A model generated the notes under the pieces. That model saw only the letters and a list, made by a program, of their open reading frames with translations, ran no database searches and was not told the DNA's origin. This document shows positions 1-64,000 of a DNA stretch of 64,000 nucleotides, piece after piece. Each line of letters begins with the position of its first letter. The first letter of the stretch is position 1. Origin of the DNA: Bacteroidales bacterium (lineage in GTDB: Bacteria > Bacteroidota > Bacteroidia > Bacteroidales > P3); the NCBI GenBank assembly GCA_017429685.1, contig JAFROL010000024.1, positions 1 to 64,000 on the forward strand, in the 5' to 3' direction. Both the position numbers and the translations under genes were made by a program.

Positions 1-1158
1 CCGCACGTAAACATTGGTACGATTGGCCACGTCTACCACGGTAAGACTACCCTGACCGCCGCCATCACCCAGGTGCTTGCAGCCAAAGGTCTTTCGGAAG
101 TTAAGTCCTTTGATTCTATTGACTCCGCTCCCGAAGAGAAAGAGCGTGGTATCACCATCAACACCGCTCACGTCGAATATCAGACTGAGACCCGTCACTA
201 TGCTCACGTCGACTGCCCTGGCCACGCTGACTATGTGAAGAATATGGTTACCGGTGCTGCCCAGATGGACGGTGCTATCCTCGTTGTCGCTGCAACCGAC
301 GGTCCTATGCCCCAGACCCGCGAGCACATCCTTCTCGCCCGTCAGGTTGGTGTTCCCCAGCTGGTTGTTTTCCTGAACAAGTGCGACCTTGTTGACGACC
401 CCGAACTTCTCGACCTCGTTGAGATGGAGGTTCGCGAGCTCCTCAGCAGCTATGACTATGATGGTGACAATATCCCCGTCATCCGCGGTTCCGCACTGGC
501 AGCCCTCAACGGCGAGCCCAGCGGTGTTGCCCAGGTCGAAGAGCTTATGAAGGCTGTCGACGAGTGGATCCCGCTGCCCGTCCGTGCCGTTGATAAGGAC
601 TTCCTGATGCCCGTCGAGGACGTCTTCTCGATCACCGGTCGTGGTACCGTTGGTACTGGCCGTATCGAGACTGGTGTTATCCACACTGGCGACCCCGTCG
701 ACATCATTGGTATGGGTGCCGAGAAACTGAAGAGCGTCGTGACCGGCGTTGAGATGTTCCGCAAGATCCTCGATGAGGGTGAAGCTGGTGACAACGTAGG
801 TCTGCTGCTCCGTGGTATCGACAAGGACGAGATCCGTCGTGGTATGGTCATCGCCAAACCCGGTTCGATCAAGCCTCACCACAAATTTGAAGCTACCGTC
901 TATATCCTGAAGAAGGAAGAAGGTGGTCGTCACACCCCGTTCCACAACAACTACCGTCCTCAGTTCTACTTCCGTACGACTGACGTTACCGGTACCATCA
1001 TCCTGCCCGAGGGCCGCGAGATGGTTATGCCTGGCGATAACCTGACGATCACCGTCGAGCTTATCGCCGACATCGCTCTGAACGAGAACCTGCGCTTCGC
1101 TATCCGCGAGGGTGGCCGCACCGTTGGTTCGGGTCAGGTAACCAAGATTATTGAATAA
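1..1158 (+). CDS. tuf: Elongation factor Tu (5' end outside the window)
   Basis: Elongation factor Tu delivers aminoacyl-tRNA to the ribosomal A site as a GTPase. The reading frame is open from base 1 and gives 385 residues, so only about ten N-terminal residues are missing relative to the usual 394-395. The G domain shows the DCPGHADY switch II motif and NKCD, followed by beta-barrel domains 2 and 3 ending in [11 protein letters not shown]. One oddity: the P-loop, which is almost always GHVDHGKT, reads GHVYHGKT because codon 34-36 is TAC. The gene is followed by a short hairpin and tRNA-Trp, then secE-nusG, a common bacterial order. Identity is certain; the substituted base lies close to the window edge and could be a sequence error. 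Confidence 0.97.
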
Positions 1159-1175
1159 TCGACTACAATCCTTAG

Positions 1176-1198
1176 GGGCGTACAATGGTACGCCCTTT
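1176..1198 (+). terminator. Hairpin after tuf
   Basis: A perfect 8-bp stem (1176-1183 with 1088-style partner at 1188-1195, GGGCGTAC/GTACGCCC) closes a four-base loop and is followed by only three T residues, two bases before tRNA-Trp. It could be a weak terminator or a processing signal that separates tuf mRNA from the tRNA. Confidence 0.45.
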
Positions 1199-1200
1199 AC

Positions 1201-1274
1201 AGGGGCATAGTTAAATGGCATAATGACGGTCTCCAAAACCGTAGTTGGGAGTTCGATTCTCTCTGCCCCTGCCA
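1201..1274 (+). tRNA. trnW: tRNA-Trp (CCA anticodon), CCA tail encoded
   Basis: The acceptor stem AGGGGCA (1201-1207) pairs with TGCCCCT (1264-1270), followed by discriminator G and an encoded CCA. The anticodon arm ACGGT-CTCCAAA-ACCGT places the anticodon CCA for tryptophan. The T arm contains GTTCGATTC. Position between tuf and secE is the usual place for tRNA-Trp in many bacteria. Confidence 0.95.
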
Positions 1275-1292
1275 ATAAAAAAGAAAAGAAAG

Positions 1293-1508
1293 ATGTCTAA
1301 ATTTGGTGATTACGTAAAATCCAGCTACGACGAACTTGTGCACAAAGTGTCGTGGCCTACATTCAAAGAGCTGCAGAACAGCGCTGTCGTTGTTGCTGTG
1401 GCTGCTCTCATTCTGGCTGTCATCATCTTCCTGATGGACTATGTTTTCGGCGTCCAGGGTGGAGTGTGGAAAGGTATATTAGGAATCTATTATTCCATCA
1501 TTGGATAA
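1293..1508 (+). CDS. secE: Preprotein translocase subunit SecE
   Basis: SecE is the small essential subunit that clamps SecY in the inner-membrane Sec channel. The 71-residue product has the short single-helix form usual outside the gammaproteobacteria: an amphipathic N-terminal segment with the typical VSWPTFKEL motif (about residues 20-27) and one transmembrane helix (about 30-50). The ATG at 1293 is chosen because the frame upstream of it runs into tRNA-Trp. It precedes nusG as in most bacteria. Confidence 0.95.
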   Translation: MSKFGDYVKSSYDELVHKVSWPTFKELQNSAVVVAVAALILAVIIFLMDYVFGVQGGVWKGILGIYYSIIG

Positions 1509-1624
1509 CGCAGCGTTGAATTGCGACGTGCGGCAGTCCTGTCTTGCTTCCCAATCAAACCATTGAGGCGGGATTGTGTTCTGATGAAGGAAATCATATT
1601 CTCTTCAATAAGTTATTTAAAGCA

Positions 1625-2170
1625 ATGGATCAACAGACTAAGAAATGGTATGTCGTCAGGGCTATAAGCGGCAAGGAGAAGAAAGCCAAGGAGTACATCG
1701 AAAGTGAGATGGCCAAACGAGGCTGGTCGGATCTTGTCCCTCAAGTCCTTATCCCTACAGAGAAGGTTTATTCGATACGTAACGGAAAGAAAGTGGTCAA
1801 GGACCGCAATTACTTTCCTGGCTACGTGTTGCTTGAGGCCGAATTGCGGGATGAGATAATACCTGTCATTCAGAATGTTCCCAATGTTTTGGATTTCTTG
1901 CGCGAGAAGGATGGCGACCCCATCCCGATGCGCCCCGCCGAGGTGAACCGCATACTCGGCAATATGGACGAGCAGATGGATTCGGACGGCGGAATGCTGG
2001 AGAAGTTCATCGTCGGCGAGCCTGTCAAGGTTGTCGATGGCCCGTTCAATTCGTTCTCGGGTGTCGTTGAAGAAGTCAACGAGGAGAAGATGAAGCTGAA
2101 GGTGACGGTCAAGATTTTTGGCCGCAAGACACCTCTCGAGCTCAACTTCAACCAGGTGGAGAAAGAATAG
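1625..2170 (+). CDS. nusG: Transcription termination/antitermination factor NusG
   Basis: NusG binds the RNA polymerase clamp and couples elongation to translation and Rho. The 181-residue product has the NGN domain (KKWYVVRAISGKEKKAKEYIE at the start, FPGYVL near residue 60) and a C-terminal KOW domain (VGEPVKVVDGPFNSFSGVV). The ATG at 1625 is chosen because it begins directly at the conserved NGN sequence; an in-frame upstream extension to 1544 looks non-coding. The gene sits between secE and rplK, the conserved order. Confidence 0.96.
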   Translation: MDQQTKKWYVVRAISGKEKKAKEYIESEMAKRGWSDLVPQVLIPTEKVYSIRNGKKVVKDRNYFPGYVLLEAELRDEIIPVIQNVPNVLDFLREKDGDPIPMRPAEVNRILGNMDEQMDSDGGMLEKFIVGEPVKVVDGPFNSFSGVVEEVNEEKMKLKVTVKIFGRKTPLELNFNQVEKE

Positions 2171-2224
2171 GATATGGTTGGGATAGATATAAATCAATAA
2201 ACAAATTTTTAAACGTTACATTCA

Positions 2225-2668
2225 ATGGCAAAAGAAATTGCAGGATTGATTAAGCTTCAGATCAAAGGCGGTGCTGCCAACCCGGCGCCTCCCGTAGGTC
2301 CCGCTTTGGGTGCCAAGGGTGTCAACATTATGGAGTTCTGCAAGCAGTTCAACGCTCGTACGCAGGACCAGGCTGGCAAGATTCTGCCTGTCATCATCAA
2401 TGTTTACACTGACAAGTCCTTTGATTTTGTAGTCAAGACTCCCCCTGTTGCCGTCCAGCTGAAAGAGGCCTCGAAGGCTGCCAAGGGTTCTGCCGAGCCC
2501 AACCGCGTCAAGGTCGCTTCCGTGACTTGGGAACAGGTTCGCCAGATCGCCGAAGCCAAGATGCCCGACCTCAACTGCTTCACTGTCGAATCGGCAATGA
2601 GTATGGTGGCAGGCACGGCCCGCAGTATGGGTATCACTGTTACGGGTGAGAATCCTCTGGCAAAGTAA
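2225..2668 (+). CDS. rplK: 50S ribosomal protein L11
   Basis: L11 forms the base of the GTPase-associated centre with 23S rRNA and the L10-L12 stalk. The 147-residue product has the proline-rich N-terminal domain ([16 protein letters not shown], residues about 20-36) and the RNA-binding C-terminal domain ending SMGITVTG. It follows nusG by 54 bases and precedes rplA. A 116-base spacer before rplA holds no further gene. Confidence 0.97.
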
Positions 2669-2784
2669 GGAACAAATGATTTATTAACAGTGGTAGCGTT
2701 AGTAGTTGTGAATGCAGGATTCCGGAAATCAGAGTTCATAATTCAAAAATGACGAAAGCGCGGTGACCACAAAAACAAGCAAAA

Positions 2785-3480
2785 ATGGCAAAACTATCCA
2801 AGAAACAAAAAGAGGCTTTTGCAAAATTCGACAAGGAGAAGGTTTACTCGCTCGAGGAGGCCGTCTCGGTTGTGAAACAGATCACCTACACCAAGTTCGA
2901 TTCGAGCTTTGACATCGATGTCCGTCTGGGCGTCGACCCGCGCAAAGCCAACCAGATGGTCCGCGGTAGCGTCACGCTGCCTCACGGCACTGGTAAGACT
3001 GTCCGTGTTTTGGTTCTCTGCACCCCCGACAAGGAGGAAGAGGCAAAAGCCGCCGGAGCCGATTACTACGGTCTGGACGAATATGTGGCCAAGATCAAGG
3101 GCGGTTGGACCGATGTTGATGTCATCATCACTATGCCCAGCTGTATGCCCAAGATCGGCGCTTTGGGTCGTATCCTCGGTCCCCGTGGACTTATGCCCAA
3201 CCCCAAGACCGGTACCGTTACAATGGAAATTGGCAAGGCTGTCCAGGAAGCCAAAGCTGGTAAGATCGACTTCAAGGTCGACAAGTTCGGTATCATCCAT
3301 ACCGCTGTCGGCAAGTGCAGCTTCGACGACAACAAGATTGTCGAGAACACGCGCGAGGTCCTTCAGGCCATCATCAAGCTGAAACCTTCGGCAGCAAAGG
3401 GCACCTACGTGAAGAGCATCACTGTCTCCTCAACGATGAGCCCCGGCGTCAAGGTCGACACCAAAGCCGCTACATTGTAA
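2785..3480 (+). CDS. rplA: 50S ribosomal protein L1
   Basis: L1 forms the mobile L1 stalk at the ribosomal E site and commonly represses its own operon. The 231-residue length is standard. Recognisable segments are the N-terminal VYSLEEAV, the central [18 protein letters not shown] motif (around residue 130) and the C-terminal end typical of the family. It lies between rplK and rplJ as expected. Confidence 0.97.
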
Positions 3481-3494
3481 GTTAAATGTGAAGA

Positions 3495-3540
3495 GTGGCC
3501 GGTGAATAGTGAAACGAATTGCTTTACCGTTGCGGGCCAC
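3495..3540 (+). promoter_or_regulatory. Possible L10 leader hairpin upstream of rplJ
   Basis: GTGGCC at 3495-3500 can pair with GGCCAC at 3535-3540 around an inner region with further weak pairing, 38 bases before the rplJ start. In other bacteria the L10-L12 complex represses translation by binding the rplJ leader. The position fits; the detailed L10-binding kink-turn was not confirmed by eye. Confidence 0.3.
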
Positions 3541-3578
3541 AGGACACAAAATCAAAAAAATCGAGTTAATTAACATTT

Positions 3579-4109
3579 ATGAGAAAAGAACAGAAAGACC
3601 AACTGATTGACCACTTGTGTGAGGACATCAAGGCCTATCCGCATCTCTACATCGCCGACATCGGAGGCCTGAACTCCGTCCAGACGAGCAAACTGCGTCG
3701 CGCCGCCTTCCGCAAGGAAGTCAAGTTGGAAGTTGTCAAGAACACCCTTCTCATCAAGGCTATGGACAAGAGTGGCGTCGACTACTCCGAACTGAAGCCC
3801 GTCATCAAGGGTGAGACCTGCATTATGCTGTCTAACATCAACAACGCTCCTGCCAAGCTCATCAAGGAATTCCTGGCCAACAACAAGGACTCCAAGAAAC
3901 CCCTGCTCAAAGGTGCTTACGTTGAGGAAAGCTTCTATGTGGGTGCTGAACATCTCGACGCTCTGGTCAACATCAAGTCCAAGAACGAACTCATTGCCGA
4001 CGTCATTGCACTGCTGCAGTCGCCTATCAAGAACGTCGTCTCCGGACTCCAGTCGGCCGGCAACACCATCTGCGGTGTGCTCGAGACTTTGTCAGAAAAA
4101 GCAGAATAA
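3579..4109 (+). CDS. rplJ: 50S ribosomal protein L10
   Basis: L10 anchors L7/L12 dimers to the ribosome to form the factor-recruiting stalk. The 176-residue product has the conserved VVKNTLLIKA segment in its N-terminal RNA-binding domain (about residue 50) and a C-terminal helical tail that binds L12. It precedes rplL, but the intergenic stretch carries a palindromic ACTAGT repeat array. Confidence 0.96.
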   Translation: MRKEQKDQLIDHLCEDIKAYPHLYIADIGGLNSVQTSKLRRAAFRKEVKLEVVKNTLLIKAMDKSGVDYSELKPVIKGETCIMLSNINNAPAKLIKEFLANNKDSKKPLLKGAYVEESFYVGAEHLDALVNIKSKNELIADVIALLQSPIKNVVSGLQSAGNTICGVLETLSEKAE

Positions 4110-4115
4110 ACAAAA

Positions 4116-4167
4116 CTAGTAAAACTAGTAGGACTAGTAGGACTAGTAAGACTAGAAAGACTAGTCG
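4116..4167. repeat. ACTAGT array, period 9, between rplJ and rplL
   Basis: Six units of ACTAGTnnn with a 9-bp period; each ACTAGT core is itself a palindrome. The same core recurs after trmD (36035) and after clpP (36812), so it is a family rather than a local accident. Confidence 0.85.
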
Positions 4168-4209
4168 AAAAAAAACAAATTGTAAAACATTTAAAAAACA
4201 AAAATAATT

Positions 4210-4593
4210 ATGGCAGACATTAAAGCCTTAGCAGAAGAACTGGTTAACTTAACCGTTAAAGAAGTAAAAGAATTAGCTGACGTCCTGAAAGAGGAATACG
4301 GCATTGAACCCGCAGCCGCCGCTGTTGCTGTTGCTGCCGCTCCCGCCGCTGGTGGCGCTGCCGCCGCTGAAGAGAAGACCGCCTTTGACGTTATCCTGAA
4401 GGGTGTTCCCGATATGACCAAGAAGCTGGCCGTTGTGAAGGCCGTCAAGGACCTCGCAAGCCTCGGTCTGAAAGAGTCGAAGGAACTCGTTGACGGTGCT
4501 CCCAAGACCGTTAAGGAAGGCGTCTCGAAGGACGAAGCCGATGCACTGAAGAAAGCCCTCGAAGAGGCTGGTGCAGAGGTTGAAGTTAAGTAA
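4210..4593 (+). CDS. rplL: 50S ribosomal protein L7/L12
   Basis: L7/L12 forms the flexible stalk that recruits translation factors. The 127-residue product has the N-terminal dimerisation domain, an alanine-rich hinge (about residues 35-53) and the globular C-terminal domain ([10 protein letters not shown] to EVEVK). The hinge is unusually pure in Ala, Val, Pro and Gly. It precedes rpoB across a 156-base spacer with a strong hairpin. Confidence 0.97.
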
Positions 4594-4615
4594 GTTTTAC
4601 ACTACTTGATTCAAC

Positions 4616-4660
4616 TAAGGAATAGGGTCTCCGACCGTGTGTCGGAGTACCTATTCCTTA
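4616..4660 (+). promoter_or_regulatory. Long hairpin between rplL and rpoB
   Basis: TAAGGAATAGG (4616-4626) pairs with CCTATTCCTTA (4650-4660), and inside it CTCCGAC (4629-4635) pairs with GTCGGAG (4641-4647) around a CGTGT loop. No T tract follows, so it is not a classic terminator. In Escherichia coli the same spacer holds an attenuator and an RNase III site that reduce rpoBC expression relative to rplJL; a like role here is inferred from position. Confidence 0.6.
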
Positions 4661-4749
4661 TTGCTATGCAAATCTATTTCCCGTGCGTATAGATATGAAT
4701 AAGTGAGTTTTTGATATCCTGAGTTTCGTAATCAAAAAAATTTCATCCC

Positions 4750-7700
4750 TTGGCAAATAATCAACCCACAGTAATCAATTTCGCATCCGTCCGCAAGTAT
4801 GACTATCCGGATTTTCTCGACATACAGCTGAAGTCGTTCCAGGACTTCTTCCAGATTGAGACGAATCCGGACAACCGTCTGGACGAGGGTCTTTTCAAGG
4901 TTTTCAAAGAGAACTTCCCCATTTCGGATGCCCGCAACAATTTCACACTTGAGTTTCTGGACTACTTCATCGACCCGCCGCGTTACACCATCGAGGAGTG
5001 CATTGAGCGTGGCCTCACCTACAGTGTCCCGCTGAAAGCCAAACTGAAACTCTCCTGCAACGACCCTGAGAACGAAGAGTTCCAGGCCATCGAGCAGCCT
5101 GTCTATTTGGGAATGATCCCGTATATGACACCCAAAGGCACGTTCGTCATCAACGGCGCCGAGCGCGTTGTCGTTTCGCAGCTTCACCGCTCGCCGGGTG
5201 TGTTCTTCGGCACCCAGTTCCACTCCAACGGTACGCAGCTCTACAGTGCCCGTATCATCCCCTTCAAGGGTAGCTGGATGGAGTTCACCACCGACATCAA
5301 CAACGTGATGTACGCCTACATCGACCGCAAGAAGAAACTGCCTATCACCACCCTGTTGCGTGCCATAGGCTTCGAGACCGACAAGGAAATCCTCGACATC
5401 TTCGAGCTGGCAGAGGAGGTGAAGGCCACTCGCGCCAACCTGAAGAAAAACATCGGCCGCAAGCTGGCAGCCCGTGTCGTCGACTCCTGGATTGAGGATT
5501 TTGTCGATGAGGATACCGGCGAGGTGGTCTCGATGGAGCGTACCGAAGTGGTTATCGAACGCGATGTCGAGCTGACCGAAGAGAATATCGAGAAAATTCT
5601 CGAGCTGAATATCAAAACCATCCTCGTCACAACGGAGGATAAGGACGGTGTTGACTATTCCGTCATCTACAACACATTGAAGAAAGACACGGCCAATAAT
5701 GCCAAGGAGGCTGTGGAATATATCTACAGGCAGTTGCGCAATGCCGAGCCGCCTGACGAAGAGACCGCACGCGGCATCATCGAGAAACTGTTCTTCTCGG
5801 ACAAGCGGTATGACCTGGGCGATGTGGGTCGCTACAGAATCAACACCAAACTTAATCTTGATGTGCCTGACGAGGTGCGCGTCCTTACCAAAGAGGATAT
5901 CACCTCTATTATTAAATATTTGATTCTTCTTATAAACCAGAAAGCCGACGTCGACGATATCGACCACTTGTCGAACCGCCGCGTACGCACCGTCGGCGAG
6001 CAGCTGTCGGCGCAGTTTGGCGTGGGCCTGGCCCGTATGAGCCGCACCATCCGCGAGCGTATGAACGTGCGCGACAACGAGGTGTTCACCCCCACCGAGC
6101 TTATCAACGCCAAGACGCTGTCGTCGGTTATCAACTCATTCTTCGGCACCAACCAGCTGTCGCAGTTTATGGACCAGACCAACCCGTTGGCAGAGATCAC
6201 CCACAAGCGCCGTATCTCGGCCCTGGGTCCCGGAGGTCTGTCGCGCGACCGTGCCGGTTTCGAGGTCCGCGACGTCCACTATACGCATTATGGCCGTCTG
6301 TGTACCATCGAGACTCCTGAAGGTCCCAACATCGGTCTTATCTCGTCGCTCAGCGTCTACGCCAAGATTAACAACCTTGGTTTCATCGAGACTCCCTATC
6401 TGCGCGTCGAGAACGGCCAGGTGCAGCTTGGCGAAGACCCCGTATATTATACTGCCGAGGCCGAAGAGAACAAGACGGTGGCACAGGCCACCACCGAGCA
6501 GGATGCCGAAGGCCACATCCTCGGCAGCCGTGTCAAGGCTCGTCGCCAGGCCGACTTCCCCATCGTCAGCCCCGAAGAGGTGGACCTTATGGACATCGCC
6601 TCGAACCAGATTGCCTCGATAGCAGCATCGCTTATCCCGTTCCTCGAGCACGACGACGCCAACCGTGCCCTGATGGGATCGAATATGATGCGTCAGGCCG
6701 TGCCTCTGCTCAACCCCGAAATTCCTATTGTCGGTACCGGCATCGAACAGGCTGTGGCCGAAGACAGCCGTGTGCTGCTCAACGCCATCGGCGACGGTGT
6801 CGTCGAATATGTCGACTCCACCCGTATCGTTATCAGGCACAACCGCACCGAGAAGGAGCGCCTGGTCAGCTTCGACGACGACCTGCACGAGTACCGCCTT
6901 ACCAAATACCAGCGCACCAACCACAGCACCGCCATCAACCTGCGCCCCATCGTCCGCAAGGGCGACAAAGTCAAGAAGGGCCAGGTCCTCTGCGAGGGCT
7001 ACGCCACACAGGGCGGCGAGCTGGCTCTGGGCCGCAATATGATGGTGGCATTTATGCCTTGGAAGGGTTACAACTTCGAGGATGCCGTCGTTATCAGCGA
7101 GCGTGTTGTGCGCGAAGATATATACACCTCGGTCCACGTCGAGGAATACACCCTCGAGGTCCGCGAAACAAAACGCGGCGACGAGGAGCTGACGCGCGAT
7201 ATCCCCAATGTCAGCAGCGACGCCACCAAGGACCTCGACGAGAACGGTATCATCCGTATCGGCGCCGAAGTCAAGGAAGGCGACATCCTTATCGGCAAGA
7301 TCACGCCTAAGGGCGAGAGCGACCCCACCCCCGAAGAGAAACTGCTTCGTGCCATCTTCGGCGACAAGGCCGGCGACGTCAAGGACGCTTCGCTCAAAGT
7401 GCCGCCGTCGGTGCGTGGTGTCGTCATCGACAAGAAACTCTTCACCCGCGTCATCCGCGACCGCAAGGCCCGTGCCCGCGAGAAGGAACTCCTCGCCAAA
7501 CCCGAGGAGGAGTTCAACAACGAACTCGCCGACCTCAAGGACAAGCTTATCGACAAGCTGCTTGTCATCCTGGCCGGCAAGACCTCCAATGGAGTCTACA
7601 ATTCGCATAAAGAGGAGCTCATCCACAAGAAAGAGAAGTTCAGTATGAAGGTTCTGCGTACCATCGATTTCACCGATGTCAACCCCAACCGCTGGACTCA

Positions 7701-8553
7701 GGACAAGGACACCAACGCCCTCATCAAAGAGCTTCTCAACAACTACAATATCAAGGTCCGCGAAATTAACGGCCGCTTCACCCGTAACAAGTTCGCCCTC
7801 ACCGTCGGCGACGATTTGCCCAGCGGCATCGTCCAGATGGCCAAGGTCTATATCGCTATGAAGCGCAAACTGCGCATCGGCGACAAGATGGCCGGTCGCC
7901 ACGGTAACAAGGGTATCGTCTCGAAGATTGTCCGTGCCGAGGATATGCCTTTCCTCGCCGACGGTACTCCTGTCGACATCGTGCTGAACCCCCTGGGTGT
8001 GCCTTCGCGTATGAACCTTGGTCAGATCTACGAGACAGTCCTCGGATGGGCCGGCAAGAAGCTCAACAAACGCTTCAAGACCCCCATCTTCGATGGTGCC
8101 ACCCTCGAGCAGATCAACGGCTATATGCAAGAAGCCGGACTGCCGGAAAACGGCCGCACATACCTCTATGACGGCGAGACCGGCGAGCGCTTCGACCAGC
8201 CTGCCACGGTGGGTTACATCTACTATCTCAAGTTGCATCATATGATCGACGACAAGATGCACGCCCGCAGCATCGGACCCTACTCCCTCATCACCCAGCA
8301 GCCCCTTGGCGGTAAGGCCAACTTCGGTGGCCAGCGTTTCGGAGAGATGGAGGTCTGGGCTCTCGAAGCTTTCGGTGCTTCGCACGTTCTGCAGGAGGTG
8401 CTTACGGTCAAGTCCGACGACGTTATGGGCCGCGCCAAGACCTACGAGGCCATCGTCAAGGGCGACAACCAGCCCACTCCGGGCATCCCCGAGTCTTTCA
8501 ACGTGCTGGTTCACGAACTTCGTGGCCTTGGTCTTGAGGTAACTTTTGATTAA
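4750..8553 (+). CDS. rpoB: DNA-directed RNA polymerase subunit beta
   Basis: The beta subunit forms half of the RNA polymerase active-site cleft and the rifamycin pocket. The 1267-residue product is full length for Bacteroidota. The start is TTG at 4750 (Met-Ala-Asn-Asn); no closer ATG fits the conserved N terminus. The rifampicin region begins near residue 468 and keeps the usual Asp, His and Ser of FMDQ, THKRR and ALGPGG. Residue 519 is Thr in [11 protein letters not shown], where nearly all bacteria have Pro. [12 protein letters not shown] near residue 1044 is the catalytic-side motif. It is followed by rpoC after 95 bases of heptad repeats. Confidence 0.98.
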
Positions 8554-8640
8554 ATTGAAAATTGAGAATTGAAAATTGAAATCAGTCGCAGACTGCTCTA
8601 TCGACAATTCGCAGTTCACAATTCACAATTCACAATTAGT
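8554..8640. repeat. Heptad array (TTGnnAA then inverse) between rpoB and rpoC
   Basis: About four units of TTGnnAA (8556-8583) are followed after a spacer by about five units of the reverse complement, CAATTnn (8612-8638). The change of orientation lets the two halves pair into an imperfect hairpin. The same heptad core occurs at 26131, 46241, 47319 and 47405. Confidence 0.8.
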
Positions 8641-8648
8641 AAGAAAAT

Positions 8649-13112
<4,464 letters not shown>

Positions 13113-13126
13113 AAGGGACAATTCTT

Positions 13127-13438
13127 ATGGCACAAGAGAACAAGAACAACATCAATCTCGCCATCAGCGACGAGGTGTCGGCAGGCACCTACAGCAACCT
13201 CGCTGTCATCACCCACTCGCCAGCCGAGTTCATCCTCGACTTCGCCCAGGCCCTGCCCGGCCGCGAAGGCGCCACGGTGCGCCAGCGCATCCTGATGTCG
13301 CCGCTCCACGCCAAACGCCTCGCTATGGCGCTCAACGACAACCTCAGCAAGTATGAGGCCAACTTCGGCACCATCGAGGAACCCCACGCTCCCAACGACG
13401 CCATCCCCTACAACATCCTGCCTCAAGGCAAGGCCTGA
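13127..13438 (+). CDS. DUF3467 domain protein
   Basis: A 103-residue soluble protein of the DUF3467 family, recognisable from EVSAGTYSNLAVITHSPAEFILDF near the start and LMSPLHAKRLAMALNDNLSKYE in the middle. The family has no established biochemical function. In Bacteroidota it is often found directly after rpoC, as here with a 14-base gap, which suggests shared transcription. A terminator follows at 13495, making it the last gene of the RNA polymerase operon. Confidence 0.9.
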   Translation: MAQENKNNINLAISDEVSAGTYSNLAVITHSPAEFILDFAQALPGREGATVRQRILMSPLHAKRLAMALNDNLSKYEANFGTIEEPHAPNDAIPYNILPQGKA

Positions 13439-13494
13439 CGCAATGGCGCCGTCGGCCAGCAGCACTGGCTGAACGACAGAGAGATAACCGCACC

Positions 13495-13526
13495 AAAGGG
13501 CCGCTCCAATCGGAGCGGCCCTTTTT
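13495..13526 (+). terminator. Rho-independent terminator of the rpoBC operon
   Basis: A perfect GC-rich 10-bp stem (13498-13507 with 13512-13521) closes an AATC loop and is followed by five T residues, with A residues on the 5' side. It lies 57 bases after the DUF3467 stop codon. Confidence 0.92.
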
Positions 13527-13611
13527 ATGTTGGTTTCCAGCCTCTGACGGCTCTCACGGCTGCCTTCAGCCTGCGTGGCCCTGGCGCCGCCTTTTCGCAT
13601 ACCCTTTTTAC

Positions 13612-13700
13612 GCAGTTCTTATATCGTTCTTATATCCGCGATATAAGAACGATATAAGAACTGCATCCGAACGGTGTCCGAACAGGCATCGCGGACGGCA
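13612..13700. repeat. Palindromic intergenic element, copy 1
   Basis: A perfect 25-bp inverted repeat (13612-13636 with 13640-13664) with a three-base spacer, its arms built from two GTTCTTATATC units, is followed by a conserved tail with AACGGTGT, CGAA, AGGC and CGCGG up to about 13700. A second copy with the same order lies at 32271-32360. The rest of 13527-14068 holds no gene: apart from this element it has a small palindrome at 13817 and a promoter at 13903. Confidence 0.85.
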
Positions 13701-13816
13701 ATGCGGACCGGCACGTTTCCGGAGCGTCGCGAACCATCAGTTACAATGCTTTACAGATGCTTTGCATTGAACATAAGGAGAGGTGATTTGCGCTCCCGCG
13801 CAGCGCGGCGGCAAAC

Positions 13817-13831
13817 GTGCGATTATCGCAC
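13817..13831. promoter_or_regulatory. Small palindrome upstream of the giant surface gene
   Basis: GTGCGAT and ATCGCAC are perfect inverted repeats around a single T. The site is about 70-90 bases upstream of the predicted promoter at 13903-13930 and might bind a dimeric regulator; this is inference from symmetry only. Confidence 0.3.
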
Positions 13832-13902
13832 TGCTGACGCTATGAGGGATTGGTTTTTAGCGTTTTTAGAAATTTTAAGTATTTTTTTGCGTGGGGTAGG
13901 GG

Positions 13903-13930
13903 TTGGTATTTGAAAAAAATAGTATATTTG
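13903..13930 (+). promoter_or_regulatory. Bacteroidota-type promoter for the giant surface gene
   Basis: TATATTTG at 13923-13930 matches the TAnnTTTG -7 element of the Bacteroidota housekeeping sigma factor. A TTG at 13903-13905 lies 17 bases upstream as a weak -33 element. The gene begins about 147 bases downstream. Confidence 0.6.
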
Positions 13931-14077
13931 CAGTTTGGATAACAATGCACTCTTGCGTTCAATACTTTGAATAGCAAGGAATTGTGCGGGTTTGGGTGTA
14001 TTGTGTCCTGTTGATAAATAGTTAAAAAGTAGATAAAAATAGCTCGAAAAAGCATAAATATTCATACAGTGAAGAAA

Positions 14078-17000
14078 ATGAAACGTTATATGAGAGACTC
14101 TTTTAAACGCATTGCAATGCTTACTTTGTTGTTGGCTGTCGTGGCGTCGGCATCGGCCCAGACACCTGTACGTCCTTTGGTTAAAGGCTCCGTGTTTGGT
14201 GGCGGCCGTATGGCTGACGTTAACGGCGAGACCAATGTCGATGTCAAGGAGTGCCAGGCTATCGGTTCCGTCTTTGGCGGCAACGATATCGCCGGTCAGG
14301 TCCTTGGTGCCAATGGTGCCAAGGTCACTATCGGCAGCGGCGAGAAGACTACCGACATCATCATCGGCTCGGTCTACGGCGGCGGCAACGGCTACTACTA
14401 CTACCCCAACGGTGTTGGCACCGAAGTCTTCGAGCTCAACGGTTCGGGCGACCCCGTCGCCAAGACCCTCGCCGCCGGCGAGGTCAAGGGCTACACCTCT
14501 ACCGACCGTGCCACGGTCTATGCTGCCCTCACCGGAGCAGCCTCTGTCCCTTCGGTCCAGAAAACCACCGTCAGTGTCGTCAGCGACCGCGTCTATATTG
14601 ACTCCGTTTTCGGTGGCGCCAAGAATGCTATCGTCTGTGGCGACGCTGATCCCGCCGCTTCCGACACCACCACCAGCATCCGCATCAGCCACGGTACGGT
14701 TTTCTCGGTCTTCGGTGGCAACAACTACGGCGGCTTCCTTGCCAAGAACACCACTCAGCACATCGTGGTTGGCGGCAGCAAGGCTCTCGCCCCCAACTCG
14801 TCGGTCAACCTTGGCGGTGACCACAGCACGGGTCTTGCCCACACGGGTGCCACTATCGACGCCTGGACTGCTGTGGCCGATGCGCATTCCATCTGCTTCC
14901 TCTTCGGCGGCGGCAACAAGGTGCCGGGCCAGAATGTCCACATCGTCGTCAATGGCGGCCAGATCGACACCCTCTTCGGCGGCGGCAACAGCGCCGACGT
15001 GCGCAGCACCCAGGTCGACGTCAACGTCGCCTCGCCGCTCTACGCTCTGGCCAATTCGCCCTATACCAACCCCACAACCTATGCCTACAGCACCACCAGC
15101 AGCGTCTTCGACATCCGCTGCCTCTTCGGCGGCAACAACGCTGCCGATATGACGGGCCTGCCCACACTCAACCTCGAAAAGGGCGGTATCCACAACGTCT
15201 ATGGCGGCGGCAACAAGGGCGTGATGCTGGCAGCAGATTCATATACCGACAACTATACGCGTGAAAGCATAACGCCTACCAATACCACCTATCACGGTGC
15301 TGGCGCAACGCGCAGCACCAACGTCCTCGTCAACAGTGCCGACATACTGATCGACACCCTCTATGGCGGTGGCCAGAGCGCCGGTACGCTCCACGACACC
15401 TACGTCGAGATTGCCGACGGCAATCTCGGTGTCGTCTATGGCGGCACCAACATTATGGGCCGCATCGGCCCGGATAGCCATACCGGTATGCCCGCCCCGC
15501 GCGAACTTGCCAAGACCAATGTCTACATCCACGGCGGCACGGTGCACAACACCGTCTTCGGCGCCAGCAACGGTCTCTACCGCTGCCACAACGGCTTGCT
15601 CTATTCCGAGGGCGACAACAACCTCTTTGCCGACCCCAACGCCTACAGCTACCTTGCCGGCCGCTACACTCCGGCAGTCTTCAACAGCTATGTCCTCATC
15701 GCCGCTGGCGCCACCATCAAGGGCAACGTCTACTCGTCGGGCAATATGGCCGTTGTCGGAAAGCCCAAGGCTGTCGACCCGTCGGGCCGTGCGGTCGACT
15801 CCGCCGGTATCGCCCTGCTCCACATCACCGGCGGCACCATCGGTGTCGGCACCGGCACGGGCAGCGCTATGACCATCACCAGCAAGGGTAGCGTCTTTGG
15901 CGGCGGCAATATGGGCTGCGTCTTCGGCGCTGCCGATGTCGTCATCAGCGGCAATGCCGTCATATATGGCGATGTCTACGGCGGCAACGACAAGACCGGC
16001 CGCGTCTTCAGCTCGCTGCGCGGCGGCTCCATCGCCGAGCTCCACAATGCCTCGACGCCCGCCCAGGCGGCGATAGACCACAGCCAGTATCCCGGCGTCC
16101 ACACTTCCGACCTGGCTCAGGGTGCCACCATCCCCCTCTCTGAGGACAATGCCGGCACCTATACCCTCATCACCGGAACACCCCAAATCGCCGGTTCCGT
16201 CTTTGGCGGCGGCAACGGCGACTATGTATATGTCGACACCTATACCGAAAAGGCCGCCCTCGTCAGCGGCGGCACTCCGGCCGAGCGCGTCGTCATCAAC
16301 TGCTCGCAGCCCCCTTCGGCCGACGAGAACAGCTCGTTTGTCGACATCAACCTGGCCTCGACGGGCTATGTCAACCGCGTCTTCGGCGGTGGCAACAGCA
16401 AGACCACTGGCTACGCCACCCGCGGAGCCGGCATCGTCGAGCAGGGTACATCCTACGTCTATTTCAACTGCACCGACGCCCCGACCGACGAGAGCAACAT
16501 CAACGTCGGCACCATCTTCGGTGGCAACAACAATGTGGCTATGAACAAGGTGCCCCGCATCGTGATGCTGCAGGGCAAAGTCGGCAACGTCTATGGCGGC
16601 GGCAACCTTGGTGCTATGACCGGCAACGAGGTCATCGCCTCGCTCCCCCTCAGCACCTACGTCACCACCCCGAGCGACAATGTCGTCGTCACGGGCAACA
16701 TCTATGGCGGCTGCAACGTGGCCGACGTCAGCAACGACACCTACGTCAAGATCACCCAGGGCATCGTCCGTGGCAACATCTTTGGCGGCAACGACCTCTC
16801 GGGCAAGGTGGACATCTCGCACGTCATCATTGACGGTGCCGCCGACAAGGACCTCCTGATCCGCGGCAACGTCTATGGCGGCGGCAACGGCGACTATCCT
16901 TTCTACCTGCAGGAAGTTGATGTCACTGGCGTATACATCGACAATGACGGAATCAAACGTCCTTCCGACTACGCTGATGCAGCCGACGGTGCTGCTGCCA

Positions 17001-20000
17001 ACGCTGTGGCTGGCAAATATGCTGCACGACATTTTACATATTATAATATGGACGGCCGTCCCTACGTCGACAGTGCCGCCGTGGTGCTCAATGGCGAGTT
17101 CGTCATCAACGGCAACGTCTACGGCGGCGGCATCAGCGGCGACTGCCGCAAGACCAACGTCCTTGTCGATGCCGAGGAAGGTGTCTTCAACGGAATGATC
17201 TTCGGTGCCGGCCGTGGCCGCGTCGACAATATGGGTCTGCGCATTGACGGCACCTGCAAGGCCAAATATATCGGCGTGGCCCAGGATGCCGATGGCGACG
17301 GCATCACCGACGTCGACGGCAGCGGCAACATCATCTACGGCGAGGGCAACGCTATGGGCAACGTCCTCGACACCGCCTGGCTCACCGTGCGACAGTTCAA
17401 GTCGATGAGCGGTGGCCGCAGCGCTATGTTCGGCGGCGGCCAGAGCGGCAACGTGCGCAACACGATGGTCACCTACGAGAACACCGCCGTCAAACCCCTC
17501 GAGGCTCTCTATCTGGGCTGTCTGGCATCTGACGTCACCGGCACCGCCACAGGCGTCATCGACGCTTACGAGCCCGCCAACGAGCACTGGATCATCGACA
17601 CCCTCTATGGCGGCAACGACTTCACCGGCCGCGTCGAGCATACCAAGATGATTGTCAACAGCGGCATCTTCACCCACCTCTTCGGCGCCGGCAACGGCGA
17701 CTACGACTACAAGAGCCTGCTGGCAGAGTGGACCGCCGCGGGTGGCCGTCTCGACGACGATCTTGGAGCCTTCGACGGCACCCACGGCATCTGTGCCGAC
17801 ACCGTGCCATACACTATGGATGTCGAAATCGACGTCAATGGCGGTATCTTCCTCAACACCGTCTATGGCGGCGGCAATATGGGTCTGGTAGGCGACCGCG
17901 ATATGGTTGCCTCCACTATGACCGCCAGCAACGACGACCGTGCCGATTATATAGGTACTATTACTCTTAATATACACGGTGGCGAATTCCACCGCCACGT
18001 CTTCACCGGCGCCCGCGGCAAGACGGGTATGAAGAGCTCTTTCTTCGACCTCGCCGCCACCGCCAACCAGGCCGCCTATGCTGTCGACGGTCAGGTCCTC
18101 GGCAAGCAGCTGGCCTACGCCCAGAAGATTCTCAATATGGACAACGGTCACGTCTTCTTCAGCGTCTACGGCGGCAGCGAGGCTGTCGACGACGGCTTCC
18201 CCTACGAGTGCAAGGGTGCTCCCAACTATGCTGCCAACCCCAACCAGAACACCACCCTGCGTCCCTCGACGATTATGAACATCACCGGCGGCCGCATCGA
18301 GAAGAGTGTCTACGGCGGTGGCTACCAGGGTAACATCTACGGCTCCGTCTACGTCAATGTGGGTATCGACGCCGTGCGCGACTGCCCGGCGTGGAGCAAG
18401 ACCTTCGGCAATGTCAATATGGTTTCCTACAAGCCCAACCTCGTCGACCACAGCGGCTACAAGATGACCAACACCCTCAGTGGCAACAATGTCGTCAAGA
18501 CCCGCGTGCCCGTCACGTCGCCCACCCGCGCCGGCAACCCCACACTTAGAAAGAACATCATCGACCTCGAAGCCTCCATCTACAACGCCAGCGACTGGGG
18601 CGAGGCAGGCACCAATGCCTACTTCCTCACCCGCGGCGTCTTCGGCGGCGTCACCAACATCCTTGTCGACGGCAAGGGCTACAACACCTCGCTCACCAAC
18701 CCCTTCGTGGTCGATCTGCCCAGTATGGACATCCACTACAGTCTTATCGGTGCCGGTACCTCGACCGAGGGTGGCGACGTCAATCGCCTCATCACTCTGC
18801 GCCACTATGGCGACTACTACAACTGCCCCGAGATCTCCAAGACTCTCTATTCCATCCAGCGTGCCGACAAGGTCATCCTCGACAGCGCCTTCATCAACCT
18901 CTATGGCGAGCAGGACGCCTATTCGGCCTACGCTTCGCCGAGCTACAGCCTCTGCCGCATCGATACCATCATCTTCCGCGTCGACAACATACTGATGATC
19001 GAGTCGCCGGCCATCTTTATCGGCAAGTGGGCCAGCCTCCGCACCGACGAGGTCTACGCTATCGACAACCCGCTGCACCTGTACGACAATCAACCGGTCG
19101 CACAGGAACAAACCGGTGGCACCACCACAGACCCCGTGTTTTCCAATGTCGCCAACGACTTCTTCGACAACCTCTTCCCAACGGATCAAGACTGTGCCGC
19201 CAACACGTGCGACAATGTGGGTATCTGCTTGCGTCTGCCCCACCAGCGTGGCACCGAAGGCTTTGCTGCCGCCCGCAACGTGCTGATGATGCGCAACGGC
19301 TCATACGTCAAGGTGTCGCCCTTTATCGACACCGACCACAACGGCCTCGACGACGCAGGCCACGCCTTCGGCAACGTCTTTGGCTGGATGTACCTGCTGG
19401 CTCAGGACGCCACAATGTCGTACGTCTATGCCGATACCAAGAAGACCGCCACTGAATCCAACAGAAACGCCAACAACGGCGGTTTCATCTCGACCTGCAA
19501 ATGCGACAACATCGAAGTAGTTGAAAATGACGGAGACGAGCTCAACTATATCAACGTCCACGCCAACGGTACTGTCCAATACCGCTCGTGGATGATTGGT
19601 ACCAACCAGGGCTCGCGCGTGCGCCACATCACCCTCGTGGCCAACGCCGTACCCGACGGCCGCCTCAACGACAACCTGTCGGCAGGCAATTATAGTCTTT
19701 ATTCCGGAGCTGAGAGCACTCCCGATGACACGCCGATCACCATCGCCGATGCCGACAAATATGCCTACGCTACCACCACCCTCGAACTGCCCCCGGCCAA
19801 TGGTGGCCACTTCTATGTCATCAACTCCGTCCTTATCGACCAGGACAACGGTGGCCAGCTTCAGTTGGTGGACCAGGCCTACGAGAAAAAAGGCAACCTC
19901 TTCTTCCAGACTGTCGATGGCGTTACCAGCACCTACGATGAAATTGGTGCCGATCCCGACTACACCTTCGGCCTCGCTTTTGCCAGCGACGAGAACTTCA

Positions 20001-23000
20001 ACAGCGCGAGCTGCTGGAATACCGACGGCTCGACGAACCTCGACCACGTCGAAGCCCTCGGCGTGCAGTTCAACCGCAGCCTTGTCGACGGTGAGAATCA
20101 CCACTATGCCTGCTGGAACAGGTCGGTGATTTCCGGCAACCAGTACATCACCAACCAGGGCGGCTACATCTCCAACTCCATCATCCCGGGTGCCGTGGGT
20201 GCCATCCCCACAATGAAGTTTACCCTCACCTACAATAAGAATATGCACACCACCGTCACGCGCGACGTCATCTTCACGATGTACGAGTTCGACTCGCTTG
20301 GCAACTTCATCGGACCCGTCGAGGTCACCGTTACCATCTCTACGGTCATCAAGGAGTTTGCCGACCTCGAAGCTCCGGTGCTGGCTATGTTCAACGAGGG
20401 CCTTACCAACGAGTATGTGCGCAAGATTACCATCCCTGCATCCTTCCAGCAGCGCGACATATACATCACCGGCATCGAATGGATGAAGGATACCATTACG
20501 CCGTATAGCGACAATGGAAACAACTACACCGTCTATAGCGACCCCCTCAAGAAGAAATGGTTCAATCTGCAGCAATACACAGGAGCCCTGCCCACCGACA
20601 ACAACCATTTCTCTATCATCGTCAAACCCACCGAAAGCACCTCCGAGAACATCAACAACACCCTGGGCTGGTACCACATTGCCCACCCCGAGGGCGTCGA
20701 TGTCTACAAGCTGGCCAAGGACGACTACAAGGAAACCACAGGTCTCGACGACTTCAGCACCGAAGACAACGGCAAACGCCGCGACAGCATCTACCGCTCG
20801 TGGGACTATAACTTTGCAAAACGCGACAGTCATTACGCCCCTGATGTCCCGGCCAAAGAGACCAAAATGGGCACAGAGGGCAACGGCTACTGGCTGGGTA
20901 CCCTCGACGGCCGTTCCACGGCATCGATCGACGTCAGCCTCAAGTTCAACGGCTTGTGGTACTACCGCGACCAGTTCGTGCCGCCTCTGGCGTGGGTGAG
21001 ACTGAGGTGCGAGTTCAAGAACACCAAGACCGAAACCCCAGACGACAACGAGTTCTGGATATATATCAAGGTACGCACACGCCTCGAGGGCGACACCATC
21101 TATATGGCTCCCGAAAAGTCGCTGACACGCACGGCAGTGTCGCCGTCGGGCAGCCAAGAACTCAAGATGCACGCCTACGGCTACGGTTACGTGGAAGGTG
21201 ATGGTGCATCTGAAACCATCTTTGAAAACACCACTACGCCAAACTACACCAATATCACTGCAGATCAACGGGATATCAAGAACAACCCCAACAACTATCT
21301 GCAGGACTTCAAGCAGGTGATGAAGATTTTCATCGAGGGCGACGTGATAGACATTATGGAGACCATCCCCATCACGAGGGGCGACGAACCCGTCACAGTG
21401 ATGGGCGACGACTACAGCATCATCCAGATCATTCGCTATTCGGGCAGCCACTACAAGTTCCCCACTATGCAGTGCGCCAACTACGATCCTTTGATCGAAG
21501 TCAAGGAGAATGGCCACCTGACGATGCGCAACGTATGGTTCAACGGTAGCGGCTGCACCCGCACCAAACCCGCTGGTGCCGGTGCCGGATATCATACGCA
21601 GGTGGGCTCTGACCAATATTTCGAGAAAAAGGCCCGCGTCAACACCATTCTCTACGCCCAGTCGCCCATCGTCTACGTCCACGGACACGGTGAGGCCAAC
21701 TTTACCAAGAACGTCATCTTCTCCAACAACTTCAACAACAACTACGACCGCGTTCTTTCGACCAACGCCGTCAACAACTCCTTCATCGGCGGTGGCGCTA
21801 TCGCGCTGGTCAACGACAATGGACTGGATGCTAATGGCCGACATATCGGCTCCGACCCCGCGGTGACCGTGGGCGATATGGGCCACATCTATAACAATGT
21901 GGTCGTCGACTGGAATGCTGCCACCGCAGGCGGCACCTCCGACTGGCTGCCGCGCAACTACGGCGCTGGTGCCTACGTCGACGGCGGACAGTTCATCCTC
22001 GGCGGTGCCAAGGGCACGCAGATCCATATCGACCGCAACTACTACCTCAAGAATACCTCCACAGAATATGGTATCCGGGAAAAGCAGGCACATATGTATA
22101 ACGACCAAACCGGAGTACAGACAGACATTATTATCCCTGTCTACTACCTCGACACGTTGAACCACGCACAGGCCTTCTCGCTCAGCAACGTCTACCTGAC
22201 CCGCAAGCCCTGGATGTGCGACAACACCGACGACGGTATTGCCAACCCCACCGACCCCCTCACGCGCCGCGACAAGCAGAGCGACGTCGTCTACTTCCTC
22301 AGCGAACTCAGCCCCGACTCGCGTATTGGTATCAGCAAGTGGTTCCCCGGCTATGTCTACACCAACAGCCGTAGCGGAGTACACCTCCTCAACGAAGTGA
22401 CGCCGCGCGACACCGTCACCGTAGCTCGCGTGGGCCGTGGTACCTCCAACACCTCTATGGTCGACAACAACTATAAGGCTAATATCTTCTTCAACGACTC
22501 CTCCTACTATTCCATCGCCGACCGCTCGCTCATTAATCCCGACGGCACTCCGTCGTTCACCAACTCCTATCCCGCTGTGACCTATAGCGGCAACACTACG
22601 GCCTATAGCGGCTACAACGACAAGGTGTTCATCTATCGCCACACCTCCCTGTCGCCCTACAACATTTACTTCCAGCGCTGCGCCTCGTTCGGCAAGGGCG
22701 TCGTCCAGCTCTGGGATACGAGTGCCTGCTTCGCCAACGACCAGGGCCTTCAGTTCAACGACTATATGAAGGGCGACAGCATCTCCTACCACTGGAATAG
22801 CTCTGCCACCTGCGCTATGGCTATGGACACCCTGCGCTTCCGCGTGGGCGGTGGCTTCTTCCCCTACACCTATAAGTGGTACGACGTCAGCGACACCAAC
22901 ACCGGTGTCGTCAACCGTCGTCAGCTGCACACACGCACCACCGTCGGCTCCAACGCCATCAGCCGCTTCGACGTGCCTGCCTATGACAGGCTGCGCAAGC

Positions 23001-25681
23001 AGGCCGAGTTCGACACGCTGGTGTTCCGTACCGAGGTCTCCACAAGCGACAACCGCCACAACTACGCTTTCGAGGTTGTCGCCACCGACCTGACGGGCAA
23101 CTGCGTCGTGACGCAGGATGTCAAGGTCCGTACCGTCAAGGTCGCCACCGACCACCACGACGACGGAGCATTCCTCTACGACTATGCCAACTTCCTGCAG
23201 CACCGCAGAAATGGTGCCCTCATCAGTGGTATCGACACGGCGACACAACGCTCGCAGGAGCTCTTCTACCGTATCAAGTCGCCCGGCGTGGATAGCTCTA
23301 GCTTCCACGACCACGTGGGACACGTCCCCGACCACCACGAGGCGATTGCTGCAGGCGACCTTGGCGGTCTGCGCCGTGCAGGATACACGCACCAGACAGC
23401 AACTGAAGAAGCTGGCGATACTTTCACTGGTCTTCCCTATGCCGGCAACGGTCACGATGATGTCGGCGATATGACGCCGCGCTACCTGCGCATCTTCCGC
23501 TCCTACCGCGTCAAACCCTCCATCTACCCCAAGGATGCGCGCGGCTCCATTGCCATCTACAATTCCAATAACCAGGAAATTGAAAATATCTCTGAAGGTG
23601 AGATGAGCAACGACAAATGGGTACCCAACATCGAGGTTTGCCCCGGCGAGGTGCTGAATCTGCGCCCCCTTCCGGCATCGTCGGGCGTTTGGGACTTCAT
23701 CGGCTGGGACTTCGACCCCTCGGCTACACCCAATGCCAACTTCGTCGTCACCGACCACGTCAACGAGAACAACCCCATCGTCTACTATGCCCCTGGCGAC
23801 TACTGGTGGCAGCACGTGACGAAGTTTGAGGATCATCAAGGTGAACCGACCGGTATGGACGCTACACATACAGCAGACAATATTGCCACACTGGATGACT
23901 ACGACCTCGACTACTACGGCAACGTGACCATCAAGACCAACAAGGGTCTCGCTTGGCTCATCAGCACCGTCAACGGCTACAACGGCCAGCCTGCCCAGAC
24001 CTTCCACTTCAACACCATCACCCTCGCCAAGACCGACGGCAAGCCCTTCGATATGCAGGCCCACAAGTGGACCCCGCTGGGCAACGAGAATAACCCCTTC
24101 GAAGGTGTCTTCCAAGGTGCAGCCGATACGCAGCACGTGTCCAACATCATCGTCAACGAGACCACCATCCAGCTGGTGGGTATGTTCGGCCACACTCGCG
24201 GCGCCACCATCCAGAACTTCGTCATCGACTCCACGCTGATACGCAGCAACAGCTACGTCTCGGCCGTGGTGGGCGAAGCCACCGAGGGTACCGTTGTCAA
24301 GGACATTATCATCCAGCGCGGTTCCATCTTCGGCGAACAGGTCATCGGCGGCTTTATCTCGCATATGGTCAATTCGTCGCTCCTCAACTGCTACCTGCGC
24401 TCGCCCAACAAGTCGGTCGCTGCCGGTTCCGGTACCATCGGCGCCTTCGGTAACGCCATCTATGCTGGTGGCTTCGTAGGCCACGCCCAGGGCGTCAACA
24501 CGATAGCCAACATCGGTATGCAGAACACGGGTTATATCAACATCCGCAAGCTCTCGGCAGTCTATGTCGGTGCCGTAATTGGATACAACGACGCCACCGG
24601 CGGCCCGGTGAAGGGCAAGTCGGGCTTCACCACCCTCAACAACGGCTATGCCCGTCTGCTGACCTCCAACAGCTCGCAGCGTGTGGGCGGATTGGTAGGC
24701 TATGCCGAGAATATCAGCATCAACAACAACTACGTCTACGGTATGGTCGACTACAACAAGACTTTAGGCTACCTTGGCGGTCTTGTGGGACATATGGGCG
24801 AAAATGTCAGCATCAGCAACTGCTACTATGTCGACGGTATGACCGACAACCCCGTCGGTGTCAGCACCACAGGCAATATGCCGCAGAAGTCCACCACCTT
24901 CAGCGGCAAGGGCAACAACGTCGTCCTGACACAGCCCGTCGACGGATACAACAATATGACCCGCGCCCTCAACGCCTGGGTACGCGACCACGGCGACACC
25001 ATCTACAACACCTGGCGCTCCGACCTCGAAGGGGTCAACAACGGCTACCCGCTCTTTGGCGAGCCCGACCTCATCCCCGTCAACGACACGCTCTTCACCT
25101 CTTCGTGCGAGAGCTTCGAGTTCGACGGCATCACCTTCGACCAGTCGGGTGCATACGTCTTCCACGTCGTCGACAGCAGCGACTTTGTCGACAGCACCCT
25201 CACGCTGATGCTCACCATCAACTATGGCGACACCACACAGGTCAGCGACACCGTGGCCTTCGGCAACGGCTATGAGGGCAACGGCTTCAGCCTCACCGCC
25301 GAGCAGCTGCGCGGCGCACTCAATGGCGGACGCCACAACGAGGTTATGGTCCTCCGCTTCATCGACAGCCTGCAGAATGCCAACGGCTGCGACTCGCTGG
25401 TGGTCTTGACGCTCTATGTCACCGGCGTCACCTCCACGCCCGAGGTGCAGAAGCTCGTCGACGTCAAGGTCTATCCCAACCCGACGCGCGACATCGTCAA
25501 CGTCGAGGGCAGCGACCTGCAGAGCATCGAGGTCTACGACAACGTCAGCCGACGCGTCCTCAGCCGCAAGGTGGAGGGCAGCAAGGCTACCTTCGACCTC
25601 AGCAACCAGGCCTCCGGAGCGTACTATGTGCGCATCCGCACCGCCTTCGGAACGGTGGTGAAGAAAGTAATTAAGAAATAA
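14078..25681 (+). CDS. Giant T9SS-secreted surface protein with FGGGN repeats
   Basis: A 3867-residue secreted protein of unknown role. It has a signal peptide (hydrophobic core to ASASAQ), then from about residue 35 to 1420 some 30 copies of a short motif of the form V-F/Y-G-G-G/N-N, spaced irregularly and separated by Ser/Thr/Asp-rich strands, suggesting a repetitive beta structure. The middle looks like beta-helix and Ig-like material. About residues 3365-3620 contain GLUG-like repeats (GGLVG.., NCYYVDG). The last 75 residues (from about 3794, VKVYPNPTRDIVNV to VVKKVIKK) are a T9SS type A sorting domain, so the protein should cross the outer membrane and be attached at the surface. ATG 14078 is preferred; GTG 14069 is an alternative. 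Probably an adhesin or structural surface protein. Confidence 0.85.
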   Translation: MKRYMRDSFKRIAMLTLLLAVVASASAQTPVRPLVKGSVFGGGRMADVNGETNVDVKECQAIGSVFGGNDIAGQVLGANGAKVTIGSGEKTTDIIIGSVYGGGNGYYYYPNGVGTEVFELNGSGDPVAKTLAAGEVKGYTSTDRATVYAALTGAASVPSVQKTTVSVVSDRVYIDSVFGGAKNAIVCGDADPAASDTTTSIRISHGTVFSVFGGNNYGGFLAKNTTQHIVVGGSKALAPNSSVNLGGDHSTGLAHTGATIDAWTAVADAHSICFLFGGGNKVPGQNVHIVVNGGQIDTLFGGGNSADVRSTQVDVNVASPLYALANSPYTNPTTYAYSTTSSVFDIRCLFGGNNAADMTGLPTLNLEKGGIHNVYGGGNKGVMLAADSYTDNYTRESITPTNTTYHGAGATRSTNVLVNSADILIDTLYGGGQSAGTLHDTYVEIADGNLGVVYGGTNIMGRIGPDSHTGMPAPRELAKTNVYIHGGTVHNTVFGASNGLYRCHNGLLYSEGDNNLFADPNAYSYLAGRYTPAVFNSYVLIAAGATIKGNVYSSGNMAVVGKPKAVDPSGRAVDSAGIALLHITGGTIGVGTGTGSAMTITSKGSVFGGGNMGCVFGAADVVISGNAVIYGDVYGGNDKTGRVFSSLRGGSIAELHNASTPAQAAIDHSQYPGVHTSDLAQGATIPLSEDNAGTYTLITGTPQIAGSVFGGGNGDYVYVDTYTEKAALVSGGTPAERVVINCSQPPSADENSSFVDINLASTGYVNRVFGGGNSKTTGYATRGAGIVEQGTSYVYFNCTDAPTDESNINVGTIFGGNNNVAMNKVPRIVMLQGKVGNVYGGGNLGAMTGNEVIASLPLSTYVTTPSDNVVVTGNIYGGCNVADVSNDTYVKITQGIVRGNIFGGNDLSGKVDISHVIIDGAADKDLLIRGNVYGGGNGDYPFYLQEVDVTGVYIDNDGIKRPSDYADAADGAAANAVAGKYAARHFTYYNMDGRPYVDSAAVVLNGEFVINGNVYGGGISGDCRKTNVLVDAEEGVFNGMIFGAGRGRVDNMGLRIDGTCKAKYIGVAQDADGDGITDVDGSGNIIYGEGNAMGNVLDTAWLTVRQFKSMSGGRSAMFGGGQSGNVRNTMVTYENTAVKPLEALYLGCLASDVTGTATGVIDAYEPANEHWIIDTLYGGNDFTGRVEHTKMIVNSGIFTHLFGAGNGDYDYKSLLAEWTAAGGRLDDDLGAFDGTHGICADTVPYTMDVEIDVNGGIFLNTVYGGGNMGLVGDRDMVASTMTASNDDRADYIGTITLNIHGGEFHRHVFTGARGKTGMKSSFFDLAATANQAAYAVDGQVLGKQLAYAQKILNMDNGHVFFSVYGGSEAVDDGFPYECKGAPNYAANPNQNTTLRPSTIMNITGGRIEKSVYGGGYQGNIYGSVYVNVGIDAVRDCPAWSKTFGNVNMVSYKPNLVDHSGYKMTNTLSGNNVVKTRVPVTSPTRAGNPTLRKNIIDLEASIYNASDWGEAGTNAYFLTRGVFGGVTNILVDGKGYNTSLTNPFVVDLPSMDIHYSLIGAGTSTEGGDVNRLITLRHYGDYYNCPEISKTLYSIQRADKVILDSAFINLYGEQDAYSAYASPSYSLCRIDTIIFRVDNILMIESPAIFIGKWASLRTDEVYAIDNPLHLYDNQPVAQEQTGGTTTDPVFSNVANDFFDNLFPTDQDCAANTCDNVGICLRLPHQRGTEGFAAARNVLMMRNGSYVKVSPFIDTDHNGLDDAGHAFGNVFGWMYLLAQDATMSYVYADTKKTATESNRNANNGGFISTCKCDNIEVVENDGDELNYINVHANGTVQYRSWMIGTNQGSRVRHITLVANAVPDGRLNDNLSAGNYSLYSGAESTPDDTPITIADADKYAYATTTLELPPANGGHFYVINSVLIDQDNGGQLQLVDQAYEKKGNLFFQTVDGVTSTYDEIGADPDYTFGLAFASDENFNSASCWNTDGSTNLDHVEALGVQFNRSLVDGENHHYACWNRSVISGNQYITNQGGYISNSIIPGAVGAIPTMKFTLTYNKNMHTTVTRDVIFTMYEFDSLGNFIGPVEVTVTISTVIKEFADLEAPVLAMFNEGLTNEYVRKITIPASFQQRDIYITGIEWMKDTITPYSDNGNNYTVYSDPLKKKWFNLQQYTGALPTDNNHFSIIVKPTESTSENINNTLGWYHIAHPEGVDVYKLAKDDYKETTGLDDFSTEDNGKRRDSIYRSWDYNFAKRDSHYAPDVPAKETKMGTEGNGYWLGTLDGRSTASIDVSLKFNGLWYYRDQFVPPLAWVRLRCEFKNTKTETPDDNEFWIYIKVRTRLEGDTIYMAPEKSLTRTAVSPSGSQELKMHAYGYGYVEGDGASETIFENTTTPNYTNITADQRDIKNNPNNYLQDFKQVMKIFIEGDVIDIMETIPITRGDEPVTVMGDDYSIIQIIRYSGSHYKFPTMQCANYDPLIEVKENGHLTMRNVWFNGSGCTRTKPAGAGAGYHTQVGSDQYFEKKARVNTILYAQSPIVYVHGHGEANFTKNVIFSNNFNNNYDRVLSTNAVNNSFIGGGAIALVNDNGLDANGRHIGSDPAVTVGDMGHIYNNVVVDWNAATAGGTSDWLPRNYGAGAYVDGGQFILGGAKGTQIHIDRNYYLKNTSTEYGIREKQAHMYNDQTGVQTDIIIPVYYLDTLNHAQAFSLSNVYLTRKPWMCDNTDDGIANPTDPLTRRDKQSDVVYFLSELSPDSRIGISKWFPGYVYTNSRSGVHLLNEVTPRDTVTVARVGRGTSNTSMVDNNYKANIFFNDSSYYSIADRSLINPDGTPSFTNSYPAVTYSGNTTAYSGYNDKVFIYRHTSLSPYNIYFQRCASFGKGVVQLWDTSACFANDQGLQFNDYMKGDSISYHWNSSATCAMAMDTLRFRVGGGFFPYTYKWYDVSDTNTGVVNRRQLHTRTTVGSNAISRFDVPAYDRLRKQAEFDTLVFRTEVSTSDNRHNYAFEVVATDLTGNCVVTQDVKVRTVKVATDHHDDGAFLYDYANFLQHRRNGALISGIDTATQRSQELFYRIKSPGVDSSSFHDHVGHVPDHHEAIAAGDLGGLRRAGYTHQTATEEAGDTFTGLPYAGNGHDDVGDMTPRYLRIFRSYRVKPSIYPKDARGSIAIYNSNNQEIENISEGEMSNDKWVPNIEVCPGEVLNLRPLPASSGVWDFIGWDFDPSATPNANFVVTDHVNENNPIVYYAPGDYWWQHVTKFEDHQGEPTGMDATHTADNIATLDDYDLDYYGNVTIKTNKGLAWLISTVNGYNGQPAQTFHFNTITLAKTDGKPFDMQAHKWTPLGNENNPFEGVFQGAADTQHVSNIIVNETTIQLVGMFGHTRGATIQNFVIDSTLIRSNSYVSAVVGEATEGTVVKDIIIQRGSIFGEQVIGGFISHMVNSSLLNCYLRSPNKSVAAGSGTIGAFGNAIYAGGFVGHAQGVNTIANIGMQNTGYINIRKLSAVYVGAVIGYNDATGGPVKGKSGFTTLNNGYARLLTSNSSQRVGGLVGYAENISINNNYVYGMVDYNKTLGYLGGLVGHMGENVSISNCYYVDGMTDNPVGVSTTGNMPQKSTTFSGKGNNVVLTQPVDGYNNMTRALNAWVRDHGDTIYNTWRSDLEGVNNGYPLFGEPDLIPVNDTLFTSSCESFEFDGITFDQSGAYVFHVVDSSDFVDSTLTLMLTINYGDTTQVSDTVAFGNGYEGNGFSLTAEQLRGALNGGRHNEVMVLRFIDSLQNANGCDSLVVLTLYVTGVTSTPEVQKLVDVKVYPNPTRDIVNVEGSDLQSIEVYDNVSRRVLSRKVEGSKATFDLSNQASGAYYVRIRTAFGTVVKKVIKK

Positions 25682-25696
25682 CGAAGACGAAAACAT

Positions 25697-25731
25697 CGTT
25701 ATAACGTTATAACGAAATAACGAAATAACGG
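25697..25731. repeat. Octamer array CGTTATAA, period 8
   Basis: Two units of CGTTATAA and two of CGAAATAA in perfect 8-bp register directly after the giant gene. CGTTATAACG is palindromic. The same family appears at 29710 and 35312. Confidence 0.85.
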
Positions 25732-25747
25732 AAAAAACAATAGCAAT

Positions 25748-25930
25748 ATGAAACCTGACGACAAAGACAACGAACCGCGTAAAGACGATGTTGGCGAAGC
25801 CAAAGAGCTCCCCATCGAGGATGTTATGGACGCCAGCGACTATGATGTCGAAATCAGCGAAGAGGACTTCTTCGACGAACTCGACCAAGGTATTGACAGC
25901 TATTTTCAGAACTTAAGAAAGAAAAAATGA
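25748..25930 (+). CDS. Small acidic protein, unknown
   Basis: A 60-residue hydrophilic protein with a charged N terminus, a strongly acidic middle (ISEEDFFDELDQGIDSYF) and a basic tail NLRKKK. No signal peptide or membrane segment is visible and I do not recognise a family. Its stop overlaps the start of the next small gene by four bases (ATGA), so the two are probably translated together. Codon use matches its neighbours, supporting real coding. It lies between the giant T9SS protein and a repeat lipoprotein. Confidence 0.6.
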   Translation: MKPDDKDNEPRKDDVGEAKELPIEDVMDASDYDVEISEEDFFDELDQGIDSYFQNLRKKK

Positions 25931-26124
25931 ATATACCGTCCACAAAAGCCAAAAGAATGCCCTACGCTCCTCCGGAACTCGACATCTACGAGTATGCCGT
26001 GGAGCGCGGCTTCGCCGAGTCGCCCGAGGCAAAGACGATGGGCGAGACCTTCAGCGAAATCAACGACCAGTCGGAGGACGGCTACGGCCACGCCGGCGAA
26101 AACTACCACGGCGAGTGGTATTGA
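25927..26124 (+). CDS. Small protein with YxPPE-type N terminus, unknown
   Basis: A 65-residue protein overlapping the preceding gene by four bases. It begins with a basic stretch followed by PYAPPELDIYEYAVERGFAES, which resembles a pattern I have seen in many short Bacteroidales hypothetical proteins (a Y-x-x-P-x-E/D segment then a segment ending in Ala-x-Ser). The C terminus is rich in Gly, His, Glu and aromatic residues. There is no signal peptide. No function can be assigned; the resemblance is from memory and not a database result. Confidence 0.6.
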   Translation: MNIPSTKAKRMPYAPPELDIYEYAVERGFAESPEAKTMGETFSEINDQSEDGYGHAGENYHGEWY

Positions 26125-26130
26125 TTTTAA

Positions 26131-26160
26131 AGGTTAAAGGTTAACGTTTAAAGTTTAAAG
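26131..26160. repeat. Heptad array AGGTTAA/AGTTTAA, period 7
   Basis: Four 7-bp units with the common ending TTAA precede the lipoprotein gene by four bases, so the array forms its ribosome-binding region. Confidence 0.7.
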
Positions 26161-26164
26161 AGAA

Positions 26165-28687
26165 ATGAGAAGAAACAGACTTTTTGCAATAATGCTTCTT
26201 GGTGTCCTTTGCCTTGCCGCTTCGTCGTGCCAGAGAAAGGAAATTCTGGAATTCGGCGGACATATGGACCAGTTCACCGCCACCGACGCTGACGGACAGA
26301 AGACCTATCTGGGCCACGCCGAGGAATGGATCTACTGGGAGGCCAACGACGTCATCAAGATCAACGACGGCAGCAACACCACAAACTGTACCCTTATCAG
26401 TGGCGCCAACACCCTCGATGCCTTCTTCAAGAGCGAGACTACCGTGAACACCGAGGGCACTCTCTACGCCATCTATCCCAAAGAATCGTACGGCTCGACG
26501 TATACCGACCTCGTCTTCCCCGCCACGCAGCAGTACCGCCAAAACAGCGCGGGCACGCATCCCGACTCGTCATTCGGTCGCGGCGCCCTGCCTATGGTGG
26601 CCTTCTCTACCGACGGTATGGCTCATCACGGCACCTTGTATTTCCACGTCGTCGCCGGCATTCTGCGCGTGCAGATATTAAGCAGTTCACCACAAACCAT
26701 CGAATGGATCAAATTCAAGGAGGTGGGTTCGGAGCACGAATCGACAAACAAGCAGATCTCGGGACACTTCGAGGTCCACAGCATCAACCGCAATATGCCT
26801 TGGCTGACCGCCAATGGCGGCGCAACGCCCTCCGATGCCGACCGCACCATCACCATCACCGACATCAACCAGCCTGTGGGCCCCACCCAGCTGCTCACCT
26901 TCTATCTGCCCCTGCCAGCAGTGGGAACCTCTTCGGCCAACGAATACACGCATTACATTCTGCGTATGACCGTCAAGACCACCGAAGGCAAGTATTTCAC
27001 GCGTGATTTCGGTGCCGACATCCATCGCCGCAACATCACTATGATGCGTGCCATCGAAGTGAAGGACTGGGCCAACAGCGAAGGTGTCGGATCGGACAGC
27101 GATGTGCAGCTGGTGGGCAGCGGCACCAAGGACCGCCCCTTCCAGATCTATACTGGCAAGGAGCTGGGAAAGCTCCGCGATATCTACAACCACGGCGGCA
27201 CCATCAACGGACAGACCATCAAGGGCTATACACCCTCGGCCAAAGATGAGGCCACATATATCAAGATAGTGCGCAGCGACATCGAGCTGCTCAACAGCAC
27301 AGACTATGCCGCTCTTAGTTCGGATGAACGTAACAACCCCAATTCGCGTTTCGTCGAATGGTCGGAAGGCATAAATAACTTCAGGGGCTATATGTACTTC
27401 GCCTCGTCGACTGCCACCAACGGCGGCATCACCAACCGCAGCAACCGTCCGCTCTTTGAGTCGATAGCCACCGACGGCTATGTCTATCGCGTCTACGTCA
27501 AAAGCAAGCCGCGCGAGGCGGCCGACGTGGCTGTCACTCCCACGGTAGCTGACGGTGCCGTCTTCTCGCCTATGTGCGGCACCAACAACGGCACTATGGA
27601 GGAATGCCACAACAAATGCAAGGTGACCCTCAGCAACAACGCACACCTGGCAGGACTCTGCGTCACCAACAACGGCAGCATCATCGGCGGCGCCAACGAG
27701 GCCCAGCTGACAACAGAGGGCAACGTGGCGGGCATCTGCTACAACAACAACCGCTTGATACAGGGCAACTTCACCCTCTCGGTGGCTATGCCGCAGGGAC
27801 GCAACATCGCCGGCATCGCCTATAACAACATCGGAAGCACCAGTGTGGTCAAGGACTGCCAGGTGTCGTCGAACATCAACGTCAACTCGACCGGCAACTG
27901 GGGCGTCGTGGTCTTCAACAACAACAGCGGCGCCACCATCGACAACTGCTCCTCGACGGGTACTGTGGTCTATACCATCAACGGCAGCGTGGGCGGCATC
28001 TGCAACATCAACGAAGGCACCGTCAAGAACTGCACCAACAACGTCGAAATCCGCGCCGGCTCCACCAACAGCGCTGGCGTCAACGTGGGTGGCGTTGTGG
28101 CCACGATGAACAATGTCAATGCCGAGGTCTACAACTGCTGCACCAAGGCCCCGTACCTCTATGGCGCTATCGACGCTAGCCGCGTGGCCGAGAACTGCGG
28201 CGGCGTCGTCGGACAGCTCGTCAAGGGCAAGGTGTACAACTGCTACAATGCCAGCTACGCTTCGGGAGCAACAAACTCGGGCGGCCTGATAGGCAACCTC
28301 TTTGCCGACGACGTCGACGTGCAGAACTGCTGGAGCGCACAAGGACAGGGCTTCGTGGGCAAATACGAAGAGGGTGCCACGGTGGGCGATTTCTGCTTCT
28401 CGGCATCTATATTGCTGGCCACCAAGTGCAACCATATACGCAGCGGTAGCGTGTCGGACCCCAACCTGATCTATACTATAATCGATATGCACCAAAATCA
28501 GACCCTGAATGGCAATATTGTTCCTAACGACTATGTGGGCAAGCACGTCGGCGTAGCCCTGAACAAATGGGTCGAATTGCGAAACGACGGCCGCGACTAT
28601 TACAGATGGGTGGACACCATCACCAAGCGTCCTGATTTCAAGACCGGCATCAACATCGTAAACCATAAGAAAGGCAGAAGGAGATAG
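26165..28687 (+). CDS. Repeat lipoprotein, fimbrillin-like N terminus and GLUG-like repeats
   Basis: An 840-residue predicted lipoprotein. The signal peptide ends in LAASSC, making Cys22 the likely lipidation site. The N-terminal part (about residues 30-300) resembles fimbrillin-type domains of Bacteroidetes surface proteins, with IYWEANDVIKIND and TLYAIYPKE-like strands. About residues 480-760 contain GLUG-like repeats with GG-V/L-I/V-G and N-C-Y/W motifs (NCGGVVGQL, NSGGLIGNL). These suggest a surface beta-structure. The upstream giant protein also carries GLUG-like repeats, so the two may serve a common surface function. holA follows after eight bases. Confidence 0.75.
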   Translation: MRRNRLFAIMLLGVLCLAASSCQRKEILEFGGHMDQFTATDADGQKTYLGHAEEWIYWEANDVIKINDGSNTTNCTLISGANTLDAFFKSETTVNTEGTLYAIYPKESYGSTYTDLVFPATQQYRQNSAGTHPDSSFGRGALPMVAFSTDGMAHHGTLYFHVVAGILRVQILSSSPQTIEWIKFKEVGSEHESTNKQISGHFEVHSINRNMPWLTANGGATPSDADRTITITDINQPVGPTQLLTFYLPLPAVGTSSANEYTHYILRMTVKTTEGKYFTRDFGADIHRRNITMMRAIEVKDWANSEGVGSDSDVQLVGSGTKDRPFQIYTGKELGKLRDIYNHGGTINGQTIKGYTPSAKDEATYIKIVRSDIELLNSTDYAALSSDERNNPNSRFVEWSEGINNFRGYMYFASSTATNGGITNRSNRPLFESIATDGYVYRVYVKSKPREAADVAVTPTVADGAVFSPMCGTNNGTMEECHNKCKVTLSNNAHLAGLCVTNNGSIIGGANEAQLTTEGNVAGICYNNNRLIQGNFTLSVAMPQGRNIAGIAYNNIGSTSVVKDCQVSSNINVNSTGNWGVVVFNNNSGATIDNCSSTGTVVYTINGSVGGICNINEGTVKNCTNNVEIRAGSTNSAGVNVGGVVATMNNVNAEVYNCCTKAPYLYGAIDASRVAENCGGVVGQLVKGKVYNCYNASYASGATNSGGLIGNLFADDVDVQNCWSAQGQGFVGKYEEGATVGDFCFSASILLATKCNHIRSGSVSDPNLIYTIIDMHQNQTLNGNIVPNDYVGKHVGVALNKWVELRNDGRDYYRWVDTITKRPDFKTGINIVNHKKGRRR

Positions 28688-28695
28688 GCAGACCA

Positions 28696-29700
28696 ATGGC
28701 CATAAGCGAGAAACAGCTCATCGACGACCTCAAGGCGCAGAAGTTCGTGCCGGTGTATCTCATCACCGGCGAGGAGAACTACTATATCGACCTCATCTCC
28801 GACTACTTCGAGAAAAAGGTCATCGCCGACGACTTCCGCGACTTCGACCAGACGGTCGTCTATGGGCGCGACACGGATATGAAGACGGTCATCAGCCTCG
28901 CCAAACGCTATCCGATGATGTCGCCCATACAGCTGGTGCTGGTCAAGGAGGCGCAGGACATCGCCAAGGACTGGGAACTGCTGGCCGACTACCTCGACCA
29001 TCCGCAGCCGCAGACGGTCCTCGTCTTCTGCTATCGCCACAAGAAGATGGACAAGCGCACCAAGACCTACAAGGCCATCAGTGCGAAAGGCGTTGTCTAC
29101 GAGAAAGCCCGCCTGCGCGACTATGAGGTGCCCGACTGGATAGCCCGCGTGGTGAGCCAGCAGGGCTACCAGATCACCCAGAAGGGGGCCGTCCTCATTG
29201 CCGAAGCGTTGGGCAACGACCTGGGCAAGATAGCCAACGAGCTGTCGAAGGTCTACATCTCGCTGCCCAAGGGTTCGGTAATCAACGAGGAGGTCATCGA
29301 GAGCAACATAGGCATCAGCAAGGACTATAACGTCTTCGAGCTGCAGAACGCCATAGGCCGGCGCGACATAGCGCAGTGCACACGCATTGTCAACTATATG
29401 GCCGCCAACACCAAGGATAACCCCATACAGATGCTGCTGCCGCTGCTCTACGGCTACTTCATCAAGGTGATGCTCTTCATCCAGGAGCCCGACAAGAAGA
29501 AGGCTATGGCTGTGATGAAGGTCAACCCCTACTTTATGAAGGACTACGAGACGGCGGCGCGCAACTACACCCTCGGCAAGCTGGCCAGCTGCATAGGCTA
29601 TCTCTACGACACCGACCTGCGCAGCAAGGGCGTCCGCAACAACGGCACTGTCAGCGACGGCGAGCTGCTCAAAGAGCTGGTGTTTAAAATAACACACTGA
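28696..29700 (+). CDS. holA: DNA polymerase III subunit delta
   Basis: The delta subunit opens the beta sliding clamp as part of the clamp loader. The 334-residue product has the typical start with VYLITGEENYYID, the VLVKEAQDI segment, and the C-terminal helical collar domain containing KDYNVFELQNAIGRRD. Length and order match the family. It starts eight bases after the lipoprotein stop codon, a tight spacing that suggests co-transcription despite unrelated functions. Confidence 0.92.
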   Translation: MAISEKQLIDDLKAQKFVPVYLITGEENYYIDLISDYFEKKVIADDFRDFDQTVVYGRDTDMKTVISLAKRYPMMSPIQLVLVKEAQDIAKDWELLADYLDHPQPQTVLVFCYRHKKMDKRTKTYKAISAKGVVYEKARLRDYEVPDWIARVVSQQGYQITQKGAVLIAEALGNDLGKIANELSKVYISLPKGSVINEEVIESNIGISKDYNVFELQNAIGRRDIAQCTRIVNYMAANTKDNPIQMLLPLLYGYFIKVMLFIQEPDKKKAMAVMKVNPYFMKDYETAARNYTLGKLASCIGYLYDTDLRSKGVRNNGTVSDGELLKELVFKITH

Positions 29701-29709
29701 AAACAACTT

Positions 29710-29786
29710 CGTAATAACGTTATATCGATATCTCGTTGTAACGTGAAATCGAAATAACGAAATAACGTTATAACGAGATAACGAAA
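29710..29786. repeat. Octamer array, period 8, nine to ten units
   Basis: Units of CGnnnTAA kind (CGTAATAA, CGTTATAT, CGATATCT, CGTTGTAA, CGTGAAAT, CGAAATAA and so on) follow each other in exact 8-bp register. This is the longest member of the family also seen at 25697 and 35312. Confidence 0.85.
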
Positions 29787-29867
29787 CTGGAAATAAATTT
29801 GAAATTAATTTGTGGAATTTCTTGCCGAAGGCAAAAAACACTCCAAGGCAATCACGAAAATAAAATA

Positions 29868-32195
29868 ATGAAACGCATAATATACATATTACTTTTCTCT
29901 CTTTTTTCATTATTCAATTTCCAGTTCCTCGCGGCCCAGAACACCATCAAGGGTGTGCTGCTCGACGACAGCAAGGGCGAGGCCATCCCCTTTGCGCAGG
30001 TCTTCCTCGACGGCACCAAGCACTGGGCCTCGACCGACATCAACGGCTATTTCGTCATCAACAAAATCCCCGACGGCTCTTATACCATCAAGGTCAAATA
30101 TATAGGCTATGAGGAATACAGCGAGCCTGTGACCCTCAAGCGGCAGACCATCACCCGCAACATACACCTCAAACCCACGCAGATGCGCCTAAAGGACGTC
30201 GTCATCACCGCCGACAAGAAGCGCGAGCGCAAGATGCAGACCCAGGTGTCGGTCGAGAAAATCACCGCCTCGCAGATACAGCAGATGCCCTCGATCGGCG
30301 GCCAGGCCGACCTGGCGCAGTACCTGCAGGTGCTGCCCGGCGTCAACTCGACGGGCGACCAGGGCGGACAGCTCTACATCCGCGGCGGCTCGATGATCCA
30401 GAACCTCACGCTGCTCGACGGTATGGTGGTCTACAACCCCTTCCACAGCATCGGACTCTACTCGATTTTCGAGACCGACGTCATCCTCAACGCCGACGTC
30501 TTTACCGGCGGCTTCGGTGCCGAATACGGCGGACGCCTCTCATCGGTCATCGACATCACCACTCGCGACGGCAACAAGCGGCACCACACCGGCAAGGTGG
30601 GCCTCAACACCTTCGGCTCGAGCCTCGTCCTCGAAGGGCCGCTGAAGAAGGAGAAGAACGGCTCGACGGCAACGATAACCTATCTGTTCACCGCCAAGAA
30701 CTCCTTCCTGTCGCACTCGTCGAAGGCCATCTACCCCTACATCGAAGGGGGCCTGCCTTTCGACTTCTTCGACCTCTACGGCAAGGTGTCCATCAACTCG
30801 GGCATTGGCAGCAAGATAAACTTCTTCGGCTTCCGCTTCGACGACCGCGTCAGCGGCTACCAGTCGCTTGCCAACTTCCACTGGAACAACTTTGGCGCGG
30901 GCACCAACTTCGCCCTGATGACGGGCTCGTCGTCGCTCGTGGAAGGCACCGTGGCCTATTCCAACTACGAAATCAGCCTCGAAGACGGCTCCCAGACGCC
31001 CAAGCACAGCGGCGTGGGCGGCTTCAACGCCACGCTGGGCATCAGCAACTTCTTCGGCATCAACAGGCTGAAATACGGCATCGGCGTGGAGGGCTATTCC
31101 ACCGACTACAGGTACACCAACGCCTATGGCGTCAACCGCTCGCAGAACGAGAACACCAGCAACTTCTCGGCCTACGCCACCTTCAACACCCACCTCGGCA
31201 AGTGGCTCCTCGACCCCGGCGTGCGCCTGATGTACTACGGCTCGATGTCCGAAACCAGCATCGAACCGCGCCTGGCGGCAAAGTTCAACGCTTCGGACAA
31301 CCTGCGCTTCAAGATGGCCGCAGGCCTCTACAGCCAGGTGCTCCTCGACGCACGCTCGGACCACGACATCGTCAACCTCTTCACCGGCTTCCTCACCGGC
31401 ACGGGCCAGCTCAACCTGCCGTCGCTCTATCTCGACCAGCCGGTGACATCGTGCCTGCAGAAGGCGCAGCACCTGGTGGTGGGCGTGGAATACGACCCCA
31501 TCGACCACCTGACGCTCAACGCCGAGTACTACTACAAGAATTTCAGCCAGCTGCTGGGCATCAACCACAACCAGATCTACGACCGCAATGATCCAGCCTA
31601 TGCCCCTGGCGGCATATACGAGAAACCGCAGTACCTGACGACCGACTTCATCATTGAGCAGGGCCGCGCCACGGGACTGGACATCAGCGCCTGCTATGAC
31701 CTTGAGCGCCTGTACCTGTGGATGACCTACTCGCTGGCCTTCGTGCAGCGCACCGACGAGGTGCAGACCTACAACCCGCACTACGACCGGCGCCACACCG
31801 TCAACCTGCTGGCCACCTACGCCCTGGGCGAGGACCGCCAGTGGGAGCTCAGCGGACGCTGGAGCCTGGGCAGCGGATTCCCCTATACGCAGACGGCGGG
31901 ACTGTATGAAAACATCGTTTTCGGCAACGGCATCGGTACCGACTACCGCCACGAAAACGGCTCGATGGGGGTCTACTACGACGACCTCTATGCCGGACGC
32001 CTTCCGGCCTACCACCGTCTGGACCTCTCCGTCAAACGCAAGTTCTCGATAGGCCGCCGCGGCCTCCTCGAGGTGTCGATGAGCGTCACCAACGTCTACA
32101 ACCGCAACAACATTTTCTATTTCGACCGCATTTCGTTCGACCGCGTCGACCAGCTGCCTTTCATCGCCTGTCTGGGTGCCAACTTCTCGTTCTGA
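29868..32195 (+). CDS. TonB-dependent outer-membrane receptor with CarboxypepD_reg-like domain
   Basis: A 775-residue outer-membrane receptor expected to import a ligand with TonB energy. It has a signal peptide ending in FQFLAAQ, an N-terminal carboxypeptidase-regulatory-like beta domain (about residues 24-110, GEAIPFAQVFLDG to IGYEEYSE), a plug domain (about 120-230, with LPGVNSTGDQGGQLYIRGGS) and a C-terminal barrel ending in F-S-F. No SusD gene is adjacent, so the substrate is unknown. The ATG at 29868 starts the signal peptide; the frame upstream is not coding. A short hairpin follows the gene. Confidence 0.9.
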   Translation: MKRIIYILLFSLFSLFNFQFLAAQNTIKGVLLDDSKGEAIPFAQVFLDGTKHWASTDINGYFVINKIPDGSYTIKVKYIGYEEYSEPVTLKRQTITRNIHLKPTQMRLKDVVITADKKRERKMQTQVSVEKITASQIQQMPSIGGQADLAQYLQVLPGVNSTGDQGGQLYIRGGSMIQNLTLLDGMVVYNPFHSIGLYSIFETDVILNADVFTGGFGAEYGGRLSSVIDITTRDGNKRHHTGKVGLNTFGSSLVLEGPLKKEKNGSTATITYLFTAKNSFLSHSSKAIYPYIEGGLPFDFFDLYGKVSINSGIGSKINFFGFRFDDRVSGYQSLANFHWNNFGAGTNFALMTGSSSLVEGTVAYSNYEISLEDGSQTPKHSGVGGFNATLGISNFFGINRLKYGIGVEGYSTDYRYTNAYGVNRSQNENTSNFSAYATFNTHLGKWLLDPGVRLMYYGSMSETSIEPRLAAKFNASDNLRFKMAAGLYSQVLLDARSDHDIVNLFTGFLTGTGQLNLPSLYLDQPVTSCLQKAQHLVVGVEYDPIDHLTLNAEYYYKNFSQLLGINHNQIYDRNDPAYAPGGIYEKPQYLTTDFIIEQGRATGLDISACYDLERLYLWMTYSLAFVQRTDEVQTYNPHYDRRHTVNLLATYALGEDRQWELSGRWSLGSGFPYTQTAGLYENIVFGNGIGTDYRHENGSMGVYYDDLYAGRLPAYHRLDLSVKRKFSIGRRGLLEVSMSVTNVYNRNNIFYFDRISFDRVDQLPFIACLGANFSF

Positions 32196-32208
32196 CCGGC
32201 GCGGCGAG

Positions 32209-32254
32209 CCCTGCCGCCACGGCGCACCACGGCAGCCATCAGGCAGGGATTTTT
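32209..32254 (+). terminator. Possible terminator after the TonB receptor
   Basis: CCCTGCC at 32209-32215 pairs with GGCAGGG at 32242-32248 around a GC-rich interior with further pairing options; ATTTTT follows. It lies 14 bases after the stop codon. Confidence 0.45.
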
Positions 32255-32270
32255 GCACTTTGTTTTAATT

Positions 32271-32360
32271 GAGTTCTTATATCGTTCTTATATCTGCAAT
32301 ATAAGAACGATATAAGAACTGCATAAAAACGGTGTGCGAAAAGGCGACGCGGGTGGCGGC
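32271..32360. repeat. Palindromic intergenic element, copy 2
   Basis: A perfect 22-bp inverted repeat (32272-32293 with 32299-32320) with a CTGCA spacer, followed by the same tail as copy 1 at 13612 (GCAT, AACGGTGT, CGAA, AGGC, CGCGG). Spacer and several tail bases differ, so the copies have diverged while the arms stayed complementary. Confidence 0.85.
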
Positions 32361-32426
32361 GGATGGCTGTGCGAAAAATAATCGTTCCGGGCGCAATAAA
32401 ACGCATAGCGGTGCGTTAGTAGGGGT

Positions 32427-34100
32427 ATGAATGAATTCTTCCTTGCCTTGTCGAATGTGCTGACGCGTGCCATCGAGACCGTCAACGGGTGGGTGTGGAG
32501 CACCCCCTTGGTGGTGCTGTGCCTTGGCGCGGGGCTCTACTTCTCGCTGCGTACGCGCTTTGTGCAGGTGCGCCGCTTCGGCGAGATGTGCCGCCTGCTG
32601 TTCAAGACCGACAAGTCGCAGAAGACGGGCATCACGTCGTTCCAGGCTTTCGCTATGGCGCTGAGCGGCCGTGTGGGCACGGGCAACATCGTCGGTGTGG
32701 CCACGGCCATCGGCTTTGGCGGTCCGGGAGCGATAGTGTGGATGTGGATCATTGCCTTTTTCGGTGCCGGCAGTGCCTTTGTCGAGGCCACGCTGGCGCA
32801 GATTTTCAAGGAGAACCACAACGGCCAGTTCCGCGGCGGCCCGGCCTATTATATCGAAAAGGGCCTGCACAGTCCTTTCTTCGGCAGCCTTTTTGCGGTG
32901 CTGGCGGCTGTGGCCTGTGGCATCTTTCTGCCGCCGGTGCAGTGCAACGGCATAGCACTGTCGATGGAGCGCACGCTGGGTGTCGACGCCTGGATAATAG
33001 GTGTTTGCGTCGCCCTGCTCATAGGCCTGGTCATCATCGGCGGCGTGAAGCGCATAGCCAATGTGGCCCAGATTGTGGCCCCGTTTATGGCGATGCTCTA
33101 TGTCCTGCTGTCGATAGTGGTGCTTGCGGTTCACTATGACGTTGTCCCTCACGTGTTTGTCGAGATGCTGCGCAGCTCGGTCGGCGCCGGCCAGCTGGGT
33201 GGCGCCATCCTGGGCAGCACCATTGCGTGGGGTGTGAAGCGTGGCATCTATTCGAACGAGGCCGGCCAGGGCACAGGCCCTATCGTCGCCGCCGCCGCCA
33301 AGGTGAGCCACCCTGTCAAGCAGGGCCTGGTGCAGGCTTTCTCGGTCTATATCGACACCTTGCTGGTGTGCACGGCTACGGCACTGATGATTCTGGCCTG
33401 CGGCACGTATAACGTCATCGAGAGCGTGGAGCTGGTTCCCGGCAGCGGTGCCGTGGTGACCTACCTGCAGCAGAATGCCGGAGCGCCGATGGGCGAGCCT
33501 GGCGTTTTCTACACCAGTGGGGCTCTGGCCACGGTGACGGGAGCGCGCCTGGGCGACATCATCATCAGCTTTGCGCTGTTCTTCTTTGCCTTCACCACCA
33601 TAATGGCCTACTACTACTATGCCGAGACCAACCTGGTGTACCTCTTCTCGCGAGCACGCCGCCGCCGCATTGAGTCGCTGCGGACCATCGTTGCCGCCGA
33701 GCGCGACACCAACGGCCCCGACACGGGCGACGAGGGCCGCCGGTGGATGGAGAGCGAGGAGAAGATGCTGGCACGTATGGAAAGCAGATACCGCCGTGCC
33801 GACGAGCACTTTGGCGACGACCGTGGCGAGAAGGTGGTGGTGTGGGTGCTGCGCCTGCTGTGCGTGACGGCTGTCTTTCTGGGTTCGACGGCGGGCAGCG
33901 GCATTGTGTGGACCCTTGGCGACATCGGGGTTGGCGCTATGGCGTGGATCAACATTGTTGCCATACTGCTTCTGTCGCCCAAGGCGTTGCGCAGCCTGCG
34001 CGACTATGAGCGCCAGCGGCGGCTGGGGGTGGAGCCGGTGTTCGACCCCAAGGCGATGAATATTGAAGGTGCGGAGTTTTGGGAGGAAGAAAGGGTTTGA
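32427..34100 (+). CDS. Alanine/amino acid:Na+ symporter, AGCS family
   Basis: A 557-residue inner-membrane transporter of the AGCS (alanine or glycine:cation symporter) family, importing a small amino acid with Na+. Family motifs visible are GRVGTGNIVGVATAIGFGGPGA (about residues 80-100), VWMWIIAFFGAGSAFVEATLAQ and KRGIYSNEAGQGTGP (about 272-286). A hydrophilic, arginine-rich cytoplasmic segment of about 75 residues (about 410-475) is longer than usual and separates the last helices. The substrate cannot be told from sequence. Confidence 0.9.
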   Translation: MNEFFLALSNVLTRAIETVNGWVWSTPLVVLCLGAGLYFSLRTRFVQVRRFGEMCRLLFKTDKSQKTGITSFQAFAMALSGRVGTGNIVGVATAIGFGGPGAIVWMWIIAFFGAGSAFVEATLAQIFKENHNGQFRGGPAYYIEKGLHSPFFGSLFAVLAAVACGIFLPPVQCNGIALSMERTLGVDAWIIGVCVALLIGLVIIGGVKRIANVAQIVAPFMAMLYVLLSIVVLAVHYDVVPHVFVEMLRSSVGAGQLGGAILGSTIAWGVKRGIYSNEAGQGTGPIVAAAAKVSHPVKQGLVQAFSVYIDTLLVCTATALMILACGTYNVIESVELVPGSGAVVTYLQQNAGAPMGEPGVFYTSGALATVTGARLGDIIISFALFFFAFTTIMAYYYYAETNLVYLFSRARRRRIESLRTIVAAERDTNGPDTGDEGRRWMESEEKMLARMESRYRRADEHFGDDRGEKVVVWVLRLLCVTAVFLGSTAGSGIVWTLGDIGVGAMAWINIVAILLLSPKALRSLRDYERQRRLGVEPVFDPKAMNIEGAEFWEEERV

Positions 34101-34167
34101 AGGTAGTGAGGTTTAAAGATTTATGTTCTGTTTTTTACTTTTTTGTTTCACAAAATAAGATAACTGA

Positions 34168-35298
34168 ATGAAGAAAATCATAATAACGGCTATAGTCTTT
34201 CTGCTGCCTCTGGCAGCAATGAGCCAGAATAACAACAGTAACAATAATAAGAACACTCAAAAGAAGGTCGTCAACGTCAACAAGTTGGAGGTTATCTATC
34301 AGGACCAGGACGACGAATACCAGGGCATCGTTGTCGACCAGCCCGGCGAACAGCGCCGCAACAATATACCGAAGACGCTGATGCAGCCCGACGGCGAACC
34401 CGACGAGGAGCTGGAGACATCGTCGCAGATGTACCGCCCCGAGCAGATGGGCGACGGCGTGGAGAGCGAGTTCGACATCCTCTACGCCACGATGGACAGC
34501 ACGGTGATACACTATGCCAGCAACGCGGAACTGCCCAATGGCGTCACCATCCACCTGACTGACAAGGAGAAGGGCCGCAAGTTCTGTTTTCCCACTCCGG
34601 AGCACGCGCGTATGTCGTCGCATTTCGGCGCACGGCGCCGCCGCTGGCACTATGGCGTGGACCTTGCAATGCCTACGGGCGAACCCATCTATGCCGCCTT
34701 CGACGGCATAGTGCGCATCTCGCGATGGAACAGGAGCTACGGCAACCTGGTGGTGGTGCGCCACTTCAACGGGCTGGAGACCTACTATGCCCACCTTTCG
34801 CAGCGCGATGTCGAAGCCGGCGACACAGTGCGTGCCGGACAGGTCATAGCCCTCTGCGGCAACACGGGACGCAGTTACGGCAGCCATCTGCATTTCGAGA
34901 TAAGGTATATGGGCAAGGCGATGAACCCCGAATATGTGGTGGACTGCGCCGACCACAAGTTGCTGTGCGACGAGCTGGTGCTGACGCCGGCCTACTTCAG
35001 CAAGCGCGGCAGCAGCCACAGCTCGCCGTCGGCCTCGGACCTGCGACGCATAAACCAGCAGGCCGGCACGGCAGACAACAGCAGCGCCACAGTGGCCGAA
35101 AACCAGAAGCGCGACCCGTCGAAGCCCAAGCCCAAGGCCACGTCGAAGAGCCAGGCAAAATACTACAAAGTGCGCAGCGGCGACACGCTGAGCAAGATTG
35201 CCGCCCGCAACGGTACGACGGTCAAGAAACTGTGCAAGCTGAACGGCATCAAGGAGACGACCGTTCTGCAGATAGGCAAAAGGTTGAGAGTGAGATAA
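34168..35298 (+). CDS. M23 family peptidase with C-terminal LysM domain
   Basis: A 376-residue secreted protein, probably a peptidoglycan endopeptidase or an M23-type activator. It has a signal peptide (to LAAMSQ), an Asn-rich linker, and an M23 domain from about residue 148 with the zinc ligands in HYGVD (161-165) and SHLHFE (near 240) all present, so it should be catalytic. A Ser/Lys/Pro-rich linker leads to one LysM domain (about 331-376) that binds peptidoglycan. The combination is like cell-division or cell-wall hydrolases of Bacteroidota. Confidence 0.9.
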   Translation: MKKIIITAIVFLLPLAAMSQNNNSNNNKNTQKKVVNVNKLEVIYQDQDDEYQGIVVDQPGEQRRNNIPKTLMQPDGEPDEELETSSQMYRPEQMGDGVESEFDILYATMDSTVIHYASNAELPNGVTIHLTDKEKGRKFCFPTPEHARMSSHFGARRRRWHYGVDLAMPTGEPIYAAFDGIVRISRWNRSYGNLVVVRHFNGLETYYAHLSQRDVEAGDTVRAGQVIALCGNTGRSYGSHLHFEIRYMGKAMNPEYVVDCADHKLLCDELVLTPAYFSKRGSSHSSPSASDLRRINQQAGTADNSSATVAENQKRDPSKPKPKATSKSQAKYYKVRSGDTLSKIAARNGTTVKKLCKLNGIKETTVLQIGKRLRVR

Positions 35299-35311
35299 GT
35301 TGAAATTGTGT

Positions 35312-35348
35312 CGTTATAACGTTATCTCGTTATAACGATTTAACGAAA
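35312..35348. repeat. Octamer array CGTTATAA, period 8
   Basis: Four units (CGTTATAA, CGTTATCT, CGTTATAA, CGATTTAA) in 8-bp register, ending 14 bases before trmD. Confidence 0.8.
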
Positions 35349-35361
35349 AAAAAGGAATAAA

Positions 35362-36039
35362 ATGCGTCTGGATATACTGACCCTTTTCCCCAATATGATG
35401 TCGATGTTTTTTGAGGAGAGCATCGTGAGCCGAGCGCAGAAGAAAGGGCTCGTAGAGGTGCATTTCCACAACCTGCACGACTATTCGCTGACGCGCTATG
35501 GCAGCGTGGACGACTATCCCTACGGTGGCAGCGCGGGTATGGTGATGGCCATCGAGCCGCTGGCCAACTGCATCGAGAAGCTGCAGGGCGAACGCCATTA
35601 CGACGAGGTAATATATACCGCCCCCGACGGTGAGGTGTTCGACCAGCCAATAGCCAACAGCTTGAGCCTTAAGGAGAACGTCATCATCCTGTGCGGTCAT
35701 TACAAGGGCGTCGATGAGCGGTTGCGCGAGCATTTCATCACTAAGGAAATCAGCATCGGAGACTATGTGCTGACGGGTGGCGAACTGGCCGCTGCGGTGA
35801 TTAGCGACGCCGTGATACGCCTGCTGCCCGGCGTGATAGGCGACGAGCAGTCGGCCCTGGAGGACTCGTTTCAGGACGGCCTGCTAGCGCCGCCGGAATA
35901 TACACGACCGGTGGACTTCCGAGGCTGGAAGGTGCCGGATGTCCTGCTCAGCGGCAACCACGCCAAGATTGAGCAGTGGCGCTACGAGCAGGCCCTGGAA
36001 AGGACCAGACAGCGCCGGCCGGACTTGTTGAAAAACTAG
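35362..36039 (+). CDS. trmD: tRNA (guanine37-N1)-methyltransferase TrmD
   Basis: TrmD methylates G37 next to the anticodon using S-adenosylmethionine, preventing frameshifting. The 225-residue product begins with RLDILTLFP, and has [10 protein letters not shown] in the knot-fold region, [12 protein letters not shown] and [14 protein letters not shown] for cofactor binding, and the C-terminal segment [22 protein letters not shown]. The stop codon TAG is formed by the first ACTAG unit of the repeat array that follows, so the array touches the coding end. Confidence 0.95.
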
Positions 36040-36076
36040 TAATTACTAGTATTACTAGTACTACTAGTACTACTAG
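36035..36076. repeat. ACTAGT array between trmD and clpP
   Basis: Five ACTAGT/ACTAGA units, mostly 9 bp apart (first interval 10). The first unit supplies the stop codon of trmD. Confidence 0.85.
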
Positions 36077-36105
36077 AAAAAAAGAAAATACTAAAAAGCA
36101 ATAAT

Positions 36106-36801
36106 ATGAACGAATTCGAGAAATTTGCCACTCGTCATTGTGGCATCAGCAGTACCACTTACGCCAAATATACTTCGGCAATAAACAAGAACCCTATGGC
36201 CGGCGGCATCGTCACCGACTCGCTGACCCCCTACATCATCGAGGAACGCCAGATGAATATGACCCAGATGGACGTCTTCAGCCGCCTGATGATGGACCGC
36301 ATCATCTTCCTCGGCACCGCCATCGACGACTATACGAGCAACGTCATCCAGGCCCAGCTGCTCTTCCTCGAGAGCGTTGACAGCCAGAAGGATATCCAGA
36401 TCTACCTGAACTCGCCGGGAGGCTCGGTCTATGCCGGCCTTGGCATCTACGACACGATGCAGTACATCCAGCCCAAAATCGCCACCATCTGCACTGGCCT
36501 CGCCGCTTCGATGGCCAGCGTGCTGCTCTGCGCCGGCGAGAAGGGTATGCGCTGCGCCCTGCCGCACAGTCGCGTGATGATCCATCAGCCGATGGGTGGC
36601 GCCGAAGGCCAGGCCACGGATATGGAAATCACCGTCCGCGAGATACAGAAGCTCAAGAAGGAGCTCTATGAAATCATCGCCCACCACAGCGGCCAGCCTT
36701 TTGAGCAGGTGGAGAAGGACAGCGACCGCGACCACTGGTTCACCGCCGAGGAGGCCAAGGCCTACGGTATGATCGACGAGGTGCTGGTAAAGAAGAACTA
36801 A
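36106..36801 (+). CDS. clpP: ATP-dependent Clp protease proteolytic subunit
   Basis: ClpP is the serine peptidase barrel that degrades proteins fed by ClpX or ClpA/C. The 231-residue product has catalytic Ser135 in GLAASMAS, His160 in MIHQP and the acid residue in the DSDRDHW segment (205-211), with the SPGGSVYAGLGIYDTM segment (103-118) before them. The N terminus is about 30 residues longer than in Escherichia coli, as in other Bacteroidota. No clpX lies beside it in the window. Confidence 0.96.
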   Translation: MNEFEKFATRHCGISSTTYAKYTSAINKNPMAGGIVTDSLTPYIIEERQMNMTQMDVFSRLMMDRIIFLGTAIDDYTSNVIQAQLLFLESVDSQKDIQIYLNSPGGSVYAGLGIYDTMQYIQPKIATICTGLAASMASVLLCAGEKGMRCALPHSRVMIHQPMGGAEGQATDMEITVREIQKLKKELYEIIAHHSGQPFEQVEKDSDRDHWFTAEEAKAYGMIDEVLVKKN

Positions 36802-36811
36802 AACTGTCAGA

Positions 36812-36885
36812 AGGACTAGTTGAACTAGTGTTACTAGTAGGTGCTAGTATTACCAGTTCAACTAGTCCTACTAGTAATACTGGAA
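36812..36885. repeat. ACTAGT array forming an 18-bp hairpin between clpP and dut
   Basis: Seven to eight units of the ACTAGTnnn family. Bases 36812-36829 pair with 36852-36869 with one mismatch in 18, around a 22-base loop, so the array as a whole folds into a long hairpin. Confidence 0.85.
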
Positions 36886-36889
36886 GTTT

Positions 36890-37327
36890 ATGCAGGTAAA
36901 ATTCATCAATCGCAGCCATCATCAGCTGCCGAAATACGAAACGACCCAGTCGGCGGGAATGGACCTCCGTGCCTTCCTGCCCGAGGGGCCTGTCGTGCTG
37001 AAACCCCTTGAAAGAGGCCTGATTAAGACCGGTCTCTTTATGGAGCTGCCCGCCGGCTACGAGGCGCAGGTGCGTCCGCGCAGCGGCCTGGCGCTGAAGA
37101 AGGGCATCACCGTGCTGAACAGCCCCGGCACAATCGATGCCGACTATCGCGGCGAGGTGTGCGTCATCCTTATCAACCTCTCGAACGAGGAGTTCGTTAT
37201 CAACGACGGCGAGCGCATCGCCCAGATGGTCATCGCCCGCCACGAGCAGGCCGAAATCGTCGAGGTGCAGGAACTGACAGACACCGAGCGCGGCACCGGC
37301 GGATTCGGACATACGGGGAAGAAGTGA
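36890..37327 (+). CDS. dut: dUTP diphosphatase
   Basis: dUTPase hydrolyses dUTP to dUMP and pyrophosphate, keeping uracil out of DNA and feeding thymidylate synthesis. All five trimeric dUTPase motifs are visible in the 145 residues: [34 protein letters not shown] and the glycine-rich tail [10 protein letters not shown]. Length is standard. The NamZ-like gene begins 12 bases later and is probably in the same transcript. Confidence 0.96.
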
Positions 37328-37339
37328 ACATAAATTGAT

Positions 37340-38605
37340 ATGATTTTCCGTAAACATATTGTAATCTTGTTGGTTCTGATAACCTGCAACGCCTGCTGCG
37401 CCCAACAGCGTGAGGCAGAGCGTGTCGCGCCGTTGCAGACGGGTGCCGAGATGCTGATGGAGATGATTCAGCAACCCGATGAGAGTGTCGCCGATATGGT
37501 GCAGGACCTGCGCAACCACAATGGCGGTGGCGTTGCCGTGGTTGGCAACCAGTCGTCGCTGGTGGGCAAAACGCATCTGGTGGACACCCTGTTGGCCTGC
37601 GGCATCAATGTCACCAAGATTTTCTGTCCCGAGCACGGATTCCGCGGCAAGGCCGAGGCTGGCGCTCGTGTGGACAACGAGGTCGATGCCAAAACGGGCC
37701 TGCCCATAGTGTCGCTCTATGGCAAGAACAAGAAACCCACGCCGGAGCAGATGGCAGATATCGATTGCGTCATCTTCGACCTGCAGGATGTGGGATGCCG
37801 CTTCTATACCTATATCTCGACGCTGCACTACGTGATGGAAGCCTGTGCCGAGCGCGGTATTCCCTGCATCGTCCTTGACCGGCCTAATCCCAACTGCCAC
37901 TATGTAGACGGGCCGGTGCTTGAGCCTAAGTACAAGAGTTTCATAGGTATGCACCCGGTGCCGATAGTCTATGGACTGACCATCGGCGAATATGCGCTGA
38001 TGATCAACGGCGAGCGGTGGCTTAAAGACAGTCTGCGGTGCGACCTCTCCGTTGTGCCGATGGAGAACTACCGCCGCGACAGCAGCTATGCGCTGCCGGT
38101 GGCCCCGTCGCCCAACCTGCAGACGCTGCATTCGATACTGCTCTATCCCTCGCTGTGTCTCTTCGAGGGCACCAATATCAGCGTGGGGCGCGGCACGGAG
38201 CATCCGTTCGAGCTCATCGGTGCGCCGCAGTACAAGACCACCTATATGGAATCGCAGAACCACGAAGAGCCTGGCCGCCCCACAGCATTCACGCCAGTGC
38301 CCATCAAGGGCGTCAGCGAGAATCCGCCCTTCAAGGGACAGCTGTGCAGAGGGCTGGATCTGAGAGATGTAGAGGCCCGGGCCTGTTTCGACTTGACCTA
38401 CCTGCTGTGGATGTACAACCATACGTCCAAGGAGTCGTTCTTCAAGCAGACCAACAGTTTTGAAAAATTGGCTGGCACCGACCAGCTGCGCAAGCAAATA
38501 AAGGCCGGGATGAGTGAGGAGGAGATCCGTGCCAGCTGGGAACCGGCCCTGTCGAAATACAAGGAAATCCGCAAGAAATACCTGCTTTATCCCGACGTAA
38601 AATGA
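37340..38605 (+). CDS. DUF1343 protein, NamZ-like exo-beta-N-acetylmuramidase
   Basis: A 421-residue exported protein of the DUF1343 family. Characterised members (NamZ) remove N-acetylmuramic acid from the non-reducing ends of peptidoglycan fragments. Recognisable features are VVGNQSSLVG, FCPEHGFRG (about residues 93-101), SLYGKNKKPT, FDLQDVGCRFYTY and the LDRPNP segment. The N-terminal segment ends CNACCAQQ, so it is either cleaved by signal peptidase I or lipidated. The stop overlaps the lpxK start by four bases. Co-location with lpxK points to envelope metabolism. Confidence 0.88.
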   Translation: MIFRKHIVILLVLITCNACCAQQREAERVAPLQTGAEMLMEMIQQPDESVADMVQDLRNHNGGGVAVVGNQSSLVGKTHLVDTLLACGINVTKIFCPEHGFRGKAEAGARVDNEVDAKTGLPIVSLYGKNKKPTPEQMADIDCVIFDLQDVGCRFYTYISTLHYVMEACAERGIPCIVLDRPNPNCHYVDGPVLEPKYKSFIGMHPVPIVYGLTIGEYALMINGERWLKDSLRCDLSVVPMENYRRDSSYALPVAPSPNLQTLHSILLYPSLCLFEGTNISVGRGTEHPFELIGAPQYKTTYMESQNHEEPGRPTAFTPVPIKGVSENPPFKGQLCRGLDLRDVEARACFDLTYLLWMYNHTSKESFFKQTNSFEKLAGTDQLRKQIKAGMSEEEIRASWEPALSKYKEIRKKYLLYPDVK

Positions 38606-39639
38606 AGACGGCAAGGCTCATAGTCTGCATCCTGCTGCTGCCGCTGACGATGTGGTACGCCATCGGTGTGGCTGTGCGCAACCTGCTTTTTGATTGGGGT
38701 TTGAAACGTTCCGTCAGTCCCGGGGTGCCCACCATCGGCATCGGCAACCTGCGCGTGGGTGGCACCGGCAAGACTCCGCATACGGAATACCTGATCCGCC
38801 TGCTGGCGGGTCGCCGCGTGGCACTGCTAAGCCGCGGCTACGGACGTGAGACGCAAGGTTTTGTTTTGGCGGACGACAGCAGCACCGCTTCGCAGATTGG
38901 CGACGAGCCGCTGATGATGGCGCGCAAGTTCCCACAGCTGACTGTTGCGGTGTGCGAGGATAGGGTGGAGGGCGTGCGCCGGTTGATGGAGCTGCCGCAA
39001 AAGCCTGATGTTGTCTTGCTCGATGATGTCTATCAGCATCGTCATATCCGTCCTGCGCTGAATATCCTGCTGACCGAATACGGCGACCCCTACTGCAATG
39101 ACCATATCCTGCCTTTCGGCAACCTGCGCGAAGGACGCAGAGGTCGCCGCAGGGCCGACATCGTCGCCGTCACCAAGTGTCCGGACTCCATTTCAGACGT
39201 ACAGCGGGAAATGATGCGGCAGCGTTTGAAACTGAACGCCAGGCAGCAACTGTTTTTCTCGCATATATCATACGCCAAACCGGTTGCGGTGTACGATGCC
39301 GCGATGGCTAATGCGGTCGAAGAGGTCGTGCTGGTGACCGGCATAGCGCATCCCGAACCTCTTGTCAGGTATTTGGAAAAAGATTATAGAGTTCATCACC
39401 TGCGTTTTGCAGACCATCATCCGTTTGGTGTGGACGACTGCCAAAGGATAGCAGATGCCTACGAAGCATTGCTGTCGCAACGGAAGGCGGTGATTACCAC
39501 CGAAAAAGATGCCGTGAGGATGCTTTCTGACCAGGCGAGGGAACGACTAAGCAAACTGCCGGTTTTTTATGTGCCTATAAAGGTGGATATTCTTGGACAA
39601 CAGGAGTTTGGCGCTTCTGTGCGTGATGCTATAGGATAA
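38602..39639 (+). CDS. lpxK: Tetraacyldisaccharide 4'-kinase
   Basis: LpxK phosphorylates the 4' position of the lipid A disaccharide precursor at the inner membrane. The 345-residue product has an N-terminal membrane helix (about residues 5-28), the P-loop NLRVGGTGKTPHTEYL (about 50-65), the SRGYGR motif, GDEPLMMARK, and the LDDVYQHRHI segment that stands for the conserved DDGxQH in the family. It overlaps the preceding gene by four bases (ATGA), indicating translational coupling. Confidence 0.93.
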   Translation: MKTARLIVCILLLPLTMWYAIGVAVRNLLFDWGLKRSVSPGVPTIGIGNLRVGGTGKTPHTEYLIRLLAGRRVALLSRGYGRETQGFVLADDSSTASQIGDEPLMMARKFPQLTVAVCEDRVEGVRRLMELPQKPDVVLLDDVYQHRHIRPALNILLTEYGDPYCNDHILPFGNLREGRRGRRRADIVAVTKCPDSISDVQREMMRQRLKLNARQQLFFSHISYAKPVAVYDAAMANAVEEVVLVTGIAHPEPLVRYLEKDYRVHHLRFADHHPFGVDDCQRIADAYEALLSQRKAVITTEKDAVRMLSDQARERLSKLPVFYVPIKVDILGQQEFGASVRDAIG

Positions 39640-39689
39640 ATTTTCATTTTTTTTGTGTAAGATTTTTGGACTGTATGCGACTACGAAAT

Positions 39690-40178
39690 ATGAGTGACAT
39701 AGAACAGTTCAAGAATGAGATTTTGCCCCTGCAAGCAACAATGCAGCGAATGGCTGAAAGCCTGCTGGGCAATGAGGATGACGCCGCCGACGTGGTGCAG
39801 GATTGTTTTGTGTCGCTTTGGACGGAGCGCGACAAGCTGAGACGTGTGGTGAACAAGGAGGCTTGGTGCGTCACGCTGGTGAAGCGAAAGTGCGTTGACT
39901 TGCTACGCAAACGGAGGCCGACAGTAGAAATCGACGACCGGATGGATTTGGAAGTCGAGGACGACCGCGCCGACGAGGAACGCCTGATGCTGGCTATGAG
40001 GTTCATAGACCGCCTGCCGGAACGACAGGCCCGCGTCGTAAGGCTCAAGCACTTCGATGCCTGCGACACCCAAAGCATCGCCACCGCGATGCAGATCAGC
40101 GAAGGGAATGTTTATACGCTGCTTTCGCGCGCTTACAGCAGTTTGAAACAAATGATACTTGAATATGAAAGAATTTGA
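39690..40178 (+). CDS. ECF-type RNA polymerase sigma factor
   Basis: A 162-residue ECF sigma factor. Region 2 is marked by DDAADVVQDCFVSLW and region 4 by DRLPERQARVVRLKHFDACDTQSIATAMQISEGNVYTLLSRAYSSLKQ. The ATG at 39690 places the usual short N terminus; in-frame upstream starts at 39666 and 39675 are less likely. The 3' end overlaps the next gene, a membrane protein resembling an anti-sigma factor, by 14 bases, and two outer-membrane barrels follow. The four genes look like one regulatory operon. Confidence 0.9.
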   Translation: MSDIEQFKNEILPLQATMQRMAESLLGNEDDAADVVQDCFVSLWTERDKLRRVVNKEAWCVTLVKRKCVDLLRKRRPTVEIDDRMDLEVEDDRADEERLMLAMRFIDRLPERQARVVRLKHFDACDTQSIATAMQISEGNVYTLLSRAYSSLKQMILEYERI

Positions 40179-40893
40179 AGACAAAAAAGACGGTTTGCAG
40201 GACGGACAGTCGCGTGCCGACGCCGAGCTTGAGCTGATGCTCAAGGCCTTGGAGAAGGCCGGGCGTGACAGCCGTCGCCGTGAGGCTCTGTCGGCTATGC
40301 TGGACCAGATGGCTGCCGACGAGGCTGCCGCGCATCGCAAGGTGGTGCGTCGCCGCTGGCGCATTGGTGTATCGGCTGCTGCCTGTCTGCTTTTGTTCGT
40401 CACTACGATAGTGCGGCTGACCAATATCGGTGACGGCGTTGCACCTGGTCCGCTGACTGCCGAGGTGGACGATAAACCCATAGTGAATGGAGATACCGTT
40501 GCCATCGATAGCGACGTGAAGTCCGACGTATTGCCCGTAAAGGCCCGTAAAGTCTTTGCACAGACCGATGCCGAACTGACGCCAATGATGGCCGAGACGA
40601 AAGCATCGCAGGAGGAGACAACAACGATGCCGCCGGTCGAGGAGGAAGCTGTCGATACCGTTAAGCTGGGCGACGAGGTACTTTACGATGCTGGCCAGTT
40701 TGCGGAAGCGGATTTGCCGGAAAGCGAAGAGAATGAAGTTGTAACGCCTACGCCAGTATCGCCTAAGCCTGCGCAGGTGGCTGCCAATACCCCTGTCCCC
40801 AAACCCGCCAAGCAGCGCAGCCGCTGGGTGCGCCACCACAGGGACGACCGTAGCAAGATGGATGGCACAATGTTGGCGTTCAATATATTGTAA
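40165..40893 (+). CDS. Probable anti-sigma factor, single-span membrane protein
   Basis: A 242-residue protein with a hydrophilic, charged N terminus (about 68 residues, many Arg, Asp, Glu), one transmembrane helix (about 69-88) and a long, acidic and Pro/Val-rich C-terminal part ending in a basic KQRSRWVRHH segment, expected in the periplasm. The cytoplasmic-segment/one-helix/periplasmic-tail layout and the 14-base overlap with the ECF sigma gene support an anti-sigma role; no clear zinc-binding or FecR motif was seen. The ATG at 40165 is chosen over TTG 40159. Confidence 0.65.
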   Translation: MKEFEDKKDGLQDGQSRADAELELMLKALEKAGRDSRRREALSAMLDQMAADEAAAHRKVVRRRWRIGVSAAACLLLFVTTIVRLTNIGDGVAPGPLTAEVDDKPIVNGDTVAIDSDVKSDVLPVKARKVFAQTDAELTPMMAETKASQEETTTMPPVEEEAVDTVKLGDEVLYDAGQFAEADLPESEENEVVTPTPVSPKPAQVAANTPVPKPAKQRSRWVRHHRDDRSKMDGTMLAFNIL

Positions 40894-40914
40894 ATAGAAA
40901 AATATTTAGAGGAT

Positions 40915-41661
40915 ATGAAACGGATAATGATAATGACTCTTATGCTTGCTATGGTGGGCTTGGTGTCGGCACAAAGCGAGGTGCAGGACACGGCGAGCGA
41001 ACCGAGCCGCTTCTCGGTGCAGGTGGGCCTGTCGGCCGGCGCGACGCTCTATGTCAACGCCAACGACCCGTCGCCGTACTATAGCAAATATGGATTTCAA
41101 CTGCAGATTCCGGTGCTGGTGCATTACGACTTGACACCGCAATGGCGTGTGTCGACAGGGTTGCGTTACGACTTCAACTGGGATCCGCTCTACAACGGAG
41201 TGACAGAGCTGGTCGACGAAGCGGACTTTGAAAGTCAAGGATTGCAGATGAACACCACGCCGCTGACGGGCACGCAGCACGCGCACATATTCCACGGATA
41301 TATGGGTATTCCACTGAAATTTACCTGGTATCCGCGCGCCGACGACCACCGCCTGTTCAGCCTCGGTTTCGATATCTTTGCAGCATACGCTGTGAACCAG
41401 TTCTATAGCATCAGATACAAAGAAATTACGGCCACTTCGACCAACGCGTCGGGCCAGCCCGTAAGGTATAGCATCGGCAGCCGTTCCGGCAAAGGCGATG
41501 CTTCGCTGTTGCCGTGGAAACTGGAACTTGGCGTAACCCTGTCGACAGACTATATCGGCATCATCCACGGAATGCGCATCTTCGGCGACTTGCTGCCGCG
41601 CTACCAGGACCCCATAACGGGCGAAAAGTTCCGCACAATCGGAGTGACGCTGTTCCTGTAG
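40915..41661 (+). CDS. Outer-membrane beta-barrel protein
   Basis: A 248-residue protein with a signal peptide (to VSAQ) and an amphipathic strand pattern of an eight- to ten-stranded barrel, of the general outer-membrane beta-barrel (PorT-like) type: FSVQVGLSAGATLY at the start, RVSTGLRYDF in the middle and a C terminus IGVTLFL. It lies 21 bases after the probable anti-sigma factor and is likely under the same sigma operon. Function unknown. Confidence 0.75.
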   Translation: MKRIMIMTLMLAMVGLVSAQSEVQDTASEPSRFSVQVGLSAGATLYVNANDPSPYYSKYGFQLQIPVLVHYDLTPQWRVSTGLRYDFNWDPLYNGVTELVDEADFESQGLQMNTTPLTGTQHAHIFHGYMGIPLKFTWYPRADDHRLFSLGFDIFAAYAVNQFYSIRYKEITATSTNASGQPVRYSIGSRSGKGDASLLPWKLELGVTLSTDYIGIIHGMRIFGDLLPRYQDPITGEKFRTIGVTLFL

Positions 41662-41706
41662 TGAATTGACAAATGATTTTACACGTTTCCATAAAAATAA
41701 CATATA

Positions 41707-42597
41707 ATGAATAGAATCAAATATATAGCCTTTCTTGTAGGCGCAATGATAATGGTGCCGGTTGCATCGGCACAGAACGACAGTACTTCGTTGAACGACA
41801 ATCCGCTGGTGGCTACCACGGGACCCAATGTCCTTCCGGCAGGGAAGATACAGTGGAACAGCGCCGTTGGCTGGGACTATAGGGATTTCGATAACGAGTT
41901 GCATCTGGACGACGCTATGGGCGACGAATGGTGGCTGCACCGCTTTACGAGCCACCTGACGTCGCTCAACACCAGCCTGCGTTTCGGCGTGGGCGGCAAG
42001 TCGGAAATCGTCACCACGATGGAGGGCGGTTTCTGCCTGTCGAAGAGGAAGGACAACGGCGAACGGGAGCGGTCGTATATGTTTGTGCCGTCGGTGGGCG
42101 TGAAGGTGAACCTCTATGACGGCAGCGCGCACCTGCCGCAAGTGACGTTCCGCACCGATGTCACCGTTCCGATGGTGCGTCTGTGGAACAGCAACGACAA
42201 CAAGATTGCTCCCGAGCCGTCGGTGGAACTGATGCTGCGCAAGGTTTTGCGCCGTATGGTTGTAGATATTTCGCTGGGCTACGGCTGGCACAGATACAGT
42301 ACGTTGAGCGACAACGGTTTCCGCTACACGACGGCCGTCACCTGGCTGCCGACCGATCGCCTGGCGTTGGGCGTGTCGTATGGCCGTAAGGTTGTTCACG
42401 CCTTGGCCAATCCAGATTTTCATATTGCCAACCTAGTATATGCAAACAATATGCGCCAATACAACCTGACGGCAATGTACCGTTTGACCGACGACCTGCA
42501 GCTGTCGCTCGAAGGAAGCGTAGCTGGTGCTGGAACTGGCAGTGCCTATTCGATGAGTTCAAACCTTATGCTCGGCGTGCATTGGATGATACGATAG
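41707..42597 (+). CDS. Outer-membrane protein, MetA-pathway phenol degradation-like
   Basis: A 296-residue protein with a signal peptide (to ASAQ) and a beta-barrel strand pattern. LPAGKIQWNSAVGWDY, SLRFGVGGKSEIVTTMEGGF and PSVGVKVNLY resemble the outer-membrane family of putative MetA-pathway phenol degradation proteins, whose role is not firmly established. It follows the previous barrel by 45 bases. Its 3' end is only two bases from the 3' end of the oppositely oriented MntP-like gene, so the two convergent genes share almost no terminator space. Confidence 0.7.
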   Translation: MNRIKYIAFLVGAMIMVPVASAQNDSTSLNDNPLVATTGPNVLPAGKIQWNSAVGWDYRDFDNELHLDDAMGDEWWLHRFTSHLTSLNTSLRFGVGGKSEIVTTMEGGFCLSKRKDNGERERSYMFVPSVGVKVNLYDGSAHLPQVTFRTDVTVPMVRLWNSNDNKIAPEPSVELMLRKVLRRMVVDISLGYGWHRYSTLSDNGFRYTTAVTWLPTDRLALGVSYGRKVVHALANPDFHIANLVYANNMRQYNLTAMYRLTDDLQLSLEGSVAGAGTGSAYSMSSNLMLGVHWMIR

Positions 42598-42599
42598 CG

Positions 42600-43199
42600 T
42601 CAACCCCAGAAGGCACCTTTGAGGGCGAAGGCGAGGAGGAAGAGGACGGCGAAGAGCGTGTAGCGGCGGGCGCGGAGCTCTTTCTGCTGGCGGCCCAGCA
42701 TCAGGCCCAGCAGGGCGAAGAGGGTCATAATAATCAGTAGCGGAATGGTGGCGCGCCAGATGTTTTCGCCCAGTGGGATGCGGAAGCCGAGGGCAAGACC
42801 GACAATCAGTGTGTTGATGCCTATGGCCACGCCCAGCAGCAGTGTCGTCGAGAAGCGGCTGATGTCGTAGGGCTGCACCTGGCGGCCTTTTTTGCCGCTG
42901 CGGAACAGCAGGCGCACGGCGACAAGGATAAGCAGTCCCAGATAGACCAGGTTGTCGGTGTCGGTGAGCAGGCTGTTGGTTGAGCTGGCTGAGGGGTCGA
43001 GTGTGTCGGGCGTGAAACGCAGCAGGTTGCCAAGCCAGACGCCTGCGATGAGCAGCAGCGCGTTGACGGCGGCGATGCAGAAGGCCTCGGCAAGTCCTTT
43101 GGTCAGTTTGACGGGATTTTTCAGTGCGCAGCCGTGCATAACTATCATTGCCTCGAACGAGAGGGCGATACTTAGTATTATAAATTCAATTATCGACAT
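42600..43199 (-). CDS. MntP-like membrane protein lacking conserved aspartates
   Basis: A 199-residue protein with about six membrane helices arranged as two similar halves. The segments ALSFEAMIVMHG (residues 12-23) and GVAIGINTLIVGLALGF (123-139) match the repeated helices of the MntP manganese exporter, in which each carries an Asp important for transport. Here the positions hold Glu16 and Asn129. A related but divergent transporter is likely; manganese export is not assured. The gene is probably co-transcribed with rsmA, which ends 35 bases upstream. Confidence 0.65.
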   Translation of the reverse strand: MSIIEFIILSIALSFEAMIVMHGCALKNPVKLTKGLAEAFCIAAVNALLLIAGVWLGNLLRFTPDTLDPSASSTNSLLTDTDNLVYLGLLILVAVRLLFRSGKKGRQVQPYDISRFSTTLLLGVAIGINTLIVGLALGFRIPLGENIWRATIPLLIIMTLFALLGLMLGRQQKELRARRYTLFAVLFLLAFALKGAFWG

Positions 43200-43211
43200 A
43201 TTGTTTGATTT

Positions 43212-43270
43212 TGTGCGGATTACAAATCCTTATATTAATTTGCGTCGGATTGCAAATCCGCCGCAACGGA
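43212..43270. repeat. GGATT(A/G)CAAATCC inverted repeats
   Basis: Two adjacent palindrome-like units, GCGGATTACAAATCC and GTCGGATTGCAAATCCG, occupy the rsmA-mntP-like spacer and enter the last codons of rsmA. Confidence 0.6.
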
Positions 43271-44032
43271 AGGTTGCAATTTGTTTGTTATCAACTCGAA
43301 GTCGGCTACCGTAAGCTGTTCGGCACGTTTTGCGAGGAGGTCGTCGGGGATGGCGTCGAGTGACAGGTTGAGCGGCTTGAGTGCGTTGCGCAACGTCTTG
43401 CGGCGCTGGTTGAAGCCGGTTTTTACCACTTGGACAAATCTTTTTTCGTCGCAGTCGAGTTGCTGCACCTCGTTGCGTTTAAGGCGGATGACGGCGGACT
43501 TGACTTTGGGCGGAGGATTGAAGACGTTTTCGTGGACTGTGAACAGGTATTCGATGTCGTAGAACGCAGAAAGCAAGACGCTTAGGATGCCGTAGGTCTT
43601 GCTGCCTGGGCCGGCGGCTACGCGCTCGGCAACCTCTTTCTGGAACATACCCACCACTTCGGGCACATTGTTCCGCTGTTCGAAAACGCGGAAGAGTATC
43701 TGCGACGATATGTTGTAGGGAAAATTGCCAATGATAGAGAACGGCGCACTGCCGAAGATGCCATTGAGGTCGAGGCGAAGGAAGTCGCCCTCGATGACGT
43801 CGAGGGTGGGGTAGTGGCGATGCAGGTAGTCGACCGACTCGGTGTCCAACTCTATGGCTTTGAAGTGATAGCGTGTGTCGTCGACTAAATATTTGGTCAG
43901 GACGCCCATACCGGGGCCTATCTCGAGCAGGCATTCGGTGCGGCCCGTCAGGCTGCGGGCTATGCGCTCGGCGATACTCTCGTCGGTCAGGAAGTGCTGT
44001 CCCAGGAATTTCTTTGCTCTTACTTGTTCCAC
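43235..44032 (-). CDS. rsmA: 16S rRNA dimethyladenosine transferase RsmA (KsgA)
   Basis: RsmA dimethylates two adjacent adenines near the 3' end of 16S rRNA. The 265-residue product has VRAKKFLGQHFL at its start, the SAM-binding LLEIGPGMGVLT, GDFLRLDL and the catalytic NFPYNISS motif. GTG at 44032 is chosen since it begins directly before the conserved N terminus; a TTG at 44104 would add 24 residues. The last eight to ten residues, ending AADLQSDAN, are encoded by an intergenic repeat (GGATTGCAAATCC), so the natural C terminus has been replaced or extended by repeat sequence. Confidence 0.92.
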   Translation of the reverse strand: MEQVRAKKFLGQHFLTDESIAERIARSLTGRTECLLEIGPGMGVLTKYLVDDTRYHFKAIELDTESVDYLHRHYPTLDVIEGDFLRLDLNGIFGSAPFSIIGNFPYNISSQILFRVFEQRNNVPEVVGMFQKEVAERVAAGPGSKTYGILSVLLSAFYDIEYLFTVHENVFNPPPKVKSAVIRLKRNEVQQLDCDEKRFVQVVKTGFNQRRKTLRNALKPLNLSLDAIPDDLLAKRAEQLTVADFELITNKLQPSVAADLQSDAN

Positions 44033-44145
44033 TGTGTGCTGCGGTTTTATTGGTTTAAACGCGTTTTGTTTTTTTTTATTGTCTGAAAAGGCCTCGCAAT
44101 ACAATAAAAAGACTTTATTGGAGTTTATTGGTGAAAAACACGACT

Positions 44146-45426
44146 ATGGATTTGCGAATCAAAGATTCTGTCAACAATATCTTCGACGGTGTGAAACCGC
44201 TCGAAATGAGCGAATTTACCCTCTTGGGACTTATGTCTATCGTGCTGCCCTACGACTGGCAGCTGGTGATGTGGCTGATGCCGCTGCTGGTTGTCAATAC
44301 GATAGTGCGTATCGTTGTCGCTCGCCGCATAGGCAACCCGTCGCTGTCCAAAGGGGCGCGCTGGGCGCTATGGCTGATGGTGGCGTTTTTTGCCTATCAG
44401 CTAGTCTCGATGCTATACACTGTCAATCAGGCCGATGGATGGGATATAATATTGCGGCGTCTGCCGTTGTTGCTGTTCGTCTTGTGCCCTTTGGCTGCCG
44501 ACTCGGGCTACCTTTCGCGTGACCGGGTACGTGTGCTTATGTGGATTTTCACGCTGAGCTTGGCAGTGAAATTCATCATCCGTTTCATAATAATGTTTGC
44601 GGAAAGCCATAAGTTCGTCTTCGGTTCGTATTTTGATCCTGTGCATCATACATATATGGCTATGTATCTGATGTTTGTATTGGGATTTCTCTACGACGAG
44701 TGGCTTAATTATCGCAACAAGATGACGCGGACGTTGCAACTGCTTTTCTGTCTCGTCGTGCTGATTATGCTGGCCTACCTCGTTATGGTCCTGTCGCGGA
44801 CAGGCATTGCCGGCCTTGTGGTGATGGTATTCGCTATAATTGCCTATCATATCTTCGGACTCAAGGAGGTGCGACGCGGCCTGCTGATGCTTGCTGCCGT
44901 TGCTGTTGTGGGGACGGGCGTCTATTTTATTTTGCCCGACAGTTCGCGACGGCTAACGCAGACATTCGAGGAGATGAGCGAAGGCGACACCAGCGACGCA
45001 CGCTACCTTATTTTTGGCAGTTCGCTGAAAGGCATAAGTCAGAGCCTGCCTTTGGGTGTCGGCATCGGTGACAAGAACGACGTGTTGGCCAAAATATATG
45101 AGGAAAGCGGCGAGGACTATGCAATTCAGGCTCAGTTTAATTCGCACAATATATATCTTGATGCTACTTTGACGATGGGCATTCCCGGCTTGCTGTTGTT
45201 GCTTGCTGCCTTGGCGGTACCTGCGGTGATGGCGTGGCGCAGACGCGACTTTATCCTTATGTCGCTCATTTTCAGTGTGGCATTTAGTGGCCTTTTCGAA
45301 GCCATCCTGAACCGCCAGATGGGGATTATGTTCGTCGGCCTGTTTTGGATGATCCTGTTGGCCAGCCAGATAGGAGGGGCGTTAGGGGAAGATAAAGGGA
45401 AGTTAAGGGAAGTTAAAGGAAGTTAA
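44146..45426 (+). CDS. O-antigen ligase/polymerase-like membrane protein
   Basis: A 426-residue inner-membrane protein with about ten helices, of the O-antigen ligase (Wzy/WaaL C) type: the large loop contains SDARYLIFGSSLKGISQSLPLGVG and later FNSHNIYLDATLTMGIPGLL with the conserved His-Asn pair. It likely joins or polymerises surface polysaccharide. ATG 44146 is preferred over GTG 44131 and TTG 44128. The last residues (EDKGKLREVKGS) are encoded by the first units of a 10-bp repeat array. It is divergent from rsmA. Confidence 0.8.
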   Translation: MDLRIKDSVNNIFDGVKPLEMSEFTLLGLMSIVLPYDWQLVMWLMPLLVVNTIVRIVVARRIGNPSLSKGARWALWLMVAFFAYQLVSMLYTVNQADGWDIILRRLPLLLFVLCPLAADSGYLSRDRVRVLMWIFTLSLAVKFIIRFIIMFAESHKFVFGSYFDPVHHTYMAMYLMFVLGFLYDEWLNYRNKMTRTLQLLFCLVVLIMLAYLVMVLSRTGIAGLVVMVFAIIAYHIFGLKEVRRGLLMLAAVAVVGTGVYFILPDSSRRLTQTFEEMSEGDTSDARYLIFGSSLKGISQSLPLGVGIGDKNDVLAKIYEESGEDYAIQAQFNSHNIYLDATLTMGIPGLLLLLAALAVPAVMAWRRRDFILMSLIFSVAFSGLFEAILNRQMGIMFVGLFWMILLASQIGGALGEDKGKLREVKGS

Positions 45427-45480
45427 GGGAAGTTAAAGGAAGTTAAGGGAAGTTAAGGGAAGTTAAGGGAAGTTAAGGGA
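45387..45480. repeat. Decamer array AGTTAAGGGA, period 10
   Basis: Eight near-perfect 10-bp units (45401-45480) plus a degenerate first unit. They begin inside the O-antigen ligase-like gene, supplying its last codons and stop, and fill the space to the convergent TPR gene. Two inverse units recur at 48826-48843. Confidence 0.9.
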
Positions 45481-45517
45481 CAATACAAATTATCATTCCG
45501 TTTTCCGCTTTCCGCTT

Positions 45518-47377
45518 TCAGTTTTCCGCTTTCAAAGCGTTGTAGCGTTTGCGGGCGCGGTCGGTGTAGAGGCTAGCGGGATAGTCAAGAATCAGTTTTT
45601 CGTAACATTCGCGTGCCCGGACTTTGTTGTTCAACTGCTGCTCGTTGAGTTCGGCAAGCATAAAGATGGCATCGTCGGCGAGGATGTCTTCGGAGTAGTG
45701 GTCTACGATGCGTTGTAGCAGCGAGTCGGCTTCGTTGTAGCGTGCCTGTTTCATCCGTATGCGTGCCTTCTGCATCAGCACCTCGTCGAGCAGCGAGTGC
45801 GAGAGGTTGTGGATTTCGATGTCGTTGAGCAGACTCAATGCCGAATCCAAGTTGCCACGATAGAGCATTAGGTCGGCGGCGGCATAGTAGCTGAGTGTCT
45901 CGTAGGTGCTGTCTTCTTCCATATTGTCGCTGATGAGCAGCGACAGCTGCATTGCGTCGTTGGCTATGAGCTTGGATGTCGAGGCGCGAAGCACGTCGAG
46001 CTGTGTTTTTGCCCATTGAAAGTCATTGTTGTAGTAGCTTAGCTTTGCGTTCTTGAACTTGGCCATAGCTCCAAGCACATCGTTGCGGTTGGCTTTTTCG
46101 ACCTGACTGTAGAGCAGCGAGGCGTCCCAAACTTCGCCCGAAAAGACAAGCAGGTCGCCGAGATCCAATTTGACCTCATTGACCATTGTTGTCGGCACGC
46201 GTGGCATCTCGATGATGTCGTAGAGTAAGTCGGCAGCCTTCTGTAATTTTGAATTCTGAATTTCGGATTTTGAATCACCTGGTGTGACGTTATTGTAGGC
46301 CAGCAGGTGAGCGTAGTTGCGCATCAATGGGATGGTTTGCAGGGTTTTGCCTAGTTCGTTTAAGGCTTTTTCGTAATCGTTCTCAAGATTGGCTTGCTCT
46401 TTGGCACTCACAGCGTAATTACGATTCATTTGCGAGTACCTTACTTCGAGTTCCCCAATGCGGCTATCGAAATAGGCGGGACTTTCTTTGCCTTTGGCAA
46501 TCAGGTGCCTGTATGCCGCCAAGGCGACGTCGTAGGCCTCGTTGTTGGTGGCGATGCGTGCCACACGCATCACTTGTTCGCCACCTTGGTCGGGGAAACG
46601 GGCGTCGACGGCTTTGGCCTGTGTCAATGCAAAGTCGAAGTCCTTCTGCTGCAGCGAGAACCATATCATCATATCCAGATTGGTGCGGTTGTCGGGGTGC
46701 TCACGGATGCGCGACACCAGTGTGCGTCGCAGTCCGTCGGCCAGCTCGGTGCCTGACGTCTCGTTTAATGCGCGTTGCAGGGCTATCTGCACAGAACCGA
46801 TATTGCCGGGGGCTTTGTCGAGCAGGTTGAAATATTCGGCCGTCATTTTGTCGTATTGACCTGATTTGCCGTAAAGCGTGGCCAGTTCCATAACGTATAC
46901 CAGCTCGTTGCCCATATTTTCGCGCGACTTGAGGAATGTGTTGATGGCGTAGTCGGTGCGACCACAGTTTTCGAAAGCAAGAGCCAAGTCGGAAGCCTGT
47001 TTCGAGTCGTGTCCCAGTTTGTCGATGGCTGCGGTGTATTGTTTTTCAGCTTTTTTGCGTTCGCCGCGCTTCAGGAGTAGGTTGCCAAGGTCGACATATA
47101 GGGTCAAGTCGCGTCCTTGTCGTTTCATACGTTTCTCTACCAGTTTCTCGGCCTCCTTGTACTGCTGTGTCTCGACGTAGCAGGTGTAAAGCATCTGGTA
47201 GTAGTATGTGTTCTGTGTGCGCGCATAGAGCGGTTCATAGAGCTCGATGGCTTTGTCGTACTCGTGGTTCTGGTAGTAGTACGATGCCATCTGCTCGTTG
47301 CCTTGCTGGGCGTGGGCAATTGAAAATTGAAAACTGAAAATTGAAAATAATATCCCAATGAAAAATAGTCTTTTCAC
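45518..47377 (-). CDS. Secreted tetratricopeptide-repeat protein
   Basis: A 619-residue periplasmic or outer-membrane TPR protein. GTG 47377 starts a signal peptide (KRLFFIG to AHAQ); the upstream TTG 47407 would make an unlikely hydrophilic extension. TPR helices run through most of the sequence, clearly at about residues 25-200 (YYQNHEYDKAIELYEPLY, YKEAEKLVEKRM) and about 500-610 (RYNEADSLLQRIVDHY, KVRARECYEKLI). Two stretches derive from heptad repeats: the hydrophobic signal core (47319-47349) and a linker SKSEIQNSKLQ (46241-46275). Role unknown; likely a scaffold in the envelope. Confidence 0.82.
   Translation of the reverse strand: MKRLFFIGILFSIFSFQFSIAHAQQGNEQMASYYYQNHEYDKAIELYEPLYARTQNTYYYQMLYTCYVETQQYKEAEKLVEKRMKRQGRDLTLYVDLGNLLLKRGERKKAEKQYTAAIDKLGHDSKQASDLALAFENCGRTDYAINTFLKSRENMGNELVYVMELATLYGKSGQYDKMTAEYFNLLDKAPGNIGSVQIALQRALNETSGTELADGLRRTLVSRIREHPDNRTNLDMMIWFSLQQKDFDFALTQAKAVDARFPDQGGEQVMRVARIATNNEAYDVALAAYRHLIAKGKESPAYFDSRIGELEVRYSQMNRNYAVSAKEQANLENDYEKALNELGKTLQTIPLMRNYAHLLAYNNVTPGDSKSEIQNSKLQKAADLLYDIIEMPRVPTTMVNEVKLDLGDLLVFSGEVWDASLLYSQVEKANRNDVLGAMAKFKNAKLSYYNNDFQWAKTQLDVLRASTSKLIANDAMQLSLLISDNMEEDSTYETLSYYAAADLMLYRGNLDSALSLLNDIEIHNLSHSLLDEVLMQKARIRMKQARYNEADSLLQRIVDHYSEDILADDAIFMLAELNEQQLNNKVRARECYEKLILDYPASLYTDRARKRYNALKAEN
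46241..46275. repeat. Heptad repeat inside the TPR gene
   Basis: About four units of GAATTnn/GGATTnn with 7-bp period lie in frame within the TPR gene and encode a polar linker. Outside coding DNA the same kind of heptad is found between genes. Confidence 0.65.
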
Positions 47378-47440
47378 CTCGCAATCAATTATTAATTGTT
47401 GTTTCAATTCTCAATTTTCAACTTTCAACTTTCAACTCTC
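47319..47440. repeat. Two heptad blocks at the TPR gene start
   Basis: ATTGAAA-type heptads at 47319-47349 form the signal-peptide codons on the minus strand. A second block of CAATTnn/CAACTTT heptads at 47405-47440 fills the spacer to the SIMPL gene. Confidence 0.75.
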
Positions 47441-47451
47441 AGCATTTAATT

Positions 47452-48159
47452 TTATTTGAGGTAGTATTCGACGGTGGTCACGACGCGTATCTTCTTGACT
47501 TGCGGTGTGTTCTCGTCGAGGTCGTTGATTTCGAAATAACCCTGCGAGGCGGTGCGCATCTTGCCGATTTTGCTGTGGCTGTTCTTGGCAAACTCTTCGG
47601 CGCTTTCGCGGGCTTTCTCAAGGCTTTCGGCAATCATCGACGGCTTTATGTCGTTGAGGCCGTCGTACTTGTATTCGGCGCTGGTGTTCGAGATGATGTC
47701 CACCTTCAGCAGGTCGGCGTCGATGGTGTTCTGCAGCTTGCGCACGGCCTCCATATTCGAGCTGAAGACGCTGATGGTCTGGTTGGCGGTGTAGCGGAAC
47801 TTGATGTTGTCGCTGACGTAGTAGTCCGTGAAGCGGTCGTTGTAGTTGGCGGTGTTGAACTTGATTTCGTCGTCGCTGATGCCGGCCTTCTTGATGAGGT
47901 CGACGATGGCGCGGTCGTTGCGCTCCACGGTGGCGCGCAGGTCGGCAAACGAGTTGTCCTGAGCCGTATAGCTGACGCGCAGCACGACGTTGTCGGCCGG
48001 CACCTCGCGTTCGCACAGGCCCCTGACGGTCACTGTGTCGTCGAACGATTTCAGTGTGCGCACGGTCCAAACAAGCATAAGTCCGAGCACAAAGGCGGCC
48101 AGCACGATGCTGGTTCCGAGGATGTAGTTTTTCTTGAATGGGATTTGACTTCCTTTCAT
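47452..48159 (-). CDS. SIMPL domain (DUF541) protein
   Basis: A 235-residue envelope protein of the SIMPL/DUF541 family. An N-terminal membrane anchor (about residues 13-33) is followed by the SIMPL fold, visible as TVTVRGLCEREVPADNVVLRVSYTAQ, ISDDEIKFNTANYNDRF and the C-terminal VTTVEYYLK strand. Bacterial members have been linked to stress responses or protein folding at the envelope, but without firm biochemistry. The TPR gene lies 74 bases downstream on the same strand. Confidence 0.88.
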   Translation of the reverse strand: MKGSQIPFKKNYILGTSIVLAAFVLGLMLVWTVRTLKSFDDTVTVRGLCEREVPADNVVLRVSYTAQDNSFADLRATVERNDRAIVDLIKKAGISDDEIKFNTANYNDRFTDYYVSDNIKFRYTANQTISVFSSNMEAVRKLQNTIDADLLKVDIISNTSAEYKYDGLNDIKPSMIAESLEKARESAEEFAKNSHSKIGKMRTASQGYFEINDLDENTPQVKKIRVVTTVEYYLK

Positions 48160-48235
48160 TGTTTGTTAATTTTATAGTTATTCAATAGTTTTATTTCAAT
48201 AACGACAAGTGTGTGGCATTATTGTGCAGAAACGA

Positions 48236-48274
48236 AAAAAAAGAGGATGCCTGCGCGAGGCATCCTCTTTTTTT
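48236..48274 (-). terminator. Terminator of the 3-aminobutyryl-CoA ammonia-lyase gene
   Basis: A perfect stem of about 17 bp (GAGGATGCCT/AGGCATCCTC flanked by A and T runs) with a five-base GCGCG loop and T tracts in both directions; it lies 17 bases after the stop codon of the minus-strand gene. Confidence 0.92.
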
Positions 48275-48290
48275 GTCGTATGTTACGATG

Positions 48291-48683
48291 TTATTTGTTC
48301 TTACGCTGGCAATCCTTTGGGGTGACGCAGGTGCCGCTGGCACGGCAAACAAGGATTTTCTCTTCCAGCACGTCGGCGGCGCTGTCGCTGATGTCGGGGC
48401 GGGTCTTGATGACCTTGTAGGCCTCGAAGCTCATCTTGCGGCTGGTGTTGCCCACGTGGGTGATTTCGCCGTAAGCCTCGATGTAGTCGCCGGCATAGAC
48501 GGGGGCTTTGAATTCGACCATATCGTAGGCGCAGAAGAGGCCTTCGTCACCGTCCTGGATGATAAGGAGTTCGGTGGCCACGTCGCCAAAAAGGTGAAGC
48601 ATATGTGCACCGTCGACGAGGTTGCCGCCATAGTGCGCGTCTTTTGCGCTCATACGAACGCGGAGCATTGATTTTACTGCCAT
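48291..48683 (-). CDS. kal: 3-aminobutyryl-CoA ammonia-lyase
   Basis: This enzyme removes ammonia from L-3-aminobutyryl-CoA to give crotonoyl-CoA in lysine fermentation. The 130-residue hotdog-fold product begins [23 protein letters not shown] and contains [11 protein letters not shown] and [13 protein letters not shown], close to Kal proteins of Porphyromonas-type Bacteroidales as I recall them. The ATG at 48683 is chosen because a well-formed promoter lies at 48773-48803, inside the longer frame. No aminomutase, 3-keto-5-aminohexanoate or other pathway gene is adjacent. A single terminator-bounded transcript is indicated. Confidence 0.85.
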
Positions 48684-48772
48684 AATTTTAGTTTTATTGT
48701 GTATTGTTAATATTTGATTTTCAGTGTTTTGATGGTTGTTTTCGCTTTGTTGCCCATCGGTTTTGACAGTTG

Positions 48773-48803
48773 CAAAGTTACGCAAATAAGGGCGATTGGC
48801 AAA
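48773..48803 (-). promoter_or_regulatory. Promoter of the 3-aminobutyryl-CoA ammonia-lyase gene
   Basis: On the minus strand TTTG (48800-48803) is followed after exactly 19 bases by TAACTTTG (48773-48780), matching the Bacteroidota -33/-7 consensus. Confidence 0.82.
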
Positions 48804-48825
48804 ATAAAATTGCTTATGTATTGTC

Positions 48826-48843
48826 CCTTAACTTCCCTTAACT
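48826..48843. repeat. Short inverse copy of the AGTTAAGGGA decamer
   Basis: Two units of CCCTTAACTT, the reverse complement of the array at 45401, lie between kal and the WG-repeat gene. Confidence 0.7.
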
Positions 48844-48856
48844 CCACAGAATGCCA

Positions 48857-50737
48857 CTATTTCCAGTTATTGTTATTGTACTGGAAGAGGCATTGTTCCT
48901 CTCGGGTGCCGTCGGGAACGTCGTTGGTGAGCTGGAATTTGACCGGCAAGGTGAATTCGAAGTTTACGGGTTTGCCAGACTCGGTGGCTGGTTTCCAGCG
49001 CGGCATAGACTTGACCATCTCGACGACGGCCTGTCCGCATCCGCCGCCGATGTCGCGCAAAAGCTTGACGTTGCCGATGGTGCCGTCTTTTTTGACGACA
49101 AAGCGGACTATCACTACGCCTTCAAGCCCGTTGTCGCGGGCCTGGTCGGGATAGCTGAGATTCATACAGATGAACATATGTAGCGCGCTGTCGTCGCCTG
49201 GAAATTCTGGTTGGCTTTCCACGAAGACGAAGACCTCGTCGATTTCTTCTTCGCCCGAATCGGTCTTGCCAGCGGGGATCGTGTCGGTGTGGATAATTTC
49301 GTCGGCTTCGCGTGCGGTGGTTTTGTCCGTAGGTTCCTTTTTCTTTTTTTCGCATTCTGTCAATATGCGCTCCATCTCTTTCAAATCCTTGCGGCTCAAG
49401 GTTGTCTGGCCGTAGGCGTCGACATATCCGCCGAGCACATTGTTGCTGGCACATTCATAGATTCCGACACGCCAGATGCCGTCGCCGAAAGGATATGCAA
49501 ACCGATAAGGGCCTTTGAAGAGCACCTGACCCTGCTCGTCGATGAGGCAGCTGTTGTTCTCGTCGAGCCACATCAGCCAATGGCGGCCGTCGACATTTTG
49601 GGCACCCTTGTAAATGCAGGGCGCTACCTCGCGCCAAGCCGTGTCGACCAGCCCAAGCAACCTGTTGCGACTAACGGCAAAGAGCGAGAGAGGTTCGCTC
49701 GCATAGCAATCTGAATACGAGTAAAAGTTGTCGTAGGTGCTGATCAGACGCCCCGTGTTGTCGAACAGGAAGGACGTGTCGCCCTGGACGAGGATAAGGT
49801 GCGAGGCAAATCCTTCGGGATTAAAGTCATATTCGAAGGGTATCACCGTATTGCCCAAGCTGTCGACAGCTCCGACGCGGTCATTCTTTTCCAGGACGAA
49901 GAGGTTGCGTGTCTGCGGGTAAGGCGTTTTGCCGCCGAAGCGGTTTTCGGCGACGGGGATCACCTCGTGGCCGCGGATGTCGATGACGCCGGTGCGGCCG
50001 TCCTTCTTCACGGCGGCAAGGCCGTTGTGTGGATAATCAATATGGTCGTATTGGCACGCTACGACCACGCGCCCCGAGCGGTCGTAGAGGCCCCAAAGCT
50101 CCTTGTCGTTCTGCACCCTGAAAAGGTTCCCGTCCCACCAGTTAATAATGCGCTGAGTGGGTATCACTGTGTCGCCATCGAGTCGCATCAGGGTATGGTA
50201 CGCGTGCCGGATTTTAAGGTCGTAGCCCTGCAAAATCATCAGATTGGAATCGACAGGCCAAAGCTCCTCGTCGTACACCATCGGAACGACCGTGTGGCCG
50301 GCAGTGTCGAGGACTCCTTGTTTGCCACCTTTTGACATAACGATGAGGCCGTAGCTGAAAGGGTCAAAACCATTTAATTCTGTATATATATATAATTCGG
50401 CGTCGTACTCCATAGGTACAACCATACGGCCCGAACGGTCGGCAATGCCCATCAGCGTGTCGCTGAACAGTAAAAAACGCTCGCCGTTCAACGCGGGCGC
50501 AACCCAGTCGTACTGCAGCGAGATGACTGTGCGCCCCTCAAAGTCGACAACGCCATAGAGGTTACCTTTGCCGACGACGACAAGGTCGCCGGAATGCTGA
50601 CCACCAAGATAACTATAGGTCTGTTCCAGCCGCTTCAGGGCGTCGAGCAGCTGGCGGCTTTGCTTTTTGCTTATTCCGTTCTGCGCCGCGGCCAGCAGGG
50701 GCAGCATCAGGACGATAACTAATGCAATTCGTTTCAT
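48857..50737 (-). CDS. WG-repeat protein fused to a TonB C-terminal domain
   Basis: A 626-residue exported protein. After a signal peptide (to LLAAAQ) it has about eight WG-type repeats (about residues 55-440), each a beta hairpin with G-x-x-D-x-x-G and V-I-P motifs, for example YGVVDFEGRTVISLQYDWV and WGLYDRSGRVVVACQYD. A charged linker precedes a TonB C-terminal domain (about 520-612) with YPDQARDNGLEGVVIVRFVV and MPRWKPA. It has no N-terminal anchor that would contact ExbB/ExbD, so it may bind receptors or peptidoglycan rather than transmit energy. A palindrome at 50754 lies just upstream. Confidence 0.85.
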   Translation of the reverse strand: MKRIALVIVLMLPLLAAAQNGISKKQSRQLLDALKRLEQTYSYLGGQHSGDLVVVGKGNLYGVVDFEGRTVISLQYDWVAPALNGERFLLFSDTLMGIADRSGRMVVPMEYDAELYIYTELNGFDPFSYGLIVMSKGGKQGVLDTAGHTVVPMVYDEELWPVDSNLMILQGYDLKIRHAYHTLMRLDGDTVIPTQRIINWWDGNLFRVQNDKELWGLYDRSGRVVVACQYDHIDYPHNGLAAVKKDGRTGVIDIRGHEVIPVAENRFGGKTPYPQTRNLFVLEKNDRVGAVDSLGNTVIPFEYDFNPEGFASHLILVQGDTSFLFDNTGRLISTYDNFYSYSDCYASEPLSLFAVSRNRLLGLVDTAWREVAPCIYKGAQNVDGRHWLMWLDENNSCLIDEQGQVLFKGPYRFAYPFGDGIWRVGIYECASNNVLGGYVDAYGQTTLSRKDLKEMERILTECEKKKKEPTDKTTAREADEIIHTDTIPAGKTDSGEEEIDEVFVFVESQPEFPGDDSALHMFICMNLSYPDQARDNGLEGVVIVRFVVKKDGTIGNVKLLRDIGGGCGQAVVEMVKSMPRWKPATESGKPVNFEFTLPVKFQLTNDVPDGTREEQCLFQYNNNNWK

Positions 50738-50753
50738 CGTGTTTTTGTTTTTG

Positions 50754-50772
50754 GTTACATACTATATGTAAC
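50754..50772. promoter_or_regulatory. Palindrome upstream of the WG-repeat gene
   Basis: GTTACATA and TATGTAAC are perfect 8-bp inverted repeats around CTA, 17 bases upstream of the start codon, in a region with no clear TAnnTTTG element. It is a plausible dimer-binding operator. Confidence 0.45.
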
Positions 50773-50848
50773 AATACGCGACAAAAATTTACAGGGGAAT
50801 GAAATTTTTTTCGTGGGAAGGGCGAAAGGCGGGCTTTGTCGGGTTATG

Positions 50849-50889
50849 AAAATGGGCCAATGTCTTGGGATGCGACATTGGCCCATTTT
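50849..50889 (-). terminator. Terminator of the CoA-transferase gene
   Basis: A perfect 16-bp stem (50849-50864 with 50874-50889) with a nine-base loop and A/T ends on both sides, 22 bases after the stop codon of the minus-strand gene. Confidence 0.88.
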
Positions 50890-50910
50890 GTATTGATGCA
50901 AGCGGTTGCT

Positions 50911-51558
50911 TTACTTCTTAATAATGAAATCGACGAAGATGCCGGGGGTCTTCACGTTCTCGGGAGCGATGCTGCCGGTGGGGACGATTTCCTGAGGTTC
51001 GACGATGACGACATCGGCTGCGGTGGCCATCATCGGGCAGAAGTTCTGGCTGGTGCCCTTGTAGACCAGGTTGCCGCTTTCGTCGCAGATGTTGGCGCCA
51101 ATGATGGCGACGTCGGCGCGGACGGGCTTCTCAAGCAGGTATTCCTTGCCGTCGACGGTGATTTTCTCTTTGCCTTTCTCGACGATGGTGCCAAGGCCGG
51201 TCTGGGTCAGCACGCCACCGAGACCTGCACCGGCGGCGCGGATCTGCTCGGCCAGGGTGCCCTGGGGCTGTAGCGTGACGTTGAGTTCGCCAGCGTTCAT
51301 CTGGTCGATGGTGTTGTTGTTGGTGCCGATATGTGTGGCAATCAGGTTCTTGACCTGGTGGTTGGTGATGAGTTTGCCGACGCCGACTTCGGGATAGGCG
51401 GTGTCGTTGCAGATGATGGTGAGGTCTTTGACTCCCTTTTCCACCAGTGCGTCAATCAGGGCAATGGGGTTGCCGACTCCGAGGAAACCGCCGACCATAA
51501 CGGTCATTCCGTCGTGGATTTTGTCGGCAGCTTGCTGTACAGAAACGAATTTGTTCAT
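50911..51558 (-). CDS. atoD: Butyrate/acetate-acetoacetate CoA-transferase subunit alpha
   Basis: The alpha subunit of a two-subunit CoA-transferase that moves CoA between acyl-CoA and acetoacetate or butyrate. The 215-residue product has VMVGGFLGVGNP (about residues 20-31), TIDQMNAGELNVTLQPQGTLAEQIRAAGAGLGGVLTQTG and NICDESGNLVYKGTSQNF, all typical of the alpha subunit. The catalytic beta subunit normally lies next to it but is absent here; the gene is flanked by its own promoter and terminator. The exact acyl substrate is not fixed by sequence. With kal nearby it may belong to lysine or amino acid fermentation. Confidence 0.88.
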   Translation of the reverse strand: MNKFVSVQQAADKIHDGMTVMVGGFLGVGNPIALIDALVEKGVKDLTIICNDTAYPEVGVGKLITNHQVKNLIATHIGTNNNTIDQMNAGELNVTLQPQGTLAEQIRAAGAGLGGVLTQTGLGTIVEKGKEKITVDGKEYLLEKPVRADVAIIGANICDESGNLVYKGTSQNFCPMMATAADVVIVEPQEIVPTGSIAPENVKTPGIFVDFIIKK

Positions 51559-51659
51559 AATTATCTGTTTTATTTAATTAATCAATATTATAGAAAGATT
51601 TGACTTTCAGCGTTTTTTTGGCAAAAACAACTTATGTCGCATCTTTCCGAACGCGACTG

Positions 51660-51667
51660 CAAATATA
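51660..51667 (-). promoter_or_regulatory. Possible -7 element for atoD
   Basis: TATATTTG on the minus strand, about 100 bases upstream of the start codon. A clear TTTG at the -33 distance is not seen. Confidence 0.45.
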
Positions 51668-51695
51668 AGATTTTTTTTGAAAATGGATAATATTT

Positions 51696-51726
51696 TTTGT
51701 CGGATTGCGTTTTTTGAGTAATTTTG
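51696..51726 (+). promoter_or_regulatory. Promoter of the secreted unknown gene
   Basis: TTTG (51696-51699), exactly 19 bases, then TAATTTTG (51719-51726), matching the Bacteroidota consensus; the start codon follows after 23 bases. Confidence 0.82.
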
Positions 51727-51749
51727 CAATGCGAAACAGGTAATATTTT

Positions 51750-52382
51750 ATGAAAAAAATTGGTCTATTATTAGGTCTTGCAGTACTGGCAATCAGCGCA
51801 GTACAAGCTCAGGACTATATTGTTCCCGAAGAGACTTGGTACCATACCGAAGTGCTCGGAAGCAACTATCACGGCTATGTTTTCAACAAGGATTGGGAAG
51901 TTGACATCCTTGTCGAGAACCAGGACGGCCGTTTTACCCCCGAAGATATTGATATAGCTAAAGCCGAAAAGCTGATGCAGAAGAAGTTGGCCTTCCTTAA
52001 CCGCAATCACGAGAATCAGGAAGGCCTGTGCCCCATCATCGACGAGCATATCCGCAAATACACGCGCCAGTATGTGGGATTCACCGACATAAACGGTGCT
52101 AGAATTATATGGATCAATGCTATATGGGAAAACGACTATGCCGACTTGGTCTCGAAAGACATTGTTCGCACCAGCGGCGGCTGCGGCCGGTACTGGTCGA
52201 TAAAAGTCAACCTCGACACCGAAAAGGTCTATGGGCTTGAGGTCAACGATTCGGGCGACGTCAAGTACATCCCCCGCAACAAGAAGCCGGGTCCGCGCAT
52301 CAGCAAGCCCAGAAACCAGCACAAGCCGCAGCGCATCCGCAAGACCGGTATTATGCACAATCCCAGCGAGGTTACATTTTAG
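51750..52382 (+). CDS. Secreted protein of unknown function
   Basis: A 210-residue protein with a signal peptide (to AVQAQ) and no family I recognise. The middle has a conserved-looking block with CPIIDEHIRKYTRQYVGFTDINGARIIWINAIW and a later GGCGRYWSIKVNLDTEKVYGLEVND, which might form a small alpha/beta fold. The C-terminal 40 residues are very basic and Pro/Asn/Gln-rich, as in proteins that bind anionic surfaces. It has its own strong promoter and is followed by GtrA after 12 bases. Confidence 0.75.
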   Translation: MKKIGLLLGLAVLAISAVQAQDYIVPEETWYHTEVLGSNYHGYVFNKDWEVDILVENQDGRFTPEDIDIAKAEKLMQKKLAFLNRNHENQEGLCPIIDEHIRKYTRQYVGFTDINGARIIWINAIWENDYADLVSKDIVRTSGGCGRYWSIKVNLDTEKVYGLEVNDSGDVKYIPRNKKPGPRISKPRNQHKPQRIRKTGIMHNPSEVTF

Positions 52383-52394
52383 TCGACGTGTCAG

Positions 52395-52814
52395 ATGCGG
52401 CTGCTTTTCTCTTTCGCCTCTTTCTTTGAAAAGGCTTTTATGCTAAAATTCCTGAAATTCTGCGTCGTCGGAGTTTCAGGCACTGCCATAGATTTTGGTC
52501 TGACGTGGCTGTGCAAGGAGATTTTCAAAATCCCCAAATTCCTTGCCAATGCCATAGGTTTTGTTGTTGCAGCCACCAACAATTATATTCTTAACCGCAT
52601 CTGGACGTGGGGCAGCACAAGCGACCAGGTCGGTGTCGAGTATGTAAAGTTTTTTACAGTATCGCTGATTGGATTAGGACTTAATACTCTGATTCTATAC
52701 ATCTTTAACGAAAAGATCAAACTTAATTTCTACGTTTCCAAAGTCATCGCCACAGGCGTGGTGATGCTGTGGAACTTTTTTGCCAACAATTTCTTTACTT
52801 TCGCCGGAGTCTAA
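52395..52814 (+). CDS. GtrA-family membrane protein
   Basis: A 139-residue inner-membrane protein with four helices of the GtrA family, proposed to move polyprenyl-phosphate-linked sugars across the membrane. Typical segments are FLKFCVVGVSGTAIDFGLTW, the ATNNYILNRIWTW segment (about residues 70-82) and the C-terminal WNFFANNFFTF. ATG 52440 would remove 15 residues and give a more typical N terminus, so the start is uncertain. Together with the glycosyltransferase downstream it suggests glycan decoration. Confidence 0.85.
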   Translation: MRLLFSFASFFEKAFMLKFLKFCVVGVSGTAIDFGLTWLCKEIFKIPKFLANAIGFVVAATNNYILNRIWTWGSTSDQVGVEYVKFFTVSLIGLGLNTLILYIFNEKIKLNFYVSKVIATGVVMLWNFFANNFFTFAGV

Positions 52815-52832
52815 ACCGGATGTTTAACTATT

Positions 52833-54113
52833 ATGATTATGAAGGGAAAAACTCTTTTTTCGCTGTTTTTTTGTCTTTTGTGTTCCACAACATCGATAGT
52901 TGCCCAGTCGCCCTTGAAGGTGCGTCCCGATGCGTTTCCGCCGAAGCCTGAAACGGTTGATTCCAAGGCTGTTCAGATGGCATCGACTGTCGCTGAGATG
53001 GCTTCGTGGGATCGCTACCCCACCTATGAAACTTATCTTGCTATGATGCAAGGCTGGGCGGAGCGCTACCCCAATTTGTGCAGTATCGACACCATCGGTA
53101 CCTCGGTTCAGGGCAGGCTTATTCTTTGCGCACGCATACAGGGTGAGAATGCATACCAAAACCTTCATCCCCAGTTCTTTTACTCGTCAACGATGCACGG
53201 CGACGAGGTGACAGGTTTTGTGATGATGCTCCGCCTTATCGACACGCTGCTCAGCGGTTACGGCAACAACCAGCAATATACTGATTTGGTCAACACTGTT
53301 GACATATATATCAATCCGCTCAGCAACCCCGACGGCACTTATCGTGGCGGAAATAATGATGTTCGCTATGCAATGCGATACAATGCTAATTACGTGGATC
53401 TTAATCGTAATTTTCCTGACCCCTTCGGCACTGAACCTATCGACAACCAGCAGGTCGAAAATACTGCAATGATAGCCTATGCCTCCAATCATAACTTCCG
53501 CCTCAGCGCCAACCTGCACGGTGGCAGCGAGGTGATGAACTATCCGTGGGACAGCTTCACGTCGTCGGAGAACCCCCATCCGGACAGCGATTGGTGGAAG
53601 GAAGTCTGCAAACGGTTTGTCGACACAAGTCGCACGTATTCAAATAGTCATTTCCGCGACGTCAACAGTCAGGGCTATATCGCTGGCGGCGACTGGTACA
53701 TTATCCCCAATGGCAGGCAGGACTATATGAACTATTACCACAACTGCAGCGAGATGACGATGGAGATTTCGTCGGTCAAAATGCTTAGCAGTGACCAATT
53801 GCCTGAGTATTGGCGTTTTCTGCAGCATTCCTTAGTCAATTATATCGCCGAGATTTACACTATCACCGGTGGCAGTGAAGGTGTTGACGTCGCCGACGAT
53901 GTTATTCCCTCGTTGTCGGTCTATCCTAATCCTACGCACGACAAAGTGTTTGTTGGCGAAGTGTCCACAGAACCGCTTTTGCTGTACAATATGCAGGGGC
54001 AGTGTGTGTTGCAGTTGCCTGCCGGTGCGCAGACCATTGATATGCAGAGCCTGCCGCAGGGGGTGTATTTCCTTCGCGTCGGCAACCGCAGTGCTAAGAT
54101 TGTCAAAAGATGA
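52833..54113 (+). CDS. M14 zinc carboxypeptidase with T9SS sorting domain
   Basis: A 426-residue secreted metallopeptidase. After a signal peptide (to SIVAQ) the M14 domain carries zinc ligands His122 and Glu125 (HGDE), His229 (NLHGG), substrate-binding Arg192 (VDLNRNFP) and catalytic Glu311 (MTMEIS), so it should be active; it probably trims C-terminal residues from peptides outside the cell. Residues 360-426 (LSVYPNPTHDKVFV to SAKIVKR) form a T9SS type A sorting domain. It overlaps the downstream glycosyltransferase by four bases. Confidence 0.92.
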   Translation: MIMKGKTLFSLFFCLLCSTTSIVAQSPLKVRPDAFPPKPETVDSKAVQMASTVAEMASWDRYPTYETYLAMMQGWAERYPNLCSIDTIGTSVQGRLILCARIQGENAYQNLHPQFFYSSTMHGDEVTGFVMMLRLIDTLLSGYGNNQQYTDLVNTVDIYINPLSNPDGTYRGGNNDVRYAMRYNANYVDLNRNFPDPFGTEPIDNQQVENTAMIAYASNHNFRLSANLHGGSEVMNYPWDSFTSSENPHPDSDWWKEVCKRFVDTSRTYSNSHFRDVNSQGYIAGGDWYIIPNGRQDYMNYYHNCSEMTMEISSVKMLSSDQLPEYWRFLQHSLVNYIAEIYTITGGSEGVDVADDVIPSLSVYPNPTHDKVFVGEVSTEPLLLYNMQGQCVLQLPAGAQTIDMQSLPQGVYFLRVGNRSAKIVKR

Positions 54114-55309
54114 GGTATAGCCATATTTCCGTTGCTGTGCCTATGCTGGCGGAACTTGAAAACATTCAAGTGCTGATAGATTTGTTCAGACGCCAGACTT
54201 TCAAGGATTTTTCTCTTTATTTTTGTGTCAATAACCCCGATGGATGGGCCGATAGCGACGACCCGACGCAGCGTCAGATGTATGCAGACAATCAGTCGAC
54301 GCTCGAATATCTTCGCGAATTGCAGCTCTCAAGTATTGATTTCAAGATTGTTGTGCTTGATTTTTCTTCTCCTGGCCGTGGTTGGAAAGGCCGAAAACGC
54401 GGCGTGGGCTGGGCTCGGAAGGAACTCTTTGCGGCAATTGATGCCGATTGTGGCGACGATGAGCTTGTGGTCAGTCTCGATGCCGACACTGTTTTTGCTG
54501 AAACGTATTTGGAATCAGTGTTGTGCACGATGAATAGCCATCCCGAATGCAATGCACTTTGTGTGCCATACTATCATCCTTTAAGTGGCAACGAGCAGCA
54601 GGATCGTGCTATGCTGCGCTATGAGATTTATATGCGGCACTATTTGCTAAGTCTTTTGGAATCAGATAATCTGTATGCTTTCACCGCTCTTGGCAGCGCG
54701 ATGGTTTTTCCGCTGTGGGCTTACAGAAGGGTAGGTGGCATCACTCCGCTGCAGGGCGGCGAGGATTTCTATCTGATGCAGAAATTTGCCAAAACTGGTC
54801 GTGTGTTATTGTCTTGCAATGAGATTGTTAGACCACAAGGACGCCCGTCGCTACGTGTACCTTTCGGAACGGGACCTGCCATAGCCAAAGGGCTTGATTC
54901 TATGGATTCTACGTATCCGTTATATCCCGCAGAGGGTTTCCGCTCTGTTGCCGAAACTTTTGCCCTCTTTCCGGACCTGTATGAAAAGGATATAGAAACG
55001 CCTATGAGCGATTTCCTTCGTCAGCAACTCAAAACCGACGACCTCTGGCAGCCGCTCCGCAAAAACTTTAAAACAAGGGATTTATTTGTTCACGCCTGTC
55101 AGGAACGAGTTGACGGGCTGCGCATATTGCAATATTTGAAGACTTTCCCGCTCCGCAGACCCGAAGAGGAATTGCGTTTTTTCTGTAATAACCATAGAAT
55201 CAGCCTTTCGGATAGCTTCGATTTCCGAATATCTCCTATTACGGAAATCAACGCACTTCGCGAAGCACTATTTGAATTGGAGCAAAGCTTTCGTCAAAGG
55301 AGCATCTAA
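54110..55309 (+). CDS. Family 2 glycosyltransferase
   Basis: A 399-residue cytoplasmic GT-A fold enzyme. The start ISVAVPMLAELENIQVLIDLFRRQTFKDFSLYFCVNNPDG and the nucleotide-sugar motif SLDADT (Asp124 and Asp126) are typical of GT2; GGEDFYLMQKFAKTGRV acts as the acceptor-side motif. Donor and acceptor sugars are unknown. It overlaps the T9SS carboxypeptidase by four bases and is visibly more AT-rich than the core genes. A link to glycosylation or LPS anchoring of T9SS cargo is inferred only from position. Confidence 0.82.
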   Translation: MRYSHISVAVPMLAELENIQVLIDLFRRQTFKDFSLYFCVNNPDGWADSDDPTQRQMYADNQSTLEYLRELQLSSIDFKIVVLDFSSPGRGWKGRKRGVGWARKELFAAIDADCGDDELVVSLDADTVFAETYLESVLCTMNSHPECNALCVPYYHPLSGNEQQDRAMLRYEIYMRHYLLSLLESDNLYAFTALGSAMVFPLWAYRRVGGITPLQGGEDFYLMQKFAKTGRVLLSCNEIVRPQGRPSLRVPFGTGPAIAKGLDSMDSTYPLYPAEGFRSVAETFALFPDLYEKDIETPMSDFLRQQLKTDDLWQPLRKNFKTRDLFVHACQERVDGLRILQYLKTFPLRRPEEELRFFCNNHRISLSDSFDFRISPITEINALREALFELEQSFRQRSI

Positions 55310-55394
55310 CGTTTTTATGTCCCTTCATTCGATTACGTCGTTTTCATTTGTTCTTCGAAAGATCTTTTGCCTATTTAAGCGTAAAAATAGTTTT

Positions 55395-56525
55395 TCAATA
55401 TTCGCGGGCCAGCCAGCGCAGCATAAACAAATCGGCAACCCGATAGTATGAACACTCTTTGGTGGTCTCCTCAAAAACAAGGTCTTTATCTATCAGCGTT
55501 TGCAATTGGCGGCGAGCTACGGCCGTTGCGCCGATATTGTGCTTCTTAAGGAAAGCATTTGCGTAAGGCTGCGTCACTTCCTCTTCTTTTGCTAATGCTA
55601 TCATATAATTCCACTGTCCATCGGTAAGCAACTGCTTGTATTGCAGAAAATAAGGTTCATTCAGCCTCAGAAGTCTGTCGCAGCAGCCACGCACCACATC
55701 GACGTCAACAGATTTTGCATTAAGCTCATAGACATCGTGGCACAGTCGCTGAGTATAATACGTATGCCGCTTTGTCCAATCCAACACGTACTTGACTGTT
55801 TCATTGTCTATTTGCATTCCGCCTTCAGAAAACATACGCTGGATGTGCTGCGCATATTTCTCTTCAGGAATGGCATCCAGGCCAATAAACTGCGTGCTCG
55901 AGAAAAACGGACGTTGAGGATTGCTGAAAATATCCGTCATCATATGCTTTTTGCTACCGCAGAAAATAAAGCAAACATTGTGAAGACGTTGGATGTATGT
56001 GCGCAGCATTGCTTCAACGTTAGTCTCTGGATACTCGCGTATCTGCTGAAACTCATCTATAGCCAGCAGAATGGGGTCATCCTGTTGTTCAAGGAATTGC
56101 AGAAGTCCTTCCAACGTATGCTCTTTCTCTGTCTGGTTCTGGTAGGAGAATTGAACTTGAGGACTTCCCGACAGCGGGTCAATTCCAAACATTGGCCTGA
56201 GACCCTTCAGCATACCAAGCAGTTTCCTGCCAGCCGATGTATCGTCGGGGAATATCTTGACGATGGCATTGGCGATGCATTTATTCAATTCCGCGATGTC
56301 TCTGGTCGCAAAAATGTCGACATAAATCGGTGTCACATTGCTGCCACTGTTTTTTAGTTCATCAATCAGACGAAGAATCAACCCTGTTTTGCCCATTCTT
56401 CTCTGTGCAATCAGGGTGACGTTGATTTTGGACGACACGCATTTCATCAACGTTTCAAGTTCATTCTCGCGGTCGAAAAACAACTCAGCACCTTCGTAGC
56501 CATTGAAAATAAACGGATTAGTCAT
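55395..56525 (-). CDS. AAA ATPase with C-terminal winged helix (archaeal-ATPase-like)
   Basis: A 376-residue P-loop ATPase of the archaeal ATPase-like group common in Bacteroidota. The N terminus FIFNGYEGAELFFDRENELETL precedes Walker A AQRRMGKTG (residues 40-48) and Walker B ILLAIDEFQQ (152-161). A lid region (GLDAIPEEKYAQHI) and a C-terminal winged helix (from about 300, ending FMLRWLAREY) follow. Substrates of these ATPases are mostly unknown. It is more AT-rich than neighbours and has a promoter overlapped by a direct repeat, suggesting self-regulation or horizontal origin. Confidence 0.85.
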   Translation of the reverse strand: MTNPFIFNGYEGAELFFDRENELETLMKCVSSKINVTLIAQRRMGKTGLILRLIDELKNSGSNVTPIYVDIFATRDIAELNKCIANAIVKIFPDDTSAGRKLLGMLKGLRPMFGIDPLSGSPQVQFSYQNQTEKEHTLEGLLQFLEQQDDPILLAIDEFQQIREYPETNVEAMLRTYIQRLHNVCFIFCGSKKHMMTDIFSNPQRPFFSSTQFIGLDAIPEEKYAQHIQRMFSEGGMQIDNETVKYVLDWTKRHTYYTQRLCHDVYELNAKSVDVDVVRGCCDRLLRLNEPYFLQYKQLLTDGQWNYMIALAKEEEVTQPYANAFLKKHNIGATAVARRQLQTLIDKDLVFEETTKECSYYRVADLFMLRWLAREY

Positions 56526-56548
56526 AATTGTTTTTGTTTTTGTAAATG

Positions 56549-56598
56549 CAAAGATACAACTTTTCTTCGACTTAACAAAATGTTGTTAACAAAATGTT
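56549..56598 (-). promoter_or_regulatory. Promoter and 13-bp direct repeat of the AAA ATPase gene
   Basis: On the minus strand TTTG (56576-56579), 19 bases, then TATCTTTG (56549-56556). The 13-bp sequence TTAACAAAATGTT occurs twice (56572-56584 and 56586-56598), covering the -33 element. A repressor bound there would block the promoter; this is inferred. The remaining 56599-56815 shows no gene. Confidence 0.8.
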
Positions 56599-56815
56599 AA
56601 GTGCGGATCGTCGAAAAAATAACTTGGCTGTGGCGAAGACAGCCCTTTCCCCCCTTGATGTGGAAATTGCGGTCGTTTGCAACGAGTTATGGAAAGCGCT
56701 GGTGATGAAGAGTTTTGGCGTTTTTTGCAAAGATGTTGTTCTTCTATACAATAAAAAAAAATCTGCGTCGTTAAAACATAGAAATATCGAATAATCACAA
56801 AATATCGAAATATTT

Positions 56816-58558
56816 ATGGCACAAACGACACTCGACGCCACAACGCTGGCAAATGTAAAAACCTGGCTCGAAGGAGCATACGATGAAGAAACGAAGGCCG
56901 CTATCCGCAAGATGCAGGCTGAGAACCCCGAAGAACTGAACGAGAGCTTCTACCGCAGCCTTGAATTTGGCACGGGCGGCCTGCGCGGCATTATGGGCGT
57001 GGGCACCAACCGTATGAACCGCTATACTGTGGGTATGGCCACACAGGGCTTGGCCAACTACGTTAAGAACTGCTTCCCCGGTGAGGAGCTGAAGGCCGCC
57101 ATCTCGCACGACAGTCGCAACCACAGTCGCGAGTTCGCCGAAATTACGGCCAACGTGCTTGCTGCCAATGGTTTCACGGTCTATCTGTTCGACGATATGC
57201 GCCCCACTCCGGAACTGAGTTTCGCGGTGCGCTACTTCAAATGCCAGACGGGCGTGATGCTGACGGCGTCGCACAACCCGAAGGAATACAACGGCTACAA
57301 GGCCTATTGGAGTGACGGCTGCCAGCTGGTGCCGCCGCACGACACCAGCGTCATCGACGAGGTGGAGAAAATCAAGTCGCTCGACGACGTGAAATGGTCT
57401 GGCGGCGAGGCCCGTATCAAGACTATCGGTGCCGAGGTGGACGAGGCCTTTATGCGCGAAATCGACAAGAATGTGCTCAACCCCGAATGCATCAAGGCTC
57501 ACCACGACGTGAAGATTGTCTACACCCCGCTGCACGGAACGGGTATCAAGCTGATTCCAACGATGTTGGAGCGTTTGGGCTTCACCAATGTCAATGTCGT
57601 CAAGGCTCAGGCCGTTCCCGACGGAAACTTCCCCACCACGCCGTCGCCCAACCCAGAGGAGCACGCCGCGATGAAGATGGCCGTAGACCTGGCCAAGGAT
57701 ATCAATGCCGACATCGTCTTCGCCAGCGACCCTGACGCCGACCGCGTGGGCGTGGCCGTCAAGAAGCCCGATGGCGAATGGATGCTGCTCAACGGCAACC
57801 AGACGATGTCGGTGCTGATCTACTACCTGCTGAAGCAGTGGAAAGAGAAGGGAAAGCTGACGGGCAAGGAATTTATCGTCAAGACCATCGTTACCAGCGA
57901 GTTGCCTGCTGACATCGCCCGTCGCTATGGCGTCAACGTGTATGACGTGCTGACCGGCTTCAAGTGGATTGGCGCCAAGATACTTGAGAAAGAGGGCAAA
58001 GAGACCTTCATCGGCGGCGGCGAAGAGAGCTACGGCTATATGATTGGCGACTTTGTCCGCGACAAGGATGCCGTGGGCGCCTGCTCGATGATTGCCGAGA
58101 TTGCAGCCTGGGCAGCGTCGCAGGGCAAGACGTTCTTCGACATACTGGTGGACCTCTACAAGGAATTCGGTTTCTACAAAGAGGGCCTGCTCAGCGTTGT
58201 CCGCAAGGGTAAGAGCGGCGCCGAGGAAATCCAGCAGATGATGAAGGACTACCGCGCCAACCCGCCCAAGGAAATCAACGGCAGCCGCGTGGTGCGCATT
58301 CGCGACATTAAGACGCTCGAAGAGACCGACTGCCTGACGGGCAAGACGACGAAAATCGACCTGCCGTCGAGCAACGTGTTGCAGTTCTTCACCGAAGACG
58401 GCTGCAAGGTGACGGTGCGCCCCAGCGGCACCGAGCCGAAAATCAAGTTCTATTTCGGCGTTAAGGACACCCTCACCAAGAAGGAATACTTCGACCAGAC
58501 CAACGCCGACCTCGACGCCAAAATCGAGGCCATCAAGAAGTCGATGGGGCTGGCGTAG
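56816..58558 (+). CDS. Phosphoglucomutase/phosphomannomutase family protein
   Basis: A 580-residue phosphohexomutase that interconverts hexose 1- and 6-phosphates. It has the catalytic-serine motif TASHNPKEYNGYK (Ser at about 152), the metal-binding DPDADRVG (about 305-311), the sugar-binding GGGEESYGY and the C-terminal phosphate loop RPSGTEPKIKFYF. Length and sequence fit the large Bacteroidota phospho-sugar mutases. Glucose versus mannose preference is not fixed. No promoter was recognised in the spacer upstream. Confidence 0.93.
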   Translation: MAQTTLDATTLANVKTWLEGAYDEETKAAIRKMQAENPEELNESFYRSLEFGTGGLRGIMGVGTNRMNRYTVGMATQGLANYVKNCFPGEELKAAISHDSRNHSREFAEITANVLAANGFTVYLFDDMRPTPELSFAVRYFKCQTGVMLTASHNPKEYNGYKAYWSDGCQLVPPHDTSVIDEVEKIKSLDDVKWSGGEARIKTIGAEVDEAFMREIDKNVLNPECIKAHHDVKIVYTPLHGTGIKLIPTMLERLGFTNVNVVKAQAVPDGNFPTTPSPNPEEHAAMKMAVDLAKDINADIVFASDPDADRVGVAVKKPDGEWMLLNGNQTMSVLIYYLLKQWKEKGKLTGKEFIVKTIVTSELPADIARRYGVNVYDVLTGFKWIGAKILEKEGKETFIGGGEESYGYMIGDFVRDKDAVGACSMIAEIAAWAASQGKTFFDILVDLYKEFGFYKEGLLSVVRKGKSGAEEIQQMMKDYRANPPKEINGSRVVRIRDIKTLEETDCLTGKTTKIDLPSSNVLQFFTEDGCKVTVRPSGTEPKIKFYFGVKDTLTKKEYFDQTNADLDAKIEAIKKSMGLA

Positions 58559-58576
58559 TGATTGTTGCTGGGCGAG

Positions 58577-58667
58577 ATTAGGCATTTTAGGCAAATTAGG
58601 CTTTTTAGGCAGCCTAGAATGCCTAATTTGCCTAAATTGCCTAATCTGCCTAATAATGCCTAAAAAC
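58577..58667. repeat. TTAGGC array that inverts to GCCTAA, period 9 (upstream)
   Basis: Four units of TTAGGCnnn followed by four to five units of GCCTAAnnn. Bases 58587-58601 and 58621-58635 are perfect 15-bp inverted repeats. It lies between pgm and the four-helix gene. Confidence 0.9.
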
Positions 58668-58705
58668 CTCTAACCACATTAGAAACCAACAAACACAACA
58701 AAACG

Positions 58706-59260
58706 ATGGACAATTCCTTCCTGCCTCAGAACAAGAATTACCGTTCGTTGATTGCTTTCCAAAAGGCTGAGTGTATTTACGACATCACCTACTATTTTGC
58801 CCACAAATATCTTAAGGTTGGCGACAGGACAATCAACCAGATGGTTATGGCGGCACGGTCGGGCAAGCAGAATCTGGCGGAAGGCAATATAGATGGCGTG
58901 ACTTCGAAGGAAATGGAAATCAAATTGACCAATGTCAACAGGGCTTCATTGCACGAACTTTTGTTGGACTATGAGGATTATCTGCGAGTCAGGGGATTGG
59001 CGCTGTGGGAGAAAGACGACCCACGCTCAATACAAACGCGCAGTTTCTGTGCCAAACATAATGACTCTGAGACTTATAGAAAGAAAATACAGGATCGCAG
59101 CGATGAAGCTATTGCCAATATCGCTATTACATTGATTCATCAGGCCGACGCATTGATTGTCGGCCTGATTGAATGGATGAAGCACAATTTTAAAGAAAAC
59201 GGAGGAATAAAAGAAGAGATGTATCGTGCCCGAAAAGATTGGCAACGGAGGAATGGGTGA
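58706..59260 (+). CDS. Four-helix-bundle protein with suffix domain
   Basis: A 184-residue soluble all-helical protein of the four-helix-bundle group (23S rRNA intervening-sequence protein-like, with the suffix domain form). FQKAECIYDITYYFAHKYL, AARSGKQNLAEGNIDG and LLLDYEDYLRVRGL are the typical helices, and the C-terminal part is the suffix. Known relatives bind nucleic acid or act as accessory factors, but the function of this subfamily is not established. Two palindromic GCCTAA arrays flank it on both sides. It is AT-richer than neighbours. No reverse transcriptase or template repeat is present. Confidence 0.85.
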   Translation: MDNSFLPQNKNYRSLIAFQKAECIYDITYYFAHKYLKVGDRTINQMVMAARSGKQNLAEGNIDGVTSKEMEIKLTNVNRASLHELLLDYEDYLRVRGLALWEKDDPRSIQTRSFCAKHNDSETYRKKIQDRSDEAIANIAITLIHQADALIVGLIEWMKHNFKENGGIKEEMYRARKDWQRRNG

Positions 59261-59266
59261 AGGGGT

Positions 59267-59346
59267 GATTAGGCGTTTTAGGCAGATTAGGCATACTAGG
59301 CTGCCTAAAACGCCTAACCTGCCTAGTTCGCCTAATTAGCCTAACC
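59267..59346. repeat. TTAGGC array that inverts to GCCTAA, period 9 (downstream)
   Basis: Same design as the upstream array: TTAGGCnnn units then GCCTAAnnn units; 59269-59283 and 59303-59317 are perfect 15-bp inverted repeats, with a different filler (GTTT/AAAAC) from the upstream array. It sits between convergent genes. Confidence 0.9.
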
Positions 59347-59349
59347 AAC

Positions 59350-61155
59350 CTATAATACCACCACCTTCTTTGCTGGCCTTTCTCCGACCTTGACCAGATA
59401 TACACCTGTCGGGAGCGGACAGAGCTCTGCCGATATTGCGCGCCCCGTTATGTCGAAGACCGAAACTGGCTCGCCGTCGGCTCCGTCGACAATGATACGT
59501 CCGTCGCGGGCATATATGCGAATGTCGTCATTGTCGGCTTCAACAACAGCCTCGCAGTCCTCGACAAACTTGTCGGCAAACTGCCCCCAGTAACTGTCGG
59601 AAACCCAAAGGTCCATAGTGCCGCAAGGGATATAGATGGTCTGAATGTTCCTCACCTCGTAGAGCGGACCCTGCCCTTTGACGGCAGGCGGCACTCCGGT
59701 GGCTGCGTTGGCAAAGCGGATATGGTTAAGATTCGCGTGATAGAACACGGCTTCGCCCAAGGTGTCGACAGGTCCTGTGAAATTAACGTATCGCAGGTAG
59801 TTGGTCTCGGCGCCGAAGGCAGCTTCGCCAACCTTCTTCAACTTCGACGGCAGGTCAATCGTGGTGATGTGAGGACTCGTGTAGAACGACATAGCCCAGA
59901 AAGCGTATTCGCCTATCTCCTCAACGTCGTTGCCCCAGGTTATGGAGTTGAGTTTGATGCAATTGCTGAAAGCCTCTTTGGGAATTACGCGGAGCGAATC
60001 GGGGATTGCAATCGACTTGAGCGACATACAGGTCATAAACGCGCTTTCGCCCATCGAAAGGAGCGTTTGCGGCATCGTTACATTGGTGAGGTTGTCGTTC
60101 AGAGCGAACGCATTGGCACCTATCGACTTCATATGCGCCGGCAGCACAATGCTACGGAACGAGCAGCCGTTGAAGCAGTTGTCGGTGATGTCGGTCACCC
60201 CCTCAGGAATAGTGATGTTCTCAACCCAAGTGTTGTTCTCGAAACCGCCAAGGACTTTCAGATTGGGGTTCAGCGTCACCGTGGCACCCGATTTGTGGCA
60301 CGACACAAGGGTGTCATAGCCAATGCTATAGACCATCAGCCCGTCCATAACATAATGGCTGTTGCCGTCGGCGATGCTGAGGTTGTTCATTTGTGGACAG
60401 TATGAGAAAGGACAAATCCCGATGTGTGTCACCGACGATGGAATGACGATGCCATCCAACGTCTCGCAGCAGTTGAACGCGAAATCGCCAATCGAAAGCA
60501 GTCCTTCGGGCAGCGAAACCGCAGTGATGTTGCGGCCGAAACCGAGGGCCATCTTACCGATGTGGCGAACGAACGTTGGAATGGCAACGCTGCCAGTCGT
60601 TCCGTCGGGAACCAGGCAAAGCGTAAGGCTATCCTTGCTGTAGAGCCATCCGTCGATGGAACGGTAGCGGGGGTTGGCCTCATCCACCGTGATGCTCGTC
60701 AGGTTCCTGGCCCAGAAAGCGCAGTCGTCGAAACGCTCGAAACAGGCCGGCAGGTGCAGCGACGCGATGTGGGAATACGAAAAAGCGTGGTCGCCGATGA
60801 AGCGCAGCGAGTCGGGCAGCGCGAGTGATGTGAAGCTGCAGTTGTAGAAGCAGTTCGACCCGATGCTGCGTATGGTCGCCGGCAGGGTTAGGCTGGTGAC
60901 ATTGCTGCAGCTTTCGAACGCCCCATCCCCCAGCGCTGTGACGGTATACGTCGTGCCATCGTGAACCACCGTCTGCGGAATGCTGATATCACCGTTATAC
61001 GGATTGTTGTGGATGTAATAGCGCGACGTAACCTCGACGGTGCGGTCCGATTCCGAGGTGATGCCGTAGACGATGCCGTCGACATCGAAATAGACAGGCT
61101 GGCACATACCCTTTGCGCACAGGCCTAACAACAAAAATACAAATAGTTTTTTCAT
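59350..61155 (-). CDS. BspA-like leucine-rich repeat protein with T9SS sorting domain
   Basis: A 601-residue secreted protein. After a signal peptide (to GMCQ) it has LRR_5 (BspA-type) repeats from about residue 70 to 520, with the pattern I-x-x-I-x-x-x-A-F-x-x-C-x-x-L-x-x-I-x-L/I-P. Such proteins act as adhesins or substrate binders. The C terminus (from about 545, IRIYARDGRIIVDGADGEPV to GVYLVKVGERPAKKVVVL) is a T9SS type A-like sorting domain. ATG 61155 is chosen over TTG 61161. It is divergent from a membrane-anchored ECF sigma factor across 264 bases with no standard promoter, so an ECF-dependent promoter is possible. Confidence 0.87.
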   Translation of the reverse strand: MKKLFVFLLLGLCAKGMCQPVYFDVDGIVYGITSESDRTVEVTSRYYIHNNPYNGDISIPQTVVHDGTTYTVTALGDGAFESCSNVTSLTLPATIRSIGSNCFYNCSFTSLALPDSLRFIGDHAFSYSHIASLHLPACFERFDDCAFWARNLTSITVDEANPRYRSIDGWLYSKDSLTLCLVPDGTTGSVAIPTFVRHIGKMALGFGRNITAVSLPEGLLSIGDFAFNCCETLDGIVIPSSVTHIGICPFSYCPQMNNLSIADGNSHYVMDGLMVYSIGYDTLVSCHKSGATVTLNPNLKVLGGFENNTWVENITIPEGVTDITDNCFNGCSFRSIVLPAHMKSIGANAFALNDNLTNVTMPQTLLSMGESAFMTCMSLKSIAIPDSLRVIPKEAFSNCIKLNSITWGNDVEEIGEYAFWAMSFYTSPHITTIDLPSKLKKVGEAAFGAETNYLRYVNFTGPVDTLGEAVFYHANLNHIRFANAATGVPPAVKGQGPLYEVRNIQTIYIPCGTMDLWVSDSYWGQFADKFVEDCEAVVEADNDDIRIYARDGRIIVDGADGEPVSVFDITGRAISAELCPLPTGVYLVKVGERPAKKVVVL

Positions 61156-61195
61156 AATCAACTTGTTTTAGAATGCTATTGGGTTAATTTCATTA

Positions 61196-61227
61196 AACGG
61201 ATCGACCGTTCGTTTTGCCGGTTCGTT
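61196..61227. promoter_or_regulatory. Repeat elements in the LRR/sigma divergent spacer
   Basis: AACGG and CCGTT form an inverted repeat around ATCGA (61196-61210), and CCGTTCGTT (61206-61214) is echoed by CCGGTTCGTT (61218-61227). They lie 41-72 bases upstream of the LRR gene and could be sites for the divergent sigma factor; inference only. Confidence 0.3.
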
Positions 61228-61419
61228 CAATAACATAATACGCATTTTTCCGTCGAAATCTGACAAATATGGAATACTTTTTTTGTTGCTTTGGTGAAAA
61301 AAAGAATAACCATCATAATAATTCTTGAGCGCAACCGTTAAAAAAATGCCGACCCGTGTCAGATTCTCCCTGAAAAATGTGTATTATGATAATGTAGAAC
61401 ATTCTTTAGCTCCCGAAAG

Positions 61420-62451
61420 ATGAATAAAACAGTCGCCGACCGCGAGACTCTTTTCACCTCCCTGCTCATTCGCAACCACTCTATGCTGTGGCGGATGTGC
61501 TGGCGCCGTTCCGGCAAGGACACCGATTGTTGCAAGGACCTGATGCAAGAGGTAGCCATCGACATCTGGAACAATCTCGACAAGCTCCGTCCCGACGCCA
61601 CTCCCAGCCAGGAGCGCGCTTGGGTCGGCTGGCGGGCCAGGTCGGTCTTTTTCAGAATCGGACGAACCAGGCAACTGCCCACCGAACCGCTTACGGACGA
61701 AATAGCCAACAGTGTTGTTGCTGACGAATCGCACCGTCTGGCCGAGATTCTCGAAGGCTGTATGTCGTCGCTCAGCGATGGCGAACGGCAGATGATGCAG
61801 CTCTACCTCGACGGCTACAACGCCGAGGAGATTGGCCAGCAGATCGGCGTCAGTCGCGATGCTGTCTATCAGCGTATGCACCGCGCAATCAATAAGATGC
61901 GCTATTCGGTCCTGGTGCTGCTGTTGTTGCTGGCCGCCGGTGCTACGGCCATTGCCATTGTGCCGCCGTGGAACAGATTCTTCGGCACCGAGTGGGGCAG
62001 GTTCTTTGGCCACGGCGATGAAGACCACGACGCCTTGTGCGATACTTCCCAAATCCAAACACTTGGCAAACATTCGGTTGCGCTTCCTCCGTCCGACACC
62101 GCCGTTGCTGCCGCAACAGCAGTGCCGGAGAAAAGGACCCAAAGAATCAGTATCGAAAGCCTTCCTGTGATAGATGTGCTGCAGATGCTGCCCTCGCAAG
62201 ACACCATCTGGGTGGCCGATATCGACAGCCGGCTGACATTGTCGTTTAACGGAGACGACATCATAATTGCAGGCAAGACGGGCGAAAGCATCAAGATCTA
62301 CGATATGAATGGCAATATGGTTGCCAGCGGCGTCGCCGACGGGCTGTGCATACTGAATCCATTCCCAATGCACAGCCTTGTGCTGCACTTGACGGACTAT
62401 TATTTCCGCCTAAAAATAGGCAACCGCGAAGAGATATTGCTGGTTCTGTAA
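61420..62451 (+). CDS. Membrane-anchored ECF sigma factor with T9SS-CTD-like outer domain
   Basis: A 343-residue protein. Residues about 1-158 form an ECF sigma factor: region 2 with DLMQEVAIDIWNNL and region 4 with SLSDGERQMMQLYLDGYNAEEIGQQIGVSRDAVYQRMHRAINK. A single transmembrane helix (about 162-182) follows, then an acidic/Pro/Ala linker and a C-terminal domain (about 255-340) with LTLSFNGDDIIIAGKTGESI and IYDMNGNMVASGVADG then YYFRLKIGN. That pattern resembles the fold of T9SS sorting domains, including the one on the divergent LRR protein. I infer a membrane-tethered sigma factor whose outer part senses an envelope signal. Typical ECF sigma factors are about half this length. Confidence 0.75.
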   Translation: MNKTVADRETLFTSLLIRNHSMLWRMCWRRSGKDTDCCKDLMQEVAIDIWNNLDKLRPDATPSQERAWVGWRARSVFFRIGRTRQLPTEPLTDEIANSVVADESHRLAEILEGCMSSLSDGERQMMQLYLDGYNAEEIGQQIGVSRDAVYQRMHRAINKMRYSVLVLLLLLAAGATAIAIVPPWNRFFGTEWGRFFGHGDEDHDALCDTSQIQTLGKHSVALPPSDTAVAAATAVPEKRTQRISIESLPVIDVLQMLPSQDTIWVADIDSRLTLSFNGDDIIIAGKTGESIKIYDMNGNMVASGVADGLCILNPFPMHSLVLHLTDYYFRLKIGNREEILLVL

Positions 62452-62537
62452 CGGCTACGGACATCGGCACGCTTCACGGCCAGAAAACTGCCAATGATTT
62501 TTTTCTGGAAAAGAAGCGTTATTTCCCAAAATAATCG

Positions 62538-62545
62538 TATCTTTG
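62538..62545 (+). promoter_or_regulatory. -7 element upstream of the tryptophanase leader
   Basis: TATCTTTG matches TAnnTTTG. No clear TTTG lies at the -33 distance. Transcription would start near 62550, giving a leader of about 210 bases before the tryptophanase gene. Confidence 0.6.
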
Positions 62546-62557
62546 CATTTCCAAACT

Positions 62558-62638
62558 ATGACAATGAACAGTATCGACATAAACGCCCGTTTGCTTTTCT
62601 TAAATATCAAGAAAAGAGACGTTTATTGTCCTTTTTAG
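62558..62638 (+). CDS. Possible leader peptide of the tryptophanase gene
   Basis: A 26-codon frame from ATG 62558 (24 codons from the second ATG at 62564), ending in Cys-Pro-Phe-stop. It begins a few bases after the predicted transcript start. Counting from 62564 it has the same length as Escherichia coli TnaC as I recall it, with Phe at position 12 where TnaC has its critical Trp, Asn-Ile at 14-15 and Val at 20 also shared, and Pro at 23 rather than 24. No Trp codon is present. The likeness may be chance; a leader-peptide role is inferred from length and position. Confidence 0.4.
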   Translation: MTMNSIDINARLLFLNIKKRDVYCPF

Positions 62639-62704
62639 AGACGTTTGCTATGGCGTCTCACGGCATCGACATACGAGAAATTGTATGCCGATTTTTGTGT
62701 TTTG
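62615..62704 (+). promoter_or_regulatory. Competing hairpins between leader frame and tryptophanase
   Basis: AGAGACGTTT occurs at 62615-62624 and 62637-62646; GAGACG in either copy can pair with CGTCTC at 62654-62659. Downstream, CGG (62661) with CATAC (62670-62674) can pair with GTATGCCG (62683-62690), followed by a T-rich run to 62704, a terminator-like structure with a bulge. The arrangement permits mutually exclusive folds, the first of which overlaps the leader frame. Bases 62705-62758 hold nothing else recognised. Confidence 0.4.
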
Positions 62705-62758
62705 ACAGTTTGGAAACAAAAAAACTCATTCAATAATTAATCAAAAAACGTAATAATT

Positions 62759-64000
62759 ATGGAACTCCCATTTGCAGAAGCGTGGAAAATCAAGATGGTG
62801 GAACCCATCAAGAAATCCACTCGTGAACAACGTGAAAAATGGCTCAACGAAGCCCATCAGAATGTCTTTATGCTGAAGAGCGACTACGTCTACATCGACC
62901 TGCTGACCGACAGCGGCACCGGCGCTATGAGCGACCGCCAGTGGGCTGCTATGATGCAGGGCGACGAAAGCTACGGCGGTGCCCGTTCGTTCTATCATAT
63001 GAAGGACACCATCACCGAGCTGACCGGCTTCGAGTATGTCATCCCCACCCACCAGGGCCGCGCAGCCGAGAACGTGCTGTTCAGCTACCTGGTAAAGCCC
63101 GGCAACATCATCCCCGGCAACGCCCACTTCGACACCACCAAGGGCCACATCGAGAGCCGCAAGGCTTTCGCCATCGACGTCACCGTCAAGGAGGCTTACG
63201 ACACCCAGCTTGAGGTCCCCTTCAAGGGCAACGTCGACCTGGCCAAGCTTGAGAAGGTCCTGCAGGAAAACAAGGGCAACGTCCCCTTTATGGTCCTCAC
63301 CGTCACCAACAACACCGTCGGCGGCCAGCCCGTCTCGATGCAGAACATCCGCGAGACCTGCGAACTCTGCCACAAATATGGCGTGCCCGTCAACGTCGAC
63401 AGCGCCCGCTTCATCGAGAACGCCTACTTCATCAAGACCCGCGAGAAAGGCTATGAGAACAAGACCCTGCGCGAAATCGCCCTCGAAATGTTCAGCTATG
63501 CCGACTCGATGACGATGAGTGCCAAGAAGGACGGCCTCGTCAATATGGGTGGTTTCATCGCCACCAACAAGAAGGAATGGTACGAAGGCGCCAAGATGTT
63601 CTGCATCCCCTTCGAAGGCTTCCTCACCTATGGCGGTATGAACGGCCGCGATATGGACGCCCTCGCCGTCGGTCTGAAAGAGAACATCGAGTTCGAGATG
63701 GTCGAGACCCGCATCAAGCAGGTCCACTACCTGGCCAAGAAGCTCGATGAGTACGGCATCCCCTACCAGCGTCCTGCCGGTGGCCACGCCATCTTCGTCG
63801 ACGCCGACAAGGTGCTGACCAACATCCCGAAAGAGGAATTCCCCGCCCAGACGCTGACCTGCGAGCTCTATCTTGAAGCCGGCATCCGCGCCTGCGAAAT
63901 CGGCTACGTGCTGGCCGACCGCGACCCCGTGACCCGCGAGAACCGCTTCGGTGGCAACGACTTCGTGCGCCTCTGCATCCCGCGCCGCGTCTACACCAAC
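62759..64000 (+). CDS. tnaA: Tryptophanase (3' end outside the window)
   Basis: Tryptophanase is a PLP enzyme that splits tryptophan into indole, pyruvate and ammonia. The 414 residues present lack about 45 C-terminal ones. It matches Bacteroidota enzymes from the start MELPFAEAWKIKMVEP; PLP-binding Lys257 in SAKKDG, THQGRAAEN (97-105), SARFIENAYFIK (215-226) and RPAGGHAIFVDA are visible. FDTTKGH (124-130) with Asp125 and GIRACEIG favour tryptophanase over tyrosine phenol-lyase. The start codon spans 62759-62761. The upstream leader with a small frame and hairpins suggests transcription attenuation. Confidence 0.93.
   Translation, partial: MELPFAEAWKIKMVEPIKKSTREQREKWLNEAHQNVFMLKSDYVYIDLLTDSGTGAMSDRQWAAMMQGDESYGGARSFYHMKDTITELTGFEYVIPTHQGRAAENVLFSYLVKPGNIIPGNAHFDTTKGHIESRKAFAIDVTVKEAYDTQLEVPFKGNVDLAKLEKVLQENKGNVPFMVLTVTNNTVGGQPVSMQNIRETCELCHKYGVPVNVDSARFIENAYFIKTREKGYENKTLREIALEMFSYADSMTMSAKKDGLVNMGGFIATNKKEWYEGAKMFCIPFEGFLTYGGMNGRDMDALAVGLKENIEFEMVETRIKQVHYLAKKLDEYGIPYQRPAGGHAIFVDADKVLTNIPKEEFPAQTLTCELYLEAGIRACEIGYVLADRDPVTRENRFGGNDFVRLCIPRRVYTN

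Follow-up and report, generated by a model that had tools for sequence, protein, structure and literature searches.

The window, a stretch of 64,000 nucleotides from a Bacteroidales genome, carries at 61420–62451 (+ strand) a gene for a 343-residue transmembrane ECF sigma factor with an outer domain related to the C-terminal domains (CTDs) of T9SS cargo proteins, and divergent to it lies the gene of a BspA-type LRR protein that itself ends in such a CTD. The architecture, the homology of the outer domain, the family, its neighbourhood and a promoter-like motif in common between the two genes are all shown by the sequence. We propose that the protein is a one-component, membrane-tethered ECF sigma factor serving a small surface-protein regulon, and we hold the full mechanism with moderate confidence.

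Sigma body, membrane helix and outer domain

The start previously given for the gene (61156) takes in the divergent intergenic region, and the open reading frame proper begins at 61420. Residues 1–161 (61420–61902, +) form an intact ECF body with regions 2 and 4, as a preliminary description of this DNA had claimed: TIGR02937 (sigma70-ECF) matches residues 15–161 with 70 bits against a cut-off of 42.9, Sigma70_r4 lies above its Pfam cut-off at residues 114–161, Sigma70_r2 is found at E = 9e-4, under its cut-off, and the AlphaFold2 model contains the sigma helices. The single transmembrane helix of that description is also borne out. Region 4 passes directly, with no zinc-finger domain ahead of the membrane, into one hydrophobic helix (about residues 162–181 by a Kyte-Doolittle scan) that bears a conserved A-x-A-x-V-P-x-W at its outer end (61903–61971, +), and AlphaFold2 gives one unbroken helix at residues 146–180, in which the membrane segment continues the final helix of region 4. 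Among 37 aligned family members of the same short form, A177, P182 and W184 are invariant and A179 is kept in 35, the other two rows having T at position 179. Beyond the membrane comes a low-confidence, fast-evolving linker (residues ~191–268; 61990–62223, +), disordered over residues 197–268 with a pLDDT of about 41, and with the highest dN/dS among four segments in both pairs where every ratio could be formed. Beta strands follow between residues 273 and 342; with a pTM of 0.34 (mean pLDDT 72) for the full protein, the relative placing of its parts in the model is meaningless. A Pfam scan of the protein found no FecR family, the CTD-like domain being there instead.

This C-terminal beta-sandwich (residues 269–343; 62224–62448, +) had earlier been likened to a T9SS sorting domain from the strings IYDMNGNMVASGV and YYFRLKIGN, both of which are indeed found in the protein. 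The C-terminus is covered by no Pfam domain, nor by NCBIfam domains among the matches listed, and so the resemblance needed testing. We compared it with a profile of 14 DUF6383-type CTDs of LRR cargo proteins from the fetched loci, the window's neighbour included, from which two rows derived from sigma-bearing long forms (L096 and L105) had been excluded, and in which one row (L127), perhaps a long-form copy that lacks the sigma part, may make the test slightly circular. The profile matches the window protein with E = 5.3e-8 and 55 of 73 family members (all except lone sigma genes and one 239-residue fragment) below 1e-3, and none of the shuffled sequences, 20 for each of the 73 members, fell below 1e-3, the best reaching 0.0079. 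When considering profile–profile comparisons (hhalign), the CTDs of the short forms match the DUF6383 CTDs of cargo at 97.8% and these in turn match YPNP-type cargo CTDs at 94.5%, with 45% for short forms against YPNP-type CTDs directly and 0.2% for reversed controls. A profile from YPNP-type CTDs only gives a non-significant E of 0.09 for the window protein, and the link to classical CTDs thus goes via those of the DUF6383 type. These comparisons make the outer domain a homologue of the CTD that ends the BspA/LRR neighbour, with weaker homology to T9SS CTDs of the classical kind.

The earlier likeness to a sorting domain stands as relatedness to cargo CTDs and not as a literal signal. TIGR04183 (Por_Secre_tail) matches 58 places in the window's own genome at E ≤ 0.1, and neither the sigma protein nor its LRR neighbour is among them; PF18962 is absent from the 16 Pfam matches at E ≤ 1, and neither family is among those listed for the long forms (25 of 73 in one case). 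Two features present in its neighbour's CTD are missing from the window domain, the G-x-Y and the last strand's basic residues, and in the 12 long forms G788, Y790 and K801 are invariant. The best name for the window domain, given these missing residues, is CTD-derived, as opposed to a proven sorting signal.

The C-terminal 112 residues modelled alone with AlphaFold2 form seven strands, with a pLDDT of 87–93 across residues 41–80 of the model and 72–90 beyond. A Foldseek search with the domain places T9SS CTDs within the first 35 matches, namely, at rank 10, the RgpB CTD (PDB ID: 7pq4; 3.9e-3) and the D chains of two entries (8gl8, 8.4e-3; 8gl6, 9.4e-3) in which the T9SS translocon is seen with its substrates RemZ and RemA; these chains we took as the substrate CTDs. 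However, no solved structure was matched at E ≤ 1e-3, and generic beta-sandwiches such as beta-glucuronidases (best 1.5e-3) rank higher.

The CTD part is under purifying selection by its dN/dS ratios, which were 0.11 and 0.21 in two pairs, compared to 0.14 and 0.07 for the sigma part. Among the aligned short forms G298 and G334 are invariant and C310 is present in 34 of 37 rows. A cysteine near the position of C310 occurs in 57 of 68 sigma-side C-termini compared to 8 of 28 cargo tails, including that of the window's LRR protein, and the idea that cargo CTDs generally lack it is consequently too strong. A C-x-x-x-C pattern occurs in 37 of the 68 sigma-side C-termini (the window's is without it) compared to two of the 28 cargo tails, both of them long-form copies. 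As a separate observation, the near-invariant cysteine of the sigma-side CTDs is a possible disulphide or ligand site.

The neighbouring LRR gene and the sigma-factor family

The divergent gene (59350–61155, − strand) encodes a putative T9SS cargo protein with LRR_5 repeats (E = 1.4e-75), an N-terminus that by eye resembles a signal peptide, and a DUF6383 CTD at residues 541–600 (59353–59535, −; Pfam E = 1.1e-5). Its ATG is at 61155, the gene caller's longer start being a TTG at 61161. The description of this neighbour as a BspA-like protein with a sorting-type end, from the strings VFDITGRAI and YLVKVGE, is correct, both strings being present. The same genome gives 33 LRR_5 matches, many falling within the same genes. 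It encodes a T9SS, judging by SprA (2334.6 bits) and GldM (over its cut-off), together with the 58 TIGR04183 matches; this last family also has matches in six of 14 control genomes, with one of them passing the cut-off. A search of viral contigs with the LRR protein found nothing. Near the LRR gene, at 58706–59257, we also note a gene for a 184-residue four-helix bundle suffix protein (TIGR04258).

The sigma-factor family is, across the genomes searched, restricted to one gut Bacteroidales genus. A family match at E ≤ 1e-30 is found in 60 of 120 genomes of the genus; at 1e-15, 27 of 61 relatives gave a match, every one within the window's genus, and one genome each from 24 other families gave none. 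In 393 genomes of the order the full architecture was not found outside the window's own genome, all other matches ending at position 159 of 329 or earlier; at most five candidates were scored per order genome and few members of the genus were drawn, so rare distant members could be missed. Named Bacteroidales MAGs with such loci are UBA3724, RGIG6188 (on two contigs) and RGIG6229, making four loci in three MAGs, the records of the latter two being titled Sheep_Rectum.

From the fetched neighbourhoods, which cover a subset of the matched places, we recovered 86 members (duplicates L038–L040 dropped). Most common is the short form, sigma-TM-CTD, with 52 members, one of which (L054), judged by eye, does not end in anything like a CTD, while another (L097) has a truncated N-terminus. 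Twelve members of 779–816 residues (L105, L089, L091, L084, L092, L086, L053, L052, L100, L101, L104 and L108) are long forms, in which LRR_5 is matched in 12/12 and DUF6383 in 9/12 at E ≤ 0.01, and which thus join sigma factor, membrane helix, BspA-type LRR and CTD in one open frame. The others are 4 intermediate forms of 492 residues, 12 lone sigma genes, and 6 fragments, interrupted by a frameshift or by the end of a contig.

Homologues with the same order of parts, and their location beside cargo genes, had been suggested as checks on the preliminary description, and both were found. An LRR gene resembling the window's cargo lies within 1.5 kb of 33 of the 52 short forms (19 are without one) compared to 1 of 18 control ECF genes, a comparison of flanks of up to 1.5 kb in which related rows are non-independent. 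For the remaining forms the counts are 6/12 long, 6/12 lone (mostly the partner gene itself, below), 0/4 intermediate and 1/6 truncated.

At least six of the 12 lone sigma genes are followed by a partner gene that overlaps them (−3 to −10 nt), giving split systems (L055, L056, L107, L133, L081 and L125). The partner's product has about 45 cytosolic residues and then a similar membrane helix; similarity to LRR proteins is seen in 5/6 by phmmer and in the sixth (L056) by eye, and four (L055, L107, L125 and L081) have a CTD-like end. A similar picture emerges for L124, where the gene downstream of the lone sigma gene matches the outer part of the 492-residue forms at 37%. The split form suggests that the membrane part of the fused proteins originated as an anti-sigma-like partner. 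Five of the six partners show M-[ST]-D-G-[LF]-[DE]-[EQ]-W in their short conserved cytosolic N-terminus, which is, as an aside, a candidate for a new anti-sigma domain.

In a tree of sigma domains the family stands apart from five other ECF factors of the window's own genome (100/100), and the long forms require 8 changes, at least 7 of them forced by well-supported branches. All 12 long forms also contain an internal stretch resembling a signal peptide (Met, a basic residue, an Ala/Leu-rich run and AQ), with an invariant Met where the LRR part begins (about residue 275 of L105), and a secreted-looking paralogue adjoining the long form of L105 starts at the same place as this Met. This stretch could serve as a nested start for the production of free cargo, or it could be left over from a fusion.

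A motif upstream of sigma and LRR genes

The upstream regions of the family have in common the motif TGT[C/A]AGAT-N16-GTATT. In the window it forms a predicted ECF-type promoter, TGTCAGAT-N16-GTATT, for the sigma gene (61357–61385, +; 34 nt to the ATG), and recurs toward the LRR gene (61237–61265, −), about 80 nt before the ATG at 61155. Among 64 non-redundant upstream regions it is the leading dyad and is present in 36, compared to 8 for the best in ten shuffled sets. Of 84 sigma genes, 72 have the first box, TGT[CA]AGAT, within 400 nt and 12 do not; the second box is recognised for 63 of the 72, in 59 cases at a spacing of 16 nt and in four at 15 nt.

The motif is rare when sought exactly. 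The 2.65-Mb assembly of the window's own genome contains it exactly three times: one copy each precedes the sigma gene and the divergent LRR gene, and the third, on contig C7, lies ahead of the gene of a CarbopepD_reg_2 (CarboxypepD_reg-like) protein. The reversed motif does not occur there. With one mismatch allowed, there are 9 matches in all compared to 5 for the reversed pattern, not clearly above noise, and we therefore used only the three exact sites. Within the 64-kb window alone, two matches with up to 2 mismatches are no more than expected by chance, and the weight of the motif rests on its exactness, placing and recurrence. Across 1.06 Mb of loci the motif occurs 78 times, in 51 cases ahead of a family sigma gene, in 11 ahead of an LRR gene and in 16 elsewhere. 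Twelve of these 16 precede, by eye, lipoprotein-like or CarboxypepD_reg-like genes, with a family sigma gene mostly lying divergent to the site's gene or following it, and four are unassigned; a Pfam check of three such genes gave a sub-threshold CarboxypepD_reg for one (at L055) and no match for two (at L048 and L045).

Over the genus, 51 of the 60 genomes that have the family contain the exact motif, compared to 18 of the 60 that lack it (Fisher p = 1.2e-9, the genomes being non-independent and phylogeny uncorrected), and the reversed pattern occurs in 7 of 120. Some exact sites in the 18 family-less genomes resemble a related class of ECF promoter and others look random. A variant, TGTAAGAT/TGTAAGATTTG...GTATT, lies about 30–50 nt before the matched part of five other, unfused ECF genes (G025:C95:20527, G036:C12:31250, G002:C1:48037, G022:C32:60188 and G023:C7:81532), as would be expected if every class of ECF factor had a promoter of its own to read. 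All five have a second copy about 1 kb further on. An additional feature, seen by eye upstream of L053, L089, L086, L084 and L127, is an inverted repeat on the flanks of the TGTCAGAT box (CACCTCCGA...TCGGAGGTG; L084 has a variant), near an upstream TATTTTTGCA box. It could represent a second control or an RNA hairpin.

Proposed mechanism, alternatives and known systems

In the mechanism we propose, the transmembrane helix would at rest hold region 4 at the inner membrane, with the T9SS-CTD-derived domain in the periplasm. There is no anti-sigma domain between region 4 and the helix, so inactivity would depend on tethering alone, which we assume. The trigger would be some event in the periplasm, with the state of T9SS cargo or of the CTD-recognising T9SS machinery as the most likely one; cleavage of the linker would follow, then of the membrane helix close to A177–A179, and the freed sigma part would take RNA polymerase to TGTCAGAT-N16-GTATT promoters. 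The predicted targets are its own gene, by positive feedback, the divergent LRR/CTD cargo gene and the one CarboxypepD_reg-like gene elsewhere. We infer that this sigma factor reads the motif, and it probably switches on its own gene and the neighbouring surface-protein gene. RseP-like and Prc-like proteases that could release it are encoded in the same genome, which counts for little since these housekeeping proteases are widespread (14/14 and 11/14 control genomes). It is plausible that T9SS cargo or secretion is what the CTD would sense; candidates for the sensed input would be cargo, a T9SS receptor of CTDs, or another ligand. A more specific version, in which the copy of a sorting domain is a secretion gauge and the sigma factor competes with real cargo for a periplasmic CTD receptor, we regard as tentative and on balance doubtful. 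If it were true, cargo load or T9SS activity would decide whether the tethered sigma factor is protected or cut, the feedback loop would be closed onto the cargo genes, and the long forms would join sensor and cargo in one gene, possibly with a nested second start from which cargo by itself is made.

Several other explanations bear on the outer part. The domain could be the remnant of a fusion to a cargo gene, leaving a mere tethered sigma factor whose CTD-like part senses nothing related to secretion. The absence of G-x-Y, of the basic residues and of TIGR04183 and PF18962 matches points that way, as do the repeated changes that the long forms need in the tree, LRR modules being often fused or lost, and the sigma-TM form (L054) that ends unlike a CTD. 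Against it stand the selection seen in both pairs, the retention of G298, G334 and nearly always C310, and a model with a pLDDT of 87–93 over residues 41–80 of its 112, and we consider this explanation rather improbable. To the same degree we doubt that the domain is an Ig-like module binding a carbohydrate or metal, as in ECF52, with the tie to T9SS one of ancestry only. The generic beta-sandwiches that lead the Foldseek list would suit such a module, and the C-x-x-x-C of many sigma-side C-termini (not the window's) hints at a site of their own, but sequence profiles link the domain to CTDs of the neighbour's type, and 7pq4, 8gl8_D and 8gl6_D are all within the structural top 35. The helix might also be an internal signal peptide that signal peptidase always cuts after A-x-A, so that the sigma factor would be constitutively free, with no signalling, and the outer part simply exported. 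The conservation of A177 and A179 at the outer end of a helix of about 20 residues is what this predicts, and most long forms finish in intact-looking CTDs. We nevertheless think it very unlikely, considering that the two rows with T at 179, and the split-form partners with S or T there (aligned by eye), do not fit well, T at that position being poor for signal peptidase, that the hydrophobic stretch is long enough for a membrane anchor, and that constitutive release would leave the conserved CTD of the short forms without a role.

A different question is whether the common motif is read by another regulator or sigma factor, this one controlling other genes. Exact sites in 18 of 60 genomes lacking a family match at E ≤ 1e-30, their absence from 9 of 60 that have one, and the TGTAAGAT-type sites before five other ECF genes would all be expected if so. 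But motif and family co-occur, the motif precedes the sigma genes themselves, as autoregulated ECF factors would have it, and those five other genes bear a variant of it, making another reader unlikely. The tethered, autoregulating sigma factor is our preferred reading, with its inactivity while tethered and its proteolytic release inferred.

The outer modules of RsgI regulators resemble those of secreted enzymes. In the RsgI/SigI system of Clostridium thermocellum, a substrate-sensing membrane regulator is cut by RseP in its transmembrane helix (PMC12203970); RsgI is, however, a separate anti-sigma factor in a Gram-positive host, whereas the window system is a single fused protein. Closer in architecture is IutY of Pseudomonas putida (ECF243), where a cytosolic ECF sigma factor and a periplasmic domain lie on one polypeptide (PMC5411451, PMC8999054) and release is by Prc and RseP (PMC5411451). 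The outer part of IutY is an anti-sigma domain that answers an outer-membrane siderophore receptor, whereas that of the window protein is T9SS-CTD-derived and sits beside LRR cargo; no receptor of the siderophore type was seen by eye among the open reading frames of 56000–64000. The actinobacterial groups ECF52 (SCO4117) and ECF53 also fuse an ECF sigma factor to a transmembrane segment and outer module, and for ECF52 published work suggests autoregulation and proposes proteolytic release (PMC5826349, PMC8999054). Both have a zinc-finger domain ahead of the membrane and ECF52 a carbohydrate-binding module, whereas in the window family region 4 meets the membrane helix directly and the outer part is of the CTD or LRR-CTD type. 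A likeness in wiring is found in PorA-PorXY-SigP of Porphyromonas gingivalis, where a CTD-bearing protein acts on an ECF sigma factor controlling T9SS genes (PMC7712824). There the CTD protein, two-component system and sigma factor are separate, whereas here sigma factor and CTD are one protein, with predicted targets in its genome (the sigma gene, the cargo gene and one further gene) in place of the T9SS machinery controlled by SigP.

Transmembrane sigma factors with outer modules (ECF52/53, IutY) and a CTD protein acting on an ECF pathway (PorA) are thus already known. New, going by titles and abstract openings among the matches listed in the open-licence PMC literature, is the union of sigma factor, helix and T9SS-type CTD in one protein, together with the versions with LRR and the motif in common with cargo; no sigma factor with a T9SS CTD or LRR ectodomain was seen among them. 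In one study few Bacteroidetes ECF sigma factors had class I anti-sigma neighbours (6% with such a domain nearby, compared to 32% over all phyla; PMC7406223). A self-tethered sigma factor with a domain derived from a secretion tag would offer a direct route from the state of the T9SS or cell surface to transcription, with a predicted regulon of three promoters in the window's own genome.

Between the sigma gene and a gene for tryptophanase (NF053783, from 62759 on) sits a 26-codon open reading frame (62558–62638), with strong hairpins (z −2.8) behind it. The arrangement resembles a leader-peptide attenuator of the TnaC kind.
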